Assembly: GCF_009831455.1 (NCBI RefSeq)
Contig: NZ_WOWO01000002.1
Location: 186,001 to 250,000, forward strand
From: Salinirussus salinus
Lineage (GTDB): Archaea > Halobacteriota > Halobacteria > Halobacteriales > Haloarculaceae
DNA: 64,000 nucleotides
Direction: 5' to 3'
A model generated the notes under the pieces. The model was not told the DNA's origin and did not search any database. It saw only the letters and a list, made by a program, of their open reading frames with translations. Every line of letters starts with the position of its first letter. Positions within the stretch are counted from its first letter, which is position 1. This document shows, piece after piece, positions 1 through 64,000 of this stretch. Position numbers and translations under genes: made by a program.

Positions 1-1537
1 GGTCGACGGTCTCCTCGACGATGTAGGAGACGACGTAGTCGGGGGTGTAGTAGGCGCCCGTCGCCTTGCGCTCGCCCTCGTCGTTGACGACGTACAGCTC
101 CCCTTCCTCGACGGTCTCGACCGCGTCGGCAACGCTGACCTCCGTGGCGGGCTTCCAGACCTGTCCGCCGTCGGCGGCGACCGCGGCGTACTGCTCGGGG
201 GCGATCCGGAACTCGTGCTCGAGGAGCCCTTCGTAGATGCTCCCGAGGTGGCGGGTGTCCAGGTCGGCGTAGTCCGCGAGGACGAACGACCCCTCACCCG
301 CTCCGTCCCCCGCGGCGCCCGCGCCGTCGGCCTCCGTGGTCCCCAGCCGGTAGATTACCTCCGCGATGTAGCGGTCCGCGACCTCGTGCTCGGCGAGGAA
401 CTCGTGTTCCTCGGGGTCGAAGAGGCCGCCGTTGTACGGGGGGATCCCCAGCGACTCCTCGCCCTCGTCGACGAGGCCGAACAGGTCCTCAAGTCGCCCC
501 CAGATCTGGGTGGCGAAGCCGCTGTAGTCCTCGAAACTGTCGCCGGACTGGATGTCCTCGTGGACCTCCAGCCGGAGCTGGTCGAGGCTGAAGTGCTCCT
601 CGTACTCGGCCTGTTTGGCGGGCTCTTCGGGGTGGATCAGCCCCCTGGACTCGGCGTAGAGGACGAACATCAGCCGGTAGAGGAGCACGAGCGACTGCTC
701 TTTCAGCTCCCGGCGGGCAGCTTCGTCGTCGGGGTCGATGTCGAGGTCGTTGGTGTGGACGAAGCCCTCCCCCAGCACCCGCAGGGCGGTGAAGACGTTG
801 TCCTGCAGGTCCTCGCCCAGCTCCTGGGCGGCGGTCTCGCTCTCGTTCCAGACCCGGTCCAGAAAGGAGGTCCCCGCCGTCTCGCGGAAGGCCGCCGGCC
901 GGAAAAAAGCATAAAAATACTTGAACTCCTCCAGGCTCCCCGACTCCAGCAGTTCCGGCAGGTCGACCTCGTAGTAGGTCTCGGTGGCGTAGTCCTTGGT
1001 GCCGTAGAGGCGCCACTTCTTGCCGTCGGTCAGCACGCCCCACCGGAGGTCCTCGGGCGTGCGCTCCAGGTAGTACTTGACCTGGTGTGAGGCGTCCCGG
1101 TAGGAGCGGGCCTCGTTGAACCGCGCCGAGAAGTCCGCGCCCCACTGTTTGGCCTCCAGGACCGCCGCCGCGCGGGCGTACATCGCCTCGGCGTTCCCGT
1201 CCCGGCGCCGCGCGGCGCCCTCCCGGCGGGCTCCCTCGGACTCGAACAGGAGGCGGTCGTTGTAGCCGCCGCCGTCGGGTAGCGTCGGCTCCGAGAGCGA
1301 GCCGAAGCCGAGGGTGTCGAGCACCTCGTCGACCCAGGCGGCGAGCAGTTCGTCCTCCTTGTACCCCGCGACGAGGTCCCCTTCCTGTGCCCACAGCTCC
1401 CGCAGCGTCTCGAAGGCGGCCTCGGCCTCGCTGTCGCAGTCCCACCCCTCCAGGTCGTCGACGCGCTCGTCGAGGTAGTATCCCGAGAAGAGGTTCGAGT
1501 TCCGGTAGGGGGCTGACCCGAGGGTGGCCTGGCTCAT
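1..1537 (-). CDS. Type IIG-like (Eco57I-type) restriction-modification enzyme, N-terminal 512 residues, runs off window
   Basis: The minus-strand frame is open from an ATG at 1537 to the window edge, so only the N-terminal part is seen. The first 450 or so residues carry a nuclease-like/helical region with a conserved stretch around VKYYLERTPEDLRWGVLTDG, as in R.HsdR-like N-termini. A run GAYYTPDYVVSYIVEE near residue 500 is the usual entry to the N6-adenine methyltransferase domain of Eco57I-type fused enzymes. Family members are single polypeptides of well over 1000 residues that both methylate and cut DNA. The SAM motif and the NPPY catalytic motif would lie outside the window. Its role in host defence is inferred from the family. 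A PglX/BREX or DISARM methylase cannot be excluded without the downstream genes. Confidence 0.75.
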   Translation of the reverse strand, partial: MSQATLGSAPYRNSNLFSGYYLDERVDDLEGWDCDSEAEAAFETLRELWAQEGDLVAGYKEDELLAAWVDEVLDTLGFGSLSEPTLPDGGGYNDRLLFESEGARREGAARRRDGNAEAMYARAAAVLEAKQWGADFSARFNEARSYRDASHQVKYYLERTPEDLRWGVLTDGKKWRLYGTKDYATETYYEVDLPELLESGSLEEFKYFYAFFRPAAFRETAGTSFLDRVWNESETAAQELGEDLQDNVFTALRVLGEGFVHTNDLDIDPDDEAARRELKEQSLVLLYRLMFVLYAESRGLIHPEEPAKQAEYEEHFSLDQLRLEVHEDIQSGDSFEDYSGFATQIWGRLEDLFGLVDEGEESLGIPPYNGGLFDPEEHEFLAEHEVADRYIAEVIYRLGTTEADGAGAAGDGAGEGSFVLADYADLDTRHLGSIYEGLLEHEFRIAPEQYAAVAADGGQVWKPATEVSVADAVETVEEGELYVVNDEGERKATGAYYTPDYVVSYIVEETVD

Positions 1538-1599
1538 TCGTCCCTTGGAGCGCACGAGGGCAACGGTATCAATCTTGGGGAGCGCCCGGTAACGGCGGA

Positions 1600-2751
1600 C
1601 TACCGCGGGGCCTGCCCGTAGATCAGGTCGCGCTGGATGGCGTTTGCCCCCTCGTAGATGACGGGGATCCGGACGTCCCGATAGATGCGGGAGATCTTGT
1701 TCTCGTTGAGCACCGACCGGCCGCCGTGCAGGGACATGCCGGTCTCGGCGCAGTCCATCGCGGCCTCCGTGGCAGTGGCCTTCGCGAGCGCGGCCCAGTA
1801 GCCGGGGTGCTCGCCGTTTTGCACCTTCTCGACGGCGCGCCAGGTCAGCGCCCGGGCGGACTCGAAGGCCATCCGCATCTCCGCGAGGTCGTGCTGGACG
1901 GCCTGGAACTCGCTGACCGACTGGCCCCACGCTTCCCGGTCGTGGACGAAGTGGCTGGCCTCCTCGATGGCCGCCGCGCCCAGCCCGAGCCCGTGGCCGG
2001 CGACGACCACGCGGCCGTGGTTGAAGAACTCGAAGAGCATGTAGAAGCCCTGGCCAACCTCGCCGACGACGTTCTCCTCGGGGACCCGGCAGCCCTCCAG
2101 CGTGATGTGGGCCTGCTTGGAGGCCCGAAAGCCCATCTTCTCGGGGATGTGCTCGGCCTCGTAGCCCGGCGTGTCGGTCGGGACGATGAACATCGAGTAG
2201 TCGTCGTAGCGGTTGCCCGTGTCCCCCGTCTTCGCGTACACCGTGACCCAGTCGGCCTCGACGCCATTGCCGATCCAGTACTTCTCGCCGTCGAGGACCC
2301 ACTCGTCGCCGTCTTTCTCGGCGCTGGTGGTCATCCCGCCGAGGTCGCTGCCGGTCTCGGGTTCGGAGACCGCGAGCCCGGTGATCTGCTCGTTCTCGGC
2401 GACGGGGCGGATGTACTCCTCGATCTGTTCCTCGGTGCCGTACTCGTAGGTCATCTCGGCGCCGAAGCTGGCCAGCTGCAGGGAGAGGGCGATGCCGGCG
2501 TCGGCGCGGTAGAACTCCTCGGCCAGCGCCAGCATCTCCGGCAGGTCGAACCCGCGGCCGCCGTACTCCTCGGGGATGTCGGGCGCGACCAGGTCCGCCT
2601 CCATCCCCGCCTCCAGCACCTCCCAGGGGTACTCCCCCGATTCGTAGTGGGCCTCGGCGGCGGGCTCGATGTGTTCCTCGGCGAACTCGCGGGCCTCGCG
2701 TTTGACGTCCCGTGCGTGTTCCGGCACGATGGACTCGTCGAGAAGGTCCAT
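1600..2751 (-). CDS. Acyl-CoA dehydrogenase
   Basis: A 383-residue flavoprotein of normal family length. It carries the family signatures GLAVSEPETGSDLGGM (FAD/substrate contact) in the middle domain and a C-terminal helical domain ending IPVIYEGANAIQRDLI, which holds the ACADS signature region. It should oxidise acyl-CoA to trans-2-enoyl-CoA, passing electrons to an electron-transfer flavoprotein in the cytoplasm. The ATG at 2751 gives MDLLDESIVPEHARDVKRE, the expected N-terminal helix. The frame is open further upstream but there it overlaps the next gene's coding strand, so I reject longer starts. Acyl chain preference cannot be read from the sequence. Confidence 0.93.
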   Translation of the reverse strand: MDLLDESIVPEHARDVKREAREFAEEHIEPAAEAHYESGEYPWEVLEAGMEADLVAPDIPEEYGGRGFDLPEMLALAEEFYRADAGIALSLQLASFGAEMTYEYGTEEQIEEYIRPVAENEQITGLAVSEPETGSDLGGMTTSAEKDGDEWVLDGEKYWIGNGVEADWVTVYAKTGDTGNRYDDYSMFIVPTDTPGYEAEHIPEKMGFRASKQAHITLEGCRVPEENVVGEVGQGFYMLFEFFNHGRVVVAGHGLGLGAAAIEEASHFVHDREAWGQSVSEFQAVQHDLAEMRMAFESARALTWRAVEKVQNGEHPGYWAALAKATATEAAMDCAETGMSLHGGRSVLNENKISRIYRDVRIPVIYEGANAIQRDLIYGQAPR

Positions 2752-2845
2752 GTCCCCTGTTGGGGCTCGGCAAGCAAAAACACGAGGAACGCCGACCCCG
2801 GGCGGGACGCGGTCGGCACGGGCGGCCCGGCTCCCGAGACGGGAC

Positions 2846-3511
2846 TCAGTCCCGCCTGACCGAGACCGCGACGCCCTCCCCCAGCGGCAACAGCGCCGTC
2901 TCGAACCCCTCGGCCTCCCGGACGTGGCCGAGGTAGTCGGCGATCCCCCGGCTGGCATCGCTCGCCTCGACGGACTCCCCGGACAGCAGCGCGAGCACGT
3001 CCGTCCGGTCGATGGGGCCGGCGGTGACGGCGTTGTCCGCGAGCACCAGCCCGCCCTCCCGGACCTTCTCCCGGACCGCCTCGAAAGCCTCGACGTACCG
3101 GGACTTCTCGTTGTCGACCAGGACCACGTCGAAGGGCCCCTCGTACTCGGTGACAGTTTCGATGGCGTCGCCGTGCTCGAAGCGTGCCCGGTCGGCCAGG
3201 CCGGCGCGCTCGAAGTACGTCCGGGCGTCCTCGAGTTCATCGCGGTCGACCTCGGTCAGGACGACCTCGCCGTCGGCGGGCAGCTCCCGCGCGAACCAGT
3301 AGGCGGAGTAGCCGAAGCCGGAGCCGAACTCGAAGACCCGGCGGGCGTCGACGACGCGAGCCAGCAGTGCGAGCCACCCACCCACGGCGGGGCCGACCGT
3401 CGGGAACCCCTCCCGCTCGGCGCGGGCGTCCATCTCCTCGACCAGCTCGTCCGGTTCGGGCCCGACCGCCTCGGCCAGGGCCGTGACTTCCTCCGGGAGG
3501 ACATCTGACAT
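2846..3511 (-). CDS. SAM-dependent O-methyltransferase, family 3
   Basis: A 221-residue protein with a class I methyltransferase fold. The SAM-binding motif I is FEFGSGFGYSAYWFARELP. The acidic ribose-binding Asp follows in VVLTEVDRDELE, and the catalytic/metal motif is FDVVLVDNEKSRY. This is the layout of caffeoyl-CoA/catechol O-methyltransferase-like proteins. The ATG at 3511 (MSDVLPEEVTALAEAV) is preferred because upstream in-frame residues are low-complexity and Arg/Pro-rich. It lies 25 bases from the BtpA-family gene and about 95 from the acyl-CoA dehydrogenase, all on the minus strand, so they may be cotranscribed. The substrate is unknown. Confidence 0.88.
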   Translation of the reverse strand: MSDVLPEEVTALAEAVGPEPDELVEEMDARAEREGFPTVGPAVGGWLALLARVVDARRVFEFGSGFGYSAYWFARELPADGEVVLTEVDRDELEDARTYFERAGLADRARFEHGDAIETVTEYEGPFDVVLVDNEKSRYVEAFEAVREKVREGGLVLADNAVTAGPIDRTDVLALLSGESVEASDASRGIADYLGHVREAEGFETALLPLGEGVAVSVRRD

Positions 3512-3536
3512 ATCCGGCCTGGCGGGCGCCGTGGGC

Positions 3537-4349
3537 TTACCGGTTGCGCCCGGCCGCCTCGACCAGCGCCCGGACGCGCTCGCGCTCGACGGGTGCGGCC
3601 GTCTCGCCACCTCTCTTCAGCGCCGTCCCGACGACCAGCCCGTCGGCAAGCTCCAGCAGGTCCGCGGCGTTGTCGGCCGTGACGCCGCTGCCGACGAAGA
3701 CGGGCACGTCGCGGGTGGCATCGTCCCGGCCGTCGAGCACCCGGCGCAGGTGGTCGCCGTCGGCCGCCTCGCCGGTCGTCGGCCCCGACACCACGAGCCC
3801 GTCGGCCAGCCCCCGGTCGACCGTCTCCCGAGCCAGCCGCGCGAGGTTGCGGTCGGCGACCGCCCCGGAGTGTTTGACGGCCACGTCCGCCAGGACGGCC
3901 ACGTCGGCGTCCAGTCGCTCGCGCAGCCGGAGCGTCCCGTGGGCCCGCCCCTCGAGCACCCCCTGGTCGGTCGCGCGGGTCCCGGTGTGGACGTTCACCC
4001 GGACGAACGACCCACCCGTGGCCGCCGCCACCGAGAGGGCGGCCTCGGCGTCGTTCCTGAGGACGTTCACGCCGTGGGGGAGGTCCACCTCGCCCGTGAC
4101 CGACTCGACGACCGCCGCCATCTCCGCGACGACGTGGGCCGGGACCGACTCGGGGTGGTAGGGCGCGTCGCCGTAGTTCTCCACGAGGACGGCGTCGCAG
4201 CCACCCTCCGCGAGGGCGGCCGCGTCGGCGCGCGCCCGCTCCCGGACGGCTCTCCTCTCGCCCCCGTACCCCGGCGAGCCGGGCAGGGCCGGGAGGTGGA
4301 CCATCCCGACCACCGCCCCCTCGCGTCCGAAGACCGCCTCGACGTCCAT
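3537..4349 (-). CDS. BtpA/SgcQ family TIM-barrel protein
   Basis: A 270-residue protein of the BtpA family. The N-terminus AVVGMVHLPALPGSPGY is the family signature, followed by CDAVLVENYGDAPY, the region FVRVNVHTGTRATDQG, and the C-terminal phosphate-binding-like strand/loop PVFVGSGVTADNAADLLE. BtpA in cyanobacteria is needed for stable photosystem I. SgcQ-type proteins elsewhere are thought to be sugar-phosphate TIM barrels, so the biochemical role in haloarchaea is open. The start codon is ATG at 4349, directly after the long gap that holds the candidate structured RNA. Confidence 0.9.
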   Translation of the reverse strand: MDVEAVFGREGAVVGMVHLPALPGSPGYGGERRAVRERARADAAALAEGGCDAVLVENYGDAPYHPESVPAHVVAEMAAVVESVTGEVDLPHGVNVLRNDAEAALSVAAATGGSFVRVNVHTGTRATDQGVLEGRAHGTLRLRERLDADVAVLADVAVKHSGAVADRNLARLARETVDRGLADGLVVSGPTTGEAADGDHLRRVLDGRDDATRDVPVFVGSGVTADNAADLLELADGLVVGTALKRGGETAAPVERERVRALVEAAGRNR

Positions 4350-4466
4350 GGCCGGCCTTCGCCCCGACCGGACTAAACCCTGGCCCGTCCGCGGTCACAG
4401 TTTCCGTGAGATATTGACACGCAAATTTCAACAAAGCTTACTATCACCTGGCGCCAACCTCACAGT

Positions 4467-4731
4467 TGCGCGGGAAGTCATCCGGGCCAACTGGACGGTC
4501 CGTCGAAGACCGATAGGGAAGCGACGGGCTGGGAACGCCTCCCGAAATCATAAGGGCGGTGGTCCGAAGGAGAACCGCACCACACCGACGCCGTCCCTTC
4601 CGGAGGGGGCGGAGGAAGGCCAACTACCGCCGGCCGGGAAACCGGCCGGTGGGAACCCGGCAACACGCCGGCACAGCCGTAACGGACGTGGGGAAAACGT
4701 CTCCAGTCCGGGTCCGGGTGGTTACCGCGCA
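4467..4731 (+). ncRNA. Candidate structured RNA in the 4350-4802 gene-free gap
   Basis: No credible gene fills 4350-4802. The sequence folds into a closed multi-stem structure by eye. The ends pair 4467-4473 with 4725-4731 (7 bp). After a small internal loop, 4479-4488 pairs with 4711-4720 (10 bp, two G-U). Inside are hairpins at 4591-4597/4606-4612, at 4627-4637/4642-4652 (11 bp capped by GAAA), at 4657-4661/4667-4671 and at 4685-4689/4697-4701. The GAAA cap favours the plus strand, and an AT-rich TTACTA box at 4438-4443 lies about 25 bases upstream. Weak likeness to the cobalamin aptamer core and to RNase P conserved regions did not hold up, and the next plus-strand gene is far away, which argues against a cis riboswitch. 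Identity unknown. Confidence 0.42.
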
Positions 4732-4802
4732 CCCATTCATCTCCGACATTCCGACCGCGAGCCACGGGGCCGTCCCGACCGCTGCCCCGACGCGGTCTCC
4801 TG

Positions 4803-5387
4803 TCACCCGGCGTAGTCGGGTTCGTTACCGGGCTTCCACTTGATCGAGCAGCCACGGGAGGCTTTGAATCCGGCGTCGACCTCGCCGCCGGCCAGCAACG
4901 TCTCGATGTGTCCCTTCATCTCGCGCTCGGTGGGCTCGTCGTCGGGGTTGAGCGCGTCGTCCAGCCGGCCGTGGTAGGCCAGCCGGAAGGTCCCACTCAC
5001 ATTCTCGAAGAGGAACGGGTCCGGCGTGCAGACGGCGCCGTAGGCCGCCGCGACCTCCTGGCTCTCGTCGCGCAGGTAGGCGTCGTACCGGACGTCGCCG
5101 CGCTCGACGTACTCCCGCATCTTCTCGAAGGAGTCCTCCGGGTACTCCTCCTCGTCGTTCGGGTTGACCCCGACGACGGCCACCTCGTCGTACTCCTCTG
5201 CCAGGGCGTTCAGCTCGTCGAATTTCGCCTTCGCGTACGGGCAGTGGTTGCAGGTGAAGACCACCAGAAGCGCCTCGCGGTCCGCGAACTCGGAGAGTGC
5301 GTGGGTCTCGCCGTCGGTGCCGGGTAGCTCGAAAGCCGGTGCCTCGTCGCCGCGCTCCAGAACTTCCTCGGAGTCGAGTGCGACCAT
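4803..5387 (-). CDS. Thioredoxin-like / peroxiredoxin-type protein
   Basis: A 194-residue thioredoxin-fold protein. The N-terminal strand GDEAPAFELPGTDGE is typical of AhpC/TSA-like domains. The redox site is VVFTCNHCPYAKAK, a C-x-x-C motif, and a cis-Pro region follows near VCTPDPFLFE. The shape matches small 'redoxin' proteins that reduce thiols or peroxides, and the exact electron acceptor is unknown. The ATG at 5387 is chosen because it gives MVALDSEEVLERGDEAP. The frame stays open upstream but runs antisense to the EamA gene. The gene ends just before the structured-RNA gap. Confidence 0.85.
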   Translation of the reverse strand: MVALDSEEVLERGDEAPAFELPGTDGETHALSEFADREALLVVFTCNHCPYAKAKFDELNALAEEYDEVAVVGVNPNDEEEYPEDSFEKMREYVERGDVRYDAYLRDESQEVAAAYGAVCTPDPFLFENVSGTFRLAYHGRLDDALNPDDEPTEREMKGHIETLLAGGEVDAGFKASRGCSIKWKPGNEPDYAG

Positions 5388-5470
5388 ACCGCACCTTCGG
5401 GCGCGCCATCCTTCAGGGCAGCGCTGACCTGTCGAGGCAGCGCCGGCCTGCCTGCCTGCCGGGTCGCGGC

Positions 5471-5887
5471 TCAGCCGGTCGCCGTCAGGTACACCGCGAC
5501 GATGGCGAGGACGATCCCGGCGCCGCGCCGGAGGGTGAGCGTCTCGTCGAGCAACACCACACCCGCCGCCGAACTCGTGACGATGAACATCGCGAAGATA
5601 GGGACGACGATGCTCACCGGCCCCAGCGAGAGCGCCCGGTAGTAGGCGATGATCCCGACCGCGAGAAAGAGCCCGGCGGCGTAGACGTAGGGGGTCTTCG
5701 AGTGTGTCAGGAAGTCCACGGCGCTGTTGTCCGACACGGCGACGAGCCCGCCCGCGACGGCCACGAGGATGAGGTTCGAGAGCAGTACGGCCACGTCGCT
5801 TGGCACGTCCGTCAGCGCGATCTTCATCAGCGGCGCGACCATCGTGTAGCTCGCCATCCCGAGAAGCGCCCACAGCACGTAGTTCAT
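5471..5887 (-). CDS. EamA (DMT superfamily) half-size transporter
   Basis: A 138-residue, very hydrophobic protein with about five predicted membrane helices. It begins MNYVLWALLGMASYTMVAPL and ends with the typical EamA closing helix after LLDETLTLRRGAGIVL. Full EamA exporters hold two such repeats. One-repeat proteins of about 140 residues are a known class that probably acts as dimers. The substrate (metabolite or drug) cannot be read from the sequence. It lies 83 bases upstream of the thioredoxin-like gene on the same strand. Confidence 0.85.
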   Translation of the reverse strand: MNYVLWALLGMASYTMVAPLMKIALTDVPSDVAVLLSNLILVAVAGGLVAVSDNSAVDFLTHSKTPYVYAAGLFLAVGIIAYYRALSLGPVSIVVPIFAMFIVTSSAAGVVLLDETLTLRRGAGIVLAIVAVYLTATG

Positions 5888-5963
5888 GGCCCGGACTACG
5901 CCCCGAGGGGGTTTCAGTCGCTACGGTTCGGTGCGGGCCCGGTTCCGGCGCGCAGCGCCCCGC

Positions 5964-6167
5964 CTACCCGAGTTCGATGACGTGCTCGCGGTCGGCGCCA
6001 CAGCTCGGACAGACGTGGTGGTAGACGACCCGCCGGCCGTCGGTCTCGCTGGTCCAGTTGCCCGCCTCGTCGACGAACCCGCAGGCCGGGCACTTCTTCT
6101 CGGTCGTCTCGTACCGGCGCCGCAGCCGCTCGAGTGCCCCGCCGCCGGTCGTGTCATACGTTGCCAT
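5964..6167 (-). CDS. Small CPxCG zinc-finger protein, HVO_0649-like
   Basis: A 67-residue protein with two CPxCG knuckles, KKCPACGF and CPSCGADREH, spaced to bind one zinc as a rubredoxin-like ribbon. The start MATYDTTGGGALERLRRRYE matches my memory of the haloarchaeal family typified by HVO_0649; that assignment is by recognition, not by search. The ATG at 6167 is preferred over upstream in-frame codons because it begins the conserved N-terminus and the upstream bases are AT-richer promoter-like sequence. Its role may be nucleic-acid or protein binding, but no function is known. It is divergent from the Lrp gene. Confidence 0.85.
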   Translation of the reverse strand: MATYDTTGGGALERLRRRYETTEKKCPACGFVDEAGNWTSETDGRRVVYHHVCPSCGADREHVIELG

Positions 6168-6318
6168 GTAGCAATGTTTCCGGTCCCGACGCATAAATCT
6201 CGCGCCGTGGTCGCCAGCCGCCGGCGAGCGGTCGCATCTCCGGGCGCGGAACCGGCGGCCGGCGCCGCGGGTGGCGGCGGACCGACAGGATTTTGTTCGC
6301 GCTGGGGTCCCTACAGGT

Positions 6319-6807
6319 ATGAGCAGCCACAGCGACGTGCTCGGCATCCTGCGGACCGACGCCCGGACCTCCGTCGAGGACATCGCCCGTCAGACCGGCC
6401 TCGAGGAGGACGACGTCGAGGAGGTCGTCGCCGAACTGGAGGCCAGCGGCGTCGTCAGAGGGTACCGGGCGGTCGTCGACTGGAAGCGCGTCGAGGACGA
6501 GCCGGTCCGAGCGGCCGTCGAGCTCAACGTCACCCTGGACCGCGAGACCAGCTACAACGAGGTCGCCGAGCGCGTCGCCAAGTTCCCCAAGGTGGAGTCG
6601 CTGCACCTCGTCAGCGGCGACTACGACCTCCTGATGGAAGTCGAGGGGGAGTCGATGAGCGAGGTCTCCTCGTTCATCTCGGAGAAGGTGGCGCCCGTCC
6701 CCGAGATCACCCAGACGGTCACCCACTACGTCATGGACACCTACAAGGACGAGGGCATCGAGTTCGGCGACGGCGAGGACGACGACCGGCTCTCGGTCTC
6801 GCCATGA
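6319..6807 (+). CDS. Lrp/AsnC family transcriptional regulator
   Basis: A 162-residue regulator. The N-terminal winged helix-turn-helix spans roughly residues 3-55 (VEDIARQTGLEEDDVEEVVA, then the wing GVVRGYRAVVDW). A C-terminal RAM/AsnC ligand-binding domain follows, with VAKFPKVESLHLVSGDYDLL. Such proteins form dimers or octamers that sense amino acids. The ATG at 6319 starts the HTH directly. The stop overlaps the start of the downstream aminotransferase (ATGA), so the regulator is probably cotranscribed with the enzyme it controls. Lrp-aminotransferase pairing is a common haloarchaeal arrangement. Confidence 0.93.
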   Translation: MSSHSDVLGILRTDARTSVEDIARQTGLEEDDVEEVVAELEASGVVRGYRAVVDWKRVEDEPVRAAVELNVTLDRETSYNEVAERVAKFPKVESLHLVSGDYDLLMEVEGESMSEVSSFISEKVAPVPEITQTVTHYVMDTYKDEGIEFGDGEDDDRLSVSP

Positions 6808-7943
6808 AGCCGGCCGACCGCGTCGAGCGCGTCCCGCCCTCCGGGATCCGACGGTTCTTCGAACTCGCCGAGGAGAAGGAGGACATCATCTCGCTGGGCG
6901 TCGGCGAGCCCGACTTCTCGGCCCCGTGGGCGGCCCGGGAGGCCGCGATCACCTCCCTGGAGCAGGGCAAGACCTCCTACACGGCCAACCGGGGCCGTCG
7001 CGAACTCCGGGAGGCCATCGCCGACGACGCCCGCGAGCGCTACGGGCTGGATTACGACCCCGACGAGGAAGTGCTGGTGACGGCGGGCGCAAGCGAGGGG
7101 CTGGACCTCGCCTGCCGGGCGCTGGTCGACCCCGGCGACACGGTCGCGGTCGCCCAGCCCACGTACGTCTCCTACGTCCCCGCGGTCACCTTCGCCGGCG
7201 GAGAGGTCTGTGCGGTCCCCACCCGCCCGAAAGACGAGTTCAAGCTCACCTACGAGCGCCTCGAGCGGGCGGGGGCGGCCGACGCCGACGCGCTGATGTA
7301 CTGTTACCCGAACAACCCCACCGGCGCGACGATGACCGGTGACGAACTGGCGGAGGTGGCGGAGTTCGCCCGCGAGCACGACCTGTTCGTCCTGTCGGAC
7401 GAGATCTACGCCGAACTCACTTACGAGCACGAGCACACCTCCATCGCCACCCTGCCCGGGATGCGCGAGCGGACGGTCGTCTTCAACGGGTTCTCGAAGG
7501 CCTACGCGATGACGGGCATGCGGCTGGGCTACGCGCTCGGTCCGCCGGAAGCGGTCACGGCGATGAACCGGATCCACCAGTACACGATGCTCTCGGCGCC
7601 GACCACTGCCCAGTACGCCGCCATCGAGGCCCTGGAGAGCTGCGACGGGGCGGTCGCGGAGATGCGCCGGGAGTACGACCGCCGGCGGAACTTCGTGCTC
7701 TCGCGGTTCGACGAGCTCGGGGTGGACTGTTTCCCGGCCGGCGGGGCCTTCTACGCCTTCCCCGAGGTGCCCGGCGGCGACGCGGAGGCATTCGCGGAGG
7801 GGCTGCTGGAGGAGGAGGGCGTCGCGGCGGTCCCCGGTGGGGTCTTCGGCGAGGGGGGTGCGGGCCATCTGCGGGTCTCCTACGCGACCGGGCTGGGCGA
7901 GCTCAAGGAGGCGCTCGCCCGCATCGAGAGCTTCCTCGACTGA
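6804..7943 (+). CDS. PLP-dependent aminotransferase, class I fold
   Basis: A 379-residue fold-type I aminotransferase, full length. Seen are the N-terminal LGVGEPDFSAP, the PLP phosphate region TAGASEGLDLA, the pyridine-contact CYPNNPTGATM, the Asp-x-x-Tyr site LSDEIYAELTY, and the Schiff-base lysine in FNGFSKAYAMTGMRLGY. The C-terminal Arg that binds substrate carboxylate lies in HLRVSYATGL. It is likely an aspartate/aromatic or broad amino-acid transaminase; the substrate is not decided. It is coupled translationally to the Lrp regulator by a 4-base overlap. Confidence 0.93.
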   Translation: MKPADRVERVPPSGIRRFFELAEEKEDIISLGVGEPDFSAPWAAREAAITSLEQGKTSYTANRGRRELREAIADDARERYGLDYDPDEEVLVTAGASEGLDLACRALVDPGDTVAVAQPTYVSYVPAVTFAGGEVCAVPTRPKDEFKLTYERLERAGAADADALMYCYPNNPTGATMTGDELAEVAEFAREHDLFVLSDEIYAELTYEHEHTSIATLPGMRERTVVFNGFSKAYAMTGMRLGYALGPPEAVTAMNRIHQYTMLSAPTTAQYAAIEALESCDGAVAEMRREYDRRRNFVLSRFDELGVDCFPAGGAFYAFPEVPGGDAEAFAEGLLEEEGVAAVPGGVFGEGGAGHLRVSYATGLGELKEALARIESFLD

Positions 7944-8071
7944 CGGGTCGGGGCCCCGGCCGGTCTCGGACGGGTAGGAACTCCTTTCCGGACGATCCCC
8001 CCTGTATCGTCTGATTTCGCCGGATCCACTCGCTGAAATCGGGGGACAATCTTTTTGACGCGGCACATGTA

Positions 8072-8077
8072 GGGAGG
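8072..8077 (+). promoter_or_regulatory. Strong ribosome-binding site before the pilus ATPase gene
   Basis: GGGAGG lies 5 bases before the ATG at 8083. Many genes in this window lack such a site and look leaderless, so it marks a leadered mRNA and decides the start. A T-rich stretch at about 8051-8056 may be the TATA region. Confidence 0.6.
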
Positions 8078-8082
8078 CCTTA

Positions 8083-10755
8083 ATGGCAACCGACGAGACG
8101 GGGGGCGAGGAGGGCCAGTCGGACCCGGAGGCCGACCCGGACTCGGCGGCCGAATCGGAGCTGGAGTGGGGGTCGACCCCGGGGTCGAACCCCGACCGGG
8201 CGGCTGACACGGAACGGGAGGGCGTCGCTCCGGAGGACCCCCGGGTGGCCGTCGGGGAGTACTCCTGGACCGACCTCCGTCGCGAGACCGACGGCGAGGG
8301 GTCGCTCGACCGGGCGGAGTATCTCGGGTTCGACCCCGCGGACCTCGGGGACCGCCTCCGCGAGGCAGCCGGCGCTGCCGCAGACCTCGACGACCACTTC
8401 CAGGCGTTCTGTGACCCCGAGACGACCCCGGTGGTCAAGGACACCTACAAGTGGGAACACTTCAAGCGGGAGTACTACTACGAGGCCGGCGGCGCGCTCC
8501 CGCGCAACCAGGCCGGCGAGCAGATCCCCTTCGAGCCGGCGGGATATCTGGGATTCGACCCCGCCGAGACCGAGCCACGGCTCTCCCGCGGGCAGGACGC
8601 CGCCGAGACACTCGCCGACATCGTCGAGGAGCGGACCGTCAACGTCAGAGAGGAGCTCGACGAGGACGACTTCTTCTCGACCCGGGAGGGCTACTGCACG
8701 GTCGTCGACCGCTACGACCTGGAGAAGGCAGTCCCGATGGAGAAGAAGACCCACTTCTACGAGGAGGACCGTTACTGGGTGAACAAGCCCTACGCCTGCG
8801 TCGTCATCTTCCACTCCCGGAAGGAAAACGAGCGCAAGTACTACGTCATCGAACCGTACAGCAACGAAATCGAGGAGCGGCTCCGCGATTTCCTCTCGCG
8901 GAAGCTCAAGACTGCGATCAAGTACTCCGAGGACGACGTCGTCGTCCAGGGCAGCGACACCGACAGGGCGCAGGTCATCCAGCGGGAGGCCGAGAACCTG
9001 CTCAACCGGTACGACCTCTACGACGGCACGACGGTCCACACGAACGGGAGCGGCGACGAGGAGGACGGGATGCTGGCACAGCTCAAGGGGATGCTCGGGA
9101 TGAACGGCGCCGAGAGCGAGTCGACCGGTGGCGAACTCGAGGGGATCGCCGTCCGCCCCGAGCCGGCGATCCTCGAGGACGACCCGGAGACGCTCACCGA
9201 GTACCAGGTCGAGAAGCTGCTGTACCTGCTCAAGCGCAACTTCATCGGCTACGCCCGGATCGATGCGGTCAAACACGACATCAACGTCGAGGACATCTCC
9301 TGTGACGGCTACAACTCCCGGGTGTTCGTCTACCACACCGACTACGAGCAGATCATCACCAACGTCGAACACGGCGAGAGCGAACTCGACGAGTTCGTCG
9401 TCAAGCTGGCCCAGCGCTCGGGGAAGGGCATCTCGAAACGCCAGCCCCAGGTCGACGCCACCCTCCCCGACGGCTCGCGTGCCCAGCTCACGCTGGGCCA
9501 GGAGGTCTCGGACCACGGCACCAACTACACCATCCGCCAGTTCAAGGACGTCCCCTTCACTCCGGTCGACCTGATCAACTGGAACACGTTCAACCTCGAC
9601 GAGATGGCCTTCCTGTGGCTCTGCATCGAGAACAACAAGTCCCTCATTTTCGCCGGCGGTACCGCCTCCGGGAAGACCACCAGCCTGAACGCCGTCTCCC
9701 TCTTCATCCCCTCCAGCGCCAAGATCGTCTCCATCGAGGACACCCGCGAGGTCGAACTCCCACAGCGCAACTGGGTGGCGTCCGTAACGAGGCCCTCGTT
9801 CGGCGAGGACGACAAGGGCGACGTCGACGAGTTCGACCTGCTGGAGGCCGCACTCCGGCAACGGCCCGACTACATCGTGATGGGCGAGGTCCGGGGGGAG
9901 GAAGGACGGACCCTCTTCCAGGTCATGTCGACCGGCCACACCACCTACACGACCTTCCACGCGGACTCCGTCGGCGAGGTGATCAAACGGTTCACCACCG
10001 AGCCGATCAACGTCTCGAAGACGCTGTTCACCGCGCTGGACCTGGTCTCGATCCAGACCTCGACCCGCGTCGACGGCCACAAGGTCCGCCGGAGCAAGAC
10101 CCTCACCGAGATCAACGAGTACACCCCCGAGAACGACGAGATCAACGTCCGGGACGTCTACGAGTGGCGCGCGGAGACCGACGAGTTCCTCCAGATGGGC
10201 TCCTCGAGCACGCTCGAGGAGATCAAGTTCGACCGCGGGTGGACCCGCGAGCGCCTGGACGAGGAGCTGTTCAAGCGGAAGGTCGTGCTCGCCTACCTCA
10301 TCCGCAACGGGCTCAACAGCTACACCGAGGTGGCGGCGACGATCCAGGCCTTCATCAACGACCCCGAGACGATCCTGACGGTCATCGCCAACGAGCGCCT
10401 GGAGCGGTCGCTGGAGGACCTGCGGGAGATGGAGTCGGTCCAGATCGAGGTCGACCCCGAGAAGGAGGAACTGACGCCGCGGCCGGACCCCGGCGAGGAC
10501 CTGATGGACGAGACGGCGGAGATCATGGAGAACGCCGAGCCGATGTTCGAGCGCTACCGGGGGATGGAGGCCGGCGACATCGTCAACGCGCTCCAGGGGA
10601 TTACCGACGAGGAGGCCGGCGAGGAGACGCCGATCCCCGAGACCCCCATCTCGGAGACGCCTATCGAGGAGGGTGGCGGGCTCGGCGACGACCTCGACTT
10701 CGGCGAGTTCGTCCCCAAGGCGGGTGAGGACGAGGAGAGCGAGGGACAGCCGTGA
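8083..10755 (+). CDS. pilB: Type IV pilus / type II secretion ATPase, PilB-like (archaeal VirB11-GspE family)
   Basis: An 890-residue cytoplasmic AAA-type ATPase powering pilus assembly. An acidic, probably disordered N-terminus (about 65 residues) precedes paired YLGFDP repeats near residues 85 and 155. A central N-terminal domain leads to the ATPase core with Walker A GGTASGKTTS at about 525-534, an Asp box VSIEDTREVELP, Walker B region YIVMGEVRGEE, and a His box STGHTTYTTFHADS. The C-terminus is Glu-rich with repeated IPETPISETPI. The stop overlaps the GTG of the membrane partner by 4 bases, so the pair forms one operon. No pilins lie alongside, so the substrates are encoded elsewhere. Archaellum FlaI is less likely given the length. 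Confidence 0.92.
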   Translation: MATDETGGEEGQSDPEADPDSAAESELEWGSTPGSNPDRAADTEREGVAPEDPRVAVGEYSWTDLRRETDGEGSLDRAEYLGFDPADLGDRLREAAGAAADLDDHFQAFCDPETTPVVKDTYKWEHFKREYYYEAGGALPRNQAGEQIPFEPAGYLGFDPAETEPRLSRGQDAAETLADIVEERTVNVREELDEDDFFSTREGYCTVVDRYDLEKAVPMEKKTHFYEEDRYWVNKPYACVVIFHSRKENERKYYVIEPYSNEIEERLRDFLSRKLKTAIKYSEDDVVVQGSDTDRAQVIQREAENLLNRYDLYDGTTVHTNGSGDEEDGMLAQLKGMLGMNGAESESTGGELEGIAVRPEPAILEDDPETLTEYQVEKLLYLLKRNFIGYARIDAVKHDINVEDISCDGYNSRVFVYHTDYEQIITNVEHGESELDEFVVKLAQRSGKGISKRQPQVDATLPDGSRAQLTLGQEVSDHGTNYTIRQFKDVPFTPVDLINWNTFNLDEMAFLWLCIENNKSLIFAGGTASGKTTSLNAVSLFIPSSAKIVSIEDTREVELPQRNWVASVTRPSFGEDDKGDVDEFDLLEAALRQRPDYIVMGEVRGEEGRTLFQVMSTGHTTYTTFHADSVGEVIKRFTTEPINVSKTLFTALDLVSIQTSTRVDGHKVRRSKTLTEINEYTPENDEINVRDVYEWRAETDEFLQMGSSSTLEEIKFDRGWTRERLDEELFKRKVVLAYLIRNGLNSYTEVAATIQAFINDPETILTVIANERLERSLEDLREMESVQIEVDPEKEELTPRPDPGEDLMDETAEIMENAEPMFERYRGMEAGDIVNALQGITDEEAGEETPIPETPISETPIEEGGGLGDDLDFGEFVPKAGEDEESEGQP

Positions 10756-12998
10756 GCCTCGACCGTCAGGGTGGCGAGACCCTCGGCGGTGACTCGCTGG
10801 GGGCGACGTTTTACCCCCTCTACGACCGGCTGTTCGACGGGGACGGGGAGTTCGTCGCCAGCATCGAGGAGAAGCTCGGCCAGGCGCGGATGGCCGACAA
10901 CGTGGAGATGTTCCTCTCGCGCGCGCTGGCCGTGGGGACCATCGCCGGCCTCGCGCTGTGGGTGCTCGGCGTCTTCGGCGGCTGGCTGTTCGTCCAGGCC
11001 TTCGTCGACCCCGGCACGACACTGATCGGCCTGCCGGTCCCCGAGAGTCTCCTGCCGGTCGTCAACGCCATCAAGGGCCCCCTGCTGATCGTCCTCGCCG
11101 GCCTCCTGTTCGGGTCGATCGGCTTCACGATCGGCTTCGGCTCGCTGGTGTCGATCCCCTACTTCCGGGCGAGCGCGCGCAAACGCGAGATCAACGTCCT
11201 CCTCTCGGATTCGATCTCCTTCATGTACGCGCTCTCGGTCGGCGGCATGAACCAGCTGGAGATCCTCCAGGCCATGGCCAAGGCCGACGACACCTACGGC
11301 GAGGTTGCGAAGGAGTTCCAGTCGATCGTCCTCGAGACCGAGTACTTCGACACGGACTACCGGACCGCCATCCGGAATCAGGCCATCGAGACGCCCAGCG
11401 ACGAACTCTCGCAGTTCCTGACGGACATGCTCTCGATCATCAACTCCGGGGGTGACATGACCGGCTTCCTGGAGGACCAGAAGGACAAGCACATGCGCAC
11501 CGCCAAGCAGGAACAGGAGAAGCTGCTCGACACCCTGGAGCTGTTCGGCGAGATGTACATGACCCTCTCGCTGTTCCCCCTCCTTCTGATCATCATCCTC
11601 GTCATCATGCAGATGATGGGCGAGGCCCAGGCGATGCTGCTGTACGGGACGGTCTACGGGCTGATCCCGCTGATCGGCGTGGGCTTTCTGGTGCTCGTCT
11701 CGACGGTCACCCAGGACAGCATCGGCGACGGCTACATCCGGGCCGACACCGCCGAGGACATCGACCCCCAGCAGGGCGGGATCGGCGTGTTCAACCCCGG
11801 CCTGGTCGAGCAGTACACCGGCGACCACGGCGTCTTCGACCGGATCAAGCGCCGCGAGGGGACCCACGAACTCCTCGAGATCCTCCGGGCGCCACACCTC
11901 TTTTTCAAGGACCACCCGATGCTGGTGCTGGCGGTAACGATCCCCTTCTCGGTTCTGGTGCTCCTGGGCGCGGTCCTCACCGGGAACGCCCCGCTCTCCT
12001 TCGACGGGATGGTCGCCCAGCCCGTCTGGAGCACGTTCATCTGGTTCTACGTGCCGATGTACATCAACTTCCTCCCGCTGGCGGTCTTCTACGAGTGGAA
12101 CGTCCGCTCGCGGCGGGGCGTACTTGGTAGCCTCTCGGACAACCTCCGGAAGCTCGCAAGCGCCAACGACACCGGGATGACGCTGCTGGAATCGGTCCGT
12201 GTCGTCTCCGACACCTCCTCGGGAAAGCTGGCCGATGAGTTCGAGACCATGCACGCCAAGGTCAACTACGGGACCAGCCTCAAGGAGGCGTTGCGGGAGT
12301 TCAACAACAAGTACCACATCCCGCGGCTGGCCCGGACAGTCAAGCTCATCGGCGAGGCCCAGGAGGCCTCCCACCAGATCCAGGACGTCCTCTCGACGGC
12401 CGCCCAGGCCTCCGAGAACCAGGACGACATCGACCGCGAGCGCAAGGCCCGCACGCGCATGCAGATGGTCATCATCATCATGACCTACTTCACCCTGCTG
12501 GGCGTGATGGCGCTCCTGAAGCTGCAGTTCCTTGAGGTGATGGCCGGGCTGGCCCAGTCCGCCGGCGGGTCCGGCGGGGGGAGCGGTGCCAACCCCGCGG
12601 GGAGTTTCAGCGGGGTCGACACCGAGGTGCTCTCGCTGCTGTTCTTCCACGCCGTCACCCTGCAGGCCGTCATCTCCTCGTTCATCGCGGGGTACATCCG
12701 CAACGTCGAGCTGGTCTCGGGTGTGAAATACGCCGTCGCGCTCTCGACGGTCGCCCTGCTCGTGTGGGTCGCAGTCAGCGCCGTCTCCTCCGGCGAGAGC
12801 GGTTCCAGCGAGTCCATGCTCCTGCTGGTCGGCGCGACCGGCCCCGCCGCGCTCCGGGACCTCCGGGCCCGCGTCTCCCGGTTCCGCTCCGACGGGGGCG
12901 GGGACGAGGCAGACTCGCCTCGCGGGAGCCGCGAGCGGTCGGCACCCGTCGCCGGCCGGCGACGACGCCGGCCACGACGCGCCGGCCGTCACCGGTAG
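10752..12998 (+). CDS. pilC: Type IV pilus assembly membrane protein, PilC/TadC-like (two T2SSF domains)
   Basis: A 748-residue polytopic platform protein, starting at GTG 10752 overlapping the ATPase stop. It shows two GspF-type modules. The first has helices near residues 55-140 and SVGGMNQLEILQAMAKADDT. The second begins after a new membrane pair, with LASANDTGMTLLESVRV and FNNKYHIPRLARTVKLI. About eight or nine membrane helices are apparent, several in the last 250 residues. The last 50 residues are Arg-rich and probably cytoplasmic. It would anchor PilB at the membrane and extrude pilin filaments. The length is usual for haloarchaeal PilC. Confidence 0.92.
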   Translation: MSLDRQGGETLGGDSLGATFYPLYDRLFDGDGEFVASIEEKLGQARMADNVEMFLSRALAVGTIAGLALWVLGVFGGWLFVQAFVDPGTTLIGLPVPESLLPVVNAIKGPLLIVLAGLLFGSIGFTIGFGSLVSIPYFRASARKREINVLLSDSISFMYALSVGGMNQLEILQAMAKADDTYGEVAKEFQSIVLETEYFDTDYRTAIRNQAIETPSDELSQFLTDMLSIINSGGDMTGFLEDQKDKHMRTAKQEQEKLLDTLELFGEMYMTLSLFPLLLIIILVIMQMMGEAQAMLLYGTVYGLIPLIGVGFLVLVSTVTQDSIGDGYIRADTAEDIDPQQGGIGVFNPGLVEQYTGDHGVFDRIKRREGTHELLEILRAPHLFFKDHPMLVLAVTIPFSVLVLLGAVLTGNAPLSFDGMVAQPVWSTFIWFYVPMYINFLPLAVFYEWNVRSRRGVLGSLSDNLRKLASANDTGMTLLESVRVVSDTSSGKLADEFETMHAKVNYGTSLKEALREFNNKYHIPRLARTVKLIGEAQEASHQIQDVLSTAAQASENQDDIDRERKARTRMQMVIIIMTYFTLLGVMALLKLQFLEVMAGLAQSAGGSGGGSGANPAGSFSGVDTEVLSLLFFHAVTLQAVISSFIAGYIRNVELVSGVKYAVALSTVALLVWVAVSAVSSGESGSSESMLLLVGATGPAALRDLRARVSRFRSDGGGDEADSPRGSRERSAPVAGRRRRRPRRAGRHR

Positions 12999-13022
12999 GG
13001 AGTCGGCGGTCGCCCGCCGCCG

Positions 13023-13976
13023 CTACTCGAAGGAGTCGTCGAGGTCCTCGGCGACGCCGCCCAGCGCCGCGTGCGCGTCGTCCAGTTCCGCCATGCCCTC
13101 CAGCATGGTGAAGAAGCCGTGGATCATCTCCTCGTAGTTGCGGTACTCGACGCCGACGCCCGCCTCAGCGAGCGCCTCGGCGTAGGCGGCACCCTGGTCC
13201 CGCAGCGGGTCGAAGCCGGCGGTGATAACGGTCGCGGGCGGCAGCCCCGAGAGGTCCGCCGCCTCGAGGGGGTTGGCGTAGGGGTTGGCCTCGTGGACCT
13301 CGTTGGGGACGTAGGAGTCGTGGAACCAGTCCATGTCCTCGGCCTGGAGGAAGTAGCCCTCGCCGAACTTGGTCATGGAGGGCCAGTCGTCGCTGCGGCT
13401 GGTCGCCGGATAGACGAGCACCTGCCGGTCGATGTCGGGGCCGTCGAGGTCGCGGGCCATCAGCGAGACGGCGGCGGCGAGGTTGCCCCCGGCGCTGTCG
13501 CCCATCACCGCGAGGTTGCCGTCGCCGTCCAGGTCCTCGGCGCCGGCCGCCCAGACCGTCGCTGCGTAGCAGTCCTCGACGGCCGCCGGGAAGGGGTGTT
13601 CGGGCGCGAGCCGGTAGTCGACGGCGACGACGACGCTACCGGTCTCGTTCGCCAGGTACCGGCAGGTGATGTCGTGGCTTTCCAGGTCGCCGATGACGAA
13701 CCCGCCGCCGTGGTAGAAGACGACCGTCGGGAACGGCCCCTCCCCCTCGGGGCGGTAGATGCGGACCGGAACCTCTGGACCGCCGTCGTAGCCGGGGACG
13801 GTGCGGTCCTCGACCTCGCTCACGCCGGGGCCGTCGACGTCCGGCTGCAGCTCCGAGTAGACCTCGCGGGCCCCCTCGGCGCCGTACTGGTTCAGCGGGA
13901 GCACGCCGAATTCCTCGATCTCCGCGAGCACGTCCTGGACGTCGGGATGCGGTTCGTCGGCTGCTGTCGGGTCCAT
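13023..13976 (-). CDS. Alpha/beta hydrolase, hormone-sensitive-lipase (HSL) family esterase, copy 1
   Basis: A 317-residue esterase. The oxyanion motif is VVFYHGGGFVIGD, the nucleophile elbow GDSAGGNLAAAV, the Asp region ITAGFDPLRDQG, and the His region YEEMIHGFFTM: a full HSL catalytic triad. It should hydrolyse short-chain acyl esters in the cytoplasm. An in-frame ATG at 14003 would add nine residues. I prefer 13976 (MDPTAADEPHPDVQDVL) because it begins the conserved cap helix. Its closest relative in view is the gene at 15779-16732, which has exactly the same length and near-identical motifs. Confidence 0.92.
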   Translation of the reverse strand: MDPTAADEPHPDVQDVLAEIEEFGVLPLNQYGAEGAREVYSELQPDVDGPGVSEVEDRTVPGYDGGPEVPVRIYRPEGEGPFPTVVFYHGGGFVIGDLESHDITCRYLANETGSVVVAVDYRLAPEHPFPAAVEDCYAATVWAAGAEDLDGDGNLAVMGDSAGGNLAAAVSLMARDLDGPDIDRQVLVYPATSRSDDWPSMTKFGEGYFLQAEDMDWFHDSYVPNEVHEANPYANPLEAADLSGLPPATVITAGFDPLRDQGAAYAEALAEAGVGVEYRNYEEMIHGFFTMLEGMAELDDAHAALGGVAEDLDDSFE

Positions 13977-14128
13977 GGGGAGGAGTGTGTCCGGCGATGA
14001 CATAACGTTCGGGGGACCTGTGTCGACCGACGGGGGAGCGGCGTCGAGCCGTCGCGGACAGGGCGGGCCGGACCGGGGCCCCACGGGCGCCGGCACGCCT
14101 AAGAGGGACCCCGTCGAACCCGACGGGC

Positions 14129-14908
14129 ATGTCCAAACTGGACGGCTCGACGGCGTTCATCACGGGCGCGAGTCAGGGGATCGGCGAGGAGATCGCGGTC
14201 ACGCTCGCAGAGTACGGCGCGAACGTCGCCCTCGCGGCGCGGTCGGACGGCATCTACGAGACCGCCGAGCGGATCGGCGACGACGACCGGACGCTGCCCG
14301 TCGAGACCGACGTCACCGAGGAGGACAACGTGGCCGCCTCCATCGAGGAGACCGTCGATGCCTTCGGCGGGCTCGACATCCTCGTCAACAACGCGGGCCA
14401 CTCCGGCCCGACCGCACCCGTCGAGGAGGTCGAGGCCGAGGAGTGGCAGCTGATGACCGACGTGAAGGTCTTCGGCCCCTTTCTGTGTCTGAAACACAGC
14501 GTCCCTCACCTCCGGGAGAGCGACCGGGGCACCGTCGTCAACATCTCCTCGGTCGGCGGGAAACGCCCTTACCCGAACCGGTCGCCCTACGCCGCTGCGA
14601 ACATGGCGATGATCGGGATGAGCCGGACCTGGGCCCACGAACTCGGGAGCGACGGGGTGACTGTCAACACGATCTGTCCCGGCCCGGTCGCGGGCGACCG
14701 CATCGAGCAGGTCATCGAGGCCCAGGCCGAAGCGCAGGGCCGCCCCGTCGAGGAGGTCCGCCAGGACGACTACCTCGCGGACCTGGCGGTGCCGGAGTTC
14801 GTCGAGCAATCCGACATCGCCGAGATGATCGCCTACCTGGCCAGCGACGACGGCCGCCACATCACCGCCCAGGACCTCAACGTCGCCTCCGGCGGCGCCT
14901 GGTACTGA
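14129..14908 (+). CDS. SDR-family oxidoreductase with Asn at the catalytic Lys position
   Basis: A 259-residue Rossmann protein. The cofactor loop is TGASQGIGEE near residue 12, NNAG occurs as ILVNNAGHSGP, the catalytic Ser is in VVNISSVGG, and the catalytic Tyr is in SPYAAANMAMIGMSRT. The family consensus is Y-x-x-x-K, but here the fourth residue after Tyr is Asn. The C-terminus DLNVASGGAWY is the usual SDR close. The Lys normally lowers the Tyr pKa and binds the nicotinamide ribose, so the enzyme may be altered or use another residue. Acidic residues after beta-2 are not obvious, so NAD or NADP preference is undecided. It lies between the two esterases. Confidence 0.9.
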   Translation: MSKLDGSTAFITGASQGIGEEIAVTLAEYGANVALAARSDGIYETAERIGDDDRTLPVETDVTEEDNVAASIEETVDAFGGLDILVNNAGHSGPTAPVEEVEAEEWQLMTDVKVFGPFLCLKHSVPHLRESDRGTVVNISSVGGKRPYPNRSPYAAANMAMIGMSRTWAHELGSDGVTVNTICPGPVAGDRIEQVIEAQAEAQGRPVEEVRQDDYLADLAVPEFVEQSDIAEMIAYLASDDGRHITAQDLNVASGGAWY

Positions 14909-14950
14909 CCGGCGGCGCACGTTCGACACGCGGTATCCCGGTCGCTTCCG

Positions 14951-15385
14951 TCACCCGGGTCGATAGGGGTTGGTCGCGGTCCCGAGGCGGGAGATGTTCT
15001 CAGGGGCGTCGAAATCGTCGTCGAACGCGTAGAGATAGTCCAGGTCCTCGGCTCGCATGTACGCGACGATGCAGGCGTCGACGAACGAGAACCGCTCGTA
15101 CTGCCGGAAGAGCGCTTTCGCCGTCGCGAAGGCGTCCGCAGTCAGCGAATCGACGTGGAACCGCGCGTTCTCCTCGAGGTGTCCGAGGGAGTCGACGGCA
15201 TTTTGATGGCCGGCGTGTGTCGCCAGGCCGTTCAGCGTTTCCGCGAGCACGTAATCGAGGACCACTGCCTCCGGAAGGTCGGCGGCGTCGACCCCCTGGA
15301 GGGCCGGGAGCGCACGCTCGTGGGCGCCGTCGCGGCGGTACGCCGCGGCGAAGGGGACGGTCGTATCGACGAGCGCCCGGGGCAT
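14951..15385 (-). CDS. PIN-domain toxin (VapC-like)
   Basis: A 144-residue PIN ribonuclease. The acidic metal-binding residues are visible: Asp in RALVDTTVPF, Glu in DYVLAETLNG, Asp in FSFVDACIVAYM, and an acidic end YAFDDDFDAPE. VapC-type toxins cleave tRNA or rRNA when freed from the antitoxin. The ATG at 15385 directly abuts the stop of the AbrB-type antitoxin gene, so the two are cotranscribed and translationally coupled. The RNA target is unknown. Confidence 0.88.
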   Translation of the reverse strand: MPRALVDTTVPFAAAYRRDGAHERALPALQGVDAADLPEAVVLDYVLAETLNGLATHAGHQNAVDSLGHLEENARFHVDSLTADAFATAKALFRQYERFSFVDACIVAYMRAEDLDYLYAFDDDFDAPENISRLGTATNPYRPG

Positions 15386-15637
15386 CTACTCGACGTCGAC
15401 GCCCCACGCGTCGTGGTCGGTCGTGACGTCGGTTTCCTCGCTGCCGGCGTAGCCCTCGAAGTCCTGAAACGTACCGCTGCGCTGCTGGACGACGCGGACG
15501 CGGAGCGTCCCGTCGTCGTCGATCCGCCACCGGAGTTTGTCGCCGTCGTCGATACCGAGTTCCCGGCGGATGTGTGCGGGGATGTTCGCCTGATTCCCCG
15601 ACACGGTGCTCTCGGCGTCGACCCGCTCACCACTCAT
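15386..15637 (-). CDS. SpoVT/AbrB-family antitoxin
   Basis: An 83-residue protein with a swapped-hairpin AbrB domain in its first 50 residues: STVSGNQANIPAHIRRELGI followed by DGDKLRWRIDDDGTLRVRV. The C-terminal acidic tail (about residues 55-83) should wrap the PIN toxin. An 18-base perfect palindrome lies 34 bases upstream and is a natural autoregulatory operator. The order antitoxin then toxin is normal for type II systems. Confidence 0.88.
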   Translation of the reverse strand: MSGERVDAESTVSGNQANIPAHIRRELGIDDGDKLRWRIDDDGTLRVRVVQQRSGTFQDFEGYAGSEETDVTTDHDAWGVDVE

Positions 15638-15670
15638 ACCGGGAGCTACGGCGTCGCCACTGATGAATTG

Positions 15671-15688
15671 TAGTGTGCACGCACACTA
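15671..15688. promoter_or_regulatory. Palindromic operator of the AbrB/PIN module
   Basis: TAGTGTGC-AC-GCACACTA is a perfect inverted repeat with 8-base arms and a 2-base centre. It sits 34 bases upstream of the antitoxin ATG at 15637, over or next to the expected promoter. AbrB-fold dimers bind such symmetric sites, so autorepression is the likely function. Confidence 0.6.
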
Positions 15689-15778
15689 CCAGCGCAATCC
15701 CACGACCGCCGCAGCGGCACCCACCGGGCGCCCCGTATCGGCACCGGGAGGTGTGACCGGGCACTGGACGGTCCGCTC

Positions 15779-16732
15779 TCAAGCCGTTCCGAACGCGTCG
15801 GCGAGGTGTTCGCCGAGCCGGTCCAGCGCGTCCTGGCCCTGCGGGATCGCCTCGGGCAGGCTGACGAAGGCGTGGATCATGTCTTCGTAGTGGAGGTGTT
15901 CGGTGTCGACGCCGTCCTCGACGAGCCGGTCGGCGTAGCGGATTCCCTCGTCGCGGATCGGGTCGAAGCCGGCAGTGATGACCGTCGCGGGCGGCAGCCC
16001 CGAGAGAGCGTCGGCGAGTAGCGGCGACGCGTACGCGTTGCGGACGTGCGCGGGGCTCTGGACGTAGTTCTCGTAGTAGAACTCGACGGTCTCGGTCTCC
16101 AGGAAGTAGCCTTCGGCGTTCTCCTCGTGGCTGGGGATGTCGTGGAGGACCGGCGAGGCCGTCCCCGGATAGATGAGGCCCTGGTAGGCCAGGTCGGGGC
16201 CGCCCTGGTCGCGGGCCATCAGCGAGACGGCGGCGGCGAGGTTACCCCCGGCGCTGTCGCCCGCGACGGCCAGGCGGTCGGGGTCGCCATTTATTTTCTC
16301 GCCGAACTCCGCGGCCCACTCGACGGCCCGGTAGGCGTCCTCGAGCCCCTCCGGGAAGGGGTGTTCGGGGCTGAGCCGGTAGTCGACCGAGACGGTGAGG
16401 CAGTCGGCGCGGTTGGTCAGCGCCGCACAGACGTTGTCGTGGGTGTCGAGGCTGCCGACCATGAACCCCCCGCCGTGGTAGTAGACCAGCATCGGGTAGG
16501 GCGGCTCGGCGTCGGGCTCGTAGACCCGCAGCGGGATGGGTCGGTCGGTCGTCTCCGGGCCGGCGATGCTGTACTCCTCGGTGTTTTCGACGTCCTCGAC
16601 GGGCAGGTCGCCCATGATGTCCTCCAGGCGCTGCCGGGCGCTCTCGGGGGAGAGGCCGTCGCTCGACGGCACCGGGACGGCTTCGGACATCTCGATGACT
16701 TCCCGCGCGGCGGGGTCTGGTTCGTCTGCCAT
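15779..16732 (-). CDS. Alpha/beta hydrolase, HSL-family esterase, copy 2
   Basis: A 317-residue paralogue of the esterase at 13023-13976. Motifs: MLVYYHGGGFMVGS (oxyanion hole), AGDSAGGNLAAAVSLMARD (nucleophile Ser), VITAGFDPIRDEG (Asp), and YEDMIHAFVSLPE (His). The ATG at 16732 gives MADEPDPAAREVIEMSEAV. The frame is open further upstream, but there it becomes Arg/Gly-rich with no conserved pattern. The two copies flank the SDR and toxin-antitoxin genes, which suggests segmental duplication or repeated gene acquisition. The substrate is unknown. Confidence 0.92.
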   Translation of the reverse strand: MADEPDPAAREVIEMSEAVPVPSSDGLSPESARQRLEDIMGDLPVEDVENTEEYSIAGPETTDRPIPLRVYEPDAEPPYPMLVYYHGGGFMVGSLDTHDNVCAALTNRADCLTVSVDYRLSPEHPFPEGLEDAYRAVEWAAEFGEKINGDPDRLAVAGDSAGGNLAAAVSLMARDQGGPDLAYQGLIYPGTASPVLHDIPSHEENAEGYFLETETVEFYYENYVQSPAHVRNAYASPLLADALSGLPPATVITAGFDPIRDEGIRYADRLVEDGVDTEHLHYEDMIHAFVSLPEAIPQGQDALDRLGEHLADAFGTA

Positions 16733-16872
16733 ACCTCCGGACAACACCGGTTTCCGGTTAATCCTATCGCCGGCATTGCCCCGGCTCGGGAGGCTGGTGC
16801 CCCGGGCCACGACGCGGGCTCCCCGCACGCGACCGGGCGCCAGCCCGCATGTAAGCCGGAACTACACTTTCC

Positions 16873-16884
16873 CGTGTCGACACG
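16873..16884. promoter_or_regulatory. 12-base palindrome before the Bat-type regulator
   Basis: CGTGTCGACACG is perfectly self-complementary and ends 11 bases before the ATG at 16896. Its position would block transcription start or early elongation if bound, so autoregulation is possible. This is inference; a short palindrome can occur by chance in GC-rich DNA. Confidence 0.3.
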
Positions 16885-16895
16885 AACGGCGGGGT

Positions 16896-19439
16896 ATGGA
16901 CGAGCTACCCGATGGGCGGGGAGTGGCGACTGGCGGTGCCACGAACGGGACGGCGGAGGCAGTCGACGGGGAGGCCACGGGCGAGGGGGCCGCCGCGGGC
17001 GAGGACGACACCGCGGCGCCCGGCGTGTTCGCCGAGTTCCTGGCCACGGTTCCGGACCCGGTCCTCGTGGTCGACGGGGAGCTGTCCGTCGTCGCGGGGA
17101 ATCCACAGTTCGGCGAGGAGTTCGGCCGCGACCCGGCGCGGCTGCGGGGCGAGCCGGTGTCGACGGTGTTCCCTGCCCTGACCCGGGACCAGGTGGTCGG
17201 TAACTGCGACGACGGCACCGGCGAGTACGTCACCACCCCGGTCGCCGGCGCGGGGCGGGGGCGACGGACTTGGGTCGACCTGGCCTTCGACCGCCACCAG
17301 CTCAACGGCCGGACCTACTTCGTCGGCGTCGCCCGGGACGTCACGGCAAAGCGCCGCCACGAGCGCGAGCGCGAACAGTACGAGCGGATCCTCGAGACGA
17401 TCGAGGACGGGATCTACGTCCTCGACGAGTCGTTCGTGATCGAGACCGTCAACTCGGCCGTCGAGTCGATGACGGGCTACGACCGCTCAGAGCTGGTCGG
17501 CGAGCCGGCGACGGTTCTGACCGACGAGTCGACCATCGACGAGGCGGCCAGACTCAGCGAACAGTTACGCACCGGCGAGCGTGAGGTCGGGACGCTGACG
17601 ACGGAGCTGCGGACCGCGGCGGGCGAGACGTTCCCCGTCGAGACCCGTTTCTCGACCTACAGGGACTCCGACGGGAACTACAGGCAGGTCGGCGTCGTGC
17701 GCGACATCTCCGACCGCCGGCAGTTCGAGGAGACCCTCGCTACCCTCCACGGCTCCACCCGCGAACTCCTCGAGGCACAGACCACCGAGGAGGTGAGTCG
17801 GCTTGTGGTCGGCTCGGCGACGGACGCCCTCGACGTGGAGGGGGCGGCGATCTACCGGTTCGACCAGTCGGCCAACCGCCTGGTCCCCGAGACCGTCTCG
17901 GGGTCGCTAACCGTCGTCGACGGGTCGACCGCCGTTGACGTCGGCAACAGCCCGGTCTGGGACGCCTTCGTCGACGACGAGCGCAGGGCCGTCTCGGCCG
18001 ACGGCAGCCACCGCTTGGCCGCGTCCGACTCCTCCGCCGACGGGGCGGAGGTCGCCGGGCTCTGTTTCCCGCTCGGCTCCTACGGCGTCTTCTACGTCTC
18101 GCTGGGGGCCGAACGGCAGTGTTCGGACGTGGTCGGTGTGATGGAGGTGATCGCCGCCAACACCGAGGCAGCGCTGGCCCGCGTCGACCGCGAGCAGGCG
18201 CTGCGCGAGCAGGAAGACCAGCTCCTGGCCCGGAACCGCCGTCTCAGGCGCCTCGAGGAGGTCAACGCCATCATCCGCCGGATCGACGGCGCGCTCGTCG
18301 ACGCCGACACCCGGGCCGAGGTCGAGCAGGCGGTCTGTGACGGGCTCGCGGACTCCGACCTGGTCTCCTTTGCGTGGGTCGGCGCGTCCGACGGCGTGGA
18401 ACTCGACGCCCGCGCGTGGGCGGGCGGGGGGTCGGACTACCTGGACGCCGTCCCGCTGGAAACCGGCAGCGAGGCGCCTCCGCCTGCGGTCCGGGCCGTT
18501 CGAGACCGGGAGATGACCGTCGTCTCCTCGGTCGCGGCGGACCTGCGCGAGGAGGCCTGGCGGACCGAGGCCCTGTCGCGGGACTTCCGGTCGGCACTGA
18601 GCGTCCCGCTCCAGTACGAGGAGTTCACCTACGGCGTGTTGACCGTCTACGGGACAGAGCAATCGGCGTTCGACGAGACCCTCCGGTCGGTGTTCGCGGA
18701 ACTCGGGGAGACGATTGCCAGGGCAGTCTGTGAGATCCAGTCGAGGCGACAGCGCTCGGGCGCGACGACGGTCGAGCTGGACGTGTCGGTGTCGGCTCCG
18801 ACCGACCCGCTCCAGCAACTCGCCGACCGGCTCGGAACCCGTGTCGACTGTGCTGGTGTCGTCCCCGACGAGGCGGGAACGACCCGGCTGTTCGTCCGGA
18901 TAGGGGACGGCGCCGACACCGGGGCGGTCCGGGACTGCTGTGCTGACCTGACCCGTGTCCGGTCGGTGACGGTGGTCACAGACGATGACGGCGAGGCGCC
19001 CCCCCTCTACGAGGTAGTCGTCTCCGGAGACACCGTCCCCGGGACCCTTCTGGACCGCGGCGTCCGGGTCAGCTCGCTGTACGCAGGGGCGGAGGAGTCG
19101 GGCCTGTCAGCGACGGTTCGGCTTCCGCCGGGACTCGACGTCCGCGGGCTGGTGGAGTATCTCGACGCCCTCTACGGCTCGGCGCAACTGACCGCGCGCC
19201 GCGAGCGCGACATCGCGGACCGCTCGGAGCGTGGGGTGCGAGCGACTGTCGAGAAGCGGCTGACAGAACGCCAACTCCAGGTGCTCCGGACCGCCTACTT
19301 CAGCGGCTTCTTCGAGTGGCCCCGCAGGACCACCGGCCAGGACCTCGCCGGCAAGTTCGACGTCTCCCAGCCGACGGTCAGCCGCCACCTCCGGAAGGGG
19401 ACGGGACGCGTTCTCGATATCCTGTTCGAGACTGCCTGA
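16896..19439 (+). CDS. PAS/GAF sensor with bacterio-opsin activator (Bat) and HTH-10 domains
   Basis: An 847-residue cytoplasmic sensor-regulator. In order: an acidic Gly-rich leader (about 1-45), a first PAS domain (about 45-155), a second PAS with a PAC end RQVGVVRDISDRRQFEE (about 165-280), a GAF domain (about 285-430), a coiled linker, a second GAF (about 460-610), a Bat domain, and a C-terminal HTH-10 at about 789-840 with LTERQLQVLRTAYFSGFFEW and FDVSQPTVSRHLRKG. Bat-type proteins activate genes in response to light or oxygen in haloarchaea; which cue this one senses is not visible. No obvious flavin or haem motif was seen in the PAS domains. Confidence 0.93.
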   Translation: MDELPDGRGVATGGATNGTAEAVDGEATGEGAAAGEDDTAAPGVFAEFLATVPDPVLVVDGELSVVAGNPQFGEEFGRDPARLRGEPVSTVFPALTRDQVVGNCDDGTGEYVTTPVAGAGRGRRTWVDLAFDRHQLNGRTYFVGVARDVTAKRRHEREREQYERILETIEDGIYVLDESFVIETVNSAVESMTGYDRSELVGEPATVLTDESTIDEAARLSEQLRTGEREVGTLTTELRTAAGETFPVETRFSTYRDSDGNYRQVGVVRDISDRRQFEETLATLHGSTRELLEAQTTEEVSRLVVGSATDALDVEGAAIYRFDQSANRLVPETVSGSLTVVDGSTAVDVGNSPVWDAFVDDERRAVSADGSHRLAASDSSADGAEVAGLCFPLGSYGVFYVSLGAERQCSDVVGVMEVIAANTEAALARVDREQALREQEDQLLARNRRLRRLEEVNAIIRRIDGALVDADTRAEVEQAVCDGLADSDLVSFAWVGASDGVELDARAWAGGGSDYLDAVPLETGSEAPPPAVRAVRDREMTVVSSVAADLREEAWRTEALSRDFRSALSVPLQYEEFTYGVLTVYGTEQSAFDETLRSVFAELGETIARAVCEIQSRRQRSGATTVELDVSVSAPTDPLQQLADRLGTRVDCAGVVPDEAGTTRLFVRIGDGADTGAVRDCCADLTRVRSVTVVTDDDGEAPPLYEVVVSGDTVPGTLLDRGVRVSSLYAGAEESGLSATVRLPPGLDVRGLVEYLDALYGSAQLTARRERDIADRSERGVRATVEKRLTERQLQVLRTAYFSGFFEWPRRTTGQDLAGKFDVSQPTVSRHLRKGTGRVLDILFETA

Positions 19440-19569
19440 CATGCCAGGCTCGTCTCCCCCGGCCGACGGCCGGCGGCGCTAGATAGATACCCCCCGGGTC
19501 GAACACCTCCTAACAGCTTACCCACAACGTGGTTTATACGGGGAACAGTACCGCTATGTAGGTCAACTC

Positions 19570-19863
19570 ATGACGGAGACGACAACTTACCAGCTGTCCG
19601 CCGACGAACCGACGAGTACCGCAGTCGTGAAGTGTGTCGCGGAGGCGAATGGCGTCGAACCGTGTTCGCTGGACGACCGGCTCTACGACCACGTCGACCC
19701 GGACGCCCTCGACTCTCTGTTCAACACGGACGGCCGGGGTGCCATCGACGTGACCGTCTCCTTCCGGATGGCCGGCTGCCGGGTCACCGTCGACGACACC
19801 GGGACAGTCTCCGTCACGTACACGGAGGGCGTGGAAGCAGCCACCCCGAGCGCCCTCTCCTGA
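19570..19863 (+). CDS. HalOD1 output-domain protein
   Basis: A 97-residue stand-alone HalOD1 domain. The family hallmarks are STAVVKCVAEANGVEP, LYDHVDPDALDSLF, VTVSFRMAGCRVTV and a closing Thr/Val strand. HalOD1 was named as an output module of haloarchaeal signalling proteins; single-domain copies are abundant and their target is unknown. It follows the Bat regulator by 130 bases on the same strand, so the two may be coregulated, but a separate AT-rich promoter stretch (about 19525-19560) makes independent transcription as likely. Confidence 0.9.
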   Translation: MTETTTYQLSADEPTSTAVVKCVAEANGVEPCSLDDRLYDHVDPDALDSLFNTDGRGAIDVTVSFRMAGCRVTVDDTGTVSVTYTEGVEAATPSALS

Positions 19864-20157
19864 GCGGAGTCCGAACGGTCTTCTCCGGGTTTCCGGCCCC
19901 AAAGCGGCCGGTAAGCACTTCTTACGGCTACCTCGTGCCCGGTCCGGCAGTCGAGAGCCTGGATACTAGCCACGACGCTGCTGGTATCCAGGTATGGAGA
20001 ACCGGTACGTAATCCGGACCAACCCACTGATGTCACGCAAAAATAGTCTTTAGAGTAGGTAGTTCATACCCGGTCGTGTACCACCGAGACTCCCGACCCG
20101 TCGAGACGACCGCCCCTGTAAGTGACTCCCTACCGCACCGGACCGACGACCCGAACC

Positions 20158-21120
20158 ATGGCGACTAACGACGCCCGCGCTACCGACACGGGGTTTCTCG
20201 ACCGGATCGATAGCGTGACGCTGCCGGAGCCGGTGGATTCGCTGGCCGAGGAGTACGACGCGCTGTTCGAGGAACGCGACCGGTTTCTCTGGCGGTGGAT
20301 CTACTCGCTGTTCCCCGCCTTCACCCTCTCGTCGGTGCCCGAGACTCACGCCCGCCACGTCCGCACGCAGAAGACGGTGTTGACGATGTACGTGACGGTG
20401 CTGGACGACCTCGTCGAGCACCACGGCGACAGACGGACCTTCGAGGAGGCCCGGCGGCTGAGCCGCGACCCGGCGGCGGTCGACCGCGACCGGGTCGAGG
20501 TGACCGACGAGCAGTTCGCGTTCATCGAGGAGCTCTGGGAAACCTTCGCCGCGGGGATCGGGGACGCCCCGCGCCACGACGAGTTCGCCGACGTGTTCGA
20601 CTACGACATGCGCCAGACGACCAACGCGATGCACTACAGCGCGGTCGTCAACCGTCACCCGCGGATCGCGAACCTCAGCGGCGCGCGCCGGTACGACGCG
20701 CACAACATGGTCATGTTCCCCTACGCGGACGTCGACCTGATGTACTCGCCGTCGTTCTCGCTGGCCGACTTCGGCACGCTCCGGGACCTGCTGTGGGACC
20801 TGCAGGAACTGGCCCGGATCGGCAACTGGCTGACCACGTGGGAACGGGAGGTCAGAGAGGGCGACTACACCGCCGGGATCGTCGTTCTCGCCCTGGAAGA
20901 GGGGGTCGTCACCCCAGAGACGCTCCAGCAATCACCGGACGCGGCGGTCGCGGCGATCCAGGACAGCGACGTCGAGGCCCGCTTTCGCCAGCGGTGGCGG
21001 ACCAAGCACGCGAACGTCCGGACCCGGGAGTTCGACACCGAGAGCGTCGACCTCCGTGGGCTCGTCGACGGGATGGAGACGGTCTTCGAGTACCACCGTG
21101 CGAGCCGCGGGCACAAGTAA
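20158..21120 (+). CDS. Probable class I terpene synthase (terpene cyclase)
   Basis: A 320-residue all-helical protein with no membrane segments. The Mg-binding acidic motif DDLVE is at residues 83-87. An NSE-type triad occurs as NWLTTWERE at 223-231: Asn223, Thr227 and Glu231 in the canonical spacing with Arg230. An Arg pair at 177-178 lies 46 residues before the triad, where bacterial terpene synthases place the pyrophosphate sensor. Length and motif spacing match microbial mono/sesquiterpene synthases. The reaction would be ionisation and cyclisation of a prenyl diphosphate such as FPP or GGPP. The C-terminal RY motif is not clear (EYHRASRG at the end). The ATG at 20158 is preferred over upstream in-frame codons. 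No prenyltransferase or P450 is adjacent. The assignment is by motif, not by search. Confidence 0.68.
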   Translation: MATNDARATDTGFLDRIDSVTLPEPVDSLAEEYDALFEERDRFLWRWIYSLFPAFTLSSVPETHARHVRTQKTVLTMYVTVLDDLVEHHGDRRTFEEARRLSRDPAAVDRDRVEVTDEQFAFIEELWETFAAGIGDAPRHDEFADVFDYDMRQTTNAMHYSAVVNRHPRIANLSGARRYDAHNMVMFPYADVDLMYSPSFSLADFGTLRDLLWDLQELARIGNWLTTWEREVREGDYTAGIVVLALEEGVVTPETLQQSPDAAVAAIQDSDVEARFRQRWRTKHANVRTREFDTESVDLRGLVDGMETVFEYHRASRGHK

Positions 21121-21198
21121 ACTACCCTACCCTACTTCGCTCGGGGGCAATGGCCCCGCTCGCTCGTTGAGGGGAGGGCTTTCGCGTGGACTCCCGTT

Positions 21199-22407
21199 CT
21201 ACGCCGCATCAGCGGTGGGAAGGTCGTCCTCTCCACTCACGTTCAACGTCCCGCGATTCAAGCGCACGTCTACAAGTGCGCCTCCGTCGTCTGCGTTTTG
21301 CCGACGCCGGAGATACCGAAGGCCGATGTTTTTCGCCGCGTTGTAGTCGGCGTGGTTCTGGTAGCCGCAATCCTGACACTCGAAGTCCTCACCGTTGCGG
21401 TTGTCGTCGTGAGTAAACCCACAGGTCGAACACCGCTTCGAGGTGTTCCGTGGGTCTACTTGGACGGCTTCGACGCCCTGCTCTCTGGCTTTGTATTCGA
21501 CGTACTCATAGAGGTGACGGAACGCCCACAGATGGTGCCACGACGCCTGTGGGACGTTCTCACGGATGTGGGTCAGGTCCTCGAATACGATATGCGAGCA
21601 GTCGTGTTCGACGGCTTCGACTACGAGTTCGTTGGCAACACGATGCAGGAACATCTCGAAGCGTCCGTCCTCCTTGCGCTCGACACCTGCTATCGCCTCG
21701 TGTGCCGCTCGCGTTCCGCACTGTTGCAGGTCGCCACGCCGCTTCTCGTACTCTCGTTTCCAGTGGTTGAACTCGTCTGCCGACCAGAACCGCCCGGTCG
21801 AAGCGACCGCGAGTTGATTCACACCGAGGTCCACCCCGAGGACTGTTCTGTGCCTGGTGGTGGTGTCGGTGTCGTCGTCCTCTTTGAGCATCGACGCATG
21901 GAGATACCAGTCGCCGTCGCGTCGATGGAGTGTTGCCCGCCGAAACTCGTAGTCCTCGTCTGTGACGTACTTTGTCGGCGGTACGTCGGTATCGTCGGGG
22001 AGAATATAGTCACACTCGATACGCCTATCCGGTGTCGAGAGCGACACGTGGTCACGGTGGAAGGTGGCACTTCGCTTGTCGTAGACGGCGGTATCAGCTG
22101 TGAGCGTCGGACGGGACGTATCTTGGCCGTTTTTGAGCCGCTCGACGCCGCTCTTGACTGATTCGACAGCTTGGCGAATCCCCTTCTGGACGAGATTTGC
22201 GGTCAACTCCGTGTCCTCGCGTAGCTGGTCGTACAGCGCATCTTCGGCCTTTACTTTCGATGTGACGTGGTAGCCGTCATCGCCGTGCCAGCACCACTCG
22301 CTCGCGGTGTTGGCGCAGTATTTGAATTGCTCGACAGTCTCCCGCAGGCGTGCATCCGCGCCTTCGGGTGCTTCGAGCTTGATAACGGCGGTTCGACGGC
22401 AGTCCAC
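21199..22407 (-). CDS. tnpB: TnpB RNA-guided endonuclease (IS200/IS605 accessory protein)
   Basis: A 402-residue TnpB with a full RuvC nuclease core: Asp in RTVLGVDLGVNQLAVAS, Glu in IVFEDLTHIRENV, and Asp in NHADYNAAKNIGLRY. A four-Cys zinc ribbon CSTCGFTH...CQDCGY lies between the last two. TnpB is guided by an omega-RNA made from the element's right end, which here overlaps the 3' end of the gene. The start chosen is GTG at 22407 (VDCRRTAVIKLEAPEG), where homology-like sequence begins. The open frame upstream to 22644 is made of hairpin-encoded Arg/Pro-rich residues. It appears intact, with no frameshift. Confidence 0.9.
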   Translation of the reverse strand: MDCRRTAVIKLEAPEGADARLRETVEQFKYCANTASEWCWHGDDGYHVTSKVKAEDALYDQLREDTELTANLVQKGIRQAVESVKSGVERLKNGQDTSRPTLTADTAVYDKRSATFHRDHVSLSTPDRRIECDYILPDDTDVPPTKYVTDEDYEFRRATLHRRDGDWYLHASMLKEDDDTDTTTRHRTVLGVDLGVNQLAVASTGRFWSADEFNHWKREYEKRRGDLQQCGTRAAHEAIAGVERKEDGRFEMFLHRVANELVVEAVEHDCSHIVFEDLTHIRENVPQASWHHLWAFRHLYEYVEYKAREQGVEAVQVDPRNTSKRCSTCGFTHDDNRNGEDFECQDCGYQNHADYNAAKNIGLRYLRRRQNADDGGALVDVRLNRGTLNVSGEDDLPTADAA

Positions 22408-22497
22408 GATATTTTCACGTGCCAGGTTGAGGTTACATAATCGTTGGGAGTTGGCAGGCACCAGTTTGGCGGCTGGTCGATACCGGGTCAGCTTCCT

Positions 22498-22559
22498 CCC
22501 CACCCTACTCGCTTGTGCTTCCGCCGGGGCCGGAAGCCCGGCGCTCCTTGAGGGTGGGG
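22498..22559 (-). repeat. Second TnpB-end-like hairpin upstream of tnpB
   Basis: 22498-22506 pairs perfectly with 22551-22559 (9 bp), and 22517-22523 pairs with 22531-22537 (7 bp). On the minus strand it reads CCCTCAAGGAGCG ... GAGTAGGGTGGGG, close to CCCTCAACGAGCG ... GAAGTAGGGTAGGG at the true right end (21121-21180). It may be the fossil right end of an earlier element or a duplicated scaffold. Confidence 0.5.
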
Positions 22560-22667
22560 CCTCCGCCTCGAATTTGATGAGGCCGCGACCCTGCCCTGTT
22601 CTCATACACCGTAATTTCAGCTTATCTGAACCGTTCGCCAGCATAGGAGTCTCCTACCGGTAGGGTT

Positions 22668-23555
22668 ATGTGCCCGTGGGACGCGATGACGTACGTCACG
22701 ATGTCAAGCAGGCGCGGCCGGAGTTCGTCGGCGTCGCTCAGGCAGGTTCTCTCGGTGGACTACAGCCTCATCCGGCGGTGTCGCCGCAACGGCGGCTGCC
22801 GGGTCGACTGTGCCCACGACCGGACCGACGACAGCCGGCTCCCCTGGGAGGCCGACGGCTACGGCGGCTGGGGCGGCCACGAGTACCACGGCACCGAGCC
22901 GGGGACCGAGCGACCGCCGGTGGTCTTTGTCCACGGCAACCAGCGCGACGCCTGCGACTGGGACCCCCACGCCGAGTTCTTCCTGAACCGCTCGTACGGC
23001 GGTGACGAACTCTGGGCAGTCTCCTTCGGCGACGCCAGCCCGACCCACCCGGCCATGGCGGACCAGCTCGAGGAGTTCGTCTCGCGAGTGTGTGCCTACA
23101 CCGGGGCGGAGGAGGTGTCCGTCGTCGGCCACAGCCTGGGCGTGACGGGGCTGCGCTACTGGCTGGCCCGCGAGGACCGCTACGACCGGGTCGACAGCTT
23201 CGTCGGCATCGCCGGTGCCAACCACGGCAGCGAACTCTTCGGGCTGGCTGTGCGGGTCGGCCTCACCGAGGGGACCTACGGGGTGTGTCGCTTTCTCCAG
23301 GACGGCCCGGCCGGGGAGAGCCCACTCGCCGCGCTCAACGAGAACGAGACGCCCGGCGACGTGGACTACTACACCATCCGCGGGACAGAGGACCCGCTAT
23401 TCATGCAACGCCCGGAGAGCCCGGCGCTTGAGGGGGCGACGAACGTCGCCCTCGAGACCGACCACGACGGGGCCAGGGAGAGCCTCGACAGCCTCGAACT
23501 CCTCTACGAGTGGGTCGCCGACGAGAGCCCCTACAACGTTCGGACGTTCGTCTAG
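22668..23555 (+). CDS. Alpha/beta hydrolase, lipase-like
   Basis: A 295-residue hydrolase of the triacylglycerol-lipase/PGAP1-like type. The oxyanion strand is VVFVHGNQRDACDWDPH, the nucleophile elbow is VVGHSLGVTGLRYW, Asp is likely in RGTEDPLF, and His is in ETDHDGARES. No signal peptide is visible, so it is cytoplasmic or peripherally bound. Start 22668 is the first ATG after the TnpB element; an in-frame ATG at 22686 is an alternative. The first 60 residues are Arg- and Cys-rich and unlike the catalytic domain, so the true start may be later. The substrate is unknown. Confidence 0.82.
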   Translation: MCPWDAMTYVTMSSRRGRSSSASLRQVLSVDYSLIRRCRRNGGCRVDCAHDRTDDSRLPWEADGYGGWGGHEYHGTEPGTERPPVVFVHGNQRDACDWDPHAEFFLNRSYGGDELWAVSFGDASPTHPAMADQLEEFVSRVCAYTGAEEVSVVGHSLGVTGLRYWLAREDRYDRVDSFVGIAGANHGSELFGLAVRVGLTEGTYGVCRFLQDGPAGESPLAALNENETPGDVDYYTIRGTEDPLFMQRPESPALEGATNVALETDHDGARESLDSLELLYEWVADESPYNVRTFV

Positions 23556-23561
23556 GGCGGG

Positions 23562-23690
23562 TTACGGCCCGTCGTTCCCCCGTACGTCCGCCCCACACCG
23601 CTGACACATGTCCGGCTGGTAGGGGACCGTTTTCACGACGGTCCTGACCTCACCACACTGCGGACAGTACGCCTGACGAGTCGAGACCAT
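23562..23690 (-). CDS. 42-residue zinc-ribbon microprotein
   Basis: A very short minus-strand gene: ATG at 23690, TAA at 23562-23564. It has two CxxC knuckles, AYCPQCGEVR and MCQRCGADV, spaced by 20 residues, enough to bind one zinc. Codon use is GC-rich like the neighbours. Haloarchaea encode many such CPxCG-type mini-proteins; the specific family was not recognised. It converges with the lipase gene and ends 6 bases after its stop. Confidence 0.65.
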   Translation of the reverse strand: MVSTRQAYCPQCGEVRTVVKTVPYQPDMCQRCGADVRGNDGP

Positions 23691-23860
23691 GCTACGCGGC
23701 CGCTCGCTCCGCCGCGAAGTCACCCCCGACCGGAGCAGCCCCCTGAGTCCCGACGGCGGGACCTGTGCTCACTCGAGTGCGATGTACGTTCCCCCACATA
23801 CATGTTATCTGAGACGAATTATAGATTGATAAAACTTCCTCCCGGCCTCCCGGAGCCGAC

Positions 23861-24319
23861 TCAGCCGGGGTCCGGCTGGACGGTGACTCGCTCGTACCGG
23901 TAGACGGCGTACAGACCGGCGGCGAGGGCGGCGAGCGCTGCGAGCGCCGCGGCCGCGAGCGAGGCGGTCCACAGCCACGCTACGACCGTCACCAGACCAG
24001 CTGCCCCGACGGCGACCCCGGCCACGGCGAGCAGCAGGCCCGGTGCCGCTGCGCCAGAGACGGAGGTGAGGAGGACCGCGACGAGCGGGACCTGCAGCGA
24101 GGCCAGGACCGGGAGCGCCCGCGGGGCCAACCCGGCCGCGACGAGCTGTCCGACGGCGAAGGCCGGCACCGGGCCGAGAACCGCCCAACAGGCTCCGAGG
24201 AGAACCGCGCCACCGGTGCCGGCGACCGGGTCGACCGCCGCGAAGCCCACGAGGAGAGCCCCGGCGGCGAGAGCACTCAGCGGATTCGGGCTGTTGCTCC
24301 CCGACCCGACGATACTCAC
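23861..24319 (-). CDS. Small polytopic membrane protein, DUF58-cluster partner
   Basis: A 152-residue Ala/Val/Leu-rich protein with about five membrane helices and a short basic C-terminal tail YAVYRYERVTVQPDPG. Its ATG overlaps the stop of the DUF58 gene by 4 bases (ATGA), so it is translationally coupled. Proteins of this size and position (DUF7519-like by memory) are regular partners of DUF58 and MoxR in haloarchaea. No catalytic motif was seen. Function unknown; complex membership is inferred from context. Confidence 0.8.
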   Translation of the reverse strand: MSIVGSGSNSPNPLSALAAGALLVGFAAVDPVAGTGGAVLLGACWAVLGPVPAFAVGQLVAAGLAPRALPVLASLQVPLVAVLLTSVSGAAAPGLLLAVAGVAVGAAGLVTVVAWLWTASLAAAALAALAALAAGLYAVYRYERVTVQPDPG

Positions 24320-25758
24320 TCGTGGCTCACCCCCGCAGTCGGTCGCTCCCGGCCCGCCGAGAGGACGGCTGCGAGCCGGTCCGCCGGTGCGACCTCGAAC
24401 GCCGTCACGCCGCCGAGCCCCGCGAGTTCCTGGCGTAACTCCTCGAAGGCTACGTAGGAGGCGTACGCGTCGTCGAGGTCGGTCAGCGCACCGGCGCCGT
24501 AGAGCGCGCCCGGTAGCAGATAGAAGACGGTCTGAACTCCCTGGCGCCGCAGGAGTCGCGCAGTCTCCCGGAGCTCCGTTCGGCCGGTGTCGTCGGTGAC
24601 GACCACAGCCAGCTCGGTGCGCGACCGCCGGGCGAGCGCCGTCCCGACGGCGTCGAGCAGCGGCCTCTCGCGGACGCGCTGGACGTAGGCCTCGCTGTCC
24701 GACAGGAGCGGCGCCAGTGCGTCCGCGAAGGCAGACTCGTCGTCGGCAAGCCGGGCGGCGACCTCCCGGGTTTCGCCCGGGCCCCGGGGGTCCGACCGGC
24801 CGCCAGAGCCGTCGGTCGGCACCAGGTCGGCCAGCCGCGTCCGGACCCGGCGGTAGTGGTTGTCCGCTGCGCTCGGGTCGTACTGTGCGGTGAGTCCCCC
24901 GTCACCGACGGTCACCAGCCCCAGCGGGTCCGCGAGGTCGTCGGCGCTGTCGACGACTGCCAGGGCGAGTTCGCGCCCGTAGTCGAGTTTCGTCTCGCCC
25001 GTCCGTCCGGCGCCCATCGTCGCCCGGTGGTCGATGACCAGAAGCGTCTCGCGGTCGACCTGTGCCTCGAACTCCCGGACGTAGGGCTCGCCGAGTCGGG
25101 CGGTCGCGTTCCAGTCGATGCGGCTCGTGGGGTCACCCGGGATGTACTGCCGGAGCTCTGCGGGCTCGAGTCCGGCACCACCCCGACCGGTCTCGTGTTC
25201 CCCGTAGGCCACCGCGAGCCGCCGGCCGCCCTCGCCGACGTGGACGTCCCGGGGTCGGCGTGGCTGCACCGCGAGCTCGGTCGAGCCCTCCGTCGGGACG
25301 GTCGTCTCGAACAGGCCCAGGGGGTCGGCCACGCCCAGCCGACAGGGCCCGAGTTCGAACCGGCCGGCGACCGGGGCGGTCAGGAGGACGGTCGTCCCGT
25401 CCGTCCCCCCTCCCTGTGTCACCGCGAACGTCGGGTCTCCGTCGATGAGTTCAGCGACCGCCGGAAGCTGACAGTCGACGGTCACCTGGAGTCCGGCCGC
25501 GGCGGGCTCCCGGCTCGCCCTCACGGTGACCGTCGTCTCCCCGTCGGTCCTGACGGTCGCCGGCGCGGCAGAGATGTCGATGTCGAGCCCCTCGACCGCC
25601 CGCCGCGTGCCGGCGACGAAGGCCGCCGCCGCGCCGACGAGCCACGCCCCGAGCACGAGGCTGCCGACGAGCAGAACGGGCTCCCGGGCCACGGCTGCGA
25701 GTCCGCCGAGTGTTGCACACGCTCCGGCAGCCGCCCGGAAGCGACGCGTGAACCGCAT
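24316..25758 (-). CDS. DUF58 domain protein (MoxR-associated, VWA-like)
   Basis: A 480-residue protein. Two N-terminal membrane helices (about residues 8-52) are followed by an extracytoplasmic-looking Ig-like region, then the DUF58 core with GLEPAELRQYIPGDPTSRID and the VWA-like metal site ETLLVIDHRATMGAG. DUF58 proteins are chaperone-system partners of MoxR ATPases. The ATG at 25758 (MRFTRRFRAAAG) puts a basic residue cluster before the first helix, as expected; the upstream frame is less protein-like. It is divergent from the DUF4129-type gene across 81 bases that must hold both promoters. Confidence 0.9.
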   Translation of the reverse strand: MRFTRRFRAAAGACATLGGLAAVAREPVLLVGSLVLGAWLVGAAAAFVAGTRRAVEGLDIDISAAPATVRTDGETTVTVRASREPAAAGLQVTVDCQLPAVAELIDGDPTFAVTQGGGTDGTTVLLTAPVAGRFELGPCRLGVADPLGLFETTVPTEGSTELAVQPRRPRDVHVGEGGRRLAVAYGEHETGRGGAGLEPAELRQYIPGDPTSRIDWNATARLGEPYVREFEAQVDRETLLVIDHRATMGAGRTGETKLDYGRELALAVVDSADDLADPLGLVTVGDGGLTAQYDPSAADNHYRRVRTRLADLVPTDGSGGRSDPRGPGETREVAARLADDESAFADALAPLLSDSEAYVQRVRERPLLDAVGTALARRSRTELAVVVTDDTGRTELRETARLLRRQGVQTVFYLLPGALYGAGALTDLDDAYASYVAFEELRQELAGLGGVTAFEVAPADRLAAVLSAGRERPTAGVSHE

Positions 25759-25839
25759 TACTCCCTCCCAGGCGGAAGGGACAGTTAGGCCTGCTGGTAA
25801 GGACAAGACGTTTCACCGACCCTGTGCATCCTCGGAACA

Positions 25840-27996
25840 GTGAGGGCGCTCCGGACCGGGACTGTACTCCGTGTGTGCGTGCTCCTCCTGGTACTGGCTG
25901 CCCCGGCCGCCGCGACAGCGGGCCCGGCAGACGCGGCACCCGCACAGCGTCCCGCCGACGGCGGGAACGGCGGGGTTCTGGGAGCGGGCGACGGCCTCGA
26001 GCGCCTGCCCTCCGGCCTCGGACAGACCAACAATACGACCCAACACGAGGACCCCGACAGCGTTTCCGAGGAGGGTGACGAGAGCCAGGTGGCCGCCTGG
26101 CTGGCGAACCGTCTGGGCGACCAGCTCCAGGGGAGTACCCTCCAGCTCAGCCAGGGGGAGTACGAGCTCGCCGACCAGTTCGTGACCGAGGGGTTCGAGG
26201 AGCATCTGGGCCGCTACGTCGACGTCGCGGGCGAGACCGACTCGGCGGCCGACGACGAGGCGGCCGACACCTTCCAGGAGGTAGAGGAGGACCAGCGAGA
26301 GCTCGTCAATCGAACCAGGGAGTACGAACGAACGCTTCGGGAATACCGGGAGGCCCAGCAGGCGGACAACGTCAGCCGGGCTCGCAGGCTCGCGCGGGCC
26401 CTCCAGGGTCTCGCGGACGGCGTCAACCGGTCGGCGCTCGACGTGAGCCGCGGGGCCGCAGCCATCGAGAACCGGACGGACGTCTCGCTGGCGGAGACGC
26501 AGACCCGTCTCGAGGCGCTTCGCCGGGAAGTGCTCGCCGAGCAGGAGAACATCACGGCCTCGCTGTTCGTCGGGACGCGGCTGACGGCCTCGACCAATAG
26601 GACGACGGCGGCCTTCGACCACCCGGTTCTCGTGACCGGGCGGCTCGCCGTCACAAACGCCTCCATCGATACCCCGGATGAGGTGACGCTTCGGGTCGGC
26701 GAGACGACCCGCCGCGTCGCGCTCGATGACCAGGGCGTGTTCGCGTTCGCGTATCGGCCGCGACTCGTGCCCGCTGGCCCCGGGAACGTCACGGTCCGGT
26801 ACCTCCCGGGACCCTCCACGCCGTATCTCGAGAGCCGGGCTGCCGTCGAACTCGACGTCGAACAGACTCCCTCTTCGGTCGACGTCACCACCACCCCCGA
26901 CTCCGTTCGGTTCACCCGGGACCTGCGGGTCGACGGCACGGTGTCGGCCAACGACCGGCCGGTACCCGGTGTCCCGGTCCTGGTCCGCGCCGGCGACCGC
27001 CGGCTGGGCACCGTCACGACGGACGGGGAGGGCTCGTACTCCCTCGCGGGTGCGTTCCCCGCGGACGTCCCGGACGGTCAGCGTCGGGTCACCGCGGAAC
27101 TCGCCGTGAGCGGCCGCGCCGTCGGCCCGTCGAACGCGTCGACGGACCTCGTCGTGAACGAGACCGACACCAGCCTCACCGCAGCGGTGACCCGCGGGGA
27201 CGACCCCGCACGGGTTCGCGGCCGGCTGACGACGGCCGACGGGACGCCGGTCCCGGACCAGCCGGTTCGCCTCGACGCGCCCGGGCTGGCGACCGTCACC
27301 GCGCGGACCGGCGCGGATGGGGGCTATGCGGTCAGCCTCGAGCGCCGTAGCACCGACCCGACGCCCGTCACCGTCCGCTTCTCGGGGCGGGGGACGAACC
27401 TGAACGGCAGCAGCGCGGCAATCCAGCTCCCCGCGCGCAACGACACGGCGAACGGGTCTGGCACGTCATCGGGAGCAGATGGCGGCCCGAGCGAAGGCGG
27501 GCCAGGTAACGACTCGCTTCCGCTGGCTCTCGCCGGCCTGCTCGGCCTCGCGGTGGTCATCGGGGGGGTCGCGGTCGTCGCCCTCCAGCGGGGGACCGAC
27601 GAGGGGACAGGTACCGCAGCGGCGGCCGCCGACGAGGGCGACGGCGGCGGCGACGGAAACGGTGCCGGCCCGGAAGAGCCAGCCTCGCCCGCCCCGGTCG
27701 ACCTCGTCGGGGAAGCTATCGACGCCGGGGAGTATAACCGCGCAAGCCGGGAGCTGTACGCGCTCGTGCGCGCCTCCCTGGCCGAGCGCGCTGGGGTCGC
27801 CGACGGCGGGACTCACTGGGAATTCTACGACGCGGTCGCGTCCGTCCCCGACGCCGACGGCGACGTCCGGGACGCGCTGCGGACGGTGACTGAGACCTAC
27901 GAACAGGCGGCCTTCGCACCCACGGCCGTCGGGGAACGGCGTGCGCGGACGGCACTCACCGCAGGAGAGCAGTTGCTCGGAGACGGAACCGGCTGA
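25840..27996 (+). CDS. Secreted/anchored DUF4129-type protein with Ig-like repeats
   Basis: A 718-residue exported protein. GTG start at 25840; Sec signal peptide over about residues 1-28 (LLLVLAAPAAATAG). A Thr/Asn-rich linker follows, then a helical coiled-coil region (about 75-230), then carboxypeptidase-regulatory-like beta domains (about 240-540) with many N-x-S/T sequons. A single membrane helix occurs at about 565-590 (LALAGLLGLAVVIGGVAV), and a cytoplasmic C-terminal domain has YNRASRELYALVRASL and AFAPTAVGERRARTAL, which matches DUF4129. It belongs to the MoxR/DUF58 membrane system by context. The many sequons suggest surface N-glycosylation. Confidence 0.85.
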   Translation: MRALRTGTVLRVCVLLLVLAAPAAATAGPADAAPAQRPADGGNGGVLGAGDGLERLPSGLGQTNNTTQHEDPDSVSEEGDESQVAAWLANRLGDQLQGSTLQLSQGEYELADQFVTEGFEEHLGRYVDVAGETDSAADDEAADTFQEVEEDQRELVNRTREYERTLREYREAQQADNVSRARRLARALQGLADGVNRSALDVSRGAAAIENRTDVSLAETQTRLEALRREVLAEQENITASLFVGTRLTASTNRTTAAFDHPVLVTGRLAVTNASIDTPDEVTLRVGETTRRVALDDQGVFAFAYRPRLVPAGPGNVTVRYLPGPSTPYLESRAAVELDVEQTPSSVDVTTTPDSVRFTRDLRVDGTVSANDRPVPGVPVLVRAGDRRLGTVTTDGEGSYSLAGAFPADVPDGQRRVTAELAVSGRAVGPSNASTDLVVNETDTSLTAAVTRGDDPARVRGRLTTADGTPVPDQPVRLDAPGLATVTARTGADGGYAVSLERRSTDPTPVTVRFSGRGTNLNGSSAAIQLPARNDTANGSGTSSGADGGPSEGGPGNDSLPLALAGLLGLAVVIGGVAVVALQRGTDEGTGTAAAAADEGDGGGDGNGAGPEEPASPAPVDLVGEAIDAGEYNRASRELYALVRASLAERAGVADGGTHWEFYDAVASVPDADGDVRDALRTVTETYEQAAFAPTAVGERRARTALTAGEQLLGDGTG

Positions 27997-28107
27997 CCTG
28001 GCTTCGCGTGGTTCCAGGTCTGCCGGGCGAGGGAGAGACCGGATCCGGGCCTGGCTCCGGGCCGGGAACCCGGCGGCTTTAGTTCGCCCGGCGGATCGGA
28101 TACTCGT

Positions 28108-29142
28108 ATGGCCGACTCCCAGTGGGCAGCACTCGTCCCCCGCCCGGTCCGGGACTTGCCCGCTGACCTCGCCGCGGTCCTGCTGTTGACGGGCGCGACC
28201 CTGTTCGTGGCGCTCGCTCCCGTCGTCCGGGAGACGCCGCTACGGGTCGTCTTCGGCCTCCCGTTCGTGCTCTTTCTCCCGGGCTACGCGCTCGTGGCAG
28301 CGCTGTTCCCGGAAGCCGGGGACGATGGCGCGTCCTCGGAGCGCGAGGAGGGCGGGAACGACGGCGGACGCGACGGCAGCGGGGTCGCCGGGGTCGAGCG
28401 CGTGGCGCTCTCGTTCGGACTGAGCATCGCCATCGTCCCGCTGGTGGGACTGGTGCTGAACTTCACGCCCTTCGGGATCCGGCTGGTGCCGGTGCTGACG
28501 GGCGTGAGTCTCGTCACGGCGGCCGCCGCCGCGGTGGCCGCGCGGCGCCGCCGGCTGCTGGCGCCCGAGGACCGGTTCCGGGTACCGTACCGTGCGTGGT
28601 ACGCGACCGCTCGCGGGGAGTTCCTCACACCGAATTCGCGGACGGACGCGGCGCTGAACGTCGTTCTCGTCGTGAGCGTCCTGCTCGCCGTCTCAAGTGT
28701 CGCCTTCGCCGTCACGGTCCCCCAGCAGGGCGAGTCCTTCACCGAGTTCTACCTGTTGACCGAGACCGACGACGGTGACCTGGTTGCCGACGGCTACCCG
28801 ACGAACTTCACCGTCGGGGAGTCGAAGCCGGTCGTCGTCGGCGTCTCCAACCAGGAACACGAGCCGGTCGACTACACGGTGGTCGTCGAGCTACAGGAGG
28901 TGCGACCGGCGGGACCGAACGGGACGAACCTGACTGTCGAGGGATCGACGGAGCTCGACCGCTATGGCATCGACCTCGGCGACAACGAGACCGACCGGCG
29001 GACCGTCGACGTCCGGCCGACGACGACCGGCGAGCGGCTCCGGCTGGCCTTCCTCCTGTACCGCGGGGAGCCGCCTGCGGACCCCGCTGTCGAGACCGCG
29101 TACCGGGAGACTCAGCTCTGGGTGAACGTGACCGGGGGATGA
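28108..29142 (+). CDS. DUF1616 membrane protein
   Basis: A 344-residue protein. Four membrane helices occur in the first 150 residues, including the signature FGLPFVLFLPGYALVAALFP, with a charged cytoplasmic loop between. A fifth helix near residue 195 leads to an extracytoplasmic beta-rich domain with sequons (TNFTVGESKPVVVGVSN). DUF1616 proteins are common next to glycosylation and MoxR-type clusters in haloarchaea; their reaction is unknown. It follows the DUF4129-type gene by 111 bases on the same strand. Confidence 0.88.
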   Translation: MADSQWAALVPRPVRDLPADLAAVLLLTGATLFVALAPVVRETPLRVVFGLPFVLFLPGYALVAALFPEAGDDGASSEREEGGNDGGRDGSGVAGVERVALSFGLSIAIVPLVGLVLNFTPFGIRLVPVLTGVSLVTAAAAAVAARRRRLLAPEDRFRVPYRAWYATARGEFLTPNSRTDAALNVVLVVSVLLAVSSVAFAVTVPQQGESFTEFYLLTETDDGDLVADGYPTNFTVGESKPVVVGVSNQEHEPVDYTVVVELQEVRPAGPNGTNLTVEGSTELDRYGIDLGDNETDRRTVDVRPTTTGERLRLAFLLYRGEPPADPAVETAYRETQLWVNVTGG

Positions 29143-29170
29143 GACGGCTCACCCGTGTGGTGGGCGGCCG

Positions 29171-30400
29171 CTACTCGATGACGCTGAGGAAAAACGAGGA
29201 GAAGACGGTCTGTAGCCCGAGTATGATCCCCAGACACGCCAGTAGCGACTGCGTTGTCGGGGGCACGACCGAGAAGCCGGAGCCCGCCCACGTCCAGACG
29301 AGATACAGGGCGTAGCCGACGCCGGCGACGAAGAGCGCGAGGCCGGCGCCGACCCCCCGTTCGACGCTGACGTGTTCGACGAGGAACGTCGTCACCGGGT
29401 CCGTGGGCTGGCCGATGGTCCGCCCGGCGACCCGGGAGAACACGGCGAGCGCCACGGCGTGAGTTCCAACGATGGCGAACACGCTGCCCGCGATCATCGA
29501 GTTGACGCCGAACGAGCGGCCGAACACGGCCGTCCCGGTGACTGCGAACAGGAGCAGAAGGACGCCGAACACGAAGGCGCCGATCCCCGGGCCCGCAAAC
29601 AGGTACGTCGGCGCGTTCGTGAGCATGAAGCGGACGTGCCGCCAGCCGTCCCGGAAGCTGTCCAGCGTCTCCTCGCCCTCGCGCTCGTGGTAGGTGATCG
29701 GCACCTCCGCGACGTCGAGGTCGGCGGCGCTTGCGGCCATCACCATCTCGCTCGCGAACTCCATCCCGTCCGTTTCGAGGTCCATCGCCTCCAGTGCATC
29801 GCGGGTGAACACCCGGAAGCCGCTGTGGGCGTCGCTCACCTCCGTTCCGTAGAAGACGTTCAGGAAGCCCGTCAGCAGCGGATTGCCGACGTGCTCGTGG
29901 AGCGCGGGCATCGCGCCCGGTTTGATCGTGCCATCGAGTCGGCTCCCCATCACCATGTCCGCGCCGGTGCGCTCGAGTTCCGCGACCAGCTTCGGGAGCT
30001 CCTCGAAGTCGTAGGTGGTGTCGGCATCGCCCATCGCGATGATGTCGCCGCGGGCGCGCTCGAAGGCGTACCGGTAGGCGTAGCCGTAGCCCGGCCTGTC
30101 GGGCTCGACGACGATAGCCCCGGCAGCCTCGGCGATCTCCGGCGTCCGGTCGGTCGAACTGTCGCTGACCACCACCTCCGTCGGCACCCCCAGCTTCCCG
30201 GCTGCGGTCCTGATGCGGTCGATACACTCCCTGACGCCCTCCTCCTCATTCAGGGTCGGCATCACCACGCTCAGCACCGGCGACTGGTCGCTGTCGGCCC
30301 CCACCAGAAGCGTGTCGGTCTCGTGCTCACCCCGCTCACCCGGGTCGGACTGTGTGAGCGATTCCCCCGGTCTGGTCCCCTTTCGTGTCGTACTTGTCAT
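29171..30400 (-). CDS. GT2 family glycosyltransferase with C-terminal membrane helices
   Basis: A 409-residue protein. The GT-A domain (about 40-250) has SVVMPTLNEEEGVRECIDRI, the nucleotide-metal motif AMGDADTTYDFEELP, and the acceptor loop GSRLDGTIKPGAMP. Four membrane helices follow (about 265-405). The layout fits dolichol-phosphate sugar synthases (DPM1/AglJ-like enzymes) that charge a lipid carrier for N-glycosylation. A hydrophilic 40-residue N-terminal leader is unusual. The acidic DAD motif indicates Mg/Mn use; the sugar is not decided. It splits the MoxR/DUF58 cluster. Confidence 0.88.
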   Translation of the reverse strand: MTSTTRKGTRPGESLTQSDPGERGEHETDTLLVGADSDQSPVLSVVMPTLNEEEGVRECIDRIRTAAGKLGVPTEVVVSDSSTDRTPEIAEAAGAIVVEPDRPGYGYAYRYAFERARGDIIAMGDADTTYDFEELPKLVAELERTGADMVMGSRLDGTIKPGAMPALHEHVGNPLLTGFLNVFYGTEVSDAHSGFRVFTRDALEAMDLETDGMEFASEMVMAASAADLDVAEVPITYHEREGEETLDSFRDGWRHVRFMLTNAPTYLFAGPGIGAFVFGVLLLLFAVTGTAVFGRSFGVNSMIAGSVFAIVGTHAVALAVFSRVAGRTIGQPTDPVTTFLVEHVSVERGVGAGLALFVAGVGYALYLVWTWAGSGFSVVPPTTQSLLACLGIILGLQTVFSSFFLSVIE

Positions 30401-30729
30401 TGTCGCGAAACCGCAGGCCGGCGTCGTTGCGCGAGCGAACCTGTCCGGCTGGCTGGCGCTGCGAGGGTGATGCCAGGTCGTCTACGCCCGGTCTCCCCCG
30501 AAATTCCCCCGTCTGTTGCTCCCCGCGTCTCTGACTGAGACGACAGTCGGATGTCATCAGCAGCCATCAAATAGCTTGTGGTGGCAACAAAACCGCGGAA
30601 CGGTTATGCCTACCGGTAGCACTTCAAGCTCTACTGCCGGACAGTTGTGGTATGTAAACAAACGAACCACTTGGGCAAAGTTTCCGGCGCCGTCCCCGAG
30701 CGAGTGTCGCGAGGGGGTCAGGGGCCGGT
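30401..30729. other. 329-base gap, no supported gene
   Basis: The gap lies between the GT2 start and the MoxR-gene stop, both on the minus strand, so it should hold the GT2 promoter. Composition is mixed, with AT-richer stretches at 30560-30600 and 30650-30690. A plus-strand reading frame from ATG 30607 begins plausibly but soon becomes Arg/Pro-rich antisense sequence, so it was not called. No tRNA or strong foldback was seen. Confidence 0.5.
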
Positions 30730-31728
30730 TCAGTCCCGGGCCGTCGAGGCGGCCGCGAACTCCGCGTCGGCACTCGGGGTGGGGACGTCATCGAGCAGAC
30801 TCCCGATGACCGCGTCCGGACTGCGCTCGCCGAGTTCTGCCTCGGCACTCAACACCAGCCGGTGGCGGAGGACCGGGCGGGCGAGTGCCTTCACGTCGCC
30901 AGGAATGACGTATTCGCGTCCCCGCAGAGCCGCCCGGGCTTTCCCGGCGTCGAGGAAGGCCAGAGACGCCCGCGGGGAGGCGCCGTACTCCACGGCCGTG
31001 CTGTCACGAGTCGCCGCGACGACGTCGAGGATGTACTCCTTGACCGGGTCGGCGACGTGGACGTCCGCCACGGCCTCACGGGCTGTCCGGACCTCATCGG
31101 GCGAGACGACCGCCTCGATGTCCTCCGGCCCCAGTTCGGGTTCGTCGTCGAACCGGTCGAGGACCCCCCGCTCCTCGGCCCGGTCGGGCAGGCCGACGTC
31201 GATCTTGAACTGGAAGCGGTCGCGCTGGGCCTCCGGAAGCTCGAACGTCCCCTCGAGTTCGATCGGGTTCTGGGTCGCCACGACCATGAACGGCCCCGGA
31301 AGCGGGAGTGTCTCCCCCTCGATGGTGACGTTGCGCTCCTGCATCGCCTCCAGCAGCGCCGACTGCGTCTTCGGCGTCGCCCGGTTGACCTCGTCGGCGA
31401 CGACCACGTTGGCGAACACCGGTCCTCGCTGGAGGTCGAACTCCCCAGTCGCCTCCCGGTAGACGTGGGTACCGGTGATGTCGGCCGGGAGGATGTCCGG
31501 CGTCATCTGGACCCGGGAGTGGGTGAGGCCGCTGGCTCGCGCGAACAGCGTCGCCATCGTCGTCTTGGCAACGCCCGGAACCCCCTCCATCAGCACGTGG
31601 CCCCGAGTGAACAGCGCCACCGTCAGCTGTTCGACGACGTCCTCGCGGCCGACGAGCACGCGGCCGACCTCGTCGCTGAGGGCGTCGTAGACCGCCTCCG
31701 GGTCGCCCGTCTCCTCGGGCGCCGTCAT
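30730..31728 (-). CDS. MoxR-type AAA ATPase
   Basis: A 332-residue AAA+ ATPase. Walker A is MEGVPGVAKTTMATL, Walker B VVVADEVNRATPKTQSALLE, sensor 1 VVATQNPIELEGTFELPEAQ, followed by DRFQFKIDVGLP, the MoxR family hallmark. The C-terminal lid (AAA lid 2) has ASPRASLAFLDAGKARAAL. MoxR ATPases act as chaperones with DUF58/VWA partners, here encoded at 24316-25758. The ATG at 31728 (MTAPEETGDPEAVYDAL) is preferred; another start at 31740 would add four residues. The stop of the DUF4350 gene lies 27 bases upstream, forming one minus-strand operon. Confidence 0.93.
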   Translation of the reverse strand: MTAPEETGDPEAVYDALSDEVGRVLVGREDVVEQLTVALFTRGHVLMEGVPGVAKTTMATLFARASGLTHSRVQMTPDILPADITGTHVYREATGEFDLQRGPVFANVVVADEVNRATPKTQSALLEAMQERNVTIEGETLPLPGPFMVVATQNPIELEGTFELPEAQRDRFQFKIDVGLPDRAEERGVLDRFDDEPELGPEDIEAVVSPDEVRTAREAVADVHVADPVKEYILDVVAATRDSTAVEYGASPRASLAFLDAGKARAALRGREYVIPGDVKALARPVLRHRLVLSAEAELGERSPDAVIGSLLDDVPTPSADAEFAAASTARD

Positions 31729-31755
31729 GGCTCCACCCACCGACTGGTCGAGCGG

Positions 31756-32862
31756 CTACGTCCGTTCATCTATCCGTTCGTTCTGGCGGCGGCGGTTAAT
31801 CTCTTGTGCGACGCGCTCGACCCGGTCGGGGTCCCAGTCGGGGTGCTGGCGCTTCACCGCGTCGACGACCTCCTCCGTGTCGAGGGCCTCTGTCCCGGTA
31901 TCGCGGTCGTCACCCCGGTCGACCGCGAGCCGTCGACGGACCGGGGCGGTGACCCAGGCAGTGCGGCCACGCCCCCACAGCGCGAGCCCGACGACGGCGA
32001 CGCTCCCGGTCGCTGCGAGCGCGAGCGGCGACTCGCGGAGTATCAGGACGGCCGCCGCGAGCGGTGGGACGCCCGTGGTGTGCGAGAGGTCGAAAAGCAC
32101 CGTTGAGGGTCCGTCGACGAAGTTCGTTGCGAACGCACGGTTTCCGGGCCGTTCGAGCATCGCGTTGAGGAAGACACTGGGGTCGGAGACCACGACGACC
32201 CGACCCTCGCCGACCGCCTCGACGGCGACGACGGGGTAGGAGGCGACGGTCTCGTTGTCCTCGAGCTCGCCGGAGGCGTTCGTGTCCAGGTACGCGAACG
32301 CCGAGGTACCCACGAGGACCGTCGCGTTCGGCCCCGGCTCGAGGACGGTCCCGTAGTTGAGTGTCACCTGTTCGACGCCCGACGCGAGCGTGTGGTTCGC
32401 CGAGACGTTCGTCGCCGTCGGCAGTGCGGGGCTCCGGTAGTAGAACCGCTCGTCGCGCACCAGCGTGCCATTAAGCCGGGTCTCGACGCCCAGCCCTGCC
32501 AGTAGTGGGTTCTCGTGGCTGCCGAAGTCGCCCGCGACGACCAGCGTCCCGCCGCGGTCGGCGAACGTCCGAAGACGGTTGGTCTCGTTCGCCGTGTAGG
32601 CCTCGGTCGGCGACAGGACGAAGGCGACGGTCTCGTCGGGCTCGGTGTCCCCGTAGGCTCCGACGTCGCGGGCGATGACGGTGTCCCCGGCGCGGTCGTC
32701 GGCGAGTGCGCGCAGGTCGCTCGTCCCGTCCCAGTTCGGGTTGTATGCGCCGAACGCGGCCGTCGAGAACAGACCCGCGAGGACGAGCGTCAGGGCGACG
32801 AGGCTGGCAAGGCCGACGAGCAGGGCTCGCGGCAGGTCGACGTCCGTTCCCAGTACCCGCAT
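31756..32862 (-). CDS. DUF4350 membrane protein
   Basis: A 368-residue protein. An N-terminal helix (about 15-40) is followed by an extracytoplasmic GATase-like domain with LRALADDRAGDTVIARDVGA and GGTLVVAGDFGS, several sequons, then one further membrane helix near residue 285-310, and a basic cytoplasmic tail. DUF4350 proteins accompany MoxR/DUF58 in both bacteria and archaea; their function is unknown. The start ATG at 32862 overlaps the stop of the upstream 91-residue gene (ATGA). Confidence 0.88.
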   Translation of the reverse strand: MRVLGTDVDLPRALLVGLASLVALTLVLAGLFSTAAFGAYNPNWDGTSDLRALADDRAGDTVIARDVGAYGDTEPDETVAFVLSPTEAYTANETNRLRTFADRGGTLVVAGDFGSHENPLLAGLGVETRLNGTLVRDERFYYRSPALPTATNVSANHTLASGVEQVTLNYGTVLEPGPNATVLVGTSAFAYLDTNASGELEDNETVASYPVVAVEAVGEGRVVVVSDPSVFLNAMLERPGNRAFATNFVDGPSTVLFDLSHTTGVPPLAAAVLILRESPLALAATGSVAVVGLALWGRGRTAWVTAPVRRRLAVDRGDDRDTGTEALDTEEVVDAVKRQHPDWDPDRVERVAQEINRRRQNERIDERT

Positions 32863-33137
32863 CAGACGACCCCCTCGGGGAGGATCGCGAGCACGCGGCG
32901 GACGACGATATACCCGAACACGAGCAGCCCCAGTCCGATGAGCCACTTCAGCCGCGAGCGCCACCGCGGCCGGACGTTGAACGGGGCCGTGAGTTCGACG
33001 ACGACCAGAAAGCCGACCAGCGAGACGACGAAAAACAGCTCGTAGGAGAGCGCGCCCAGTGCAACCAGACAGAGCGCTGCGGCGAGCTGCCAGGCGAGCG
33101 TGCCGACGACGAACTGCTGGCGGCGCCGCGTTGCCAT
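32862..33137 (-). CDS. Small membrane protein at the head of the MoxR operon
   Basis: A 91-residue protein with a basic N-terminus (MATRRRQQF), helices over about residues 10-30, 32-50 and 66-85, and a basic loop RPRWRSRLKW between. Its stop overlaps the DUF4350 start, so it is coupled to it. No catalytic motif was seen and the family was not recognised. A GTG one codon upstream (33140) is an alternative start. Confidence 0.75.
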   Translation of the reverse strand: MATRRRQQFVVGTLAWQLAAALCLVALGALSYELFFVVSLVGFLVVVELTAPFNVRPRWRSRLKWLIGLGLLVFGYIVVRRVLAILPEGVV

Positions 33138-33265
33138 CACCCGGAAGCCACAGGCCGGTCCGGCTTAGGGCTGTCGACCGCCCGTACGGGAGACCGGCTC
33201 GTTGACGCCGTGCCAGACGGGACCGAAACGTGGAGCATATCACCCACCGGGGCGACCGTGGAGGT

Positions 33266-33814
33266 ATGTGGCCCTGGGCCCACGCCGCCGTCGGCTACCT
33301 CCTCTACGTCGCCTACGCTCACCGCCAGGGGTTACCGCTCCGCGGGGTCCCGGTCCTCGCGACCCTCTTTGGAACCCAGGCACCCGACCTGCTCGACAAG
33401 CCGCTGGCCTGGACGTTTGCCGTCCTTCCGGCCGGCCGCTCGCTCGGCCACTCGCTTCTGTTCGCGCTCCCGCTGGCCGTCCTGTGCTGGTACGTGGTCG
33501 CCGGCCGCTTCGACCGGCCCGCGGTCGCGCTCGGCGCGGCGGTCGGGTACGTCTCCCACCTCTTCACGGACGGGCTCGGGGCGGCGCTGGCAGGGCGGTG
33601 GGCCGATCTCTCATATCTCGGGTGGCCGGTGCTGGCCCTCCCCGAGTACGAGCTCGACCCGAGCTTCGCCGCGCACTTCCTGGCCTTCGAATTCGACGAG
33701 CTCACACTCTTCGGGTTCGCACTCACGGGACTCGCGGCCGCCGTCTGGCTGCGGCTCGCCGTCCGGGCGCGCCGCCAGGCGAGCGAGCCGTCCGCGGCGC
33801 CGACTCGGGAGTGA
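33266..33814 (+). CDS. Membrane-bound metal-dependent hydrolase (DUF457/YdjM family)
   Basis: A 182-residue polytopic protein with about five membrane helices. Conserved polar signatures are WPWAHAAVGYLLY at the N-terminus, the GTQAPDLLDKP loop, GRSLGHSLLFAL, and VGYVSHLFTDGL. These His/Asp positions form the presumed metal site of the DUF457 family (related to LexA-regulated YdjM). The ATG at 33266 begins the first conserved block. The substrate is unknown; phospholipid- or phosphodiester-type substrates have been suggested for the superfamily. Confidence 0.85.
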   Translation: MWPWAHAAVGYLLYVAYAHRQGLPLRGVPVLATLFGTQAPDLLDKPLAWTFAVLPAGRSLGHSLLFALPLAVLCWYVVAGRFDRPAVALGAAVGYVSHLFTDGLGAALAGRWADLSYLGWPVLALPEYELDPSFAAHFLAFEFDELTLFGFALTGLAAAVWLRLAVRARRQASEPSAAPTRE

Positions 33815-33842
33815 GTCCCCGCCCGAACGGTGAGGGCGACCG

Positions 33843-34760
33843 CTACGACCCCTCGGTGTCTTCCGCGCTCCAGCGACAGGTCACGTGCGCGTCCGCGCCG
33901 GCCTCGTCGAGTTCCTCGGCGGTCAGCCTGACCGGCCGCTCGAGGTCGCTGGCCAGCCCGGTCGCGACGAGCGAGGCGACGGGGTGGTCGAAGCGGGTCA
34001 CGGCACCGAGCGCGCTGTCATGGACCGCGACCGTCACTTGTCCGTCCTCGGCATCGACCTCGGGGTCGGCGGCCGCGGCGAGTTCGAACTGCTCGACGAC
34101 GGCGTCGGCGAGCCCGTCCGCGACCGCGGCGACCTCGGACGACCCGTCTGTGACCCGGCTGCGTTCGAACTCCTCGTGGAGGCGCTGTCCGGTCGGCTCG
34201 AGTGCGACTCCGCGCTCGCGCCGGTCCTCGGGGACGACTGCGACGCGGTCGAGGTCGGCCGCATCGGGCACCGCGTACTCCTCGTGCTGCGGAACGAACA
34301 GCCGCACCTCCCCCTGTCCGGTCGGCACGTAGACGCGGTGGTCGGTGAGAGCGAACTCCTCGACGAGGGCGTCCCCGTTCGCCGCCAGCGTCGCGTAGAC
34401 CCGGTCGCCGACCGACGCGGCGATGAACCGCTCGGGTGTCAGGTAGTAGGTCAACACCGCCCCGAAGGCGCCGATCCCCGCGAGCACGACGAACACCGAC
34501 CGGGCGGCCGGAAAGAGGAGTCCGCCGACCGCGGCGACCGCGGCGACACCCAGCAGACCGAGCGCCGTCTGTCTGTACCGCGCCTGCGTGAGCCGCCGTG
34601 ACTCCTTGCGGAGCCGACGGTTCTCCTCGCGCAGCACCTCGACGCGAGTCCTGAGGTCGGCCAGAGCCGCTTCCGGGTCCTCCGAGGGCGGCGACGCCTC
34701 GCCCTCGCTTGCGTCGCTATCGGCCCCGCTGGCGCGTCCGTCGCCAGTCTCAGAACTCAT
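33843..34760 (-). CDS. Conserved haloarchaeal protein with coiled coil and two membrane helices
   Basis: A 305-residue protein. An acidic disordered N-terminus (about 1-30) leads to a coiled coil ADLRTRVEVLREENRRLRKE, two adjacent membrane helices (about 68-108), then a soluble alpha/beta C-terminal domain with YVPTGQGEVRLFVPQHEEY. The design suggests a membrane-anchored cytoplasmic sensor or adaptor. The family was not named with certainty. It converges with the DUF457 gene, ending 28 bases after its stop. Confidence 0.75.
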   Translation of the reverse strand: MSSETGDGRASGADSDASEGEASPPSEDPEAALADLRTRVEVLREENRRLRKESRRLTQARYRQTALGLLGVAAVAAVGGLLFPAARSVFVVLAGIGAFGAVLTYYLTPERFIAASVGDRVYATLAANGDALVEEFALTDHRVYVPTGQGEVRLFVPQHEEYAVPDAADLDRVAVVPEDRRERGVALEPTGQRLHEEFERSRVTDGSSEVAAVADGLADAVVEQFELAAAADPEVDAEDGQVTVAVHDSALGAVTRFDHPVASLVATGLASDLERPVRLTAEELDEAGADAHVTCRWSAEDTEGS

Positions 34761-34860
34761 TCTCGACCGGGATGGGCTATCTCACGCCAGCGGCTAAATC
34801 AATGTACTGGCTCACGACTGAATGTGAGGGACCCTCGCCGATGGTCACGACAGGATCAGG

Positions 34861-35685
34861 TCACCAGTCCGGCGCGTAGTCGGGGTCGAAAAACCGCTCC
34901 TTCCTGTCGATCCCGTCGATCGTCGCCAGTTCGTCGTCGGTCAGCTCCAGCCGCCGGGCGGCCCAGTTGTCACGGATGTGGTCCTCGCCCGTGGCCTTCG
35001 GGACGGCGGCCACCCCGAGCTCGAGCAGCCACGCCAGGGTCACCCGCGGGACGCTGACGCCCCGCTCGTCGGCGATTTCCTTGAGTTCGGGCACGTCGAA
35101 GACGCTCCCGTGGGCCAGCGGCGCGTACGCGACCACGTCCACGCCGACCTCGGCGCAGTAGTCCCGGAGGGCAGCCTGCGGGAGCAGCGGGTGGCACTCG
35201 ACCTGATTGGCGACGACCCCGGGGTCGGTGTCAAGGGCGGTCTGGAGGTGGGCCGGCTCGTAGTTGCTGACGCCCACACCCCCGACCAGCCCGTCGTCGC
35301 GACACTCCGCGAGCGCGGCGTGCACGAGTTCGAGGTCCCACTGCGCGGGCCAGTGGACGTACATGAGGTCGACGCTGTCGACGCCCAGGCGGTCGAGACA
35401 CCCCTGGACGGCGGCCCGGACCTGCGCGCGGTCGAGGTCATCGGGGGAGCCCTCGACCGCACGCGGATGAAGCACTTTCGTCGCCAGGTAGATGTCCTCC
35501 CGGTCAACGTCGGCGGTTCGGATCCCTTCGCCGACGGGCGCTTCGTTGTCATACAGTTCGGCGGTGTCGATATGACGGTAGCCGACCTCGAGTGCGGTCC
35601 GGACGCTCTCGGCGCACTGCTCGGGGTCGGTGTTCTGCCAGGTGCCAAGCCCCAGACGGGGGACCGGCGAGTCTGCGACGACCAT
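34861..35685 (-). CDS. Aldo/keto reductase
   Basis: A 274-residue (beta/alpha)8 NADPH oxidoreductase, full length. Signatures: RLGLGTWQNTD, GYRHIDTAELYDNE (catalytic Asp and Tyr), LATKVLHPRA (catalytic Lys), MYVHWPAQWD (His), GVGVSNYEPAHLQ, and the cofactor-binding end VAAVPKATGEDHIRDN. It would reduce aldehydes or ketones to alcohols; the physiological substrate is not visible. It is divergent from the LutC-like gene across 85 bases. Confidence 0.93.
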   Translation of the reverse strand: MVVADSPVPRLGLGTWQNTDPEQCAESVRTALEVGYRHIDTAELYDNEAPVGEGIRTADVDREDIYLATKVLHPRAVEGSPDDLDRAQVRAAVQGCLDRLGVDSVDLMYVHWPAQWDLELVHAALAECRDDGLVGGVGVSNYEPAHLQTALDTDPGVVANQVECHPLLPQAALRDYCAEVGVDVVAYAPLAHGSVFDVPELKEIADERGVSVPRVTLAWLLELGVAAVPKATGEDHIRDNWAARRLELTDDELATIDGIDRKERFFDPDYAPDW

Positions 35686-35770
35686 ACCGGTGGCGCGTGT
35701 CCGGAGCCTAAGAGTCCATCGGCACTACCGGCACGGAATCTTTACCACGCCGGTCCCGAAAGCGCGTGGC

Positions 35771-36277
35771 ATGGGAACGGACCGCGTCGCGACCTTCGAA
35801 GCCGAACTGGAAGGGGTGTCGACCGTTCACCGGACGGCTGCCGCCGACTTTGAGGAGACACTCGCTGGCGCGATTGTCGAGCCAGCCGTGGGGACGGATA
35901 TCCCGACCGAGGACGTCTCGCTTGCGGACACGCCGGTCGAGACCGCACCCTCGCCGGCCGACGTCCTGGCTGCGGAGACCGGCGTGACGCCCGCAGGACT
36001 GGGCGTCGCCAACTACGGAACCATCACGCTGCCCGCAAGCGAGGAACCCCGCGAGGTGGTCAGCCTCTACTGCACCCGCCACGTCGCCGTTCTGGCCGAG
36101 AGCGACCTCGTCGCCGACATGCCCGCGGCCTACGACCGGCTGAGCGAGGACTTCGCCGCGGGGACGGACACCCAGATCCTCGCGACCGGGCCGAGTTCGA
36201 CCGCCGACATGGGCGAACTGCTCCGGGGCGTTCACGGGCCCCACGAGACCCACGTCGTGGTGGTGACCGACCGATGA
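35771..36277 (+). CDS. LUD-domain protein, LutC-like
   Basis: A 168-residue LUD-domain protein. Hallmarks: ADVLAAETGVTPAGLGVANYGTI split over the fold, LPASEEPREVVSLYCTRHVA and the closing ILATGPSSTADMGELLRGVHGP. LutC is the third subunit of the LutABC lactate-oxidising complex of Bacillus; here the partner subunits are fused in the next gene. The ATG at 35771 is chosen because the upstream frame is antisense to the aldo/keto reductase. The last four bases overlap the next start. Confidence 0.88.
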   Translation: MGTDRVATFEAELEGVSTVHRTAAADFEETLAGAIVEPAVGTDIPTEDVSLADTPVETAPSPADVLAAETGVTPAGLGVANYGTITLPASEEPREVVSLYCTRHVAVLAESDLVADMPAAYDRLSEDFAAGTDTQILATGPSSTADMGELLRGVHGPHETHVVVVTDR

Positions 36278-38490
36278 GCTCGCGACGTGACCGCGCGGAT
36301 GACCTGCGGGAGCTGATGGAATCAGAGGGCGAAGCCATCGGCGGGAACACCCAGCTCATAAACCAGCTCACCGCCGAGAACGTCGGCAGCTTCGACCGCT
36401 ACGAGGAGCTTCGGGAGGAGGCCCGCGCGACCAAGGAAGCGGCCATCGAGAACCTCCCTGACCTGATCGACCGGCTGGAGGAGGCCGTCAGCGCCAACGG
36501 CGGGCAACTGCACGTCGCGCAGGACGCTGCCGACGCCAACCGGATCATCGAGGAGATACTCGACGAGCGGGGGGCCGAAAAGCTGGTGAAGTCGAAGTCG
36601 ATGACCACGGAGGAACTGGAGGTCAACGACCACCTTGAACCCGACTACGAGGTCGTCGAGACCGACCTCGGGGAGTACGTCATCCAGGTGGCCGACGAGA
36701 CGCCCTCACACATGATCGGGCCGGCGATGCACAAATCGGCTGCAGACATCGCTGACCTGTTCAACGACGCGTTCGACCTGGAGGAACCCCTGTCCGACGA
36801 CCCCGCGGAGCTGACCGAATTCGCCCGCGAGCGGGTTGGCGAGCACATCCTCGACGCGGACGCGGGCATGACGGGCGCGAACTTCGTCGTCGCCGAGAGC
36901 GGGTCGATCATGCTGGTCACCAACGAGGGCAACGCCCGCAAGACCGCCGTCACGCCCGACACTCACATCGCGGTCACGGGCGTCGAGAAGGTGGTCCCGA
37001 CGGTCTCGGACCTCCAGCCCTTCACCGAGCTCATCGCCCGAACGGGGACCGGCCAGGACATCACCTCCTACGTCTCCCTGCTCTCGCCGCCGGTCGACAC
37101 ACCGATTCCGGACTTCGAGGCGGACGAGTTCCGCCCCGCCGAGGAGCGGGATTTTCACCTCGTGCTCGTGGACAACGGCCGGATGGCGATGCGCGAGGAC
37201 GAGGATCTGCGGGAGACGCTGTACTGTATCCGGTGTGGCGCTTGTAATAACGCGTGTGCCAACTTCCAGTCGTTGGGGGGACACGGCTTCGGCGGCGAGA
37301 CCTACACCGGCGGCATCGGCACGGGCTGGGAGGCCGGCGTTCACGAGATGGAGGGTGCCGGCGAGATGAGCGAACTCTGTACAGGCTGCTCGCGGTGCGT
37401 GCCCAAGTGCCCGGTGAAGATCGACATCCCGTGGATCAACACCGTCGTGCAGGACCGAACCAACCGCGACGCCGAACCCGGCGATTTCGACTTCCTGGTC
37501 GACGGACTCACACCCGACGAGGAGCCCTCGGGGCTCGACCTGCAGAAGCGCTTTTTCGGGAACATCGAGACCGTCGCGAAGCTGGGGTCGCTGGCGCCCG
37601 GGCTGGCGAACGCGCTCGCGGACACGAGCCTGGCGGACTGGCTGCTGGAGCGGTTTGTGGGGGTCGACGAGCGCCGAGACCTGCCCGAGTTCGCCGGCGA
37701 GACCCTGCGGGAGTGGTACGGTGCCCGCGGGCCCCGCGTCGACGACCCCGACCGCGAGGTGGTCCTGTATCCGGACCTCTACACCGAGTACTTCGAGCCC
37801 GAACGCGGGAAGGCGGCCGTCCGGGCGCTGGAGGCGCTGGGGGTTCGGGTGCGGATCCCCGAGGTGCCTGAGAGCGGCCGGGCACCGCTCTCGCAGGGGA
37901 TGGTCGCGACCGCCCGCGAGCAGGCCGAGCGAGTGCACGGCGCGCTCGTGGGCCACGTCGACGACGGCCGGGACGTGGTCATCATCGAGCCAAGCGACCT
38001 GGCGATGTTCCGGTCGGACTACGAGCACCTGCTGCCCGAGCGCTCCCACGAGCGCCTGGCCGAGCACAGCTACGACGTGATGGAATACATCTACGGCCTG
38101 CTGGAGAACGGGGCCGACGCCGATGCCCTCGCGGGGCCCGCGGGTGAGGGGGAGGGAAGGGGAGACGAACGGGTCGCCTACCACAGCCACTGCCAGCAGC
38201 GGACGCTGGGCGTCGAGCGCTACACCACGGCCGTGCTGGAGGAGCTCGGCTACGAGCTGCGGGAGTCGGATGTGGAGTGTTGCGGGATGGCCGGCTCTTT
38301 CGGGTACAAATCCGAGTACTACGAGGTGAGCATGGACGTCGGCAAGCGGCTACGGGCGGACCTGGGTGACGTTGCGGGGGAGGAACTGGTCGCGAGCGGG
38401 ACCTCCTGCCGGACGCAGCTGGACGCGCTGTACGACCGCGCGGCGACCCACCCCGTCGAGTTGGTCGCTCCAGAGACCGGGTCTCGGTAG
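36274..38490 (+). CDS. LutB-LutA-like fusion: LUD domain, two 4Fe-4S motifs and CCG domains
   Basis: A 738-residue iron-sulfur oxidoreductase. The N-terminal LUD domain covers about 1-300 (GMTGANFVVAESGSIMLVTN). Two ferredoxin-type clusters start at residues 318 (CIRCGACNNACANFQ) and 369 (CTGCSRCVPKCPVKI). The C-terminal third carries a CCG-type domain with Cys669-Cys670 in VECCGMAGSFGYKSEYYEV and SGTSCRTQLDAL, matching LutA/GlpC. In Bacillus LutA and LutB are separate, so this is a fused arrangement. It should pass electrons from L-lactate (or a related hydroxyacid) to a quinone or ferredoxin. A 4-base overlap couples it to LutC. Confidence 0.9.
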   Translation: MSSRRDRADDLRELMESEGEAIGGNTQLINQLTAENVGSFDRYEELREEARATKEAAIENLPDLIDRLEEAVSANGGQLHVAQDAADANRIIEEILDERGAEKLVKSKSMTTEELEVNDHLEPDYEVVETDLGEYVIQVADETPSHMIGPAMHKSAADIADLFNDAFDLEEPLSDDPAELTEFARERVGEHILDADAGMTGANFVVAESGSIMLVTNEGNARKTAVTPDTHIAVTGVEKVVPTVSDLQPFTELIARTGTGQDITSYVSLLSPPVDTPIPDFEADEFRPAEERDFHLVLVDNGRMAMREDEDLRETLYCIRCGACNNACANFQSLGGHGFGGETYTGGIGTGWEAGVHEMEGAGEMSELCTGCSRCVPKCPVKIDIPWINTVVQDRTNRDAEPGDFDFLVDGLTPDEEPSGLDLQKRFFGNIETVAKLGSLAPGLANALADTSLADWLLERFVGVDERRDLPEFAGETLREWYGARGPRVDDPDREVVLYPDLYTEYFEPERGKAAVRALEALGVRVRIPEVPESGRAPLSQGMVATAREQAERVHGALVGHVDDGRDVVIIEPSDLAMFRSDYEHLLPERSHERLAEHSYDVMEYIYGLLENGADADALAGPAGEGEGRGDERVAYHSHCQQRTLGVERYTTAVLEELGYELRESDVECCGMAGSFGYKSEYYEVSMDVGKRLRADLGDVAGEELVASGTSCRTQLDALYDRAATHPVELVAPETGSR

Positions 38491-38740
38491 CTAGCTCTTC
38501 CTCTCATCTGGTGTTGGGGGCCCGGCCCGTTCTGCATCGGTCGGAACTGTTCGGTCCGATGGACGTCTAAGTCAGTCGGGTTCTAACGGGATGCGGTCGA
38601 GGCCGACGGTGTCGTAGTCCAGCTCGGTCGAAAGAACACGCTCCTCGGACAGGGACGAGTACTCGACCGGTATCTATTCGGAACGGACCCGGAAACAACG
38701 CTTATTCCACGAAAAGTCATATTGATGACAGTATCGCGAG

Positions 38741-39520
38741 ATGTCGTCCAGCACGGACGCCGACACGGAGCGGGGGGAGGCGGGTGCCGAGTCGGCCACG
38801 GAGCACGCGGTCCGCTGTTCCGGGGTGTCCCACGAGTACCGTAGCCGGGAGTCGCGGCTGCTGCCCTGGCGCTCCGGCGAGGTGACGGCGACCACAGCAC
38901 TGAAGAACGTCTCGCTGGCTGTTGAGAGGGACGAGGTGGTGGGTGTCGCCGGCCCCAGCGGGAGCGGGAAGTCGACGCTGTTGCACCTGCTGGCCGGGTT
39001 GACAGTCCCAACCGACGGCACCGTCGAGGTTGCAGGGACGGACCTGGCGTCGCTGTCGGCCCGCGAGCGGACGGCCTTCCGGCTCCGGCACGTCGGGCTG
39101 GTGTTCCAGCGGTTCCACCTGCTGCCCTCGCTGTCCGCGCGGGGGAACGTAGCGCTCCCGCTACTCCAGCGCGGGGTCGGGCGATCCCGGCGGCGTGAAA
39201 GGGCAGAGACGCTCCTTGAACGGGTGGGTCTGGACGACCGGGTCGGCCACCGGCCCGCCCAACTCAGCGGGGGTGAACAGCAACGGGTCGCCATCGCGCG
39301 GGCGCTCGTGACCGAGCCGGACGTGGTGCTGGCCGACGAGCCGACGGGGGAACTCGACGCCGAGACGGGTCGGACTGTTCTCGACGTCCTGACCGAGGCC
39401 GCGGGGGGGCGGGCAGTCGTCATCGCCTCCCACGACCGCGCGGCGCTCGCGGCGGCCGACCGGGTGTACCGCCTCGGAGACGGCGAACTCGCGTCCGCGG
39501 GCATCGAGGCCCGCCGATAG
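38741..39520 (+). CDS. ABC transporter ATP-binding protein (LolD/MacB type)
   Basis: A 259-residue ATPase. Walker A GPSGSGKSTLLHLL, Q-loop GLVFQRFHLLPSL, signature LSGGEQQRVAIARAL, Walker B VVLADEPTGELDAETG and H-loop VIASHDRAALAAA. The LFLP-like FHLLPSL and DEPTGELD stretches are typical of ATPases paired with FtsX-like permeases, and two such permeases follow at once. A T-rich box TCATATTGATG at about 38727-38737 may be part of the promoter. Confidence 0.93.
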   Translation: MSSSTDADTERGEAGAESATEHAVRCSGVSHEYRSRESRLLPWRSGEVTATTALKNVSLAVERDEVVGVAGPSGSGKSTLLHLLAGLTVPTDGTVEVAGTDLASLSARERTAFRLRHVGLVFQRFHLLPSLSARGNVALPLLQRGVGRSRRRERAETLLERVGLDDRVGHRPAQLSGGEQQRVAIARALVTEPDVVLADEPTGELDAETGRTVLDVLTEAAGGRAVVIASHDRAALAAADRVYRLGDGELASAGIEARR

Positions 39521-39522
39521 CG

Positions 39523-40812
39523 ATGGCTGCTCCCGACGACGGTGGGTCGCGGTGGGCCCGGTGGCGAGGGCTGGTCGGGCTGGCCGGGCGCCGCCTCCGC
39601 GGCCGGACGGCAGACGGCCTGTTCAACCGCGTCACGTTCACGGTGCTGGTCGTCGCCGTCGCGGTCGCGCTGCTCGTCGTCGTCACCGGGCTCAGTCTCG
39701 GGCTGGCCTCGGGGGCCGCGGTCGGGGCCGGGAACGCCGACTTCCGGGTCGTCCCCGAGTCGGGTGGCACGCTCAGCTCCGTCGTCGCGGTCGGGGACCC
39801 GGCGCTCGGCGACGCTCACGGCCGGGCCGCGGAACTGGCAGCCGTCGATGGCGTTCGTCGGGTCACGCCCGTGCTCGTCGGGGTCGTCCGATTGCGCGCA
39901 CCGGCGAGCGAGGCCCCCGAGTACGTCCTTGGGGTCGGGGTCGTCCCGCCCGAGGAGCCCGTCCGGGTCGGCGGGCTGTCGACGGCGCCACTGACACCCG
40001 GCGACTCCGGGTTCGTGAACGGGAGCGGAGATGGGTCCGGTGCGGGTGACGGCGGCGAGACCACGGGCGAGGTCGTCCTCTCGCCGGCGGCGGCGACGCT
40101 TCTGAACGCCTCGGCTGGCGACGACTTGGTGGTGGGTAGCCCGGCGTCCGGGACGGTCGAGTACTCGGGGTACGGGGTGACGGCCGTCGCCGACAGCCGG
40201 GCGCGGGGGCCGGCCGGCAACGCCCCGGTCGCGCTCTTTCACCTGCGTGACCTCCAGGCGTTGACCGGAGCTGCGGAGGGCGACCAGGCCACGCAGGTCC
40301 TCGTCTGGACGTCCGGATCGGGTGTGAAACCGCAACTGGAGGCGACCGCTTCCGGGGCGCAAGTCCTCGAGCGGGGCGGACTGAATGCGGAGCAGGTCTT
40401 CGACTCGGACCTCCCACTGGCCGTCGCGGCCGCCGCGCTGCTCGTCGCGCTCGGCGTCGTCGGCCTGTTCGTCGCGACCACGATGGGCCTGGAGGTCGAG
40501 ACCGACCGGCAGTTCCTGGCGGTGCTGGCTGCGGTCGGCGTCGCCCGCCGCTCCCGGCTGGCCGTCGTCGCCGCGACGACGGTCGGCCTCGCGGCGCTCG
40601 GCGGCCTCGTGGGCGTGGTGCTGGGTGCGGGCCTCGTGGTCGCCCTGAACGTCGCTGTACCCGCGCTGCTTGGCCTCCCGGTGGCCGTCCAGTTCTCGCC
40701 GCTCCTGGCGGTCTACGGCGTTGGGGTCGCCGTCCTCGCGGGGCTGCTCGCAGTGCCTTACCCGCTGGCCGTCGCGCGCCGGACAGCCACCAGCGAGGTG
40801 CTCGGGCGGTGA
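39523..40812 (+). CDS. FtsX-like ABC permease 1
   Basis: A 429-residue permease. The first helix (about residues 36-58) is followed by a large extracytoplasmic MacB-like domain (about 60-295) and three C-terminal helices near 305-330, 350-385 and 395-425. The FtsX core reads TMGLEVETDRQFLAVLAAVG and ends with basic residues. It works with the ATPase 2 bases upstream and the second permease. Systems of this type extract or export lipids, lipoproteins or small molecules; the substrate is unknown. Confidence 0.9.
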   Translation: MAAPDDGGSRWARWRGLVGLAGRRLRGRTADGLFNRVTFTVLVVAVAVALLVVVTGLSLGLASGAAVGAGNADFRVVPESGGTLSSVVAVGDPALGDAHGRAAELAAVDGVRRVTPVLVGVVRLRAPASEAPEYVLGVGVVPPEEPVRVGGLSTAPLTPGDSGFVNGSGDGSGAGDGGETTGEVVLSPAAATLLNASAGDDLVVGSPASGTVEYSGYGVTAVADSRARGPAGNAPVALFHLRDLQALTGAAEGDQATQVLVWTSGSGVKPQLEATASGAQVLERGGLNAEQVFDSDLPLAVAAAALLVALGVVGLFVATTMGLEVETDRQFLAVLAAVGVARRSRLAVVAATTVGLAALGGLVGVVLGAGLVVALNVAVPALLGLPVAVQFSPLLAVYGVGVAVLAGLLAVPYPLAVARRTATSEVLGR

Positions 40813-42053
40813 CCGGGGAGCGGCTCAGGCGTGCGTGGGGCGCGGTCGGGCTGGCCGGGGTTCGACTCCAGCGGAATCCCCGGCGGACCGCGCTCGCGGT
40901 GGTGGGCGTCGGGCTCGCGGTGCTCGCGGTGACGCTCTTTGCGAGTGTCGGCCTGGGCGTGGCGGCGACCGGCGAGGAGAAGTTCGACAGCTCCGGGCGG
41001 GATCTGTGGGTGACCGGTGGGCCACTCGAGATCCGCGCCCGGGAGACCGCGCCGCTGGAGAACAGCCTCCTCGGCGCCCACGAGGTGGCCGCGGGGATCC
41101 GTAGCCACGAGGACGTCGCCGTGGCCACGCCGATGGCTTTCCAGGCCATCTATGTCGGCGCGAACGCCTCGGACCTGCGGCTGATTACTGCTGTGGGCGT
41201 GCTGAAAGCCCCCGCGGGGACCGCCGTCTCGGTCGACAGCGGGGAGGGGCTGGAACGGGGGGACGTCCACTACGCCAACGGGAGCTACGACGGGCCGATG
41301 ACCCGGAACGTGCTGCTGGACCCGGGGACCGCCGAGCGCCTGGGCGTCTCGGTCGGTGACACGGTCCACGTGGGCGCGAGCCGGGCGGGCGCACGCGAGC
41401 GGGGGTTCACCGTTGTCGGGGTCTCGTCGACGTTCTCGAACTTTCTCGGGACCGAGACGGCCGTGTTGCACCTGAGCGAACTCCAGGCGCTGACGGGGAC
41501 GACCGGTGCGGACCGGGCGTCGCTGCTGACCGTCCGGCTGCGGGAGGGTGCGGACCCAGAGGCAGTCAGGGCTGACCTGCAGGCGGCCTATCGTGACCTG
41601 GAGGTGCGGACGAACCGCGAGCAACTCACCGCGGTTCTGGGCCGGCAGGCGCCCGTCGTGGGGAGCGCGGCCGCGCTGGTCGCGCTGAGCGTCGCGTTGG
41701 GGCTGGCGCTCGCGCTCAATCTGCTGTTGCTGACGGTCACCCAGCAACGGCGCGAGCTGGCCGCGCTCCAGGCGATCGGGCTCTCCCCGCGGACGCTCTC
41801 GCTGACGGTCGGCACCCAGGGCCTCCTGGTCGGCCTCGGGGGCGCGACCCTGGGGATGCTCGCGACGCCCGTCGCCGCGGCCGGGCTCGACCGCGCTGTC
41901 GCCGCGGTCGTCGGGTTCGAGTCGCTGCTCCGGACGCCCCCGGAGGTGTACCTCCTGGGCGCGGCCGTCGCCGTGGGCGTCGGGACGCTGAGTGGGCTCG
42001 TCGCCGGCTGGTACGCGGGCCGGACCGCGACGCTCCCGGAGCTCCGGGGGTAG
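40809..42053 (+). CDS. FtsX-like ABC permease 2
   Basis: A 414-residue permease with the same plan: N-terminal helix (about 20-42), extracytoplasmic domain with sequons (about 45-275), then three helices. The FtsX core reads TQQRRELAALQAIGLSPRTL. It starts at GTG 40809, overlapping the previous stop by 4 bases. Two different permeases with one ATPase suggest a heteromeric ABC exporter. Confidence 0.9.
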   Translation: MTGERLRRAWGAVGLAGVRLQRNPRRTALAVVGVGLAVLAVTLFASVGLGVAATGEEKFDSSGRDLWVTGGPLEIRARETAPLENSLLGAHEVAAGIRSHEDVAVATPMAFQAIYVGANASDLRLITAVGVLKAPAGTAVSVDSGEGLERGDVHYANGSYDGPMTRNVLLDPGTAERLGVSVGDTVHVGASRAGARERGFTVVGVSSTFSNFLGTETAVLHLSELQALTGTTGADRASLLTVRLREGADPEAVRADLQAAYRDLEVRTNREQLTAVLGRQAPVVGSAAALVALSVALGLALALNLLLLTVTQQRRELAALQAIGLSPRTLSLTVGTQGLLVGLGGATLGMLATPVAAAGLDRAVAAVVGFESLLRTPPEVYLLGAAVAVGVGTLSGLVAGWYAGRTATLPELRG

Positions 42054-42399
42054 GGCCGCCGCTCGTTCGGCCTGCGAGTGCGCTCGCTCGGGCGCCAGCG
42101 TGCGCGCACGGTGACAGCAGGGAACGACGCGACTGCCGGCCGTCCCCGTCCGAGCGACCTTCCTGTGGGCGGAGAGCCGACTGGCTTGCGGGAGACTCGG
42201 CGAATCCCCGGGAACGCGAGTGGACAACCGTCCCGGACGTATCGGGCAACTATCCCGGGGGTATCGTCGGAGCCAGCACCGCCAACCTCGGGCCAAGCCG
42301 ACCCTTTCTTCGGCGCGACTGGAATGTTCAACGCACTTAGGGTTTTACCGTTTGCTGTCGATACTGGGAGTGAGCCGAACACACCACGGAGCCACAATC
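42054..42399. other. 346-base gap before the Tat-exported protein
   Basis: No supported gene. The gap should hold the promoter of the Tat protein; a T-rich box TTTTACC at 42344-42350 is a candidate TATA element, about 50 bases before the ATG. The first 100 bases are rich in CGCTCG-type tracts just after the permease stop, possibly a transcription-end region. Confidence 0.45.
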
Positions 42400-44316
42400 A
42401 TGAGTTTCGACCGGCGTACGTATCTGAAGGGAACAGCTGCGGCAGCGGTACTGCTGGGTGGCCTCGGCGGGGCCTCGACGGTGCTCGGCCACCCCGGGAG
42501 GGGCGGCCCGCCGGGGTCGGGCTCGGGGTCCGGAGGGGGGTCCGGGCCCCCCGGGTCGGCACCCGCCTGTCCGGCCGGGACGACACCGCTCGCGCGCTAC
42601 GAGGTCAACGGTGGAGGGGTCCAGTTCGTCGAGGGGGACGATGTCGTGAGTTTCTCGGGTGTCGGCGGTCCCGGCCCGGCGACCGCCTTCGAGTGGGAGG
42701 CGACGGACCTCGTCGCCGTGGTGAGCGCCCGCGCGGGCCCCGACCGGACGTACTTCGAGGGCGGGTTCGAGGGGAGCGTCGACGTCGGCTCCGGAGGGCC
42801 GCCGGTCAGCAGCGTAACCTTCTGTGCCCCGCGGGGCGGCCGGGCCGTGCTCTGCGAGCTGGACCTGAACGGGCACTACGACACCGACTTCTCCCTCCCT
42901 GGGGACCCGGCAGGTGTCGAGTTCAGTCGCGATGAGATCGCGCAGGCGAAGTACAACTCCGATTTCGACGAACTCAGCCCGGAGACAACCCTGCAAGTCC
43001 AGGCCATCTTCAATCGCCAGCCGTTCCCCGACGGGACGGGGCCCGGGGATGTCCACACGCGCGAGGAGATCGCCCGGGACCGCTACGGGGGGCACTTCAA
43101 TGCGCTGAACCGGGCACGGACCATCGAGGTCCAGAACGACTACGACAGACAGTTCGGGCCGCTTCCCTCCGGTCCGGCCACCAGTCTCGACACTATCTCG
43201 CAGGCGAAGCACGGCCATCCGTTCGTGGACCTCAGCATCGAGACGACCGGCCAGGTCCAGGCCATCTACAACCGTCAGCCGTTCTCCGGGGACGCGACTG
43301 CGGTCCGGACCCGGGAGGAGATCGCGGAGGACCTCTTTGGGTTCCCTGGTGAGGAGGCCGACCTGCCCGACGAACTGGATCGCGAGCAGCTCGTTGCGGT
43401 CCAGAACGCCTACGACGAGCAGTTCGGGCCGACGCCGCGGACTGGGGTCGTGTGCGTGACCTCCGACGGGACGACGCAGGATTACGCCCACGCGATGGTG
43501 AACGTGGCCTCGCGGCTGGACGAGCGGATCCACCTGGGAAAGCTCCGCGGGCTGACCTTCGACTATTACGAGGGGTCGGAGAACACGGGCAGCGTCCCGG
43601 ACGAGCTGTTCGTGACGCTGCTGACGCCGGAGGGTGACGCCAAGCTGGCCGTCACCCACGTCGGAGAGGAGGGGCCAGTCGAGGAGTGGCAGAGCGTGGA
43701 CGTCTTCGAGGCCATCGAGAACCGGGACTGGAAGGTCGAGGACGTCTCGCTCGCAGACTTGCGGACCGGGCAGGCCGCCGCCGCGACGGCGCGCTCGCTC
43801 AGGGACGGCCCCGACGAGGAGGTCGTGCTCGGCGACGAGTTCCCGGATGCCACCCTGCTCGGGGTGGGCTTCGGGGCCGGCAACACGCGCAAGCCGACGA
43901 CCATCGAGCGATGCTTCGACGACATCGTCGTCGAGTGGCACCCCGGTGACGAGTCCGGAAGCCTGCGCGAGGAGACGTTCGACTTCCCGGCGCTGCTGGA
44001 GCTGGCCGTCGACGACGTCACGACGCGGGGCCAGGGACAGCTACGGGTCGACCTCTCCTTCGCGGACGACCCGGAGGGCGTGGACCTGGAGGATGTCGTG
44101 CCGGAGTCGGTCAAGCTGAACGCGTTCGGGGCCTTCGCCGCGCCCACGGAGCCCGGGGTCGCGCCACAGCAGGTGCGGGTGGAGGATGGGGTGCTCCGGT
44201 TGCGGTTCCAGTTGCAGCGGGTCGAGGAGGTGCTGGACGGTGAGTCACACTTCCTCCTCTCGGGTGACTTCGACGTTCCGACGGGGACGTCGTTCTTCGC
44301 CGCCGGGGGGCTCTGA
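42400..44316 (+). CDS. Tat-exported surface protein with four internal repeats
   Basis: A 638-residue secreted protein. A twin-arginine signal MSFDRRTYLKGTAAAAVLLG starts the protein, followed by a Gly/Pro-rich linker (residues about 35-60). At about 174-345 four related units of roughly 40 residues recur, built on EEIA-x(4)-YG-x(2)-F ... QVQAIYNRQPF or EVQNDYDRQFGP, in an alternating A-B-A-B order. A beta-rich domain follows (DGTTQDYAHAMVNVASRL onward). No C-terminal anchor was seen, so it is probably released or held by partners. Function unknown. It sits next to the exporter and glycan genes. Confidence 0.85.
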   Translation: MSFDRRTYLKGTAAAAVLLGGLGGASTVLGHPGRGGPPGSGSGSGGGSGPPGSAPACPAGTTPLARYEVNGGGVQFVEGDDVVSFSGVGGPGPATAFEWEATDLVAVVSARAGPDRTYFEGGFEGSVDVGSGGPPVSSVTFCAPRGGRAVLCELDLNGHYDTDFSLPGDPAGVEFSRDEIAQAKYNSDFDELSPETTLQVQAIFNRQPFPDGTGPGDVHTREEIARDRYGGHFNALNRARTIEVQNDYDRQFGPLPSGPATSLDTISQAKHGHPFVDLSIETTGQVQAIYNRQPFSGDATAVRTREEIAEDLFGFPGEEADLPDELDREQLVAVQNAYDEQFGPTPRTGVVCVTSDGTTQDYAHAMVNVASRLDERIHLGKLRGLTFDYYEGSENTGSVPDELFVTLLTPEGDAKLAVTHVGEEGPVEEWQSVDVFEAIENRDWKVEDVSLADLRTGQAAAATARSLRDGPDEEVVLGDEFPDATLLGVGFGAGNTRKPTTIERCFDDIVVEWHPGDESGSLREETFDFPALLELAVDDVTTRGQGQLRVDLSFADDPEGVDLEDVVPESVKLNAFGAFAAPTEPGVAPQQVRVEDGVLRLRFQLQRVEEVLDGESHFLLSGDFDVPTGTSFFAAGGL

Positions 44317-44478
44317 GTTCTCCCGGGCCGGATGCTCGCCCGGGACGCTTTCCTAAGAACTAAGAAGTTCAGCCCGACTGTCCTAATCGTGGAATGCTGT
44401 CACCGTACCGGTAAAACGAACACTCGTGCGTGGTCGGCTGCGCCGACCGTCGGGACCGCTACCAACGACTTCTGAGAT

Positions 44479-46275
44479 ATGGACGACGAGACCGTCGACA
44501 CGGAGGACATCTCTGCCCGGCAGAAGCTCCGGGCGATCGTCGAGGTGGCCACCCACAGACCGCTGCTGTCCGTGGGGATCATCGTCTTCGGGGTGACGAC
44601 CGCGGCGCTGGAGGGCGTGGGCCTGGGGTTCATCCTCCCGATCATCCAGGTGGCCCAGGGGCAGGCCGAGCCGTCGGGGCTGGCCGCGCTGTTTGCGAGC
44701 TTCTACGACGCCATCGGCGTCCCGTTCACGCTGGAGTACATCATTGCCGGCGTCGGAGCCGTGCTCGCGGTGCGGTACGCCGCGGCCTTTGCCGTACAGT
44801 GGCTGCGGGGGATCCTTGAGGCCGTCTACGTGCGCCACCTCCGGGACGAGGCGTTCCGGAAGGGGCTGGACGCGCGGGTCTCCTACTTCGACCAGCAGGG
44901 TTCCGACGAGATCCTGAACGCGATCATCACCCAGACCCAGTACGCCGGGCGGGCGATCCAACGGACCGTCCGGGTGCTTGAACTCGTGCTCGTCGGAGGT
45001 GTGTACGTACTGATCGCGATGTACATCGCGCCCACGCTGACACTCGTGACGGGGATCGTGATGGGTGGGTTCGTGTTCGGGGTGCGTCGCGTGTTGGAGA
45101 GCGGGACCAGCGTGGGCAGCCGCGTCGCGGACGCGAACGAGCGCGTGCAGGAGGCTATCCAGGCCGGGATGCAGGGCATCCGCGACGTGAAGCTGTTCAA
45201 CATGGAGGAAGAGCTGTACAAGGAGTTCAAAGATTCGGTGGACCAATTTGTCCGGGGGACGATCGACCAGCGGCGAAACCAGTCTGTAATACGGAACGTG
45301 AATGATTTCGCGATCGCGGCGACAATCTTCGGCTTGATCTATCTCGGACTCCGGGTGTTCTCCCTGTCGCTTGGTAGCCTTGGCTTGTTCCTGTTTGCGA
45401 TGTTCCGGCTGGGTCCAAAAGTGAGCAACATGAACGACGTGTTCTACGGGCTAGAAGCAGACTTACCTCATCTCGTTCGAACGCAGCGGTTTACAGAACG
45501 GCTGGAAGCCCGGGCCGAGTCTTCGTCTGTTGACCGACCTATCGAGTCCGTCGACACGGTGGAATTCAATAATGTGTCGTTCAGTTACGAAACCAGTAAC
45601 GAGCAGGTTCTTGACGGAGTTTCATTCTCCGTCGATCGCGGGGAATTCATCGGCTTTGTAGGTCAGTCAGGGGCAGGAAAATCAACGATCGTCTCACTGC
45701 TAGCCCGGTTGTACGACCCAGACGAGGGTGAAATCTTGGCCAATGGAACACCGATAAAGGATTTCGACATCTCTGAGTGGCGTGACCGGGTCTCAGTCGT
45801 CCGGCAGGACCCGTTCGTGTTTAACGACACCCTCCGAACGAACATCACCATCGGGAACCGAGACGCGACACAAACCGACGTCGAACGCGTCGCCAAAATT
45901 GCACGTGTGACTGAGTTTCTGGACGAACTGCCAAATGGGTACGATACGATTCTGGGTGATAACGGGGTCCGGCTATCAGGCGGACAGCGCCAACGGGTAG
46001 CAATCGCTCGTGCCCTGCTGAAGGACGCCGACCTATTGATTCTAGACGAGGCAACAAGTGATCTGGATACCCATCTTGAAGAAGAAGTACACCAAGCTAT
46101 CGAGTCGATGGAGCGCAATTACGGAATGATTGGTATTGCTCATCGCCTGTCGACAGTGACGGGGGCAGATCAGATCATTACAATGAGTGACGGAAAGATC
46201 GTTGAACAGGGTTCACATGATGAATTGTTAAGTAAAGGCGGCCAATATGCGGGATTATATACATCTCAATCATAA
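44479..46275 (+). CDS. MsbA-like ABC exporter (fused TMD-NBD)
   Basis: A 598-residue half-exporter, probably a homodimer. Six membrane helices lie in the first 330 residues. The ATPase domain begins near 355: Walker A FVGQSGAGKSTIVSLL, signature VRLSGGQRQRVAIARAL, Walker B LLILDEATSDLDTH, and switch His in IGIAHRLSTV. It would flip lipid-linked oligosaccharide or another lipid. Base composition is GC-rich up to about residue 250 (about 45230) and then turns AT-rich with different codon use to the end, with no frame break. This suggests a recombination join inside the gene. Confidence 0.92.
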   Translation: MDDETVDTEDISARQKLRAIVEVATHRPLLSVGIIVFGVTTAALEGVGLGFILPIIQVAQGQAEPSGLAALFASFYDAIGVPFTLEYIIAGVGAVLAVRYAAAFAVQWLRGILEAVYVRHLRDEAFRKGLDARVSYFDQQGSDEILNAIITQTQYAGRAIQRTVRVLELVLVGGVYVLIAMYIAPTLTLVTGIVMGGFVFGVRRVLESGTSVGSRVADANERVQEAIQAGMQGIRDVKLFNMEEELYKEFKDSVDQFVRGTIDQRRNQSVIRNVNDFAIAATIFGLIYLGLRVFSLSLGSLGLFLFAMFRLGPKVSNMNDVFYGLEADLPHLVRTQRFTERLEARAESSSVDRPIESVDTVEFNNVSFSYETSNEQVLDGVSFSVDRGEFIGFVGQSGAGKSTIVSLLARLYDPDEGEILANGTPIKDFDISEWRDRVSVVRQDPFVFNDTLRTNITIGNRDATQTDVERVAKIARVTEFLDELPNGYDTILGDNGVRLSGGQRQRVAIARALLKDADLLILDEATSDLDTHLEEEVHQAIESMERNYGMIGIAHRLSTVTGADQIITMSDGKIVEQGSHDELLSKGGQYAGLYTSQS

Positions 46276-46353
46276 TCAAAAGTCAGAATTCAGCTATTCA
46301 TGTCTGTAGTATATAGAAATTCATATATTCACTCTCCACGATTATATCTGACT

Positions 46354-46366
46354 TTGTTGAAACCCT
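46354..46366 (+). repeat. Left 13-base inverted repeat (IS5-type end)
   Basis: TTGTTGAAACCCT at 46354-46366 is the exact reverse complement of 50709-50721. It lies 38 bases before the decayed transposase start and is typical of IS5-type terminal repeats. The span between the two copies is 4.3 kb, far longer than one IS. Confidence 0.5.
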
Positions 46367-46403
46367 TGCTGGGAAATATGACCAGTGATTATCGGGAGGT
46401 GAG

Positions 46404-47247
46404 ATGAACGCCCTCCCGAGATCGCGTCTTCTCCGGTACGTTGAGCGTGCTATGGTGCTGGCTCGACATGCTGTTCCACGGTTCTCAACCCGATACTCAC
46501 GGAAGCGACTTACACCCTGGCAACACGCCGTTCTGCTCTGCCTGAATATCAAAAATATTATAATTTACCGCGAACTTGTTGACGAACTCATCGAGACGTC
46601 GCGCATTCGAGACGCCCTTGACCTCGCTTCTGTTCCTGCACCCTCGACACTGTACGAAGCTTTCGACCGTTTGAAGATGGTCATTTGGCGGGTGCTGCTG
46701 AATGTTTACCTCGCGGACTTGCCGCTCAACGGTGGCACCGGTATTGATGCCTCCGGGGTTGAGCGAGCGCATACCTCAACTCACTACACTAAGCGAATGA
46801 ATCTCACCATCCAGCAATTGAAGCCGACGCTATTGGTCGATACAGCTACCGACGCCGTTCTCGAGATCCACGTAACGACGACACGATAACGCGATACACA
46901 TAGCGCATCACAGGTAGTGAAACGGAACGCAGCCTCCATCGGGGTGTTGATTGGTGATAAGGCATAAGATGACCAGAAGCCCCCGCATTTCGTCCGGCGT
47001 CACGACATCCGGCCACTCATTAAGCACCGTGAGTTCACATCTCTCTACAAGGCGCGGGATACTCGGCTGGTTAGCGAACTCTGTTCCAACGGAAATGCAC
47101 GAGACAGTCAATACGGCGGTCAAACAGAAATCCGGTATATTCGTTCAGTCACGTCTCTGGTGGAAGCAGCTCTGCGAGCTCGTCATCAAATGCATCGTTC
47201 ATAATCTGGACCGAGGTCTCGCCATTTCACATGGGGACGAATCTTGA
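46404..47247 (+). pseudogene. Decayed IS5-family transposase
   Basis: The first 161 residues read well: QHAVLLCLNIKN, PAPSTLYEAFDRLKM, the first catalytic Asp in GTGIDASGVERAHTSTHYTK, and LLVDTATDAVLEIHVTTTR. The next codon is TAA where Lys is expected. After that the match continues in pieces: LIGDKA-stop-DDQK around 46949-46980, then a frame change to RHDIRPLIKHREF, and finally FVQSRLWWKQLCELVIKCIV near the 3' end. So there are at least two stop codons, a frameshift and lost sequence. It cannot encode active transposase. Confidence 0.8.
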
Positions 47248-47276
47248 GGATTCCGAGAGGAACTAACTACTGAATA

Positions 47277-47285
47277 TAGAGGATG
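47277..47285. repeat. Target-site duplication, left copy
   Basis: TAGAGGATG directly before the element at 47286, matching 48265-48273. The intact pair shows the insertion is recent and unrearranged. Confidence 0.85.
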
Positions 47286-48264
47286 GGCCTTGTTTAGACG
47301 CCAGCGTTCAGCGGTCAGCCACCTCGATTGCGCGTTCGATGTTTCGCACCGCTGATTTCATGACAAGTTCGCGGAATTGACCGAACCACGTTCTCGCCCA
47401 CAGCGTCTCACCGTATCGCTGGCGTAAGCCGAAAAACACGGATTCAGCATTCGAACGCTGGTTATACGCCCGGTCGTGGATGAGTAAGTTTCTCGCCCAG
47501 CCTCGGAAACCTGGGCCGCGTTGCGGAATCAGCGGTGTGATACGTTCAGCACGCAACCTCTTGCGAATTGCTTCCCAGTCGTATCCTTTATCGGCCGCCA
47601 CAGCCGTCAACTCGTCGAGATTCCGCACCAATACCTGCAAACCGACCTGTGTATCATGCGGTTGTTTCATCGAACAGTGTATATCTAGGATCGCACTCGT
47701 TTCACAATCGACGAGCAGCGTGGTCTTCACCGCCTCGAACGTGTAGTCCGTCCGTTTTGCGTAGTGCTGGCTCGCTTGGACACGATCCACGCCGGTTGCG
47801 TCGATTGCTTGGACATCTCCGAGTTCGTACAGTTCAACCGACGCGTCGAGGATTGCTCGCCACTGCTTCATCGGAATCGTTTGCTTCCGCGCACAGATCG
47901 TGGAGAAGTGAGGGAGCGTCTCAACGGTTAGATCGAGTGATTCTGCAACTCCCGGCATTTCTCGCAGGACATCCATCAGCTTCCTGTAATCGTGGTTGAG
48001 ATACTCTTTGAGCCCCTGAACAGCGAGAATTACCCAGTCGGCATACCCTTCTCTTCCGGGTCGGTATGCCGGAGCTGGCTCGCCAGCGACGGCTTTTTTG
48101 GAGAGCGACGCAACCATCTCTGCGAAGCGGGAGGTCTTGGTTTGCACACCCAATCCGTCCCGCTTCACTTCCTAGTAGATTTGGTACTCTGTTAGAGCTA
48201 CTAGTTTGACGACACTAGTGGAACAATCTTCAGACTGATCAAGTCTCTCCGTCTAAACAAGGCC
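47286..48264 (-). mobile_element. Complete IS5-family (ISH1-like) insertion sequence, 979 bp
   Basis: The element is bounded by perfect 15-base inverted repeats GGCCTTGTTTAGACG at 47286-47300 and its reverse complement at 48250-48264. It is flanked by the 9-base duplication TAGAGGATG. It holds one intact transposase gene on the minus strand. Copy name not assigned. Confidence 0.92.
47308..48168 (-). CDS. IS5-family transposase
   Basis: A 286-residue DDE transposase, apparently intact. The catalytic acids are Asp in VQAIDATGVDRVQASQHYAK, Asp in AVAADKGYDWEAI, and Glu in YNQRSNAESVFFGLRQRYG. A helical N-terminal DNA-binding domain precedes them. It lies within the 979-bp element with 8-90 bases of non-coding sequence at each end. 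It should cut and rejoin the element ends in the host chromosome. Confidence 0.92.
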   Translation of the reverse strand: MKRDGLGVQTKTSRFAEMVASLSKKAVAGEPAPAYRPGREGYADWVILAVQGLKEYLNHDYRKLMDVLREMPGVAESLDLTVETLPHFSTICARKQTIPMKQWRAILDASVELYELGDVQAIDATGVDRVQASQHYAKRTDYTFEAVKTTLLVDCETSAILDIHCSMKQPHDTQVGLQVLVRNLDELTAVAADKGYDWEAIRKRLRAERITPLIPQRGPGFRGWARNLLIHDRAYNQRSNAESVFFGLRQRYGETLWARTWFGQFRELVMKSAVRNIERAIEVADR

Positions 48265-48273
48265 TAGAGGATG
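48265..48273. repeat. Target-site duplication, right copy
   Basis: TAGAGGATG directly after the element; second copy of 47277-47285. Confidence 0.85.
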
Positions 48274-48321
48274 TAATCAGCAGAGCGGTACAGCGAGGGC
48301 GCGTAGGTACAGCGTCAGGAG

Positions 48322-49245
48322 TTACCGATACCCGAGTGCTTCTAACCTTCCCTCAACCACCGAGTCGTCAGGCTCGTCTAAATTCTTCGGCGTGTTAGGG
48401 ACCACTTCCCGACGTTCAGCAGTGGGCAGTTCGTGCCACGGGACAGTAACAAGAGCGGGATGCCTGATCCCTCTTGGATGGCCGTATCCTCTAACTGGGA
48501 GCGGGGAAAGAGGCTCTCCGACCAAATTCCCATGATCCGCGGTGACCACTACTTTGCCCACCAGCTCGTTCTGCAAGCGGCGCACGGCCGGCTCTGTCAA
48601 GCGATAATTTTCCGCATATGCCTCCCACACCGTCGTCTTGTCAACGGGGCAGCGGAGGTTTTGCAATAGCGTCCAAATATCTTCACCGCCGCTCTTGAGG
48701 TCGCCAGAGCCGAATGAACGGCCAATTTCTCCGATGAAGGGGTAATGCGGCTGCATGAAGTGCACAATGAGTCGTTTGTTCGGATATTCTTCAGCGGCAG
48801 CACTGGCGACCTCAGCGACCGCCTCAGGCGGAACTGTTCCTAAATCATCGTTCCAATGCGTGGCATAGACGTTCTTCACGTCAAAAAATGTCTCCTCGGG
48901 GAGATCGCTGGTAAAAGGGTTCGCTGAGACATAGACGGCTTCCCAGAGCTGCTTGTCATGAAAGTTCATCTCCAGGAACTCCTTTGAATCACTACCTGCA
49001 GAAATAACGCTGTCCGTCTCGCCCTCAAGCGTTGATTCCTGTTGGAAAAGATCGAAGCGGCAGCCGTCAAGAATTACGAGTATATCCCAGTCGGCGGCAA
49101 TCACGTCAAATCCAGTATGAGAGCGCGACGACAACGACCTATTCACAGTGGCGCCAACTCGTCGTAGCTCTCCATAAATACGGCCAGGCTCGCTCAAGGC
49201 ACGGATTGCGGCCTCAATGGTGTATCTACGCCCCATCACTCCCAT
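48322..49245 (-). CDS. Alkaline-phosphatase-superfamily protein, glycan-island paralogue 1
   Basis: A 307-residue protein. The first metal Asp lies in WDILVILDGCRFDLFQ, a Ser/Thr-rich nucleophile-type loop follows (SVISAGSDSKEF), then RLIVHFMQPHYPFIG, and the metal pair in VVVTADHGNLVGEP. It ends VVEGRLEALGYR. The size is shorter than sulfatases. Likely a phosphatase or phospho/sulfo-transferase acting on glycans or glycolipids; no signal peptide is evident. The ATG at 49245 is about 27 bases from an AT-rich box (TACTAAAAG), which fits leaderless transcription. Composition is less GC-rich than the core genome. Confidence 0.8.
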   Translation of the reverse strand: MGVMGRRYTIEAAIRALSEPGRIYGELRRVGATVNRSLSSRSHTGFDVIAADWDILVILDGCRFDLFQQESTLEGETDSVISAGSDSKEFLEMNFHDKQLWEAVYVSANPFTSDLPEETFFDVKNVYATHWNDDLGTVPPEAVAEVASAAAEEYPNKRLIVHFMQPHYPFIGEIGRSFGSGDLKSGGEDIWTLLQNLRCPVDKTTVWEAYAENYRLTEPAVRRLQNELVGKVVVTADHGNLVGEPLSPLPVRGYGHPRGIRHPALVTVPWHELPTAERREVVPNTPKNLDEPDDSVVEGRLEALGYR

Positions 49246-49385
49246 ACACAACGACGCTTTCCTTAGCTTTTAGTATCTATAGCAAAATTGCTGTTTGACT
49301 GTCACGGCATGAGTCCAACAGCAGACGCAGCGATGTGTATTTTTGAGGTGTCTGCGTCGACGGTAATATCAGCCCCCGAGTCTTG

Positions 49386-49741
49386 TTACAGGTCCAACTG
49401 GTAATTTGCCTTCGCTTTATCTGGTGCAGGCGATGGCGGACCCGCCACTGTGAAGGTGGATCTTGTACCCTCAACACGGTATTCGTCGTATGCAACTGTG
49501 GATCCCTGTCCATTCACGATACGGAGTTGGAGCAAAAACGGGGTTCCCGAGATACCCGAAATGGCTACACTCGCGTTTGTTTCAGTCATTGCCCGCGGCT
49601 TCTTCGCAGTATATTGCAGATATAGGATATCCGGGGAATATAATCAGTGCTGAACCCGCTTTTGCCCATGTTAACCGTCTGCCCGCTGCCGCTTGATTGG
49701 GGCGTCACAGTCGTTGTTTGGTCGGCCTCTAAGCGGGCTGC
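49386..49741 (-). pseudogene. Decayed gene remnant A, unknown family
   Basis: One clean piece of 67 codons from ATG 49589 reads TNASVAISGISGTPFLLQLR and ends ANYQLDL. Upstream the sense shifts frame: ADQTTTVTPQSSGSGQTVN and GKSGFSTDYIP continue naturally into DILYLQYTAKKPRAM only after a one-base frame change. This points to a single former beta-rich protein broken by a frameshift. No function recognised. Confidence 0.5.
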
Positions 49742-49753
49742 CTATGTCGTTTC

Positions 49754-50146
49754 TTATGACACGGCGAACACTCCGATGGTGTAGTTGCTGTTGCTGTTAG
49801 CGTCCGTGACTGCTAACATCTCTTGCCAGACGGTGTAGGTGTCGAGAGCCTGCACTTGCGTATAGTCAAACCCGATCCCTTCATACTGCGATGCGACGTT
49901 CTTGAGATTTTGGGCCGTTGCGCTGGATGTCGACAGATCGGTTAAAACTGTGTACTGCAGAGTCTGTCCGCTGGGAATTAATACCCGCTCCTACTTGACG
50001 ACGGTCGGGCCAAAGACAGACCGGCCGTCATTCCCGGGCAAAAACGGGCTTGATGGGCGTTCCGTCCACGAGATGCCAGGAAGGTCGGGATACTGGTCCT
50101 CATATAACAAGCGGTTGTCGTTGTTGCTGCCGTTCTCAGCAATCAT
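49754..50146 (-). pseudogene. Decayed gene remnant B with in-frame stop
   Basis: From ATG 50146 the frame reads LLYEDQYPDLPGISWTERP and FLPGNDGRSVFGPTVVK, is cut by a TAG at 49991-49993, and continues in the same frame as IPSGQTLQYTVLTDLSTSSA, then YTIGVFAVS and a stop at 49754. The protein quality on both sides of the TAG suggests one interrupted gene. The family was not recognised; a viral or surface structural protein is possible. Confidence 0.5.
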
Positions 50147-50377
50147 CTACAAGCGCTCGTTGAACGGTAAAACCGTGTTTGCCGATGTCTGCACTAACGC
50201 TATAATCCTCAACAAAAGTATGAGACCCGGGGTCTGACTCGAAGCCGTTCCATTCGAGTAATTTGAAGTGACCACCCGTCTTGGAGGGGTGACATACTCG
50301 TGACCCCGTTAGCCGAAGCCTTGCGGCATTGAAAACCCATTCCTGAAGTTATTACTGTCGACGATGATCTGCTCGTA

Positions 50378-50650
50378 TCATCCCGAGTAATCCTCAAAGG
50401 TAGCCCGACCAATATCGGAATTGCCATTCCCTGTAACTTCAAATAAACTATCGCCCCGATACCAGATCGGATCCGCAACGAACGCCGCATTGTATTCGCT
50501 GACATCTCCTGAAATTAATACCGGATTTTCGATATACTGATGAGAGGTGACCTGATCGGCGGCCACCTTTCCAGATCGCGTTTGCGATGAAAACCCGTCA
50601 AGAGCTCCCTTGGCTTCTCCGATAACTGCATCCTCTGATGTGCCACTCAT
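50378..50650 (-). pseudogene. Truncated glycan-enzyme remnant (beta-propeller type)
   Basis: From ATG 50650 the frame reads ADQVTSHQYIENPVLISGDV, then YNAAFVADPIWYRGDSLFEV and GNGNSDIGRATFEDYSG before a stop. The NPVL...FVADP...F/YRGD pattern resembles the start of five-bladed propeller enzymes found in surface-glycan loci (GH43-like or inositol-phosphoceramide-transferase-like proteins). After the stop, short pieces such as YEQIIVDSNNFRNGFSMPQG read on in the same frame, so it is a nonsense-broken, truncated gene. Confidence 0.5.
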
Positions 50651-50708
50651 CCTACTCCAAGACTCGCGCTCTCTATTCAGCAAGACTGCTGCAACCTATC
50701 ATCTAAGG

Positions 50709-50721
50709 AGGGTTTCAACAA
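50709..50721 (-). repeat. Right 13-base inverted repeat (IS5-type end)
   Basis: AGGGTTTCAACAA, exact reverse complement of 46354-46366. No transposase gene lies next to this copy. Confidence 0.5.
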
Positions 50722-50800
50722 CGCTTTTCGACTCAAGAATCGGCTATAAGCGCACCAATCAGAACGGAACAAATATACCCTTGAGATGTTAGTTCGCACC

Positions 50801-51733
50801 ATGCGTGCTCCTCTCGTTTCGACAATCATCCCTACTTATAATAGACCCAATCAATTTGCTGAGGCTTTGGAGTCAGTCAATAGACAAACCTATGAAAACA
50901 TCGAAGTTGTGATAGTTGACGACGGCTCTGACAAGACCTACGCTAACCGCATAGCTTCAAATGCTCTCGATACGGACTCGTACATTATTTGTGAACACGA
51001 CACAAATCAAGGCGTTGCCGTAGCGAGAAATACAGGAATCAAAGATGCAAACGGCGAGTACATAGCATTTCTTGACGACGACGACGTTTGGAAAGAGTCA
51101 AAAATAGAGAAACAAATCGCCTCGTTAGAAAACGATGACCGCTCTTTCTGTTATACCTGGCTGAAAAGGGTAGACGAAGATGGAACTGTCACGGGAAGAT
51201 CGACCAAAACAAGTACAGGGATGGTTAGGACGGAGGTTCCTGATGGGGGATTTCCAGGCCCACCCGCAGTATGTGTTAAAAAAGACGTCTTTGATGATAT
51301 TGGATACTTCAATGAATCGCTCGATGTATTTGAAGATGTGGAATTTGGTCTGAGAATGGCGGACAATTATGAGTATTCATGTGTGCCTGATACATTAGTC
51401 GTCGCTAGCTCTGTGAATCACGTTTCTAGTGAGTATGTGATGAAAAAACAACAAGCAGTACAAAAAATACTCGATTGGCATACCCCTCTTCCCGAACGAT
51501 TTGGTCCCAAAGCGACCGAACGTTTCCGGTCAAGATTGTATCGCGGACTCGGGATAACTGCCCTCAAAGCTGGTGAGTACTCCATAGCTAGAAAAAGTCT
51601 TCATCGCTCGATACGCGAATATCCCTCGCAGCGGCAAGCCTACGTATATGCTTTAGCCGCACTGTGCGGTAAATTCACTCACAAACCATTGCTTTTTTTA
51701 AAACGAGCTGCATTCGACCAAAACAATAATTAA
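50801..51733 (+). CDS. GT2 family glycosyltransferase
   Basis: A 310-residue GT-A enzyme. Signatures: LVSTIIPTYNRPNQFAEALE, VIVDDGSDKTYANR, the metal motif EYIAFLDDDDVWKESKIEKQ, and the acceptor-side VFEDVEFGLRMADNYEYSC. The C-terminal 80 residues are helical and basic; no membrane helix was seen. It should move a nucleotide-sugar unit onto a lipid-linked glycan at the cytoplasmic face. The ATG at 50801 sits 27 bases after the centre of an AAATATAC box, fitting a leaderless start; ATG 50786 would add five residues. AT-rich codon use. Confidence 0.88.
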   Translation: MRAPLVSTIIPTYNRPNQFAEALESVNRQTYENIEVVIVDDGSDKTYANRIASNALDTDSYIICEHDTNQGVAVARNTGIKDANGEYIAFLDDDDVWKESKIEKQIASLENDDRSFCYTWLKRVDEDGTVTGRSTKTSTGMVRTEVPDGGFPGPPAVCVKKDVFDDIGYFNESLDVFEDVEFGLRMADNYEYSCVPDTLVVASSVNHVSSEYVMKKQQAVQKILDWHTPLPERFGPKATERFRSRLYRGLGITALKAGEYSIARKSLHRSIREYPSQRQAYVYALAALCGKFTHKPLLFLKRAAFDQNNN

Positions 51734-51844
51734 TTTCCATCATGAATTCTCGGGATATGGGGATGACACTTATCATATTACTGTTAGATTGGGGATAAAC
51801 GTACAAACTTAAGAAACGACACGTCCTAAAGGCCAAGCAAGTAG

Positions 51845-52759
51845 ATGAACGAAATAGATGAGGAGGTCGCTCTCGGCACAAAAGTCTTCAGCCGGCCCGG
51901 TGATTTATATCGCCTGATGGAATCAATTCCTTCTTGGATTTCACAAGTCTATATCGCTGATGACGGGAAAATGACTGAAGAAAAATTGGCCATATATAAT
52001 TCCAATTATGATTTTGAATTGACTGTTCTGGATCTTGAATACGATTTGGGGGTGGGTGCCGGGAGAAACGCCATAGTTGATGCGGTTACCGAAAATTTCA
52101 TTTTTATTGTTGACCCAGATCATCAACTGCCGCCGACAGTTTCATTACTTTACGAACAAATCAAAGATTCCCCCAGAATGGGAGGCATCGGCTCATTGAT
52201 CATAGAGCCCGAGAATGACAGACTATACTCCCAAGCTGCTGATTTCCGAGAGATTTCAACTAACGGGAGCCGGGAACTTGTCAGAGAAACGCACGGGATA
52301 GAAAGTAAAAAAAATATACGTATTGTGAAAGGCGCCCCACTTGTTGAATTCGACTTCATTCCACACGCGACACTATTCAGACGTGAATGTTTAGAAGAAC
52401 AAGCATGGGACGAGGCATTTCTCACTGAATATGAGCATACAGATTTTTTTCTTTCTCACTGGAAAAATACAGACTGGAAGTTCTCCATATCACCAAGCGT
52501 ACAAATGCTGCACTATCCGGGTGGAGACACGGAGTATTTGCTCAACCGCCAGGATCCAGAAAAGACCGCACACGGTAGGGAACATCTATTGAACAAGTGG
52601 GGATACAACAACATGACAACGACAGAGGGCAGATGGATTGAGGCAGGTTCCCTCGGATCGTTCTCAGATAATTTTGAAAGCGCGATTCAAGTTCTTCGAG
52701 AAGAAGGACCGATAGCGCTATTACAGCAAGTGCGACTATACTTATCAAACGACAGGTAA
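51845..52759 (+). CDS. GT-A (GT2-like) glycosyltransferase
   Basis: A 304-residue protein with a GT2-like core: FSRPGDLYRLMESIPSWISQ, VYIADDGKMTEEKL, VGAGRNAIVDAVTENFIFIV, and a metal motif DPDHQLPPTV in place of the standard DxD. Later blocks FDFIPHATLFRRECLE and AFLTEYEHTDFFLSHW resemble chondroitin-polymerase-type acceptor domains. No membrane helix. It lies 2 bases before the sulfatase-fold gene, so they are one operon. Sugar specificity unknown. Confidence 0.8.
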   Translation: MNEIDEEVALGTKVFSRPGDLYRLMESIPSWISQVYIADDGKMTEEKLAIYNSNYDFELTVLDLEYDLGVGAGRNAIVDAVTENFIFIVDPDHQLPPTVSLLYEQIKDSPRMGGIGSLIIEPENDRLYSQAADFREISTNGSRELVRETHGIESKKNIRIVKGAPLVEFDFIPHATLFRRECLEEQAWDEAFLTEYEHTDFFLSHWKNTDWKFSISPSVQMLHYPGGDTEYLLNRQDPEKTAHGREHLLNKWGYNNMTTTEGRWIEAGSLGSFSDNFESAIQVLREEGPIALLQQVRLYLSNDR

Positions 52760-52761
52760 GC

Positions 52762-54060
52762 ATGCAGGAGCCGAATGTGCTTATAATCTCAATTGATTCA
52801 CTGCGAGCAGACGCGACTTCACTACTTAATCCAAATCTGGAAAATACCCCCTTCATTGAGCAATTCTCATCAGACGGAACTGTGTTCAGGAGTGCTTTCT
52901 CTCAGGCCGAGTGGACAGTCCCTTCCCACACTTCGGTTTTTACCGGCCTGTATCCAACCGAACATGGTGTTGTGTCAGGAGACCGAGCGCTCGGAGATCA
53001 TCCCACGCTTGCGGAACTGCTCAAAAATGGAGGATATCAGACAGGCGCAAATTTCCGACTTAACTGGTTCACAGGGGGTGGTATTCTTAGGGGGTTTGGT
53101 GATTACGAAATAGATAAAAGAGAGAGATCTAATTGGCTAATTGAAACAGCAAAGGAGTCAATTAAGCAGTCATCAACTCTAAGACAGGTTGCCCGTGGTA
53201 TATATAGAGGGAGCTTTAGAGGTCACATGCACGATCAGCATGTGGTAGATGGAGCAATTGAGGCAATCAACAGTACTGAGGAACCGTTTTGCCACTTTGT
53301 TCACCTGAATGACGCTCATTGGCCATACTCCCCGACAGCTCCATTCCATAAGGCGGCCACTGAGAGACCGACGTGGCAACTGGCTTGGAACAGAGCGGTA
53401 ACTCAACAGAAATTGTTCGACGAGGATAATCCTACCTCACCTGCAAATAGTGAAAAAATGGCGATAATGAAGGACCTGTATCTTGGGGCTGTTCGCCAAG
53501 TCGACCATCACGTAGAAAATCTGCTCACCAACATACATGAAGGCGTTCTTCAAAATACGATCGTTGTCATTTTCGGAGACCACGGGGAAGCATTCGGAGA
53601 ACATGGTGAGATTGGTCACAATGCGCCAATTCCGGAGGTGGCTCACGTTCCGTTGATGATTAGAGATCCGACTGATACTCTACCATCTTCGAGTATTGAA
53701 CAGACTGTCCAACTTATTGACCTTTACCCGACCTTGGCTGACTTGCTGGATATCAACGTTCCTGAAACAGATGCTACGAATCTAATTACAAATAATCCGC
53801 CGGAAGTAGCGTTCACCCATGCTGGTGATCCCGTGGGGCAAACACACTTTCTGGAGGAGTACGTGGTGTGGCGCTCACCGACAGATTACGTCGCCTTGGA
53901 CTACCAGAGCGGCAAGTTTGCCGAGCATGGACAAACGGGTAGATTAAGAGGACTGTTAGAGGATCATATCTCGAATCTTGAACATATCTCTCCAAAAGGA
54001 AGAGAAGAGATGGACGAGCAGACAGTCCGCCAACTTAAAGATCTTGGATATATGGAATGA
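52762..54060 (+). CDS. Sulfatase-fold enzyme with Thr nucleophile position
   Basis: A 432-residue alkaline-phosphatase-superfamily enzyme. Metal Asp12 in LIISIDSLRAD; the active-site motif is AEWTVPSHTSVFTGLYP with Thr52 where sulfatases have Cys/Ser of C-x-P-S-R. The second metal site is VVIFGDHGEAFGEHGE. Without the Cys it cannot form formylglycine, so it is more likely a phosphotransferase or phosphodiesterase acting on glycans (compare phosphoglycerol and phosphoethanolamine transferases). The end TVRQLKDLGYME shares the tail of the three paralogues in this island. No signal peptide. Confidence 0.85.
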   Translation: MQEPNVLIISIDSLRADATSLLNPNLENTPFIEQFSSDGTVFRSAFSQAEWTVPSHTSVFTGLYPTEHGVVSGDRALGDHPTLAELLKNGGYQTGANFRLNWFTGGGILRGFGDYEIDKRERSNWLIETAKESIKQSSTLRQVARGIYRGSFRGHMHDQHVVDGAIEAINSTEEPFCHFVHLNDAHWPYSPTAPFHKAATERPTWQLAWNRAVTQQKLFDEDNPTSPANSEKMAIMKDLYLGAVRQVDHHVENLLTNIHEGVLQNTIVVIFGDHGEAFGEHGEIGHNAPIPEVAHVPLMIRDPTDTLPSSSIEQTVQLIDLYPTLADLLDINVPETDATNLITNNPPEVAFTHAGDPVGQTHFLEEYVVWRSPTDYVALDYQSGKFAEHGQTGRLRGLLEDHISNLEHISPKGREEMDEQTVRQLKDLGYME

Positions 54061-54258
54061 ACCAAGATGCAGAATAACATATTTGCTGAAATCCCTTTAA
54101 GATCAACTTTGTTCAGTATCATCAAATAATTGTTCAAAACTTATAATTTGAAAGCGAGACGGATCGGGACATTGCTGTAATTTCCTCTTAATTTTATTTC
54201 TTAAGACGCAGTTATAGCTTCGTTCTAACTAGCTGAATGTAATGATAGTACTGCATGA

Positions 54259-55167
54259 CTATTGGTATCCGAGAGCCTCAAGTTGTTCTGTCCGTGAGAT
54301 ATTCGTAGATGTTCGATCGATCGTCGGCATTATAGTCTGCCTATCGGCTGCTTGAACAGAAGCCCAGGGTACTTCTCTGAGGCTTTTAATTTCCACTCTC
54401 GCTGGGTGGCCGTATAATCCATTATATCCTACTCCATTACCGTGATCAGCAGAAATAATTGCTTCCTTAGCATCAAAGTTTTGGCAAAGTTTGTTAACTT
54501 CCTCCAGTACGTATCGAAGGTTGTCTAAGTATAATTCGTGTAATTTGGAACTCTCAAGCTCTCCACGCATGACCTGATACCACGGTTCCCGACAGTCCTT
54601 AGCTGGGTACGAGAGCTCGACAGCCTCTCGGTTGTTTTGATTTGTTCTCGTTATAAATGGGGCGTGTGGTTGCATGTAATGTACAACATATCTATCAAAG
54701 TCAGTTGTTCGTCCAACTTTGATGGCTGCATTGGTAACTTTGTGAGCAGGAACAGTACCGAGATCGGACTCCCATCCCCATTCCCTGACGTCTTCGACAA
54801 AACCTAGCGACGGCGGTTTGTGGGCTTCCATAAATGGATTTGCGGTTATAAAAGCGGTTCGTCTTAGTACTTCGCTGGGCGTCCGGGCGAAAGTCTGTTC
54901 GTGCCAGTCATCGGATCCGGATCCGACGGAGATTATTGAACCGACGTTATCTTTATTAAAGAGTTGTTGTTCTGGGACGATCTCCCGGACCCATCCCACG
55001 TCGCATCCATCGATAATTATTAGCAAATCCCATTCCCGATCAAAGACATTTGTACCTTCAATATTCATTGGTTTGATGCGGTGGTACTGTTTCCGAACCC
55101 ACCACTTAGCGCCCTCAATACCGCCCCTGTTGAAATGTATACGGAAATTACGTATATGTGATATCAT
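54259..55167 (-). CDS. Alkaline-phosphatase-superfamily protein, paralogue 2
   Basis: A 302-residue paralogue of the gene at 48322. Metal Asp in WDLLIIIDGCDVGWV, loop SIISVGSGSDDWHEQTF, VVHYMQPHAPFITRT, metal pair AIISADHGNGVGYNG, and the C-terminal tail SRTEQLEALGYQ. Note DGCDVGWV where the other two copies have DGCRxDL. It is AT-rich and has its own upstream gap of 71 bases, so it may be separately transcribed. Substrate unknown. Confidence 0.8.
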   Translation of the reverse strand: MISHIRNFRIHFNRGGIEGAKWWVRKQYHRIKPMNIEGTNVFDREWDLLIIIDGCDVGWVREIVPEQQLFNKDNVGSIISVGSGSDDWHEQTFARTPSEVLRRTAFITANPFMEAHKPPSLGFVEDVREWGWESDLGTVPAHKVTNAAIKVGRTTDFDRYVVHYMQPHAPFITRTNQNNREAVELSYPAKDCREPWYQVMRGELESSKLHELYLDNLRYVLEEVNKLCQNFDAKEAIISADHGNGVGYNGLYGHPARVEIKSLREVPWASVQAADRQTIMPTIDRTSTNISRTEQLEALGYQ

Positions 55168-55238
55168 CGCGGTTCTTGTTTGGTGGATGCAACGGTCGCA
55201 GAGACTCGGTTGGACTCGTTTCTTATAAGCATGATTAT

Positions 55239-56162
55239 TTATTTGTAGCCAAGTTGAGTAAGTCTGTCCTCAACAGTTTGATCATCTTTTGTATTTTTGT
55301 GCTCCTTGGGTTTGTAACTCTCTTCGTCAACCGCTGTTGTTTCAATCCACGGGACTAATTGTACAGCGTCAATTGGCATATGGATTGGGTGACCGTAGAT
55401 TCCCCACTCACCCACAGCATTCCCGTGATCAGCAGTGATCACGACATTCTCAGCATCTATGTTTTTCAGCAGGAGATCGATATCTTTGAGGACATATCGC
55501 AGATTCTCTCGATATCCATGCCATACATCAGTCTCGTTTAGCTCACCTTTGCGGAGCCGATCCCAAACATTGTCCCATGGTAATTCGCCAAATCGATTTA
55601 TATCAATTCCGTAATCAATTTCCGGAGCAGTGATGAACGGATAGTGTGGTTGCATATAGTGGATTATCATTCTGGGCGGTGAATTGGAGCGAGCGAATGA
55701 AATAGCTTGGTCCGTCACAGGCCTCGGCGGCAAGGTTCCTAGTTCCTGATCCCAGCTATGTCTCCAAACTTCCTCTAATGCCAAAAATGTCTTATCATCA
55801 AGAAGCCAATCAGAATGCGGGTTTCCACATATATAAGCTGTATCCGAGATCTTGTCACTGAATTCGGTTGTGAAATTCTTCTTCATCCACTCACGAGTCA
55901 TTGTGTCTACCGACCTGATCTGGTCCACCCCCGCAATATACGCGAATTCGGGACCAACCTCCTGCATGAGATCAAGACGACAGCCATCAAGTACTATTAG
56001 TACGTCCCAATTGCGATTATAGATAGGAGTACCATCCGGCGAAAACCGGAATACCTGATGAAGAAATTTTTTATAAACTGGATATAATGCTTCTGAAACC
56101 CCTGCGATCCCATCAGAGCGGATGTGGGAGAACGAATCATTCAACCAACCTTTCAGATCCAT
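55239..56162 (-). CDS. Alkaline-phosphatase-superfamily protein, paralogue 3
   Basis: A 307-residue paralogue. WDVLIVLDGCRLDLMQ, loop IRSVDTMTREWMKKNF, MIIHYMQPHYPFIT, NVVITADHGNAVGEW and tail TVEDRLTQLGYK. The ATG at 56162 (MDLKGWLNDSF) is preferred; an in-frame ATG at 56183 would add seven hydrophobic residues. It is upstream of paralogue 2 on the same strand, so this pair is a tandem duplication. Confidence 0.8.
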   Translation of the reverse strand: MDLKGWLNDSFSHIRSDGIAGVSEALYPVYKKFLHQVFRFSPDGTPIYNRNWDVLIVLDGCRLDLMQEVGPEFAYIAGVDQIRSVDTMTREWMKKNFTTEFSDKISDTAYICGNPHSDWLLDDKTFLALEEVWRHSWDQELGTLPPRPVTDQAISFARSNSPPRMIIHYMQPHYPFITAPEIDYGIDINRFGELPWDNVWDRLRKGELNETDVWHGYRENLRYVLKDIDLLLKNIDAENVVITADHGNAVGEWGIYGHPIHMPIDAVQLVPWIETTAVDEESYKPKEHKNTKDDQTVEDRLTQLGYK

Positions 56163-56259
56163 CGTTAAGATAATCTGGATCATAGCTATTATTTTTTATT
56201 ATTTGAATGGGCGAGTGTTTCATCCAGACAGACGGAACGTTTGCACTGTATTGTGGCAG

Positions 56260-57339
56260 TCAATTCGCTTCCGACAGCAGGTTCATGGCAAGCTTGGTGA
56301 ATTTAGCAGCAAGAAGATCGTGTGAATAATGATTTCTCACACGCTTAGCTCCCGCTTTTCCCATTTTGCGTCTTAGTTCGCTATCAAACGATAGCTTCTT
56401 TATTTTTTTTGCATATTCTTCAATATTACCCGGCTTGATCAAATATCCTGTTTCTCCATCTACAACTGACTTAGATATACCGCCAACTGGGCTGGCTACT
56501 ACTGGCAACCCACTAGCCATCGCTTCTAGCACTGTGATACAAAGCCCCTCAGATAGTGACGGTTGAATATATATGTCCGTTTGTTGGAAGAAGTTGTACA
56601 GCTCGGACTGTGTTCGTTGCCCAAGTAATTGGACTCCATCAACCTTTGATACTTTTTGTTCTAGGAACGTGCCCTCTGGCCCTTCTCCCACAATATTGAA
56701 CTGATAATTCTCAGCTCTAAAGTGGCTAGCAATATCTACGACAGCTCCAAGATTCTTTTCTGGCTGAAGGCGGCCTACCACACCCACTTTTGTAACATTG
56801 TTTTGAGTTACGGATACTTCCGGAAATGAGTCTGGATTAATCCCAGCCAATGTCAATACCTCAATGTCATCTTCGGAGATCCCAAGTTCCTCTTCTAACA
56901 TGAAGCCAGATTCCTCACAGTCGGCTAATACCTTTGTAGCGAGACTTGCGGTAAGCCGGTGGACTGGTTGTCTAATACAGTTCTGTATTTTCGTGCTGTG
57001 TTGCCACCTGAAAATCACTGGAATACGCATCACCTTGCCCAGTACTGTACCAACTAATGATGAGTGGTACATTGAACAGATCAATATATCGGTGTTTGAG
57101 AAAATCCGGATGAGGGGCGCAAGACTGGCTATCTGATATTTATATTTCACATTGAGTTCGACAATATCAACATGATCTGGTAATTGAGTGAGGAATTCCT
57201 TATCATCAATACGAAAACAGACAATCTTGATATCAAATATCTGTTTATCTAGACCAGAGAGAAGTCTCGCCATTCCGGTTTGTGCGCCACCCCAGTCCAA
57301 TGTATTGATAAAATAAGTTAATTGGTGGTTTTCGCTCAT
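56260..57339 (-). CDS. GT4 family glycosyltransferase (AT-rich)
   Basis: A 359-residue GT-B enzyme. The N-terminal FINTLDWGGAQTGMARLLSG is the typical GT4 glycine loop. The C-terminal domain holds KVGVVGRLQPEKNLGAVVDI, NIVGEGPEGTFLEQ, and the E-x7-E donor motif SLSEGLCITVLEAMASGLPV. It is AT-rich, with Ile and Lys more frequent than in core genes. It likely adds a sugar to a growing lipid-linked glycan. Confidence 0.9.
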   Translation of the reverse strand: MSENHQLTYFINTLDWGGAQTGMARLLSGLDKQIFDIKIVCFRIDDKEFLTQLPDHVDIVELNVKYKYQIASLAPLIRIFSNTDILICSMYHSSLVGTVLGKVMRIPVIFRWQHSTKIQNCIRQPVHRLTASLATKVLADCEESGFMLEEELGISEDDIEVLTLAGINPDSFPEVSVTQNNVTKVGVVGRLQPEKNLGAVVDIASHFRAENYQFNIVGEGPEGTFLEQKVSKVDGVQLLGQRTQSELYNFFQQTDIYIQPSLSEGLCITVLEAMASGLPVVASPVGGISKSVVDGETGYLIKPGNIEEYAKKIKKLSFDSELRRKMGKAGAKRVRNHYSHDLLAAKFTKLAMNLLSEAN

Positions 57340-57375
57340 TGTTGATTTTGAATGTGTTACACCAGTTTGGTTATT

Positions 57376-57591
57376 TTACATCGTATATCCGAACTGATTC
57401 AAGTTATCTGTCGTTTCCGCGCTAACTCCCGACTGCGAGTCCCGCCTGCTAACCTCACCCTGCGCGTAGTTCTCGATCTCATCCTCAATGCATTCGAGCG
57501 CGTCCAGCGTCGGAGTCGTGTCCCGGTGGTGGCCGTAGAGCCCACAGCGGTCACGGCGGAGACAGTCGACCGTGACGTGGAGAACGTTCAT
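57376..57591 (-). pseudogene. Internally deleted sulfatase-fold remnant
   Basis: A 71-codon frame joins a sulfatase N-terminus, MNVLHVTVDCLRRDRCGLYG plus HHRDTTPTLDAL, straight to a C-terminal end GVSAETTDNLNQFGYTM. The central several hundred residues with the active site and second metal site are missing, so it cannot be an enzyme. The join looks like an in-frame deletion. It lies at the right edge of the AT-rich island. Confidence 0.6.
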
Positions 57592-57666
57592 CGTCGCTGT
57601 ATCTCTCTCAAATGCAGTAGAATATAAAAATTGTTTTGGGAGCGATGCGTCCCTCCTGCGAAGCGA

Positions 57667-58845
57667 ATGGACATCTGTTTTATTTCGAAACAATTCGACC
57701 CGAGCGGGGGTGGCTCTGAGCGGTACGCATACGAAGTATCGGGAGCGCTTGCGCGACGGGGCCACAACGTCGACGTGTTTGCGTTAGGTGACGGTGGTTC
57801 ATTTGACATGGATCCGCTTCCGGACGGACTTTCGGTGACTTTCATTGCAGACCGCCGCCGGTATCTGGTCACGTTCGAGACGCTCTACTACAGCCTGCTC
57901 ACCCGTCGGGAAGTCCACTTCGAGAACTACGACCTGATTCACGGAACGCTCATGCCTGCCTCGCCGATTGCAATGTCGGTCCGTCCTCCTTCCGCACCGC
58001 TGGTGCTCACTAGTCACGGTACCTCGCTGGGAGAGGTTCGCTCCCACCAGTTGGAAGTCCCAACAGATTACCTGAAGAAATTCTTCTTTCATCCGATGAA
58101 CGTCCTGATGGATGCAGCGACCATCAGGCATGCGTCGCGGGTCATCGCGATCAGCAGGGACTCGCAGAAGGAACTGCAGGGCCGCTATCCCGTGAGCGAC
58201 AATGCAGTGCGCCGGGTTCCACATGGCGTCGATTGTGACCGATTTCGTCCGGATTGCGCTGGACACCCGGATGTGAGCCCCGACCGATTCACCCTCCTCC
58301 ATGTCGGCCGACTCGTCTCACGAAAACATGTCGACCTTGGTCTCGAAGCGCTCGCCACACTCGATCGAGATGACGTCGAGCTTCTCGTCGCAGGGACCGG
58401 GACCCACAGAGACAGATTGGAACAGAAGACACGCGACCTCGGTATCAGCCACCTGGTCTCGTTCTTGGGGTTTGTTCCGGAAGATGATCTCCCGTCGCTC
58501 TACGCCAGTAGTGACGCGTTTCTCTTCCTTTCACGATACGAGGGGTTCGGACTCGTCTTCCTAGAGGCGCTGGCCTCGGGTACGCCAGTGATCGGCTCCC
58601 GCGTGGGAGGATTCCCCGACCTCGTCACGGACGGACAGGAGGGGCTGATCGTCGACCGCGACGCCAGCGCGGTGGCAGGTGCAATCGACACCCTCGCGGA
58701 GTCACCCGAGCGAGCAGCGCAGATGGGAGAGCGTGCCCGCGCGCTCGCCGAGGGGCGAACCTGGGACGTCGTCGCCGAGGAGACCGAAGCCGTTTACGAG
58801 GCCGCTCTCCGCGGAGAATCACCGGACTCGAATAAGCGCGCCTGA
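57667..58845 (+). CDS. GT4 family glycosyltransferase
   Basis: A 392-residue GT-B enzyme. The N-terminus ICFISKQFDPSGGGSERYAY gives the GT4 loop. The C-terminal domain has FTLLHVGRLVSRKHVDLGLE, VSFLGFVPEDDLPSLYA and the donor motif SRYEGFGLVFLEALASGTPV. Start 57667 is about 40 bases after an AATATAAAAA promoter box; an in-frame ATG at 57631 is an alternative. Composition rises to the GC-rich norm within the first few hundred bases. Confidence 0.92.
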   Translation: MDICFISKQFDPSGGGSERYAYEVSGALARRGHNVDVFALGDGGSFDMDPLPDGLSVTFIADRRRYLVTFETLYYSLLTRREVHFENYDLIHGTLMPASPIAMSVRPPSAPLVLTSHGTSLGEVRSHQLEVPTDYLKKFFFHPMNVLMDAATIRHASRVIAISRDSQKELQGRYPVSDNAVRRVPHGVDCDRFRPDCAGHPDVSPDRFTLLHVGRLVSRKHVDLGLEALATLDRDDVELLVAGTGTHRDRLEQKTRDLGISHLVSFLGFVPEDDLPSLYASSDAFLFLSRYEGFGLVFLEALASGTPVIGSRVGGFPDLVTDGQEGLIVDRDASAVAGAIDTLAESPERAAQMGERARALAEGRTWDVVAEETEAVYEAALRGESPDSNKRA

Positions 58846-58943
58846 CCGGTCTCGACCGCGGACGGCTCGTGTTGCACACTCCGGTACACATAAACCCAGG
58901 AAGGGCAATCGATCAGGCAACTACCGGACACCGGTCCACACTG

Positions 58944-61064
58944 ATGATTTCAGTCTCCAAGCGGACCCTCTACGCGGTACTCGCGACGGCCTCTCTCGGG
59001 ACGGCTGGCGTCGCGCTCTTGCTTCCCGAGACACTCGCCGCCCAGCTCGTCGCGCCGGCCTCTCTGCTGCTCGTGCTCCTCGTTCCAGGACTCCTGGGCT
59101 ATCTCGCCCTCACCGCCTCGGATACTGTCGACATTCGGGCCACGCTCTACGGCTTCGGCCTCTCGGCCGCCCTGCTGATGGCGCTGGGCTTCGTCGTCAA
59201 TCTCGCCAACCGGCTGTTCTTCATCGACCCGATCCGCCCGCTCCCGGTCTGGATTTCCTTCGCCGCGCTTCTCGGCGTGCTCGGACTCTGTGTCGAGCGC
59301 CGCGTCCCTGGCGACCGCATTGACATCGCTCTCTCCTCTTCGCCACAGCCCTACCTCCTCGCCACGCTCCCGCTCGCCGCGGCCGTGGGCGCGCTGGTCG
59401 TCGCGGGCGCCGGGACGAACGTCTTCGTCGTCCTGGCGCTGGGGCTCGTCGGCCTCGTCTACCTCCTTGGGGCATTCCAGCCGTTCCACCGCGCGATGCT
59501 GATCTTCGCCGTCGCGCTCGCCCTGCTCCTCCACAACAGCCTCATCAGCGAGTTCCTGCTGTGGGGCGACCAGGGCAAGGAAGCCAATCTGGTCTACACT
59601 GTCCTCCAGGCCGGCCACTGGGACCCCTCGAACCTTCCGAAAGCTAACAAGGCTGTCATGCTCCGGATCGTCCTCCTCCACCCGCTGCACTCCCTGCTGA
59701 CGGGGCTGGAGGTGCGCCACGTCTTCAAGATCGCCCACCCGCTCCTCTTTGCGACCGCCCCAGTTGCGCTGTACCGGACCTTCGCCACCCGCGGCCGCGC
59801 CCAGGCCGGCTACCTGGCCGCCGGCGCGCTGATGTTCTTCTTCTCCTTCTTTACCGTTCTCGCCCGGAACACCCGGACCGCCATCGCTATCCTCTTCATC
59901 ATCCTGTTCGTGAAGGTGCTGCTCGACGCCGACCTCGCCGCCCGCACCCGCCGGGTCCTGCTGGTGACCTTCGGGACCTCCGTGTTCGTCTCCCATTACG
60001 GCGCGGGCTACATGTTCCTGGCAATCCTCCTCGGTGGGTTCGTCGTCGGCGCCGTCGGCCGCCGCCTGACCGGCCAGCAGGCCCGGTTCCACGAACACCT
60101 CACCGGGCCATCCGTCGCCCTCATCGCGCTCATCGACTACGCGTGGTACACCTACGCCCCGCCCGACGCCGCGACGCTGAACACGCTCGTGGGCTTCGTC
60201 ACCGAGTTCGCCGCCCGCCTCCAGGAGGGCTTTTTCCAGCCCTCGAACTCCGCGACCGCGAACTACGCCGCCAGCTCCTTCTCCTCGCTCTCGCTGAACG
60301 GGATCAAGCTCCTGACAATCGTCCTCTTCGCCGTCATCGGCATCGGCTGGCTCGTGGCCGCCTCCCGCGCGGTCCGCGGCGAGGACGGGATCGAGACCAA
60401 CGTCTCCTACCTCGCGATGGCCACGATGGGTGGCGCGCTCGCCGCCGTCACGCTGGGCCCCGTCGAGCGGTTCAACACCGCCCGGACCATCGCCGTCTCG
60501 CTGGCCGTCGTCGCCCCCCTCTTCGCCATCGGCGTCGAGGGGATCCTCGGGGCCATCCCGAGCCGGTCGGCGGTCCCCCGCTGGGCCACCACCGCCGCCT
60601 GTCTGGCCATCCTCCTTCCCTTCTTCATCTTCTCCTCGGGGCTGCTGGCCGCGACAGTGACCAACGACTACTCGCCGAACGTGCTGGTCTACCAGGACAG
60701 CGTCATCCGGGAGGGCAACGCCGAGAGCAAGAGCTACCTCTACAAGCAAACCCTCCCTGATACGGGCGCCCGCGGGGGTGACTGGCTCGCCCGCCACGGG
60801 ACCGGCGACGTCTACGGGAGCGGCTGGCCCGGCAACCCCACCTCCGGGGAGATCCGCGGGCCGGTCCCGGCGTACGACTACCACGGCAACGTCTCCGCGG
60901 CGACCAGCGACAGCTGCATTTACCTGAGCCCGCTGAGCGTCGACGCCGGCGTGATCCGGATGCCCTCCGCTCACCTCAGCAACGATTTCATGAACGTCTC
61001 CGACCTCGACACGAGCGCGCGCTCGACCGTGTACGCCAACGGCGGCGCGACGCTCATGTGCTGA
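58944..61064 (+). CDS. Polytopic membrane protein, DUF2206-like
   Basis: A 706-residue protein with roughly 12-14 membrane helices up to residue 575, then an extracytoplasmic C-terminal region of about 130 residues containing Asn sequons. An N-terminal LVLLVPGLLGYLALTASDTV resembles the DUF1616/DUF2206 pore-like block. Such proteins cluster with N-glycosylation and polysaccharide genes and may be GT-C-like transferases or polymerases; no clear DxD loop was fixed. The ATG at 58944 precedes the first helix; the upstream frame is Arg/Thr-rich. Confidence 0.75.
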   Translation: MISVSKRTLYAVLATASLGTAGVALLLPETLAAQLVAPASLLLVLLVPGLLGYLALTASDTVDIRATLYGFGLSAALLMALGFVVNLANRLFFIDPIRPLPVWISFAALLGVLGLCVERRVPGDRIDIALSSSPQPYLLATLPLAAAVGALVVAGAGTNVFVVLALGLVGLVYLLGAFQPFHRAMLIFAVALALLLHNSLISEFLLWGDQGKEANLVYTVLQAGHWDPSNLPKANKAVMLRIVLLHPLHSLLTGLEVRHVFKIAHPLLFATAPVALYRTFATRGRAQAGYLAAGALMFFFSFFTVLARNTRTAIAILFIILFVKVLLDADLAARTRRVLLVTFGTSVFVSHYGAGYMFLAILLGGFVVGAVGRRLTGQQARFHEHLTGPSVALIALIDYAWYTYAPPDAATLNTLVGFVTEFAARLQEGFFQPSNSATANYAASSFSSLSLNGIKLLTIVLFAVIGIGWLVAASRAVRGEDGIETNVSYLAMATMGGALAAVTLGPVERFNTARTIAVSLAVVAPLFAIGVEGILGAIPSRSAVPRWATTAACLAILLPFFIFSSGLLAATVTNDYSPNVLVYQDSVIREGNAESKSYLYKQTLPDTGARGGDWLARHGTGDVYGSGWPGNPTSGEIRGPVPAYDYHGNVSAATSDSCIYLSPLSVDAGVIRMPSAHLSNDFMNVSDLDTSARSTVYANGGATLMC

Positions 61065-61171
61065 CGGCGCCCGGCCCTCTAGAAGCTGTCGGTCCGAGAC
61101 ACTCCGGCGCACTCCACCGAAAATGCCCTGTCTGGCTGGGCAACGCGGGTGGGGCTGAAAGGGGCCGCTCG

Positions 61172-61297
61172 CGTGGCGGCTTCGCCGCCACGGTATGACG
61201 AGGTCGGCGGAGCCGACCTCGCGCTCGGCGCCTGAGACGACGCAAGCCGCGAGGCGCCTCCGGCGCCTCGGCCCGTGCGAACGGGCCGAAGGCCCGT
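61172..61297. repeat. Cluster of four strong palindromes in the 61065-61509 gap
   Basis: No gene is supported between 61065 and 61509. Four perfect hairpins with 3-base loops follow one another: 61172-61180/61184-61192 (loop TTC), 61199-61208/61212-61221 (loop GGA), 61250-61258/61262-61270 (loop TCC), 61281-61287/61291-61297 (loop GAA). Loops are pairwise complementary in order. The cluster is framed by GGGGCTGAAAGGGGCC (61151) and GAGCGGGGGCTTTC (near 61348). Similar intergenic palindrome blocks occur in haloarchaeal genomes. Confidence 0.6.
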
Positions 61298-61491
61298 GAG
61301 CAGACACCGCAGCGAGGCGAGGAGCACAGCGAGTCGCACTAGCCGAGCGAGCGGGGGCTTTCTTGCTGTCCGCAGTGCCGTCGACACCACGATCTCCCCG
61401 GAGTCCCTCGCTCCAGAGGAAGTCGCGAAACCGTCGGTTGGCTGTCGCTGACGGGACAGAGCCACGGACCGTCGAAACGATTACACCACTC

Positions 61492-61508
61492 CGTATACAG
61501 CGTATACG
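61492..61508. promoter_or_regulatory. Palindromic operator of the VapBC module
   Basis: CGTATAC-AGC-GTATACG, a perfect inverted repeat with 7-base arms and 3-base centre, ending 1 base before the antitoxin ATG at 61510. It is well placed for autorepression by the antitoxin or the toxin-antitoxin complex. Confidence 0.6.
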
Positions 61509-61509
61509 T

Positions 61510-61725
61510 ATGAGCACCACCATCCGTCTCTCCGACGACACGAAAGCTATGCTGAGCGTGCTGAAAGAGGACGACGAAAGCTGGGACGAGTTTCTCACCC
61601 GCCTTGCCCGGCGGGAGCGCGATGTCGACGAACTCGGCGGATTCGCGGACGACGATGTCGTCTCCGATATGGCAGACGCCCGTGAAGACGCCCGCGAGGA
61701 CTGGGACGGCCGCCTCGACGCATGA
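61510..61725 (+). CDS. VapB-type antitoxin
   Basis: A 71-residue protein. The N-terminal STTIRLSDDTKAMLSVLKED is a short ribbon-helix start, typical of haloarchaeal DUF7557/VapB-like antitoxins, followed by an acidic helical tail ADAREDAREDWDGRLDA that should bind the toxin. ATG 61510 follows the palindromic operator directly, so the mRNA is nearly leaderless. Its stop overlaps the toxin start (ATGA). Confidence 0.85.
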   Translation: MSTTIRLSDDTKAMLSVLKEDDESWDEFLTRLARRERDVDELGGFADDDVVSDMADAREDAREDWDGRLDA

Positions 61726-62123
61726 TCTGCCTGGACAACGACGTGTTCAGCCGCTACGCCTCACAGGAATCCTATCCAGCGGTGTCCGACTACCTCGCCG
61801 CTCACAGCACCGAGCCGTGGCTCCTCCCCTCGATTGTCCTGTTCGAGTACCTGCAGCGATACTCGGCGCACAATACGATTCAGACGGAGCGACGAACCGT
61901 CGAGGACGCCATTGACGGAATCATTCCTGTCGATGCCGACGTCGCCACCCAGGCTGCGAACCTGCGGACTCGTCTCGCGTCCGCCGGCACGTCTCTCGCT
62001 GTCCCGGACCTCCTGATAGCAGCAGCCGCCCGGGAGCACGGGTGTACGCTCGCCACCCGAAACAAGACCGATTTCGACAAGCAACCGATTCACGAACTGC
62101 TGTCCGTCGACATCGTTCAGTAG
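61722..62123 (+). CDS. vapC: VapC PIN-domain toxin
   Basis: A 133-residue PIN nuclease. Metal acids: Asp in MICLDNDVFSRYAS, Glu in IVLFEYLQRYS, Asp in SLAVPDLLIAAAAREHGC, and Asp in LATRNKTDFDKQPIHELL. All core residues are present, so it should be active. Translationally coupled to the antitoxin. The RNA target is unknown. Confidence 0.9.
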   Translation: MICLDNDVFSRYASQESYPAVSDYLAAHSTEPWLLPSIVLFEYLQRYSAHNTIQTERRTVEDAIDGIIPVDADVATQAANLRTRLASAGTSLAVPDLLIAAAAREHGCTLATRNKTDFDKQPIHELLSVDIVQ

Positions 62124-62429
62124 CGACGCCCGCAAACCCGCTCGACCGTCGGTGTCGGCTGCTGACGTCCTCCCCGACACTCACCCCAGTAAAAACGGGC
62201 CCTCTGCTGTCTCGAGGCGAGCCCTGGTGAGAATCGGCGTGGGAGCGTTTGTCGCCGGCGGTTGGAGCGCTGGCGCGGCTCCGCCGACGAACTCGAGGCC
62301 GAGACGGGCGACGAGGGCTGGTCGGACCTCAACGTGCACGGCCTGTGCACCAGCCGAAGTCCCCCGGAAGCCGGCTCGAAATCCCCGCCAACCGACAGGC
62401 CTTTTCGGCTCGCATCAGAGCATGCACGC
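62124..62429. other. 306-base gap, possibly with a decayed coding piece
   Basis: No complete gene. In one plus frame (about 62262-62360) DELEAETGDEGWSDLNVHG looks protein-like with haloarchaeal acidity, but no start precedes it, and it changes to Ser/Pro-rich sequence afterwards. It may be the tail of a lost gene. Upstream promoter for the small protein at 62430 is expected here. Confidence 0.35.
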
Positions 62430-62657
62430 ATGAGCGAACAGGGGGAGCAGGCGACCGTCGAGATCCCGGCCGACGTCCGGTCGCAGATTGCGGACCGCGT
62501 CGAGCACACCGAGTTCGCTGACGTGAACGCCTACGTCACCCACGTTCTCGAGGAGGTACTCCACCAGGCCGGCGAGGACAACGACCTCTCCGGAGAGACA
62601 GTCGACGAGGAGCAGGTCGAAGAACGGCTCAAGTCGCTGGGCTACCTGAACGAGTAA
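62430..62657 (+). CDS. Small CopG-like protein with LGY tail
   Basis: A 75-residue protein. The first part VEIPADVRSQIADRVEHTEF and NAYVTHVLEEVL resembles a ribbon-helix-helix or short helical dimer domain. The C-terminus EEQVEERLKSLGYLNE matches the tail of the sulfatase-fold proteins in this window. It stands 9 bases before the GT4 gene at 62667, so they are in one operon. Function unknown; a regulator or an adaptor for glycan enzymes is possible. Confidence 0.75.
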   Translation: MSEQGEQATVEIPADVRSQIADRVEHTEFADVNAYVTHVLEEVLHQAGEDNDLSGETVDEEQVEERLKSLGYLNE

Positions 62658-62666
62658 TCCCGCTCG

Positions 62667-63812
62667 ATGAAGGTCGCATACCTGTATGACGCAGTTCATC
62701 CATGGGAGAAAGGCGGCGCCCAGAAGCGGGTCTGGGAGTTGGCCAGGCGGCTGGCCGACGACCACGACGTCCACCTCTACGGGATGCACTACTGGGACGG
62801 CCCGGCTGTGATGACCAAAGAGGGTGTGACCCTCCACGGCGTCTGCGAGCCCAGGGAGCTGTACGTCGACGGCCGACGGTCAATCCCCCAGGCGCTCACC
62901 TTCGCCGCCAGCCTCGTTCCCCCGCTCCTGCGCGAGGACTTCGATATCATCGACTGCCAGGAGTTCCCCTACTTCCCCTGTTTCGTCGGGAAAGGTCACG
63001 AACTTCTCCGGGACTCGACGCTGGTCGTCACGTGGTACGAGGTCTGGGACGACTACTGGCACGACTACCTCGGCTGGAAGGGCGTCTTCGGGCAGGCCGT
63101 CGAGCGCGCCACCGTCCGGCTGGCCGACACTGTCGTCCCCATCTCGGAGTACATCGCCTCGGACCTGCGGGCCATCGGCCGCACGCACGGGCTCGAGGTC
63201 GTCGAAAACGGCGTCGACTTCGACGGCCTCCAGGATATCCCCGCAGCGGACGCCGACTGGGACCTGGTCTACGTCGGCCGGCTCTCCGAGCACAAGAACG
63301 TCGACTTGCTGCTCGACGCCGCGGCCATCGCCTCCGGGCGGATGGACCGCGAGCTCTCCTGCTGTATCGTCGGCGACGGCCCCGAGCGCGACCGTCTCGA
63401 AGCGCACGCCAAGGACGTCGGCGTCGCCGACCAGGTGGACTTTCTGGGCTTCGTTGAGGCCGACGACGACGTCATCGGGAATATCAAGGCCGGCTCGGTG
63501 TTCGTGCTGCCCTCGACCCGCGAGGGGTTCCCGAACACGATCCTCGAGGCGAACGCGTGTGGCGTCCCGAGCATCGTCGTCGACCACGAGGAGAACGGGT
63601 CGACGGCCGTCGTCGAGGACGGCGTCACCGGCTTCATTACGTCGGTCTCCGCCGAGGCCATTGCCGACCGCGTCGTCGACCTCCTCACAGACGACGACCT
63701 CCTCGCGGACCTTTCTACCGGAGCCAGGGAGTTCGGCTGGGCCCACGACTGGGATGTGATCGTCGACGACCTCGAAGACGTATATTCAAGTGCCGTGCAG
63801 GCAGACGGCTAA
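62667..63812 (+). CDS. GT4 family glycosyltransferase
   Basis: A 381-residue GT-B enzyme. N-terminal YLYDAVHPWEKGGAQKRVWE; linker IISEYIASDL-like PISEYIASDLRAIGRTH; C-terminal DLVYVGRLSEHKNVDLLLDA, CIVGDGPERDRLEAHAKDV, and donor motif STREGFPNTILEANACGVPS. Composition is normal GC-rich. Directly followed by an epimerase start, so it belongs to the same sugar-nucleotide/glycan cluster. Confidence 0.92.
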   Translation: MKVAYLYDAVHPWEKGGAQKRVWELARRLADDHDVHLYGMHYWDGPAVMTKEGVTLHGVCEPRELYVDGRRSIPQALTFAASLVPPLLREDFDIIDCQEFPYFPCFVGKGHELLRDSTLVVTWYEVWDDYWHDYLGWKGVFGQAVERATVRLADTVVPISEYIASDLRAIGRTHGLEVVENGVDFDGLQDIPAADADWDLVYVGRLSEHKNVDLLLDAAAIASGRMDRELSCCIVGDGPERDRLEAHAKDVGVADQVDFLGFVEADDDVIGNIKAGSVFVLPSTREGFPNTILEANACGVPSIVVDHEENGSTAVVEDGVTGFITSVSAEAIADRVVDLLTDDDLLADLSTGAREFGWAHDWDVIVDDLEDVYSSAVQADG

Positions 63813-63819
63813 CCAGTTG

Positions 63820-64000
63820 ATGTCAGACCGCGATATCCTCGTCACTGGGGGGGCAGGGTTCATCGGCTCGCATCTCGTCCGGCAACTGACCGACGCTGGC
63901 GCGAACGTGCTCGTCGCCGACAACTGCTTTTCGGGCACGCCGTCGCTCGTTCCGGCCGGCGCCCGTCTCGAAACTGTCGACATCAGAGACGAGGAGTTCG
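63820..64000 (+). CDS. NAD-dependent epimerase/dehydratase, N-terminal part, runs off window
   Basis: 60 codons are visible from ATG 63820. DILVTGGAGFIGSHLVRQLT is the Rossmann glycine loop G-x-x-G-x-x-G of extended SDR sugar-nucleotide enzymes, and NVLVADNCFSGTPS is the second strand with the Asp that prefers NAD. The active-site Y-x-x-x-K would lie outside the window. It starts 7 bases after the GT4 stop and probably supplies an activated sugar (for example a UDP-sugar 4-epimerase or dehydratase). Confidence 0.88.
   Translation, partial: MSDRDILVTGGAGFIGSHLVRQLTDAGANVLVADNCFSGTPSLVPAGARLETVDIRDEEF

Follow-up and report, generated by a model that had tools for sequence, protein, structure and literature searches.

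RNase P RNA (RF00373) is a large structured archaeal RNA that carries T-loop-type modules, and HARP is its protein-only counterpart. In type III toxin-antitoxin systems an RNA is paired with an RNase and occurs patchily, while GOLLD and ROOL are large, ornate bacterial RNAs of unsolved function. OLE (PMC9723947, PMC11332333), another such bacterial RNA, is several hundred nucleotides long, with multi-helix junctions, many conserved unpaired bases, a known or suspected protein partner, extremophile hosts and a function that is unsolved. HARP is a homolog of the Aquifex protein-only RNase P (PMC12153264, PMC10941002) and is known to co-occur with the RNA ligase Rnl3 (PMC12153264); its knock-outs in Haloferax and Methanosarcina showed no phenotype, and its archaeal role has been called unknown (PMC10941002, PMC12153264). 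The HARP-Rnl3 pair (PF08745/TIGR03875 with TIGR01209; Seshadri and Gopalan, 2025, PMC12153264) is patchy in extremophiles, encoded side by side and of unsolved function, and the available portions of that report name no dedicated noncoding RNA partner and propose C/D box RNAs as substrates. The system described here shares that protein family, its patchy distribution and the side-by-side arrangement, but in it a large RNA tracks HARP, also where Rnl3 is missing. It resembles OLE, GOLLD and ROOL in size, junctions, conserved unpaired bases and a suspected protein partner, but differs from them in being archaeal, tied to HARP and without an Rfam 15 match. It is distinct from RNase P RNA, since it gives no RF00373 match and the same genome has a separate RNase P RNA, and it differs from type III antitoxins in being a single large fold rather than short repeats, with promoter-like signals of its own and on the strand opposite HARP.

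The window analysed is a stretch of 64,000 nucleotides of the Salinirussus salinus genome (contig NZ_WOWO01000002.1, positions 186,001 to 250,000), in which the initial annotation had noticed an unassigned structured RNA. In structure prediction the plus strand of 4467-4731 reached -145.5 kcal/mol, a value matched by 0 of 200 shuffled sequences (z -6.2), whereas the minus-strand fold was only slightly better than shuffled (z -2.06). The gap is flanked by a BtpA-family gene (3537-4349) and an AhpC/TSA-family gene (4803-5387), both on the minus strand, as had been described. The 7-bp closing helix, the 11-bp hairpin with a GAAA cap, the further hairpins (4497-4505/4522-4530 and 4591-4599/4604-4612 among the stems present) and the TATA-like box, an AT-rich element at about 4434-4445 centred near -27, were all recovered, while the second end helix of that description exists in a conserved register that differs from the single-sequence fold (Table 1). 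Elsewhere in the window, a large gene at 8083-10755 (+) encodes a PilB3-like secretion ATPase (T2SSE, PilB3_C), probably a pilus assembly motor.

Comparison with known RNA families showed no match at the Rfam 15 gathering scores, whether in the window, at nine homolog loci or within the RNA of three distant loci, and permissive scans returned only scattered weak matches. The covariance searches proposed at the outset were negative: RNase P RNA (RF00373) gave no match in the window or homologs, the true copy of this genome lying on another contig (G000:C3:509818-510205), and archaeal SRP RNA and the cobalamin riboswitch (RF00174) gave no match in 4300-4900 even at E 10. ARAGORN found no tRNA or tmRNA inside the RNA at ten loci, and a weak match to P15, at 21.9 bits far below its gathering score of 70, was due mostly to a single GC-rich hairpin. 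The possibility of a viral carrier was also considered, as 19 viral contigs fit a core pattern of 15 fixed bases; these matches are attributed to chance because a second covariance model (R2) found no RNA in those contigs, only one 11.9-bit fragment. Among the papers listed in searches of open-access literature, none describes this RNA or any noncoding RNA tied to HARP. In the available part of its description, the RNAs given for a curated genome of Haloferax gibbonsii are limited to 7S, RNase P and H/ACA RNAs (PMC7921747), and a term search of the 2010 survey of 104 motifs returned no mention of haloarchaea (PMC2864571). Among the homolog loci, one carries a match just at gathering score to the eL15-Euryarchaeota ribosomal leader (L083:1175-1260, +), and in a distant HARP-positive genome two tRNA matches lie near the RNA (L167:134-300, +, and 4696-4782, -), the 167-nt one being probably intron-bearing.

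The RNA proved to be conserved well beyond the window. Relatives were found by blastn in 10 genomes besides the window's own (58 searched). Of 392 genomes from the order, 114 were found to carry the RNA with a covariance model built from six sequences, window included (R1), and most of these have a single copy. R2, whose training set, like that of R1, contains the window sequence, was applied to 294 genomes of the phylum outside the order and identified clear members in three, which belong to two other families; a weak match in G632 (E 0.0036), which lacks HARP, was not counted as a member. One genome carries two tandem copies about 156 nt apart (L088:4001-4288 and 4445-4729, -), indicating that the RNA can duplicate in place. 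Compensatory changes, whose absence from related genomes would have spoken against a structured RNA according to the initial annotation, were abundant. In 88 aligned homologs, 77 of 84 pairs had changes on both sides, 93.5% of cells were paired as compared to 75.1% in shuffles, and the covariation score was 0.466 against 0.175 when shuffled and 0.048-0.085 with partners slid; the alignments (A3 and A4) include the window and are fitted to the R1 structure, which favours pairing, and as an unfitted check a structure-blind MAFFT alignment of six sequences with RNAalifold gave 84 pairs and showed double changes in 35 of these. Compensatory changes therefore exceeded both the shuffled and the slid controls. 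In addition, G-U cells outnumbered A-C cells on the plus strand (254 vs 68), which fixes the RNA strand as plus. These data show that 4467-4731 is one member of a new conserved, covarying class of structured RNA in halophilic archaea, a large RNA that Rfam 15 does not contain and that is left unannotated in two Halorussus plasmid records.

In its overall architecture, the RNA has a multi-branched core closed off by two helices, the terminal one and the second end helix (Table 1). The most highly conserved core stretches are GGAGAACCG, GAAGGCCAAGUA and GUGGAAAACGUCUCCCGUCC, and a length-variable region sits between two core helices. Across 80 loci (79 homolog loci and the window, one copy per locus, leaving out L130, the second L088 copy, L004, L006, L007, L008, L010 and L011), RNA length ranged from 243 to 528 nt, with a median of 286. 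Hairpins of the form GCCGGUGNRANYCCGGC and kin, which have the pattern of a tRNA T loop, a module known from other structured RNAs as well, occurred 55 times in 36 of the 80 RNAs, whereas shuffling (30 rounds) gave 2.0 on average.

Table 1. Features of the structured RNA and its upstream region in the window.
Feature	Position	Strand	Evidence
TATA-like, AT-rich box with its centre about 27 nt upstream of the RNA	4434-4446	+	Sequence; A+T peak and TATA-like words across 80 loci
Whole structured RNA	4467-4731	+	R1 match 4467-4733, 173.5 bits; R2 match 4467-4731, 142.5 bits
Terminal helix P1, 5' strand, TGCGCGG (pairs with 4725-4731)	4467-4473	+	Fold; helix 1 covaries, 5/5 pairs with both-side changes
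Terminal helix P1, 3' strand, CCGCGCA	4725-4731	+	Fold and sequence
Second end helix, 5' strand (pairs with 4706-4722; conserved register 4480-4482/4720-4722, 4484-4487/4712-4715, 4491-4496/4706-4711)	4480-4496	+	Model alignment; helices 2-4, pairing in 91.7 to 97.0% of cells
Second end helix, 3' strand	4706-4722	+	Model alignment
Hairpin P3, 9 bp (4497-4505/4522-4530)	4497-4530	+	Single-sequence fold; window copy out of register in model alignment
Conserved GGAGA strand (pairs with UCUCC 4700-4704)	4569-4573	+	Model alignment and sequence; helix 9
Variable hairpin, 9 bp	4591-4612	+	Model alignment; helix 11, 9/9 pairs covary
Highly conserved core (GGC 4618-4620 pairs with 4676-4678)	4614-4626	+	Consensus of 88 homologs; helix 12
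GAAA-capped hairpin, 11 bp	4627-4652	+	Fold and model alignment; helix 13
CCGGC/GCCGG stem closing the length-variable region; site of T-loop-like hairpins in longer homologs	4657-4671	+	Covariation, model alignment

Analysis of the 80 loci also revealed that the RNA is framed by gene signals of its own. Upstream of the RNA, A+T content peaked from -34 to -22 and 23 loci had TATA-like words at -45 to -15 (control mean 0.43), and a T run followed the 3' end in 38, as compared to about 2% of random stretches, while the genes flanking the RNA varied between lineages. These promoter- and terminator-like signals, together with the differing flanks, support an independently transcribed RNA that acts in trans rather than as a cis switch, its transcription being predicted from the signals; the plus-strand G-U bias and the heavy covariation agree with the stable trans-acting RNA suggested at the outset. 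A cis element such as a leader or riboswitch of a neighbour, which the initial annotation had thought unlikely, or a chance GC-rich fold can be regarded as refuted to near certainty. The distance of about 120 nt to the start of the BtpA gene, which is on the opposite strand, speaks in favour of such an origin, but the changing neighbours, the plus-strand fold, the own signals and the covariation all argue against it.

Among the genes around the 80 loci, the sole family recurring beside the RNA in several lineages was the RNA ligase partner (PIN_5, PF08745/TIGR03875), that is, HARP, which adjoined the RNA at 13 loci from five families. HARP (E below 1e-20; the curated cut-off gives the same count) was present in 163 of the 392 genomes of the order, and the distribution of the two was far from random: 106 genomes had both, 8 the RNA only, 57 HARP only and 221 neither (Fisher p 4e-43, kinship ignored), so that HARP occurred in 106 of 114 RNA-positive and 57 of 278 RNA-negative genomes. 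Within the nine genera that vary for both, the Mantel-Haenszel odds ratio was 17.5 (p 0.0014; 233 of the 392 genomes, those with a genus label), and the tally over 81 labelled genera gave 42 with both, 3 with the RNA only, 17 with HARP only and 19 with neither. The tie of the RNA to HARP is thus non-random but not strict, the eight exceptions including the window genome. Applied to the 57 genomes with HARP only, R2 added just G197 (E 2.5e-22) and a weak match in G291 (6e-4); the order-wide searches ran with stricter filters, so the RNA-negative counts are upper bounds. All three clear distant carriers have HARP, which proves little since HARP is found in 120 of the 294 genomes of the phylum sample. 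In Haloarcula, the RNA is located in the secD-rnhB gap, which cleanly lacks it in seven HARP-positive and three HARP-negative genomes. In one genus (g27), the RNA keeps its neighbours where the HARP-Rnl3 block is missing (G066, G112) as where it is present (G105); the three loci (L123, L127 and L121, respectively) have common flanks, a proteasome alpha gene and, in two, an aldehyde dehydrogenase gene, and offer a natural with/without comparison.

The arrangement of the two genes was evaluated in the 102 RNA copies with listed HARP coordinates (the weak matches G035:C7:38441-38529 and G194:C2:592634-592860 were left out). HARP was on the same contig in 59 and within 170 nt in 18, of which 14 were divergent and 4 convergent; of two further near pairs, one was 1.3 kb apart with Rnl3 between, and the other 7.7 kb apart. 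The RNA and HARP were on opposite strands in all 20 near pairs, with HARP upstream in 15 and downstream in 5. In most genomes having both, the two genes are far apart, and no RNA was found within 5-6 kb of HARP in the three distant genomes or in three further HARP plasmids. In two annotated Halorussus plasmids the RNA occupies an unannotated gap beside the gene of an 'RNA ligase partner protein'. On these plasmids (L198 and L199, 427 kb and 532 kb) HARP and the RNA together adjoin a gene with a HalOD1 output domain, and on a Salinigranum plasmid (L200) a HalOD1 gene follows HARP. The slot divergent from HARP is filled by the RNA on the two Halorussus plasmids and by Rnl3 in Natrinema and Halocatena records, whereas the Salinigranum plasmid has neither nearby. 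It could be argued that the RNA and HARP are unrelated accessory elements kept by the same high-salt lineages, their adjacency reflecting chance or a shared island history, as most pairs are non-adjacent and HARP, Rnl3 and the RNA are all patchy, largely by clade. We hold this to be improbable, because the association persists within genera, the adjacency occurs in two opposite arrangements and the RNA takes a slot that Rnl3 fills on other plasmids.

The ligase Rnl3 (TIGR01209) exceeded the cut-off in 117 of the 392 genomes, all HARP-positive, and the 163 HARP-positive genomes comprised 61 with the RNA and Rnl3, 45 with the RNA only, 56 with Rnl3 only and a single one with neither, as compared to about 16 expected if the two were independent (p 1.3e-9, kinship ignored). 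Where Rnl3 is absent from a HARP-positive genome, the RNA was therefore the steadier companion of HARP, as the plasmid arrangements also indicate: it was present in 45 of 46 such genomes, which span 14 genera. These counts bear on the possibility that the RNA is a substrate, whose 5' end HARP would trim and which Rnl3 would circularise, with the terminal helix holding the ends. Such a role would agree with the conserved terminal helix joining the ends, with the co-occurrence of HARP and Rnl3 side by side (also described in PMC12153264) and with the contiguous HARP, Rnl3 and RNA of G105. We nevertheless judge it unlikely, since the RNA is already framed by promoter- and terminator-like signals, and Rnl3 is neither necessary nor sufficient, being missing from 45 of the 106 genomes with RNA and HARP, while 56 of the 117 Rnl3-positive genomes have no detected RNA. 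A circular RNA made by Rnl3 also requires the ligase, which is lacking in those 45 genomes and in the window genome as well.

The same counts could be read as those of a toxin-like RNase, HARP, with the RNA as a tRNA-mimicking sponge antidote and with Rnl3, which would repair the cut RNA, in the role of an alternative antidote. The near-absence of HARP without the RNA or the ligase (1 of 163 genomes against 16 expected) and the survival of the RNA without HARP in eight genomes fit the logic of an antidote, as do the T-arm-like hairpins and the likeness of HARP to VapC (PMC10941002). This reading is nonetheless rather doubtful, because the published work on HARP speaks against toxicity: an RNA-degrading role was deemed unlikely (PMC10941002), and, as described in PMC12153264, HARP can make up for RNase P defects in E. 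coli and yeast, while knock-out of Rnl3 in Thermococcus caused no growth defect. A type III system proper, in which the antitoxin RNA lies directly upstream in the toxin operon, was rejected, as every one of the 20 near pairs has the RNA on the strand opposite to HARP.

Taken together, we lean, by a little, towards a new independently transcribed, trans-acting class of structured RNA that would function jointly with HARP in halophilic archaea. As the RNA occurs almost always in genomes with HARP, it may be the missing partner of this protein, and we infer an action on or together with HARP, for which binding would be the simplest means. The HARP oligomer reads the acceptor/T-arm part of tRNA. 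The folded RNA would dock on this oligomer, and the T-arm-shaped hairpins present in many members would be an obvious contact if HARP reads tRNA there; once docked, the RNA would regulate or scaffold HARP, and it seems able to replace the Rnl3 ligase as companion. More tentatively, and as a possibility that we would not yet call probable, HARP could act in an RNA-protein particle with a dedicated large RNA partner, the RNA and Rnl3 being alternative companions that make HARP tolerable or useful.

The window copy itself may be an orphan that lost, or never had, HARP. Its genome has the RNA and lacks HARP and Rnl3, and no hidden HARP was found there by TIGR03875 or PF08745. Of the 76 consensus pairs, the window copy retains 58, the lowest number among 39 copies (83-99% in the others), a low count that is partly misalignment, as the P3 hairpin is intact in the single-sequence fold; decay after loss of the partner is plausible.

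For the family as a whole, a covarying RNA that tracks HARP across the order, and that is near-constant where the known ligase partner is missing, provides a concrete molecule for probing the role of HARP in archaea.

Follow-up and report, generated by a model that had tools for sequence, protein, structure and literature searches.

Identification of a terpene synthase-like gene

Does a haloarchaeal gene at positions 20158..21120 of the analysed DNA encode a class I terpene synthase? Archaea live on isoprenoid lipids, and cyclic terpenes made by class I cyclases are, to our knowledge, hardly described among them. The DNA, called the window below, is a whole stretch of 64,000 nucleotides from Salinirussus salinus (contig NZ_WOWO01000002.1, positions 186,001 to 250,000). 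An earlier note on it had read the gene as a class I terpene synthase, and our analysis supports this: very probably the gene is an archaeal member of that enzyme class. This is the best reading because four partly independent tests agree on it, namely the match to Pfam family PF19086, the Foldseek comparison of a predicted structure, the alignment of profile hidden Markov models (HMM-HMM alignment) and the invariance of the putative metal-binding residues in haloarchaea and methanogens alike. The features of the gene are as follows.

20158..21120, plus strand: class I terpene synthase-like gene, 320 amino acids (open reading frame, PF19086, Foldseek, family conservation)
20404..20418, plus strand: predicted metal-binding motif DDLVE, residues 83–87 (family alignment)
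20686..20688, plus strand: Arg177, previously proposed as pyrophosphate sensor, not conserved
20815..20850, plus strand: plant-like Arg220 and NSE-type triad N223/T227/E231 with R230, residues 220–231 (family alignment)

The open reading frame, as drawn in the earlier note, is real: translation of the window gives an ATG start, 320 residues and a stop codon at 21118–21120. A GTG at 20122 is an alternative start that would add 12 residues; the ATG is favoured by most homologues. Directly 3′ of the gene lies an OrfB-type transposase-like gene (21199–22644, minus strand), identified by sequence reading. Elsewhere in the window, between 46000 and 58000, the GC content falls from ∼70% to 45–53% and the open reading frames resemble glycosyltransferases and a sulfatase-type enzyme, and this segment is probably an acquired surface-polysaccharide island.

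Family assignment and predicted fold

In a profile search of the kind that the earlier note had suggested, the window protein scored 23.9 bits with PF19086 (Terpene_syn_C_2), a margin of 0.2 bits over the cut-off of 23.7, and the same profile matched 23 of 27 family members (E up to 1; best 2.3e-8). The score for PF03936 was below cut-off, PF00348 and PF00494 gave no match at E up to 10, and no NCBIfam family matched the protein. A phmmer search of the PDB returned chance matches only (endochitinase, E 0.005) and was set aside.

The AlphaFold2 model, built from the window and homologue sequences, is all-alpha (pLDDT 86.3, pTM 0.86), with lower confidence in the NSE region (mean 68 around residues 221–230). 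The terpene-synthase fold that the earlier note had proposed to look for is recognizable in it, as every one of the best 50 Foldseek matches listed from the PDB is either a terpene synthase or a prenyl diphosphate synthase. The best of them are aristolochene synthase (E 1.8e-3) and T-muurolol synthase (TM up to 0.57). Among the matches listed the strength is modest, with E values from 1.8e-3 to 2e-2, none below 1e-3, and TM scores of about 0.45–0.58.

Eleven terpene synthases of Streptomyces clavuligerus served as controls. The HMM-HMM alignment between the archaeal family and these enzymes extends over 277 columns with both motifs in register: D83/D84 fall on the bacterial DD, N223/T227/R230/E231 fall on NDxxSxxKE, and the alignment continues through a shared GD (‘E..xGD’). 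Its score is 33.6, as compared with 10–18 for reversed profiles, for the genome's own polyprenyl synthases and for its squalene/phytoene synthase-type (SQS/PSY) proteins, the last two of which are a weak control since they were compared as single sequences; in that single-sequence comparison they showed no profile similarity to the family.

Conserved motifs of the predicted active site

Conservation was counted in an alignment of 91 homologues, 90 of which were scored at D83, D84 and residue 87. The DDLVE motif is present at residues 83–87, as had been claimed, and is near-invariant. D84 is found in 90/90 sequences and D83 in 88/90 (Asn in the other two), and residue 87 is acidic in all 90 (Glu in 73, Asp in 17). 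D83, D84 and E87, which lie within model helix 62–88, correspond to the Asp-rich DDxxD/E motif of class I terpene synthases. The second motif, also found at the residues previously named, has the (N,D)xxx(S,T)xxxE form of the NSE triad, with N223 and E231 kept in 91/91 sequences and T227 in 90/91 (Ser in the remaining one); a second Asp-rich motif is absent from the 91-homologue alignment. R230, W228 and D236 are each present in 91/91, W224 is likewise invariant, and an H-N-M stretch (residues 182–184) is located at a helix break. Taken over the alignment, the conservation of the DDLVE and NSE-type motifs is far beyond chance, and the acidic and NSE-type residues, whose conservation among orthologues the earlier note had singled out as a check, are kept in 88–91 of ∼91 sequences. 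That note was also right that a clear C-terminal RY motif is missing: the alignment contains no RY pair ∼80 residues past the NSE motif, and at the place where it would fall, H313 is conserved in 79/91 homologues.

The arginine near the putative diphosphate site called for a different assignment. R177 does sit 46 residues before N223, as reported earlier, and an Arg at exactly this distance occurs in 9 of the 11 Streptomyces controls. However, the proposed role of R177 as pyrophosphate sensor is not borne out at the level of the family: because Arg occupies the position in only 14/91 homologues, with Glu the commonest residue (30/91), R177 is probably not the family's sensor. R220, three residues upstream of N223, is Arg in 90/91 homologues. 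The family profile has a single match in the PDB, a weak one (E 0.76) to the NSE region of Arabidopsis terpenoid synthase 18 (AtTPS18), in which Arg is paired with Arg at N-3 and Asn with Asn. Arg441 of tobacco epi-aristolochene synthase (TEAS), which touches the diphosphate, occupies what we take to be the same place as R220. From its conservation, the AtTPS18 alignment and the position of Arg441, we infer that R220 may form a plant-like diphosphate contact.

Distribution of the family

The gene is no peculiarity of a single haloarchaeon. The family occurs in 100/341 Halobacteria genomes and in 36/81 genera, and 46 of the 146 genomes of the same taxonomic family carry a homologue. The 25 named loci are from Haloarcula, Halosimplex, Halorientalis, Halobaculum, Halorubrum and others. 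The genome that contains the window has three copies, the window copy among them; the other two are 42–45% identical to the window protein:

L059, 8132–9088, plus strand: paralogue in the same genome
L060, 8144–9085, minus strand: paralogue in the same genome

Beyond the class Halobacteria, homologues are also found in several genomes that belong to the same phylum. Methyl-coenzyme M reductase is present in 7/9 of the homologue-bearing genomes tested there, so these seven are methanogens or their close kin, and six loci in methanogen-type, mcrA-positive genomes (L089–L094) have intact metal motifs. A plasmid search found relatives on six replicons, with ‘hypothetical protein’ as the annotation in the plasmid records checked; since all six replicons are haloarchaeal, the plasmids give no sign of recent bacterial transfer. 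No relative was found on viral contigs.

Linked regulators and a candidate operator

Two regulatory genes precede the synthase in the window, in the order Bat-type regulator, HalOD1 protein, synthase, and both are conserved neighbours of this synthase clade:

16896..19439, plus strand: Bat-type transcription regulator (PAS, GAF, BAT and HTH_10 domains; Pfam BAT 4.2e-28, HTH_10 2e-17), with an inferred start, the longest open reading frame opening at 16536
19570..19863, plus strand: stand-alone HalOD1 protein, 97 amino acids (Pfam HalOD1 3.1e-24)
20001..20011, plus strand: ACCGGTACGTA, candidate regulator site ∼150 bp before the synthase start, sole match in the window

Among 83 synthase loci, some of which are copies of one genome so that the counts are not independent, a Bat-type gene lies within 4.5 kb in 33, mostly together with HalOD1, a FilR1-like winged-helix regulator is found in 11, both types in one and neither in 40. 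The variety of arrangements and the grouping in the tree carry more weight than these counts. The Bat linkage takes three arrangements, the Bat-type gene being upstream in the synthase's own orientation (window, Haloarcula), divergent (in Halorubrum, among others) or downstream (L050, L061, L127). Chance adjacency of a Bat-type gene and a synthase would be rare because the genome has 11 BAT-domain matches. In the tree, Bat-linked synthases group in one part and the FilR1 type in two others. Seven loci of another clade (L098, L101, L102, L109, L114, L115, L122) have the terpene synthase followed on its own strand by a FilR1-like regulator and then by HalOD1, and a FilR1-like regulator precedes the own-genome paralogue L059 and occurs in L070 and L071. 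In a further group (L099, L100, L113, L124, L125, L126), also from another clade, an MBL-fold hydrolase recurs beside the synthase, often divergently.

Alignment of the upstream regions of the synthases revealed a single short shared element. Its form ACCGGTACGTA has one match in the window, where 0.10 are expected. The element GGTACGTA lies 150 bp ahead of the window synthase and at about -230 to -270 in Haloarcula and near kin; it is enriched upstream of the synthase in Haloarcula relatives and recurs before their Bat gene. GGTACGTA is thus a candidate for a shared operator of the synthase and Bat genes, in a comparison where closely related species predominate.

Biosynthetic context

No tailoring enzymes adjoin the window copy. 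There is also no adjacent prenyltransferase, as previously stated; the genome's three polyprenyl synthases and two true PSY/SQS genes are all located outside the window, and the three polyprenyl synthases could supply the substrate. In a clade adjoining the Bat-linked group, one homologue (L112, 1305–14327; G307 C1:545500–562500) is part of a biosynthetic-looking cluster with a cytochrome P450 (1.3e-88), SnoaL, UbiA, an O-methyltransferase, a flavin-binding oxidoreductase, an alpha/beta hydrolase, an aminotransferase and a second methyltransferase. Related flavoenzymes are also encoded near L069, L073 and L116. Such surroundings favor a biosynthetic role for the family, though not specifically for the window copy.

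Proposed mechanism and alternative readings

In the proposed mechanism, D83/D84 and N223/T227/E231 would coordinate three Mg2+ ions, and these would in turn anchor the diphosphate group of the substrate, a linear prenyl diphosphate (GPP, FPP or GGPP) provided by the cell's own polyprenyl synthases. The diphosphate would be touched by R220 and R230, and not by a bacterial-type Arg at -46. Ionization would produce a carbocation, which the enzyme would steer towards a terpene, probably a cyclic one, and the product may be a new cyclic terpenoid. The adjacent Bat-type sensor/regulator, partnered by HalOD1, probably governs expression. A more elaborate scenario, which we regard as quite doubtful when taken as a whole, is a regulated haloarchaeal terpenoid module. 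In it, a Bat- or FilR1-type regulator and HalOD1 would switch on the synthase through GGTACGTA as operator, the product would be membrane-active or a diffusible signal, and the synthase family would be of long standing in archaea, methanogens included, instead of a recent bacterial import.

The class I fold and chemistry could also serve a reaction other than cyclization, either formation of a prenyl alcohol or alkene that stays linear, or prenyl transfer, in a prenyltransferase-like or phosphatase-like activity. The fold matches include polyprenyl diphosphate synthases, UbiA and methyltransferases stand beside some homologues, and a cyclic and a linear product are indistinguishable by sequence. 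However, the NSE triad, a hallmark of terpene synthases, takes the place of the second Asp-rich motif, and neither PF00348 and PF00494 nor, as single sequences, the genome's polyprenyl and SQS/PSY enzymes resemble the family, so that we consider a non-cyclase unlikely. The tight linkage to regulators, the absence of the sensor Arg and RY pair typical of bacterial enzymes, and the usual lack of biosynthetic genes beside members of the window's clade would all fit a catalytically dead relative that senses prenyl diphosphates together with the neighboring Bat and HalOD1 proteins. Retention of every metal ligand throughout the alignment would be unusual for a dead enzyme, though, and the sister-clade member L112 lies in a biosynthetic cluster; such a sensor is accordingly very improbable. 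Least credible of all is a chance resemblance to the motifs in an all-helical protein outside the superfamily, an idea to which the weak whole-protein scores with known families might point and which is largely refuted by the invariance of the motifs in 91 sequences, the Pfam matches in most members tested and the restriction of the best 50 fold matches to one superfamily.

Comparison with known class I terpene synthases

Our literature search, which covered sources other than subscription journals and preprints, found no publication that deals with a class I cyclase of haloarchaea or with its linkage to regulators. Archaeal terpene synthases are the subject of a preprint (Samusevich et al., bioRxiv 10.1101/2024.01.29.577750) cited in PMC12797696, and PMC13235557 describes the expression of archaeal terpene synthases; such enzymes are apparently active in yeast. 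Terpene clusters were identified in Halomicroarcula by antiSMASH (PMC8600319), and the text of that article does not allow them to be equated with the window gene. A synthase family that combines linked regulators with an altered diphosphate site would represent an open reservoir of terpenoid chemistry, and its Haloarcula members, whose hosts are amenable to genetics, allow direct tests of both product and control.

By its fold and metal motifs the protein is a class I terpene synthase that lacks two bacterial features and has conserved residues and regulators of its own. With bacterial class I enzymes (PF19086; Streptomyces, T-muurolol synthase) it shares DDxxE/D, the NSE-type triad, a basic residue before its Glu, the following GD, the alpha fold and profile homology. 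In contrast to them, the archaeal family has neither a conserved Arg at -46 nor RY, is marked by invariant W224, W228, R220 and the H-N-M stretch, and resides in haloarchaeal and methanogen hosts. Plant class I enzymes (PF03936, e.g. AtTPS18 and TEAS) have in common with it the ‘R..N...T...E’ spacing, in which an Arg precedes the first triad residue by three positions. They differ from the window protein in that the latter consists of a single alpha domain without the beta domain, contains no identified RxR motif and scores below the PF03936 cut-off.
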